DNA of 20,432 nucleotides from the IMG/VR virus record IMGVR_UViG_3300017763_000277, positions 1 to 20,432 of that record. One strand, written 5' to 3'. The position numbers were made by a program, and so were the translations under genes. This DNA is from a virus. Below are positions 1-20,432 of the stretch, piece by piece (within the stretch, counting starts at the first letter, position 1; each line of letters starts with the position of its first letter). The notes under the pieces are model-generated. The model made no database searches and was not told the origin of the DNA. It worked only from the letters and a program-made list of their open reading frames with translations.

Positions 1-2
1 AA

Positions 3-458
3 AACAATATACTAAGATACCTCACAAATTATCGAATGATCAATGATTATTTAGATATTATAAGTGGTGAAGTCATAGATTTCGGTGTGGACGTTGATCT
101 TGTAATAGATAAAAATGTTACCCAATCAGATGTACTTAAAGACGTAATAACAAGTACGACTGAATTTTTCAAAATCGACAGTAGAAAAATGGGCGACCCA
201 TTGTTTGTTGGTGAATTACAAAAAACCATAGCCGATATTACGGGGGTTGTAAATGTGGTAGAAACCAAAGTTAAAGGTATCACGGGAGGTGAGTATTCAA
301 CTTCAGAGGTGTCTCAAGGATATGTTGACGATACAACAAAAGAAATTTCACAATCTGACTCTACAATCTACATGAGAAGTAATCAAATTTACCAAATAAG
401 ATTCCCTAACAAAGACATCAAAGTAAGAGTAAAAACTTTAGGTTCCACTACATTCTAA
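3..458 (+). CDS. Baseplate wedge protein, T4 gp6 / baseplate J-like, C-terminal part (5' truncated by window)
   Basis: The reading frame is open from the first bases of the window (codons from position 3 read NNILRYLTNYR before the first Met at 36), so this is the end of a longer gene and the ATG at 36 is internal. The visible 151 residues resemble the C-terminal domain of gp6/baseplate-J family wedge proteins: a YRMINDYLDI segment, then IDFGVDVDLVID, an alpha/beta stretch with DVLKDVI and TTEFFKID, and an ELQKTIADITGVVNV segment near the end. In contractile tails gp6-like proteins dimerise and, with gp7/gpI, form the wedges around the tail hub. The gene order that follows (a very large protein, several mid-size proteins, fibres) fits a baseplate operon. 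The family assignment rests on sequence pattern recalled from the family, not on a search. That the gene is cut at the left edge is certain. Confidence 0.62.
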   Translation, partial: NNILRYLTNYRMINDYLDIISGEVIDFGVDVDLVIDKNVTQSDVLKDVITSTTEFFKIDSRKMGDPLFVGELQKTIADITGVVNVVETKVKGITGGEYSTSEVSQGYVDDTTKEISQSDSTIYMRSNQIYQIRFPNKDIKVRVKTLGSTTF

Positions 459-490
459 AAATTCTTTTCTGTATTATTATTAATTAGGGA

Positions 491-510
491 AAATAGGTTC
501 CAATCTATTT
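491..510 (+). promoter_or_regulatory. Short hairpin in the 59-base gap before the 1238-aa gene
   Basis: The arms AAATAGGT (491-498) and ATCTATTT (503-510) pair with one G-U and leave a TCCA loop. The hairpin ends 7 bases before the ATG at 518. There is no T-run after it, so it does not look like an intrinsic terminator. It could affect translation of the next gene or be a chance AT-rich palindrome. The rest of gap 459-517 is AT-rich, and I see no clear promoter or Shine-Dalgarno sequence in it. Confidence 0.25.
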
Positions 511-517
511 ATATGAT

Positions 518-3500
518 ATGATACAGAAACATCGAATAAGAACAGAAATCGGTAAGGATCATAAGGTAACTGTTGAATTAAAACAGGATTATGATCTTTT
601 AGAAATCCTTTCACTTAAGTTCACGCAACAAGATATATACACATCTATTTGCGCAGATTACGGTGTTGTCTGTGGTAGAATAACAGCAAACAAAGGATTC
701 GGAGTTGCAAATGCGAGAGTTTCAGTTTTCGTTCCTATAGATGATGTGGATGAACAGGATCCCGTAGTTTCTTCACTTTACCCCTACAAGTCAACACAAG
801 ATGTAACAACTGAAGGTTACAAATACAATTTGTTTCCTAAAAGAAAACAACACACAGGACATACACCAACAGGGACATTTCCCGATCAAGAAGATATTCT
901 CACGAGAGAAGAGGTATTATATGTCTATGAAAAATATTATAAGTACACAGCAAAAACTAACGATGCGGGAGATTTCATGATATGGGGAGTACCTATTGGT
1001 ACACAAACAATTCACGTAGATGTGGATTTATCAGACATGGGTTGCCAATCACTTGTACCATTTGATTTTATATATGAGGGTGTGTCAGAAGAAAAGTTTG
1101 AAAACAATTACACCTTTAGGAGTGATTCTGATATCGCAGGATTACCACAGACATTAACATTTGAAGAAACAGTTGAAGTATATCCATTTTGGGGAAATGA
1201 AGACCTATGTGAAATAGGAATTACAAGAACCGACTATGATCTCACGGAACAAGGTATTAGAATAGAACCATACTCAATTATGATGGGTGGAACTTTTACT
1301 GATTCAGGAAAAGACTCTGTAAGGGTCGGATGTAATGTCGATAACCAAATGGGTGAAAAGTGTGCTCTCACGACAGGTGAGGGGGATATTGAGACTATTA
1401 GATTTACGGGACAATACGAAGAAAATACAGATGGCACACCTAATTATGAAAGACCTATACTTGAAGCAATACAATTAGATTCACAAGTAGACGAGGACGG
1501 TAACTTCTTTTTTAGAGTCCCGATGAATATGGGTCACAGAATTACAAATGAGTTTGGTGAATTAGTAGAAACAAAAAATACTCAACGAGGAATACCAACA
1601 AGAGGAACATATAGATTTAGACTATCATTACAAAATGATAATGGTGCAAAGAAACAATATCGAGGTAAATATTTAATACCTCAAATTAAAGAACATCAAT
1701 CAAACCGATCCAAATCATACGCGTTTTCGACTGACCTTGACGATTATCCATCAGACGCGATGGATGACATTACAGGAATTAATAATAATGGGTTTTCAAA
1801 TGATATGTTCTATTCATTTAGATATAATAGAGTATATACGGTTTCATCATTTATTAATCAATACCATAATAAAGGGTGGTGGGAAAAGACATTTAATTTT
1901 TTCTCAAAAGATAAAAATGAATCTTTTATTGGTATTAAAGAAATACAACCTTCAATTGAGGAAGACTGTTCACAAACTAACCAATACTTTCCAATTAATG
2001 ATGCGGTAAGTAATTTTAAATTTAAATTTTTAATTATAATAATTCTTAATTGGTTTGAAAAAACTTATTTATTAATAACACAATTTGTTATTGATAATCT
2101 TATTGAACTCGTTTTTGATATTTCAGAAGCAATTAATGTACGTTTATTAAGAAAGGCATCTAAAAAAGTTGCAAAATTTGCACGGAATATTCAAAAGGCA
2201 ACTATACGTTCGCTCGGACTCGTTAATTATCCTGATTGTTATGAGTGTAACAACGATGGTGATGAAGGAACCACAAGTACGGGTGGTTTTACTGAGGACT
2301 ATATAGTAGTATCATCTGGTGATGAAGAGAACTACGCCATAAATTCAGGTACGACTATTGGTTCCAATATTACGGGTACACACAGTTTTGATGTTAACCA
2401 AACTTTAGGTGAACCAAATGAGAGTCTTTACATAACAATGCCTAATGGTAATCAAAGTGAACGAAATTATATTCTAAAATTTATAACTGAAGATCAGGTA
2501 TGGGACACATCTGATCCAGACCCCGCAAATCACGTACTTATATCAGATTACCAATATGGATATATTTTCGTTGGGTACGGATCTGACTATGCTGAAGACG
2601 CAGACTTCACCACACCTAATTTCGGTGGAATAATGAGTGATATATATGAAACCGTTCTATTTGCAAATGATGAAACAAGTGCACCATATAGTGCAACAAT
2701 ACCTGGTACAGCATTGGCTAACGCAGGTCAAGTTATAATTGATACTGTGTATTTTGTTTCCGAATTAACGGTGACGGACAATCCGATTGAAACGGGGGAA
2801 AGTGGGTGTGAAAAATATGATGTAATATATGATGCTAGTAATAATATGAGTTTACGTGCATGGACAGGAACAACCGCATATTCAACATTAATACAATCTC
2901 CAGATAGTTTTGGTTCGTATCCTAACGACATATTTCAAGATGGTAGTGAGGATGAGTGTACGAATCCTAATCCAAGTAACGTTAATGTTACTATATCGGC
3001 GTATGTTCCTGAGAACAATAGTGTGAGTAGTTCGAGAGGTAGAAGGTGCGCGATTAAATATCACGGTGTAGGTACAGCATCAGGATATAGTGAGTTTCAA
3101 GATGGGTACTACACAATAGTTGGTGATGCGGGTAGGAACTCGCGTTTAATAAAAGATTATTCACAAAGAAAATTATTAGGTAAACTAATGTGTGCGGGAA
3201 TTACTTCATATACATTTTCAAATAGTTGGTTAAACGGGTCATTATATTTCTTTCAGTTTAGAAGACGAAGGGGTGGTTCTTCAGCAAAATACTGTAGGGA
3301 TTTGATATATAGAAAATCAGACGATAATGGAGCTCATTATTATTACCGTGCAACACCATACGAGAATGGTAATTTTATTGGTGAAAATAATGGTGATTAC
3401 GGTGAAATTCTTTTTCCAACAACAATTATGGATTTGGGACCAAGAAATATGTTTATAAAAGAAATATGTGTAGATCCCGAATTAGATGTTAATTGTTCGA

Positions 3501-4234
3501 TTTCTAAAAGTATTGGTGCCACATCATATCAGGATATTAATGATTTAATGGAATATGTTATACAATCTAAAGAAATCAAAGAAAGGGGTAAACTGCAAGC
3601 GAAGGATTTATTTGATAAAAGAGGTGGCGGTAAAATGGATGGTGATATTGCTCAATTATTAAACTTTAACTCACAAATGGGAATATTTGGTTATGAAGAT
3701 GAGAATGATGAAAGTCCGTATTACCCACCAGGTGGTGCGTTTATATATGATGGTTATGGTCCTGTGGGGGTTGATTTTGTTTTCTCAGAAGATGATGAAG
3801 ATACCGCAATAATTGAAAAGGACGGAACATTAATGAGGTTATGTCTTAATTCTGTAGGTAATTTGACTGAGACGGCTCAGGATATTCCATTTTATAAATG
3901 GGATAAGAAAGGTGACGGTTTTGGTGGAAATGGTTCTACTTCAGAAGCACAGGATTGGGTTTTAAATACAATTCACACAACAAAATACCAAGGTGGATGG
4001 ACATCGCCAACGTTAATGGAAACAGATCCATATAATGATGCTGGAGGACCACCAACAGATAATATAAACAGTCATTATTTTGATGGTAGTATACTTCCAC
4101 CAATAAGAGACTGTGGAGACGATAATTACAATGAAACTGTAATCCCAATAGGGGGTCCATTTTTCTTCTATTTTGGTTTAAGAACAGGAAAAACGGCTTG
4201 GAATAAATTTGTTAAAAACTTTGGTCCGTTATGA
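518..4234 (+). CDS. Large putative baseplate/tail structural protein with transthyretin-like domain (1238 aa)
   Basis: This lies directly after the gp6-like gene, where T4 has gp7, and its length is in that range (T4 gp7 is about 1030 aa), but I see no specific gp7 signature. Residues about 48-175 look like a carboxypeptidase-regulatory/transthyretin-like beta-sandwich: VCGRITANKGFGVANARVSVF at the start and TNDAGDFMIWGVPIGTQTI at the end. About 60 residues are inserted between these (79-140). Residues about 504-535 are strongly hydrophobic (FLIIIILNWF, then YLLITQFVIDNLIELVF). They are followed by a basic amphipathic stretch (RLLRKASKKVAKFARNIQKA) and a YPDCYECN motif. The rest is acidic and rich in Tyr, Asn and Gly with scattered Cys. 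The C-terminus reads GGPFFFYFGLRTGKTAWNKF. The ATG at 518 is preferred because an ATG at 513 meets a stop two codons later. No signal peptide is visible. The stop overlaps the next start (ATGA), which suggests translational coupling. A structural role is inferred from context; exact function is unknown. Confidence 0.6.
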   Translation: MIQKHRIRTEIGKDHKVTVELKQDYDLLEILSLKFTQQDIYTSICADYGVVCGRITANKGFGVANARVSVFVPIDDVDEQDPVVSSLYPYKSTQDVTTEGYKYNLFPKRKQHTGHTPTGTFPDQEDILTREEVLYVYEKYYKYTAKTNDAGDFMIWGVPIGTQTIHVDVDLSDMGCQSLVPFDFIYEGVSEEKFENNYTFRSDSDIAGLPQTLTFEETVEVYPFWGNEDLCEIGITRTDYDLTEQGIRIEPYSIMMGGTFTDSGKDSVRVGCNVDNQMGEKCALTTGEGDIETIRFTGQYEENTDGTPNYERPILEAIQLDSQVDEDGNFFFRVPMNMGHRITNEFGELVETKNTQRGIPTRGTYRFRLSLQNDNGAKKQYRGKYLIPQIKEHQSNRSKSYAFSTDLDDYPSDAMDDITGINNNGFSNDMFYSFRYNRVYTVSSFINQYHNKGWWEKTFNFFSKDKNESFIGIKEIQPSIEEDCSQTNQYFPINDAVSNFKFKFLIIIILNWFEKTYLLITQFVIDNLIELVFDISEAINVRLLRKASKKVAKFARNIQKATIRSLGLVNYPDCYECNNDGDEGTTSTGGFTEDYIVVSSGDEENYAINSGTTIGSNITGTHSFDVNQTLGEPNESLYITMPNGNQSERNYILKFITEDQVWDTSDPDPANHVLISDYQYGYIFVGYGSDYAEDADFTTPNFGGIMSDIYETVLFANDETSAPYSATIPGTALANAGQVIIDTVYFVSELTVTDNPIETGESGCEKYDVIYDASNNMSLRAWTGTTAYSTLIQSPDSFGSYPNDIFQDGSEDECTNPNPSNVNVTISAYVPENNSVSSSRGRRCAIKYHGVGTASGYSEFQDGYYTIVGDAGRNSRLIKDYSQRKLLGKLMCAGITSYTFSNSWLNGSLYFFQFRRRRGGSSAKYCRDLIYRKSDDNGAHYYYRATPYENGNFIGENNGDYGEILFPTTIMDLGPRNMFIKEICVDPELDVNCSISKSIGATSYQDINDLMEYVIQSKEIKERGKLQAKDLFDKRGGGKMDGDIAQLLNFNSQMGIFGYEDENDESPYYPPGGAFIYDGYGPVGVDFVFSEDDEDTAIIEKDGTLMRLCLNSVGNLTETAQDIPFYKWDKKGDGFGGNGSTSEAQDWVLNTIHTTKYQGGWTSPTLMETDPYNDAGGPPTDNINSHYFDGSILPPIRDCGDDNYNETVIPIGGPFFFYFGLRTGKTAWNKFVKNFGPL

Positions 4235-5976
4235 TAAAAAAGAAAATTGTATCCCCGAGTAAAAGGTTCAAAAAGGCGGAACCCGAAGACTTAACTTTAA
4301 GAATAAACCTTGAGGAGGAAAAGAGTTTATTGAGAGAGGGTGATAAGACTATCATCTTAGATATTGCGAAACAATTTAGGAAAGAAAGAAATGATTCGAC
4401 CAAGTATAGAATATATGGGAAGATGAATATGGTATTTAGAAACACATACAGTGGTACCACTACGTATGAACCACTTCTAAATAACCTATACGTCATTGGT
4501 GACGGACTTGATGCCGACTTTACTGGTTACCTACCATATAATGAATTTGCGTTGATTAGAAACGATTATGTTAGACAAGTTTCAAACCCCACGGGTTCTA
4601 CAGTGGGCACATATAATCCAAATTTAGTGTTAACAGGTGATACAACACACCGAGCTATAGATGAAATCGATGTAGCATCAACTAATTGGAATGTTTTTCT
4701 ATCATATGTTTATGATAAGGACTCTAACCACCAAATGAAATACACTCTATCGGGGGATACTGAATACAGTTTTACAGCATCTAATGGTGTACCCTTTAGA
4801 GTGAATGAATATACATCATATTATGAACTTGTAAGTCCTGTAAAACATAATATGAAAGAGGGTGAATTTGTTATACTTTCAGGAACGTCAATAAATGCGG
4901 GTGGTGAATCCGATAGAATCTTCCCGATATCTGCGGTGGGAAATGAAACCTTCGATTCAGAAAAATATGTAATTAACATACAAAAATCTACATTATCATC
5001 ATCACAATCACTGAGTGAGGTTGTGTTTGGTAAAAGATGTATCGACAAGACACGAATCAATGATACGAAATCAGAATATTACGTACACAAACATAAAATA
5101 TTGACCGACACAGATGGTTGTATAATAGATAGAACAGGTTTTGAAACACCTGTCTTTGAAATAGAAAGAAAATTACAGTTTGAAACTGCAGATAATAGAA
5201 ATGATGTGTATACAGTACAAAATAGACCTGAAACAATACTTTACCATTTCAAAGATGAAATCGACATTAAGGGACTGAATAATAATTTAGGATACACTAT
5301 CACTGATTTATATGTTACCACAGTTTTTAAGAATGGAAACGGGTATTTTAATTATCCACCAAGATTAGGTTGGAAATTTAACTTTCATAATGATTGGGTT
5401 GATAATCACTTCGATGAAAATTTCGGTGGATCTAATTCAGGACTATCATCTACGACATTCTCAAATAGTGGTGTCACCTTTACTCAAGGAGTTCAGTTAC
5501 AAAAAAATGATGAACTTATTGGTGCTTTTGTTGAGTATAATAAACAAGATTTCAAAGAAACAATTGTATCTGAATCTTTTCACAAATTTACTGTAGACTA
5601 TTCGATATTCAATCACGGACAGGTTAACCCTCAAGTGGGGTCGACAACAACAAACCCCTTAGGGTTATATTACCAACCACACCAAAGAGTTAAATTAAGA
5701 GAACTATCTCCGTATGTTGAGACTGCAAACACAAACCAAATACATGGTTTACCTGAAAACTCCATCTATGATGAATACAACAATCAATGGAAGTGGAGAG
5801 ATTTATATGATCATGGTTATACAGACCCCGATGGTTTTGGTGTAAACCATCCTTTTACAAATGGACAACACTACGTCAAATCTGACATAAACTTTTACCT
5901 AAGAAATGAAGAGACGTTCATGAATAAAAATGATGGACTTTCTAATTTCTCAGTTGATGATGATTCATTATGTTAA
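4231..5976 (+). CDS. Putative virion structural protein (581 aa), function unknown
   Basis: It starts inside the stop of the preceding gene (ATGA at 4231-4234), so the two are probably translated together. The first 20 residues are basic (MIKKKIVSPSKRFKKAEPED), followed by an acidic/helical patch (LEEEKSLLREGDKTIILDIA). The rest is rich in Asn, Thr, Tyr and Gly, typical of beta-rich phage virion proteins. Recognisable stretches include SEYYVHKHKILTDTDGCIID (about 286-305) and PPRLGWKFNFHNDW (about 374-387); both are Trp/His/Tyr-rich but do not identify a family for me. There is no signal peptide and no transmembrane segment. In T4 the gene after gp7 is gp8, another wedge component, so a wedge role is possible by position only. 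Confidence 0.5.
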   Translation: MIKKKIVSPSKRFKKAEPEDLTLRINLEEEKSLLREGDKTIILDIAKQFRKERNDSTKYRIYGKMNMVFRNTYSGTTTYEPLLNNLYVIGDGLDADFTGYLPYNEFALIRNDYVRQVSNPTGSTVGTYNPNLVLTGDTTHRAIDEIDVASTNWNVFLSYVYDKDSNHQMKYTLSGDTEYSFTASNGVPFRVNEYTSYYELVSPVKHNMKEGEFVILSGTSINAGGESDRIFPISAVGNETFDSEKYVINIQKSTLSSSQSLSEVVFGKRCIDKTRINDTKSEYYVHKHKILTDTDGCIIDRTGFETPVFEIERKLQFETADNRNDVYTVQNRPETILYHFKDEIDIKGLNNNLGYTITDLYVTTVFKNGNGYFNYPPRLGWKFNFHNDWVDNHFDENFGGSNSGLSSTTFSNSGVTFTQGVQLQKNDELIGAFVEYNKQDFKETIVSESFHKFTVDYSIFNHGQVNPQVGSTTTNPLGLYYQPHQRVKLRELSPYVETANTNQIHGLPENSIYDEYNNQWKWRDLYDHGYTDPDGFGVNHPFTNGQHYVKSDINFYLRNEETFMNKNDGLSNFSVDDDSLC

Positions 5977-5977
5977 G

Positions 5978-6910
5978 ATGAAATTAAGAATTAATTCACA
6001 AGATCAAAAAATAATATTAAATCAGAATGAATCTTTTAGGTTAGATTCAGGTTGGGACGAGAGTATCCAAACTTTTGAAGATGAAGTATTAGAAAGTATT
6101 ATAAATCCTATTGAAAACTATGAAACTAATAGGTATATACATAAACCATATATATCAGGTGCCGCAGCACCACCACCGACTGAGTCCGTGGCGGAAGAAG
6201 AAAATGAAGTAGCGACAACCACAGTAACTTCTGTTGAACAAACAGATATATGGTTTTATTTCTATTTTGTTAAAGACGGTTCATATGCATATGGGTTAGA
6301 TTATATGGCGGCAGGAATACAACAGACAGATAAACTACTCTCTGATCTTAGAAATAGTTTTTTTAGACTTGAGTTCTATAAGACACCAAACGGAGATCTT
6401 CCGAATAGGACTAATAGGAGATTAGTCTTTGCAAAAAACCTTTCACCTGCAGTAGGAGAAAGAATCCAATACACAGGAAAATTAGAGAAATCATATGTAC
6501 CCGTTTTTATGGGTTCAAGTATGAGAAATAAAGAAAACATGTACCTCTTTTGGTTTCATGATGATACTGTCTTAGAGGAGACTCTATTAACGGGGGGTAC
6601 TTTTTACATGTCTGCAAAATTTTATAATGCCGCGGATGGGTCAAAAATGTTGTTCGGTAATAAACCAATTGCAGATTCAAGTACAGTTACCCAAGAAGAA
6701 GATCTTTATTATAAGGTAGAATTCTATAGAGATGATAATGGCGAACCCACATATCATTATATAATATATGAAATGACAAATTCATACCCATATAATGGAA
6801 CAAGAAAAGGGACAGTAGACAATCCCATAAAATTTTATGAAATGGAAGGTGTTGAAACACCACCGAGTGCACCTTCAGAACTTGAGGACTCTAATGAATC
6901 AGCCGATTAA
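5978..6910 (+). CDS. Putative virion structural protein (310 aa), function unknown
   Basis: I place the start at the ATG at 5978, one base after the preceding stop (TAA 5974-5976). An in-frame ATG at 5930 would add 16 residues and overlap the upstream gene by 47 bases; those residues (MMDFLISQLMMIHYVK) look like out-of-frame reading of the upstream gene. From 5978 the protein begins MKLRINSQDQKIILNQNESF, followed by an acidic helical stretch to residue about 50. Next comes a low-complexity Pro/Glu/Thr linker (GAAAPPPTESVAEEENEVAT, 61-80), then a Tyr/Phe-rich domain starting IWFYFYFVKDGSYAYGLDY. The last 20 residues are acidic and Ser/Pro-rich. The short N-terminal part, flexible linker and larger C-terminal domain suggest an attachment segment joined to a peripheral domain, but I cannot name a family. 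The next gene starts three bases after the stop. Confidence 0.52.
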   Translation: MKLRINSQDQKIILNQNESFRLDSGWDESIQTFEDEVLESIINPIENYETNRYIHKPYISGAAAPPPTESVAEEENEVATTTVTSVEQTDIWFYFYFVKDGSYAYGLDYMAAGIQQTDKLLSDLRNSFFRLEFYKTPNGDLPNRTNRRLVFAKNLSPAVGERIQYTGKLEKSYVPVFMGSSMRNKENMYLFWFHDDTVLEETLLTGGTFYMSAKFYNAADGSKMLFGNKPIADSSTVTQEEDLYYKVEFYRDDNGEPTYHYIIYEMTNSYPYNGTRKGTVDNPIKFYEMEGVETPPSAPSELEDSNESAD

Positions 6911-6913
6911 ACA

Positions 6914-7828
6914 ATGGAAAAGAATTTTTATAAAATATACAAACCAACAACAGGATTAACACATAATGTACCTGTATACTTAGTCTCTGAAGCAGATGAG
7001 ATGGGTGGTATGGTTGGTTTTGATGGTGATATTGAACAAGTCGAACAGATCTGTAATTTCAATTACCAAATAACAGGTAATAGTACGGTAAAACTTTATA
7101 ATACAGTTAATAGAGATATTTTGAAGGTAATCAAAAGTGAAACATACACAATTGATTGGGGAGATGGTGGTACCGAAGCCATAACAGTGAGTTCAGGAAC
7201 TGACTTAACTTTTAAACAACACACATACGCAACTGCGGGAACTTATGAGGCAACCCTCACATTAGATACAAATTTTACTAAAAAAAGAATTAAGAAAAAA
7301 ATAACAGTACCACAAAATACTACCGTCACAGATCAATTTGGTAGTTTTTCAACTACAATGGTTTACGAAGGTGTGTCTACAGTAACTCAGAATTATATTA
7401 ACGAATATGATAATACTAATGTTACAGGTGATACACAAATATATTTTGCCGCTATGGGTAGGAGTAGAGTAAGTGAATTAAAAAAATATGGCGAGAATAC
7501 ATATCAAGGATTGACTACAGGATCTGATAGTGTTGGTAGTTATAGTGGATATACAATAGACAATTTATCATACAGAGATTATGATGATGGAACCACAACA
7601 ATAACGGGTTCTACAACTAATTTTCAAAAAGAAGAAGTGTTTAATAAAATGTTAACTAGGAACGAACATTTTATTGGATTTATAGATGAACCGACCATTT
7701 ATTCGGACATTTTCGTCGAAAGAGGGAAGCAAGGAGTTTTAGAAATGAATTTAAGGTTAGGTGAAATAGATAATATCGGAGAACTATCTGTTTATGGAAA
7801 CGGATTTTTTGAAGTTAAAAAACAATAA
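6914..7828 (+). CDS. Putative tail/baseplate protein with PKD-like domain (304 aa)
   Basis: Residues about 47-132 look like a PKD-type Ig-like beta-sandwich. They carry the hallmark DWGDG at 81-85, then HTY at 103-105 and AGTYEATLTL at 108-117, closing with a basic strand KKRIKKKITVP. PKD domains are common in extracellular and host-surface proteins and in phage appendages, where they serve in adhesion or as spacers. The N-terminal 45 residues (KPTTGLTHNVPVYLVSEADE) and the C-terminal half (GEIDNIGELSVYGNGFFEVK at the end) are not recognised. The C-terminal ending resembles subunits that fold onto a partner with a final beta-strand, but that is inference. There is no signal peptide, which fits a virion protein assembled in the cytoplasm. 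The gene sits three bases after the preceding stop, and a 28-base AT-rich gap follows. Confidence 0.55.
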   Translation: MEKNFYKIYKPTTGLTHNVPVYLVSEADEMGGMVGFDGDIEQVEQICNFNYQITGNSTVKLYNTVNRDILKVIKSETYTIDWGDGGTEAITVSSGTDLTFKQHTYATAGTYEATLTLDTNFTKKRIKKKITVPQNTTVTDQFGSFSTTMVYEGVSTVTQNYINEYDNTNVTGDTQIYFAAMGRSRVSELKKYGENTYQGLTTGSDSVGSYSGYTIDNLSYRDYDDGTTTITGSTTNFQKEEVFNKMLTRNEHFIGFIDEPTIYSDIFVERGKQGVLEMNLRLGEIDNIGELSVYGNGFFEVKKQ

Positions 7829-7856
7829 AAATTATATTTATTAATTAAACAAGATT
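7829..7856 (+). promoter_or_regulatory. AT-rich leader between structural genes
   Basis: This 28-base gap is almost purely A/T and contains TATATTTATT about 15 bases upstream of the ATG at 7857. There is no Shine-Dalgarno sequence. Similar AT boxes precede the ATGs at 518 and 16905, the only other genes with gaps longer than a few bases. It may be a promoter or an A/T-rich translation leader of the kind used by Bacteroidota; the sequence alone cannot decide. Confidence 0.2.
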
Positions 7857-8774
7857 ATGGCAGTAGGTAGTTATGGAACGGTTAGACCCGCAGATGTGTC
7901 CCCGTCAGACATAGAAATATTATTTCACTATGTTTCTGGTAGGACCTCAACGTCTCCCGTCCAATTCAAAAAATTAAATTCAGAGGACGTATTAACCCCT
8001 ATTTACCATGGTGATAGAAACGATACTCTTGAGACTGGTGTCTCTACAAGTGAACTTATCGGTGGACTTTATAACTTAAAATTGGAATCATCCGATTTTG
8101 ATGAATTAGGGGTGTACACATTACACATCAGACCGAAACAAATTAGAACATCAATCACCGATTGTGGAATACTAGCATCATTACCATCGGTAAGAGGAAT
8201 AATTATTGATTTAAGTAACGTACCATCTGAAGATAGAAATAAATTCACCCCACAAGGATTAGTGGGATATAGAATTGAGTATCTTAATAATGACGGTACT
8301 AAACTTCCTAACTTCTATAGGGTAGTTACCTCATCCTTTTTCTGTAACCCAATAACATCTAATTTGACTAATTCAAGTCAAAAGGCAATCAGGTATCAAT
8401 ATACTGATCAGTCAACAAATTTGTTATTTTTAACAGTTACTCCTTCATCGGCACCATCGAACAGACCAAATACGATTCCGTTCATTGGTGAACCATCACA
8501 AAACATTGTATTATCAAATACCTTTTTCAATCCAACAACTATTGAAGTTGATATGGTTGAACATGACGACACTACTTTGGCATACGCATTATACGGTAAC
8601 CAATCTAAATCAGTGTCTGATGGTATATACACGATCTACGATGGAAGTAACAATATTTACAAACAATTTAACTTGTTTGAGATCAAAGATGAGTTCAATG
8701 AAACACTATTTGAAGTTAGAGAAGAAAGGGACGAAATCGATGAAACTAAAAACTTTGATGATATCACTCAATAA
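7857..8774 (+). CDS. Putative tail/baseplate structural protein (305 aa), function unknown
   Basis: The protein begins [20 protein letters not shown] and has an N-terminal half rich in beta-strand-like segments ([37 protein letters not shown]). A Ser/Pro/Asn-rich middle follows ([15 protein letters not shown]), and the last 50 residues are highly charged and acidic ([20 protein letters not shown]), probably helical or disordered. There is no signal peptide or membrane segment. Its stop overlaps the next start (TAATG, 8772-8776), so it is likely co-translated with the 2697-aa fibre protein. That pairing makes a baseplate adaptor, fibre-attachment protein or fibre partner plausible, but nothing in the sequence proves it. 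Confidence 0.52.
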
Positions 8775-11700
8775 TGGCGAAAAGAAAAGTTCCAAGTCAA
8801 GCGGCTAGTGGAAGGGAAACCTTTAATGATAACTTAGTCGGTAAACAGATTACCGACGGGTCAAGCCAACTTACTGCGACTAACTTTTCTGTAGAAAAAA
8901 CATTACCACAAAGAGACACTAAAAAGTTTAAGACTAATCCCTTTTCAGAATACTTAACACTTGATGATTTAAAAGAAGAGGTTGATGCACCAAAAACAAC
9001 TTCGGGTGGGTCTTCTAAAAGTAATGACGTTAAGTTCAATTCATCAAAAGATAACGGTAGTAAATCATTATACGGATCACTAAAAGAAAGAATATCCGTA
9101 TCAATTGGTAGAATAATTAAAAAATTCCCTGCAGGGTTTTACATTGATAAAGATACCCCAATATCGGCATCTCAATATACTGCAGAGAATATAGTATATA
9201 ACAATAAAACATACGAAACGACATTTAAGTTTGAGAATTCTAAAATTTTCAACCCATTAGATGTTAAAATTGTAAAACCTAAAAGTAATACTCAACCTGA
9301 AGTAGAAAATAAGTTTAAAAACTTTTTCGAATTCTTTAACAAGTATACTTTAGATATTCAAGGTAAAACATATGATGTTGTAAGTTTTACTGAGGTTGAT
9401 AGTGATGGTCTGATTACTTTAAAAGTGAAAGGAAAACCATTTACTACATCAACCTATGATGAAAGTTTTCTAATTAGACCCATTGATTCGGTAGTTGAGG
9501 AGTTTTTCCAAAACTTAGATGATTTAGAGTCAGTATTATTAAACCGAGAGTCGACACCTAAGTACACATCAAAATTCGTTGTTCCACAAGATTCTTTAGA
9601 TGGTAGTAAAACCGAAAACAAAACGTTGAGGTTTCCATGGCCAATCTTTAAAGATGGTTGGAACATTAAAATCACAGGTAACGCTTATGTGGATTACATA
9701 AGAAAACTAAGTGATGTTGGTCAAGAAATAGACAACTATAAATCAAATTTAATTGTTAGATTTTTAACTACTGCCTCTCTCAATGAATTTGACACACCTG
9801 ATCAAAGGATCGCGTCTATTTTTAAACTATACGGACAGAGTTTTGATTCTATCAAAAAATTTATTGATAACGTCGCTCACATGAGAAATGTAAGTTATGA
9901 TGGTATTAATAACGTTCCTGATGTACTTCTTAAAAATTTATCAAACACACTTGGATTAAGTGATGTTAAACTTTTTGATGATAAATCTTTAGAGGACATC
10001 CTTTATTCAAGAATTGATAGTCAGTACGAAGGTGTTGGTCTTGGTAAAAACGTAGTTGAAGCAGAAATAGAATTCTACAGAAGAGTATTAGTAAATCTCG
10101 CACACATCTATAAATCCAAAGGTACAAGAAATGCAATTGAATTCTTTTTAAGATTCTTAGGTGCACCCGAACCTTTAATTAAGATTGATGAGTATGTTTA
10201 CGAATATGATACTGTAAAAAAGACAACGTCTGATATTGATAGTGATATATATGATCTTATTCAGGACGAAAAGACATTTAGTATTGCTGAATTAGAAACT
10301 ACTGGTTTTGCATATAAAAATGTAATTACAACAGGTGTTACAAATTACGGAGAGACTGAGTTTCCAATCGAGGTACAAAGTAGTGGTAGTACCACATATG
10401 GTGATGTACAACAAATTATAAGTGAAAAGAACGATGTCTTTTTTGAAAAAGGTGCGGGTTGGTATGATATTACATTAGAACATAGATCTTCTTTAGAATT
10501 AGATAATGAAAATTCAGATCTACAATCATCACCTAAAGTAATAAAGACAAAAAATAAAGATTATACTTGGGGTGAAGATTACTTTGATTTATATAGACAG
10601 TTTGATGGTTTAGATTATGGTTATGAATTACATAATAAAGTTGATAACGATAAAACAGAACTTTTAGGTGATATAGATTCACAAACACTAAACAGAAAAA
10701 ACATACAAGTTTATATTTCTTCTGCACAAGCACTTGACCACGATGTTTATAGAAAATCAAGAGAGTTACAAGTAAGTTTTGGTACTAACACTTTAGAACC
10801 ACAAACAGGTTTTACTTTCGCGGAATACATTGACCAAGTTTTAAACGAACAAATAAGAAATTCTCATACTGTAAAATACCAAAAGAGTTATATACAGTTA
10901 GAGGACATCTACACAAGTTACTTAGAAAAAGTACCTAACCCATATAGTAACCCAACTGTAAGTGAATTTATTAATAAAATAAGTCCTTATTGGGTACAAT
11001 TAATTGAACAGTTCATTCCTGCAACAACATTATGGACGGGTGGTAATATCATCGAAAATCATAATTTAGGTAGATCAAAATACCAATATAAGAAACCGTG
11101 TAGAATTACTGAGTTTACAGAAAACCTTTTCCCTGATTTTGAATTGGCAATTGAAGAAGATTTAGAGACAGTTTTAGGTGATCCTGATGTATTCAGAGGT
11201 CTGACTGTGGTTAGTGGGGTAACATATTCATTACATATTGATTTTAATGGAACAACGTATAGTGCAAATAACCTATTGAGTTTAAGTGGTGAGACACAAA
11301 ATATTCAGACGGTAGATGTTTGTAGTGGTAACTACACACACGCGGGTTTATTTGACCCATACCCTGTAAATTCTGAATGTTCAACATTACTGAGTTCAGA
11401 TTTTGATGGAGTACCATTTAATAAAACAATTCATTTACCACTAACATGTGATTTTAAATGTCATTTGAAACCACAAAGAGAGATACTAGAATGTCTTTGG
11501 ATTGATGAAGTACAAAATATCATAGATAACCAAATTAATAACCAATATTATAGAAAAACATTTTATAGTGATGGAACATATGGTGGAGATATTAGCAATC
11601 ATGCGGGTTGGGTTGATTACCAATTAAGTGGGAACACACAAACAGAGACAAACTATTTAAGTGAATTACAAACAAATGGTGAATCCTATTCTTGTGAAGT

Positions 11701-14700
11701 AACACCAATATTAACATATAAAATATTTACGGATGTCGATGGGATTAAAAAGATAAGTGTAATCCCAATTAAATATGATGTTCCATTATATACGGACAAT
11801 ACATGTACAACTGAAGCTAACATTGAATGTTTAGATGGTGACACATTTGACTTTTATTTTGATACGTCTTATTTAACAGGTACAACATGTTGTAACCCAC
11901 AAGTAAATGTTTATGGTCCTGATACTATGTACACTTTACCTGAAGACGAAGACAACTGTTGTTTGGTAGAAGACGTATTTTTCGAGGTTTCGGGAATAAC
12001 ATTTGGTAATGAAGATATTATTGATGATGGTGACGCATGTACTGATTGTCCTCCATATAATACTACTTGGCCGACCAATATCTTTATAAATTGTGTTGGT
12101 GGGTATAACGAATCCATTTCAGGAAACACTACTCTTCAAAGTGACCAAACAGTAGAATGGGTATCAGGATGTACTTTTGTAGTAAGAAATGTAAGAGAAT
12201 ACGATGTTATTGATATTACAATAACCGATGCTGCAAACTGTGATCAAAAAGTAAGAATAGACGGACTACAACAAAAATTTGAGTGGGACCCCGTAGATGG
12301 TGATGATGTAACAACATCGAGAAGTCACTTCTTCCAATACCAAATTGACAGTTATTTGGAGGGGGAGGAATATCCAACACATGATCCCGCGAATATTATT
12401 AGTGGGATAACGTTCTGTGATAATTTTTCGGGATACACAATACATCCTACTGTTCAGTATAGACAAACATTTGATTATGGTTTAAAACAAAATACTAAAG
12501 TAATCAAAGTCAATAATGGTATTATCATAGATGATGAGAATACATGGGTTGATGTACAAAATTACTTTGCAGATAATACCTTAGAGTTAATCGACGTTGA
12601 GGATGTAACCATAGGTGATAGGTTACTATCAGGACAATATTTAGACTGTCCATTTAGTTCAAGTGATTTTACAAATTCGGTATTAAGTGGGTATTCATTT
12701 AGTTATACTTACTTGACTGTTGAGGTAGATAATAAAGATTGTTTAGGGTCTACTAAAGTTAACGTAATTAACGACAGATTTAAGGTTTTACCTAACTCTA
12801 AATTAAGAGTGATGACTAAGGTTGGTGACCATTGGGAGTTTACCGAAAAATATCCTGAGGAGTTAACAGTTAGACCACCTGATCCCGTAGAACCATGTTG
12901 TAATTATGGAGTGGATTATTATAGTAAAGGTGATTTACTAATAAATGAATTAGGGTTTCCTATTGAGGTTACTTCCTTAGATTTAGATTATTGTCAAAGA
13001 GATTTATTTTATCATTTAAATGTTACTGCAGTCTTTAATGCTCCAAGTACAGTTACAAATGGAATACCAAATGATGTAACAAACATATCTACAGATTGTT
13101 GTACCGACGTAATCTTATTTAATGGTGACGGAGATGATCAAGTATTGGTTGAATATAATGAACAATTATTCGAAAATTTAGACTTAAGTTCCCAACAATA
13201 CTATCAAGATCAAATAGATTGTGTGGATGCACCCGAAGTCGAAGATTTAAAAAGACCAATCTACGAAACTGAATGTAAAGATCTAAATGCCTTCATAGGT
13301 GAACACTACACCGACGGAGATGAACTTTTTATTTTATATGATAATTCCTACAGTATAGGTGAAATAGTACAACTTGAACCGATACAAGGTCAACAATCAG
13401 GTGAGTACTTATCACCTGGTAAAGACTGTTATGAAATAAAGTCAGTAACATATTCAGAACAAATAACTCATAGTATATTAGGTATATGTACAGATACGAT
13501 AACACCTACTGCTACCGCAGAACCTACAGCAACACCTGCACCAACACCAACTTTAACTGGTACTGAGACTCCATTACCAACAGAGACTCCTAACCCCACA
13601 CCAAGTACCACACCAAATGCAAGTCCTAACCCCACACCTTTACCAACATTAACTGGTACACCAGAACCAACAGCGACAGTTACACCTAATCCTACTGCGA
13701 GTAGTACTCCTGACCCTACACCTAACCCAACTTCCACACCTAACCCAACTTCTACACCTGTCCCTACACCAACAGAGACTCCTGTCCCTACAGCATCATC
13801 AACACCTGATCCCACTGCTTCACCAACACCAACACCTGGATCAACTAAAGCTCCCGACCCATCAGCAAGTCCTAGTCCAACTCCAAGTCCAACACCAAAT
13901 TGTGACTTTGATGTGGATGTAGATATTGCTGGACCAACTTCCACACCTGATCCTACATCATCACCAACACCTGATCCTACAACAACACCTGTACCAACAC
14001 CATCACCCAGCCCATCACCAAGTCCAAGTGTAACACCTAATTGTGATTTTGATGTAGATATTGAGATTGCCGCACCAACTCCAACACCTTCTCCATCTCC
14101 ATCTCCAAGTGCAACACCAAACTGTGATTTCGATATTGATGTGGATATTGCCACACCAACACCCACTCCAAGCCCAAGCCCAAGTCCATCACCAACTCCT
14201 ACACCATCTCCATCACCAAGTGTAACACCAAATTGTGACTTCGATGTTGATGTAGATATTGCAACTCCAACTCCTACACCTTCACCTAACCCATCTCCGT
14301 CGCCAACACAGACAGGATTACCAACTCCTACACCATCACCATCGCCATCACCGAGCCCATCACCGTCACCAAACTGTGATTTTGATGTGGATGTGGATAT
14401 TGCAACTCCAACACCAACACCCTCAATAACGGCTTTACCAACTGAGACTCCACAACCAACTTCGAGTCAAACTCCTTCACCAACACAGACAGGATTACCA
14501 ACACCAACACCAAGTCCGAGCCCATCACCTAGCCCATCACCCTCACCATCGGTAACACCAAACTGTGATTTCGATATTGATGTAGATATTGCTACACCAA
14601 CTCCTACACCAAGTCCGAGTCCTTCACCTAGTCCTTCACCAAGTGTAACACCTAATTGTGATTTCGACGTAGACATAGATATTGCCGCACCAACTCCAAC

Positions 14701-16867
14701 TCCAACACCGAGTCCGTCTCCAAGTGTAACACCAAATGCTACACCTAACCCTTCTGCATCACCTACACCTTCACCAAGCCCTTCAGCGACACCAAACTGT
14801 GATTTCGATATTGATGTAGATATAGCAACACCAACTCCTACACCATCTCCATCACCTAGTCCTAGCCCATCACCATCACCTTCTCCGTCGCCAACACAGA
14901 CAGGATTACCAACACCAACACCATCACCTAGCCCATCACCAAGCCCAAGTCCTTCATCAACACCAAATTGTGACTTTGATGTGGATGTGGACATTGCAAC
15001 ACCGACTCCAACACCGAGTATTTCACCAAGTCCTACATTTAGTGCAACACCCGCACCAACACCTGAAGCAACAGTTACACCACCTTCAACACAAAACCCA
15101 ACTCCTACACCATCACCTTCTCCGTCGCCAAGCCCAAGCCCATCAGCGACACCTAATTGTGATTTCGACGTAGACATAGATATTGCCACACCAACACCAA
15201 CACCGAGTCCTTCACCGTCTCCAACATCATCACCTAGTCCGACTCCAAGTCCAAGCCCATCTCCTTCACCAAGTCCGTCGCCAAGTCCAAGTCCTTCACC
15301 GAGCCCTTCACCATCGGTAACACCAAACTGTGATTTCGATATTGATGTAGATATTGCTACACCAACACCTACACCTGATCCAACATCATCACCAACACCA
15401 AGTCCAAGTCCATCACCAAGTGTAACACCAAATGCTACACCTAACCCATCACCAAGCCCAAGTCCATCACCAAGTCCAAGTGTAACACCAAATGCTACGC
15501 CTAACCCTACATCATCACCAACACCAAGCCCAAGTCCATCACCAAGTGTAACACCAAACTGTGATTTCGATATTGATGTGGACATTGCGACTCCAACACC
15601 AACACCAAGTCCGAGTCCTTCACCATCACCTAGTCCATCACCGAGTGTGACTCCACAACCAACACCTAACCCTACATCATCACCAACACCAAGTCCGAGC
15701 CCATCGCCATCACCAAGTGTAACACCTAATTGTGATTTTGATGTTGATGTAGATATTGCGACTCCAACTCCTACACCATCTCCATCACCTAGTCCATCAC
15801 CGAGCCCTTCACCTACACCAAGTGATACTCCAAGACCGACTGAGACACCTGATCCCACTGCTTCACCAACACCAAGTATAACACCAAATGCTACGGCTTC
15901 ACCAACACCAAGTCCAACTCCAACACCTAGCCCATCACCATCACCATCTCCGTCACCTTCTCCAAGTGTAACACCTAATTGTGATTTTGATGTTGATGTA
16001 GATATTGCGACTCCAACACCAACACCTAGCCCATCACCATCACCTAGCCCATCTCCGAGTCCTTCACCTACTCCGAGTTTAACACCTGACCCAACAGCAA
16101 GTCCAACTCCATCTCCGAGTCCTTCTCCGAGTCCGAGTAGTTCTCCAACGCCTACGCCAAGTCCATCACCAAGTCCAAGCCCATCTCCTTCACCAAGTCC
16201 TACACCAAACTGTGATTTTGATGTGGACGTAGATATTGCTACACCAACACCAACACCAAGTCCGAGCCCATCGCCATCACCAAGTACAACACCAAGACCA
16301 ACTGAGACTCCAACACCAACACCGAGTCCTTCACCGTCTCCGAGTCCAAGCCCAAGTCCGAGTCCATCTCCGACACCAAGCCCAACTCCGAGTCCAACGG
16401 CAGTAGATTGTCCACCAGATTGTGGTACACAAATCTATAAGAACTCTTATGTACCAACAGGTAGTACACCTAATGTAAGTTCAATAAAAGATTTAGGTGG
16501 GTACTGTAATGAAACCCGTGAAGGTGACATAGTTAGATCAACTGACGGAAAAGAATGGGTTTACAATATAGATGATTGTGTTGTTTATTATAGAACATAT
16601 TCAGGTGGTGTTGGTAGTTCATGTATTGGTGAACATGTTATACCTGTAGGAACTGAGGTAAGTTCATTTGATCATACTGAAGGTACTTTAACACCAATAG
16701 GAACTAATAGACTGTTTGATACAGGAATAAGATATATCGATACAGATAACAAAGCAATTGCAATTATTGTTGAATGGAATAACGTGTTAACTCAAGTAGA
16801 AAGAGTGTGGATACTATGTGACTGTAGTTTTGAAGGTGAGGTAACTGAAAATTTTGAAGAAGGATAA
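8774..16867 (+). CDS. Giant baseplate-anchored fibre protein: gpI-like segment plus Pro-rich repeat stalk (2697 aa)
   Basis: Residues 1-100 are Ser/Lys/Thr-rich and probably flexible. Residues about 320-475 resemble P2 gpI / Tail_P2_I-type baseplate proteins: a helical run [20 protein letters not shown], then [20 protein letters not shown] and [20 protein letters not shown]. Residues about 738-776 ([19 protein letters not shown], then YQYKKPC) look like the end of that baseplate module. Residues about 777-1576 form a long beta-rich region with several Cys pairs (CC at two places, [14 protein letters not shown]), probably a chain of small domains. Residues 1577-2543 are the Pro-Ser/Pro-Thr stalk with 15 NCDFD motifs. 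Residues 2544-2697 are a separate C-terminal domain with six or more Cys (DCPPDCG at its start, [11 protein letters not shown] near the end). There is no signal peptide. The start overlaps the previous stop (TAATG). I infer a wedge/baseplate anchor joined to a long extended fibre. The fusion of these parts in one chain is the striking point. Confidence 0.65.
13502..16402 (+). repeat. Pro-Ser/Pro-Thr stalk with 15 interspersed [11 protein letters not shown] motifs (coding repeat)
   Basis: About 2.9 kb encode alternating Pro and Ser/Thr (also Asn, Asp, Glu, Ala), interrupted by an 11-residue acidic motif with consensus N-C-D-F-D-[VI]-D-[VI]-[DE]-I-A. The motif starts at 13898, 14039, 14120, 14231, 14372, 14561, 14654, 14795, 14966, 15155, 15326, 15557, 15728, 15977 and 16208. 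Each is usually preceded by (S/A/V)TP and followed by [10 protein letters not shown]. Secondary modules also recur: [10 protein letters not shown] at 14303, 14480 and 14891, and [10 protein letters not shown] at 14723, 15419 and 15479. The + strand is C/A-rich and G-poor, unlike the flanks. The dipeptide codons vary freely (cca/cct/ccg with agt/agc/tca/tct), so the array is a protein repeat rather than a simple DNA microsatellite. The protein would be an extended polyproline-like rod with one Cys and one acidic strand per node. Confidence 0.93.
15419..15544 (+). repeat. Tandem duplicated sub-unit (60 and 66 bp) inside the stalk
   Basis: Two adjacent units both begin with a near-identical 29-base segment encoding [10 protein letters not shown], at 15419 and 15479, with one base different (ACA versus ACG). 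The first unit is 60 bp and the second 66 bp. The next unit begins with the same AGTGTAACACCAAA but continues into an NCDFD motif at 15557. The two lengths differ by exactly one Pro-X dipeptide (6 bp). This looks like a fairly recent segmental duplication. Confidence 0.75.
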
Positions 16868-16904
16868 ACTATAAAATTGAAAAAATAAACTATATATTTT
16901 AATA
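16868..16904 (+). promoter_or_regulatory. AT-rich leader before the SprB/cadherin fibre gene
   Basis: This 37-base gap is nearly all A/T. It contains TATAAAAT at 16870-16877, partly like the T4-type late promoter box TATAAATA, and TATATATTTT ending five bases before the ATG at 16905. No Shine-Dalgarno sequence is present. It may carry a late promoter or only an A/T-rich translation leader; confidence is low. Confidence 0.22.
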
Positions 16905-19900
16905 ATGGCTCAAGTAAGATATTTTGATGTAAGAATAAGTTCGGGAACTTCCCATAGTACATATATTATATACTATGACCAAATTAATGCATCTAATATT
17001 GCGACAAGAGTATCAACTAATTTACCCGCAACAAATGTAACATATTCTGATCTTATTAGAGAAAATGGTGTAAGAGTTGAAGTACCATATAGTGCAACAA
17101 CTATATTACTATACAATAACTCATGTGTAATAGATGATGAGATTATTTTACCAACACCAATCCCAACTTCTACACCAACACCAACACCAAGTCCTAGTCC
17201 ATCTCCGAGCCCGAGTCCATCTCCGTCTCCGAGCCCAAGTCCTAGCCCATCACCATCTCCTTCACCATCACCGAGTCCAACACCTAATTGTGACTTTGAT
17301 GTTGATGTAGATATTGCTACACCAACTCCTACACCATCACCATCACCAAGTCCATCACCGTCTCCTTCACCATCACCTAGCCCATCACCAAGTGCAACAC
17401 CTAATCCTACACCTAATCCTACACCTAATCCTACTGCATCACCAACTCCAACACCATCACCATCACCTAGCCCATCACCAAGTCCAAGCCCGACAAATAC
17501 ACCAAGCCCAACTCCTACACCATCTCCATCACCTAGTCCTAGTCCAACTCCAAGTCCAACACCAAATTGTGATTTTGATGTGGATATTGATATAAACAGG
17601 GCACCTACAGGTTTTACACCTACACTATTAACTCAATCTGAAAATACGGCAACATCAACAACTATTGCCACATTAGTCGCGGGAGATCCTGATTCGGGTG
17701 ATTCACACACATTTAGTTTAGTGAGTGGTATAGGAAGTACTGATAACGCATCATTTACATTATCAAGTGCGGGAGTACTCAAAAATGCAATTGTATTCAA
17801 TTATGAAACTAAATCAAGTTATTCTATAAGAATAAGAGTCACTGACCAAGATGGATTAACTTTTGAGGACACAAGGACCGTAAGTGTTCTTAATATAAAT
17901 GAAACACCTTATGGTCTTACATTAAGTAATAATACACAAAATGAAAATACTGCAATAGGTACGACTATAGGTACTTTTTCAGGTTTAGATGTAGATAGTG
18001 GTGAAACATTCACATATGCACTTACAGGTACTGTTAATGACAATACATCATTTAGTTTATCAAGTGCAGGGGTACTTGAAAACGCAATTGTTTTTAACTA
18101 TGAGGTTAAAAACTCTTACAGTATTGAAGTAACAGTTACTGATAGTGGTAATAATACATATACTGACACATTTACAATTTCAGTACTTGATGTTAATGAA
18201 ACACCCACTAATCTCACTTTATCAAATTCGTCAATCGATGAAAATGTGGCATCAGGAACCGCAATAGGTACATTTAGTTCTCAAGATCCTGATACTAATA
18301 ATACGTTTACATATACTTTAGTAAGTGGTACGGGAGACACAGGAAATAGTAGTTTTGATATTGATGGTACAACACTAAAGAGTGATGAAGTATTTGATTA
18401 TGAAACACAGTCAAGTTATTCTATAAGAGTTAGGTCAACTGACCAAGGAGGTCTGTACTTTGAAAAAAAATTGACAATATCAATAACAAATATATCTGTT
18501 TCAGGTACTGCTAGTGTGACACACTTACTTTGTTACAATGATTCCACAGGTAGTATTACAGTTAATTCTCAAACAGGAGGTGATTCACCTTACACTTATT
18601 CTATAAATGGTACCAATTATCAAACGTCCACTTCATTTACAGGTTTGGCCGCGGGTAATTATACAATTTATGTCAAAGATAGTAATGGTGAGGTTGGAAC
18701 ATTTACATTAGGAATATTACAACCACCCGTACTCAATATAACTGATTCACATACAGATCCAACATGTTATGGTGGGAGTGATGGTGAAATCCAATTTAGT
18801 GTTGTTGGTGGTACAGGTGAAATAACATATACTTTAAATGGTGATGTAACAACAGATTTACTTCATGAAAATTTGACTGCGGGTTCTTATACTCTAATTG
18901 CAACGGATGAAAATGGATGTACTGATACTAGAACGGTTACTCTAAGTGTAACACAAGTATCCGCAACAGTAACACAATCAAATATAACATGTAACGGTAA
19001 TGATAATGGTTGGATTAATGTAACCTCACCATCAGGAGGATCGGGAGCCACATACCAAGTCAAAATGACACGTGATGACGGAACATTACTACATAATTGG
19101 AGTAACCTAACAACTTATGTGTTATACGAAAGTCTTGATCCTGATACATACATAGTATATCTTAAGGACTCATCTTCATGTGAAAGAACCTACAATATAA
19201 CAATTACAGAACCACAACCCGTAACATTCACAGAAACACATGTTGACCCAACATGTTGGAATGGTAATGACGGTAGTATCACTGTTTCCGCCTCAGGAGG
19301 TAACGGATCTTATGAATATCAGTTTGATGGTTTTTGGTACACATCAAACGTAAAAACAAATTTAACTGGAGGTAGTCATAGTGTAAGAGTAAGAGACGGT
19401 AATGGATGTGTTTCAAGTTTTGGGTATGTTAATTTATCTACCACATCACCATCTGCAACTATTACAACTACAAATGTGGTGTGTAATGGTGATGATAACG
19501 GATCAATATCAGTTTCTAACCCAACAGGTGGGTCGGGAGCCACATATCAAGTTAAAATTAACACAACTAACAACTCTTCAGATGGAACTTATGTTAACCT
19601 AACAGGTACTAAACTGTATGAGGATTTAGCACCAGATACTTATTATATCTATATTAAAGATAGTGATGGTTGTGAAAGAGTTCAGAATAAAACAATTACT
19701 GAAAACAATACGGTTACCGCTAGTGCATCATCAACGAACCCAAGTTGTTACGATGATACTGATGGTACTATAACAGTTACGGGTAGTGGTGGTACAGGAT
19801 CGTATACCTATAAAATAGGTAGTGGATCTTACCAAACCTCAAATACTTTCACAAGTTTAGGAAATGGAACCTATACAGTCTATGTTAAAGACGGTAATGG

Positions 19901-20432
19901 ATGTGTTGATTCAACTTCAGTGACTTTATCCAAAACTCAGGTCTCCGCAACAGTAACACAATCTAATGTTACATGTAATAAGGGAACAAACGGATCTATC
20001 ACAGTATCATCACCAACAGGTGGAAATGGAGGGACTTATAGTGTAAAACTAAACAGTGGTTCTTACACAACGACGTTCCCTAAGACATACTCAAGTTTGG
20101 CTGCGGGGGTTAACACCATAACAGTAAAAGATGGTGATGGTTGTACAAGATCATATAGTATTACTATTACACAACCAACAGCGGTTAATGTAACTTCAAG
20201 TTCTGTTACACATCCAACGTGTAATTACAGTAGTGATGGTAGTATAACAGTGGGAGCTACGGGAGGTACGGGTACTAAACAATATTCTATTAATGGTACT
20301 CAATATTTTTCTTCAGGAACATTCACATCATTGAGTGTTGGTTCTTATACATTATATGCGAAAGATGAAAGTAACTGTGTTGATACAGTATCAGTGACAT
20401 TAAGTAAATCACAGGATACTGCAACAATAAGT
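16905..20432 (+). CDS. Fibre/adhesin protein: Pro-rich stalk, cadherin-like and SprB-type repeats (3' end beyond window)
   Basis: From the ATG at 16905 the frame stays open for 1176 codons to the last base of the window, so the C-terminus is missing. Residues 1-82 form a small N-terminal domain ([20 protein letters not shown] to [10 protein letters not shown]), perhaps the attachment domain. Residues 83-230 are the same Pro-Ser/Pro-Thr stalk as in the upstream gene, with NCDFD motifs at 17286 and 17565. Residues 231 to about 531 are three cadherin-like domains of about 100 aa, and residues from about 535 are at least eight SprB-type repeats. There is no N-terminal signal peptide. That argues against a T9SS-secreted host adhesin, although the T9SS C-terminal signal could only be checked beyond the window. 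The upstream baseplate genes support a tail fibre or receptor-binding role. An alternative is an adhesive decoration protein of the virion. Confidence 0.72.
17151..17594 (+). repeat. Second, shorter Pro-Ser/Pro-Thr stalk with two NCDFD motifs
   Basis: Residues 83-230 of the second fibre protein repeat the composition and motif of the upstream stalk. The motif copies are [11 protein letters not shown] at 17286-17318 and [10 protein letters not shown] at 17565-17594. The second copy is the only one not followed by a Pro-rich segment: it runs straight into the first cadherin-like domain (NRAPTG). Motif, flanking [10 protein letters not shown] and codon choices match copies in the upstream gene closely enough that duplication or exchange between the two genes is likely. 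Confidence 0.92.
17397..17432 (+). repeat. Perfect 12-bp tandem repeat, three copies (TPNP)
   Basis: ACACCTAATCCT is repeated exactly three times and encodes (TPNP)3. In the stalks, most equivalent dipeptides use mixed synonymous codons, so perfect DNA identity here points to recent slippage or a local duplication. The unit keeps both the reading frame and the two-residue Pro register. Confidence 0.85.
17595..18497 (+). repeat. Three tandem cadherin-like domains (coding)
   Basis: Domains start at 17595 (NRAPTGF), 17898 (NETPYGL) and 18195 (NETPTNL), giving periods of 303 and 297 bases. Each has the pattern N-x-x-P-x-x-L, then S/N-x-x-x-x-E-N-x-A-x-x-T, D-x-D-x-G/N-x-x-F-T-[FY], a SF-x-[LI]-x-x-x-x-L segment, F-[ND]-Y-E, SYSI-x-[VI] and a terminal T-[IV]-[ST]-[VI]. 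Acidic residues at the ends (for example DVNE) and E-N near the start are where cadherin-type domains bind Ca2+ between neighbours. In bacterial surface proteins these domains build long, stiff stalks and mediate adhesion. Calcium binding is inferred from the family. Confidence 0.85.
18498..20432 (+). repeat. At least eight SprB-type repeats, alternating in two classes (coding, continues past window)
   Basis: The repeats carry C-x-[NGD]-x-[DN]-G-x-I-x-[VF], then GG-x-x-x-Y-x-[VYF], a G-[ST]-[YH]-x-[VIL]-x-[VA]-x-D-x-[ND]-G-C-type ending and T-[IVL]-x-[IL]. This is the pattern of SprB repeats known from the Flavobacterium gliding adhesin. Repeat-initial Cys codons lie at 18531, 18765, 18990, 19254, 19482, 19746, 19974 and 20220. 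Most repeats hold a second Cys near the end (NGC, SSC, DGC), so one intra-repeat disulfide is possible. Spans alternate: 75-76 aa for the even repeats and 82-88 aa for repeats 3, 5 and 7. The last residues before the edge ([11 protein letters not shown]) match the linker before repeat 7 ([11 protein letters not shown]), so a ninth repeat begins at the border. Confidence 0.85.

Follow-up and report, generated by a model that had tools for sequence, protein, structure and literature searches.

Why do the 14 spacers that separate 15 copies of a short node in a phage protein all contain an even number of codons, and what sets their lengths? The question is raised by a gene for a 2697 aa protein in a viral DNA of 20,432 nt (IMG/VR record IMGVR_UViG_3300017763_000277, positions 1 to 20,432; the whole stretch is referred to as the window), the layout of which is given in Table 1.

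The array gene and its phage

The node motif of the window array is NCDFD[VI]D[VI][DE]IA (15 copies). Proline is dense and lies in extended Xaa-Pro repeats (Pro-Pro distance of 2 in 1678 of about 2155 cases), glycine is almost absent from the spacers of the window array, and the spacers grow longer from the N- toward the C-terminus. An age gradient, in which older units would be longer, was rejected as the source of this trend, as adjacent nodes become no more divergent from one end of the array to the other (rho -0.46 to +0.46, mostly negative).

Table 1. Features of the array gene and the following ORF (window positions; phase deviations in degrees).
Feature	Position	Strand	Length (aa)	Remarks (basis)
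Array gene	8774..16867	+	2697	N-terminal domain, Xaa-Pro lead-in, 15 nodes, C-terminal tip (ORF)
N-terminal region	8774..13501	+	1576	Probable virion-attachment part (comparison with relatives)
Xaa-Pro lead-in	13505..13897	+		Node-free; all Pro in a single phase
Node 1	13898..13930	+	11	
Spacer 1	13931..14038	+	36	Phase +9
Node 2	14039..14071	+	11	
Spacer 2	14072..14119	+	16	Phase -13
Node 3	14120..14152	+	11	
Spacer 3	14153..14230	+	26	Phase -2
Node 4	14231..14263	+	11	
Spacer 4	14264..14371	+	36	TQTGL
Node 5	14372..14404	+	11	
Spacer 5	14405..14560	+	52	SITAL, PTSS, TQTGL; phase -46
Node 6	14561..14593	+	11	
Spacer 6	14594..14653	+	20	Phase +63, poorest fit
Node 7	14654..14686	+	11	
Spacer 7	14687..14794	+	36	
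Node 8	14795..14827	+	11	
Spacer 8	14828..14965	+	46	Phase +19
Node 9	14966..14998	+	11	
Spacer 9	14999..15154	+	52	Sole local register slip (TPPSTQNP), self-cancelling
Node 10	15155..15187	+	11	
Spacer 10	15188..15325	+	46	
Node 11	15326..15358	+	11	
Spacer 11	15359..15556	+	66	Phase +41
Node 12	15557..15589	+	11	
Spacer 12	15590..15727	+	46	
Node 13	15728..15760	+	11	
Spacer 13	15761..15976	+	72	Phase -24
Node 14	15977..16009	+	11	
Spacer 14	16010..16207	+	66	Phase +41
Node 15	16208..16240	+	11	
C-terminal tip domain	16391..16864	+	158	Cys-rich, probably all-beta (low-confidence model)
Next ORF	16905..20432	+		Runs off the window; 2 nodes, then cadherin and SprB repeats
Nodes of next ORF	17286-17318, 17565-17597	+		82-aa spacer between them, on the array's lattice

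The first ~800 aa are the most conserved part of the protein (68–87% identity to most relatives, 53–54% to L075/L076), and in some relatives (L067/L073, L069/L070 and L082) the tip is replaced by unrelated tips. Comparisons with Pfam, NCBIfam, PHROGs, PDB sequences and cultured phages found no homologue of known function: there was no Pfam or NCBIfam match and no significant match to a PDB sequence, the PHROGs matches were weak and uninformative, and the N-terminal region had no match among cultured phages. A von Willebrand A domain, suggested in some tips by a DxSGS motif, was not confirmed by Pfam. AF2 monomer prediction gave an unusable model of the N-terminal region (pLDDT 38.6), with which Foldseek returned only noise, and a low-confidence model of the tip (pLDDT 50.9).

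A Gp23-type capsid gene is present in a 176-kb relative contig (E = 3.7e-65) and a tail sheath in three of four long relative contigs, and on the strength of these genes the array protein is assigned to a T4-like myovirus; neither gene lies in the window. Flavobacterium phage immuto, which by capsid is among the closest cultured relatives, lacks the (TP)n pattern that was looked for. The node motif is absent from GTDB species genomes, and a literature search found no paper describing the node/Xaa-Pro repeats. SprB repeats occur in the next ORF (2e-51); a search of the array protein outside its repeats gave none, and it is not classed as a SprB-type gliding adhesin.

Parity of the spacers

A recount of the nodes in the 2697-aa ORF reproduced the 14 node-start distances reported in an earlier note on this DNA; all are 3 modulo 6, so that every spacer is even in codons. 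The same note held that the interior words TQTGL, SITAL and PTSS preserve the phase of the prolines, and this was borne out, 239 of 241 within-spacer Pro-Pro distances being even. The exceptions, of 1 and 5, both lie in ..VTPPSTQNP.. of the spacer at 14999-15154 and offset each other. Proline is missing at about one in six Pro-phase positions. Since the node has 11 residues, the Pro phase flips at each node, alternating 0/1/0/1 across successive nodes of the window array, and the parity rule therefore applies spacer by spacer. It is also followed in the next ORF, where the two nodes (17286 and 17565) lie 93 codons apart. Outside the window the rule is strong and not absolute, with 166 of 178 distinct spacers of relatives even and 12 odd; most of the odd ones equal an even length class plus 3 residues. 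By a naive coin flip, 14 even spacers would have a chance of 2^-14 = 6e-5; even length mostly restates composition, because the spacers are related copies of Xaa-Pro dipeptides with a dipeptide at both ends, and parity by itself is a modest result.

Change at the DNA level was one of two origins proposed earlier for the parity, and it is sufficient. Spacer DNA matches itself at 53–58% of positions at lags of 6n bases, versus 33–35% at odd multiples of 3, and since the spacers consist of Xaa-Pro dipeptides and their DNA is self-similar in steps of 6 bases, no particular selection is required for 6-base changes. The 6n values (0.53 at lag 6) equal or fall below a synonymous-codon-shuffle null, so the spacer DNA gives no sign of recent hexamer slippage, and active slippage was rejected for want of any excess in self-similarity. 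Tandem Repeats Finder detected no 6-bp array inside 13898-16240, and the array is not the near-perfect 6-bp tandem repeat of a hexanucleotide slippage locus.

Orthologous spacers (paired at a 92% identity cut-off) have the same length in 58 of 64 pairs, and the lengths are therefore inherited. Differences between close orthologues are 2, 2, 4, 6, 10 and 16 residues (n = 6); all are even, in keeping with 6-base steps. Two of these sizes (2 and 4 residues) are off the lattice described below. There is a clean 30-base difference between L013/L073 orthologues and a net 18-base difference between L018/L050, and many nodes are identical in DNA. Self-similarity of DNA and protein at 6 or 10 residues is not above that at 4, 8 or 12.

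Quantised lengths and helical period

The spacer lengths are quantised. Between distinct lengths within one array, differences of 6 (52 pairs), 10 (49), 16 (40) and 20 residues (24) are common, and those of 2 (10 pairs), 8 (9), 14 (12) and 18 residues (8) are rare. A helix of 3.17–3.30 residues completes whole turns in steps of 6 and 10 residues, a fit that is not predicted by 6-bp changes by themselves; selection on length does appear, and it is different in kind from the register selection proposed earlier.

Lineages with window-type nodes have lengths phased to 3.30 residues per turn (R = 0.87–0.89), and relatives with VV/LV/II-ending nodes to 3.15–3.17. By lineage, coherence was R = 0.89 at 0.304 turn/residue in SPa (which includes the window), 0.87 at 0.303 in SPb, 0.67 at 0.302 in GVDT, 0.77 at 0.315 in TP and 0.88 at 0.318 in TATP, and the FPTP lineage (6 spacers) showed no fit to a helical phase. 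At the period of ideal polyproline II (0.333 turn/residue), R is just 0.26–0.51. Two frequencies are needed, neither of them the 3.0 of that ideal helix, and the helical period was identified after viewing the data. As the lineages are related, length classes may be inherited, and under a strict null, in which spacers of equal length are shifted jointly, the single-lineage values are modest (SPa p = 0.0105, SPb 0.039, TP 0.025), those of GVDT (0.16) and TATP (0.12) not being significant. A neutral simulation of duplication plus even indels gave p <= 0.001 for the window array and 0–0.083 for seven other arrays.

For the hold-out lineages, frequency and phase were set before scoring, at 0.303 with phase 0.87 or at 0.315 with phase 0.68, the lattice was chosen by node type (two choices), and the prediction was partly borne out: L091/L094 (p = 0.003) and L087/L085/L089 (p = 0.014) fit the preset phase, L082 leans toward it (p = 0.11), and L090 (spacers of 14, 18 and 22) misses it (p = 0.30). 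Lengths of 22, 30 and 44 residues fall off the lattice. Odd spacers of 21 and 31 residues (18+3 and 28+3) recur across separate lineages in phase with 3.17 residues per turn; they oppose the phase of a 5.4-residue alias period, which is accordingly disfavoured. Interior non-Pro words are weakly phased in the four larger lineages (R 0.11–0.29), so the phasing is mainly node to node, and in TATP the interior kinks are phased as well (R 0.67, 13 words).

Interpretation

The best reading, which we regard as evenly balanced between true and false, is that the array is a phase-locked, tail-fibre-like stalk, whose amphipathic beta nodes are kept in rotational register by rigid rods of the polyproline type. 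The adhesin to which this stalk belongs would be long and probably multi-chain, and carried by a T4-like phage. The nodes would be amphipathic beta strands with Cys, Phe, Val, Val and Ile on one face and Asp opposite, and the spacers, made of Xaa-Pro dipeptides, rigid left-handed rods of the polyproline type. Spacer length would then obey two rules: an even residue number, from whole dipeptides and from mispairing that favours gain or loss at 6-base multiples; and rotational phase, in which only lengths near complete turns are kept (3.30 residues per turn in the window lineage, 3.15–3.17 in VV/II-type lineages). With lengths close to whole turns, the hydrophobic face of each node would return to one direction, and chains could meet at every node. 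Parity, the quantised lengths, their helical period and its partial success with unseen lineages are observed results; polyproline-type helices in the virion, the joining of chains by nodes and the fibre nature of the protein are inferred.

A simpler account, possible and in our judgement clearly the less probable, is that only parity needs explaining: the spacers would be neutral, flexible Xaa-Pro linkers that gain or lose 6n bases when CCN-NNN hexamers mispair, and the seemingly preferred lengths would be a few ancestral cassettes spread by recombination through near-identical nodes. It agrees with the self-similarity at 6n lags, the uniformly even orthologous changes, the inheritance of most lengths, the numerous DNA-identical nodes and the lengths seen in L090. 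Against it, the neutral simulation with shared ancestry reaches the coherence of the window in <=0.1% of runs, one period recurs across several lineages and gives a partial prediction of unseen ones, steps of 6 or 10 residues show no raised self-similarity, and the internal repeat of the TP lineage is 8 residues, a step not favoured among the lengths.

The other origin offered by the earlier note, selection to keep a two-residue polyproline register unbroken, fares worse and seems improbable; the near-complete evenness of Pro-Pro distances speaks for it, but the 11-residue node flips the phase 15 times, about one in six Pro-phase positions holds another residue, and relatives tolerate odd spacers, mostly on the helical phase. 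Slightly less probable still is a mutational quantisation, in which replication or recombination inserts or deletes blocks of 18 and 30 bases: the L013/L073 and L018/L050 differences are of these sizes, but block duplication was rejected since the DNA has no preference for such a template, and the two node types allow different sets of lengths, which interleave.

Among known systems, the long tail fibres of the T4 gp34/gp37 type share with the array protein a long repetitive rod, a conserved N-terminal part, an exchangeable tip and an origin in phages whose capsid is of the Gp23 type and whose sheath is contractile, whereas the array stalk is built of Xaa-Pro rods and 11-residue nodes and has no sequence match to known fibres. 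Collagen-like phage fibres also have a Pro-rich stalk, and the 10/3 helix of the collagen chain is near the 3.3-residue period; unlike them, the array lacks Gly-X-Y triplets and is interrupted at intervals by its beta nodes. Simple-sequence contingency loci vary in tract length by fixed DNA steps, as the array does, but its repeat is imperfect, with scrambled synonymous codons, frame kept and no phase variation. In polyproline II rods, such as the linkers of synaptotagmin (PMC4804166) and the Xaa-Pro rods of the TonB type, the length of a Pro-rich rod sets the rotation of modules, as it would in the array. Engineered polyproline linkers in synaptotagmin set domain orientation with a period of three (PMC4804166), whereas the array spacers are natural, number 14 in one protein, alternate Xaa-Pro instead of being poly-Pro, and have a period of 3.17–3.30 and not 3.0.

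Whether this is a protein family with dozens of spacer lengths selected as whole turns of a polyproline-type helix, with a pitch that depends on node type and a gradient of lengths, is a question on which we lean neither way. Such a family would be the protein counterpart of helically phased DNA sites. If the reading is true, the array would be a natural Xaa-Pro ruler, with sequence alone giving the helix pitch inside a functioning assembly (3.17 and 3.30 residues per turn), a quantity that is otherwise difficult to obtain when the chain is of mixed Xaa-Pro type, and it would represent a fibre-stalk design of uncultured T4-like phages that is undescribed in the family libraries checked.

Node Spacing and Proline Register

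The array ORF carries 15 copies of an 11-residue node (consensus NCDFD[VI]D[VI][DE]IA) at the positions reported in an earlier note on this DNA, and all 14 distances between successive node starts are 3 modulo 6, as stated there. The spacers are Xaa-Pro strings, with TP or similar directly after each node and Pro mostly directly before the following one, so that an even spacer length amounts to whole dipeptides. In order, they comprise 36, 16, 26, 36, 52, 20, 36, 46, 52, 46, 66, 46, 72 and 66 residues. Odd Pro-Pro distances occur in only two of 241 cases (1 and 5, both in TPPSTQNP), and these cancel each other. The words TQTGL, SITAL and PTSS retain the phase, as had been proposed, with Pro being substituted in phase and without a shift. 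The suggested single register running unbroken through the array was incorrect, since the node has 11 residues and the Pro phase inverts at every one. Two further nodes in the next ORF are separated by 93 codons, also an odd number. Long, Gly-Val rich open frames on the minus strand probably arise as a side effect of Xaa-Pro coding on the opposite strand.

Features of the window discussed in the text
Feature	Position	Strand	Details
Upstream ORF	6914-7828		weak PKD-domain match (E 0.0035)
Array ORF	8774-16867	+	2697 residues
Node array	13898-16240	+	15 nodes, 14 spacers
Open frame	13468-14166	-	232 aa
Open frame	14467-15858	-	463 aa
Tip	16391-16864		Cys-rich
Next ORF	16905-20432	+	two nodes of the array type, followed by cadherin (3e-21) and SprB repeats (2e-51)

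A degenerate DNA node pattern recovered 22 IMG/VR stretches and had no match in the genome collection scanned, and a search with the N-terminal domain gave 27 loci. After removal of duplicates there were 178 distinct spacers, 166 even and 12 odd. By this check, which the earlier note had proposed, parity is kept across diverged copies but with 7% exceptions, confined to few lineages. These arrays are metagenome assemblies, in which repeats are error-prone and many contigs stop within arrays, and the lineages sampled are mutually related. In relatives L017 and L073, nodes 1 and 2 are fused with zero spacer.

Quantised Spacer Lengths

Spacer lengths do not occupy the even numbers evenly. The window lineage uses 16, 26, 36, 46, 52, 66, 72 and 82 (also 20 and 32), and the main lengths of a second lineage are 12, 18, 28, 34, 40, 50 and 56. 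Within arrays, differences between distinct lengths are concentrated at 6, 10, 16 and 20, and 2, 8, 14 and 18 are avoided. Periodograms gave a single frequency for each lineage: 0.302-0.304 turn/residue (3.30 residues/turn; phase coherence R 0.89, 0.87 and 0.67) in the three lineages with IA-ending nodes, and 0.315-0.318 turn/residue (3.15-3.17 residues/turn; R 0.77 and 0.88) in the two with VV/LV/II-ending nodes. All 25 distinct spacers of the window lineage lie within 68 degrees of a common phase. Within spacers of the larger lineages, the words lacking Pro show only weak phasing, indicating that the effect resides mainly in node spacing.

As this lattice of lengths was spotted post hoc, the chief safeguard is a set of hold-out lineages, absent from the fit and obtained by new scans with other node patterns, which were scored with frequency and phase fixed and the lattice picked by node type (a two-way choice). 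L091/L094 (p = 0.003) and L087/L085/L089 (p = 0.014) fit, and L082 tended toward the lattice (p = 0.11). L090 did not fit (p = 0.30) and has length steps of 4; its nodes are similar (DCSFDVDVNII), yet its spacers of 14, 18, 22 and 36 lie off the lattice.

In the node, Cys/Phe/Val/Val/Ile alternate with Asp, and on sequence grounds it is a predicted amphipathic strand. Several chains may meet at the nodes, linked by spacers acting as stiff rods, and a near-whole number of turns per rod would return the sticky node face to the same direction. Engineered synaptotagmin offers a precedent: there, the orientation of domains depends on polyproline linker length with a three-residue period (PMC4804166). 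The fitted 3.17-3.30 residues/turn exceeds the 3.0 of ideal polyproline II, which rod supercoiling, as in collagen chains (chain helix 10/3), could account for. The rods, the oligomer and the function of the array protein are what we infer from these patterns.

Alternative Explanations

Even lengths alone are also compatible with an alias period of 5.4 residues. Odd spacers of 21 and 31 residues, which recur in separate lineages with PP or a similar slip, run against it: being 18+3 and 28+3, or about one extra turn, they are in phase at 3.17 residues/turn and out of phase at the alias. One odd spacer of 29 residues is out of phase. Chance or shared ancestry was addressed with a null in which every length class, taken as one event, was displaced whole by random even amounts and a broad span of peak frequencies was allowed; p was 0.0105 (SPa, which includes the window), 0.039 (SPb), 0.16 (GVDT), 0.025 (TP) and 0.12 (TATP). 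Neutral simulations of array growth by duplication and even-step indels matched the coherence of the window array in no more than 0.1% of runs, and that of the other seven arrays in 0 to 8%.

The earlier note had offered DNA-level change in 6-bp steps as one reading. Base identity in window spacers is 0.53-0.58 at lag 6n and 0.33-0.35 at odd multiples of 3; a synonymous-codon shuffle reproduces the 6n values, so the coding pattern alone suffices to favour 6-base mispairing, but the spacer DNA shows no trace of recent hexamer slippage. Among orthologous spacers of close relatives, 58 pairs have the same length and six differ, all by even numbers (2, 2, 4, 6, 10 and 16 residues). Self-similarity is not raised at lags of 6 or 10 residues; the TP lineage instead has more of it at 8 and 12, neither a favoured length step. 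That lineage (L020, L040 and others) also has Pro-less positions that recur with a period of 8 residues, being 2.7 times as frequent as expected at a distance of 4 dipeptides; this additional periodicity has no relation to spacer lengths.

Identity of the Array Protein

No family library searched (Pfam, NCBIfam, PHROGs, PDB sequences) named the array protein, and structure prediction for the N-terminal region and tip gave no usable model. Its N-terminal ~800 residues are strongly conserved among relatives, while the C-terminal tip is exchanged between lineages. In L067, L073 and L082, a tip with a DxSGS (MIDAS-like) motif replaces that of the window; the motif is suggestive of a von Willebrand A domain, for which Pfam gave no confirmation. 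The contigs of relatives are up to 176 kb long; one encodes a T4-type Gp23 capsid and three a tail sheath. The next ORF represents Bacteroidota-type adhesin content in a phage, and the weak PKD-domain match in the upstream ORF is a further adhesin-like part. These cadherin/SprB repeats, and closest cultured capsids that include one from a Flavobacterium phage, make a Bacteroidota host likely.

Wherever an array has enough nodes, its spacers become longer toward the C-terminus (Spearman 0.65-0.96 overall, with 0.79 and p = 0.0005 for the window); by eye, this also holds for the hold-out arrays. Node divergence has no matching trend along arrays, making unit age an unlikely cause. The conserved N-terminus, swapped tip and T4-type contigs fit a tail-fibre-like adhesin, and, as a guess, a stalk whose joints are dense close to the virion and sparser toward the tip would give the gradient.
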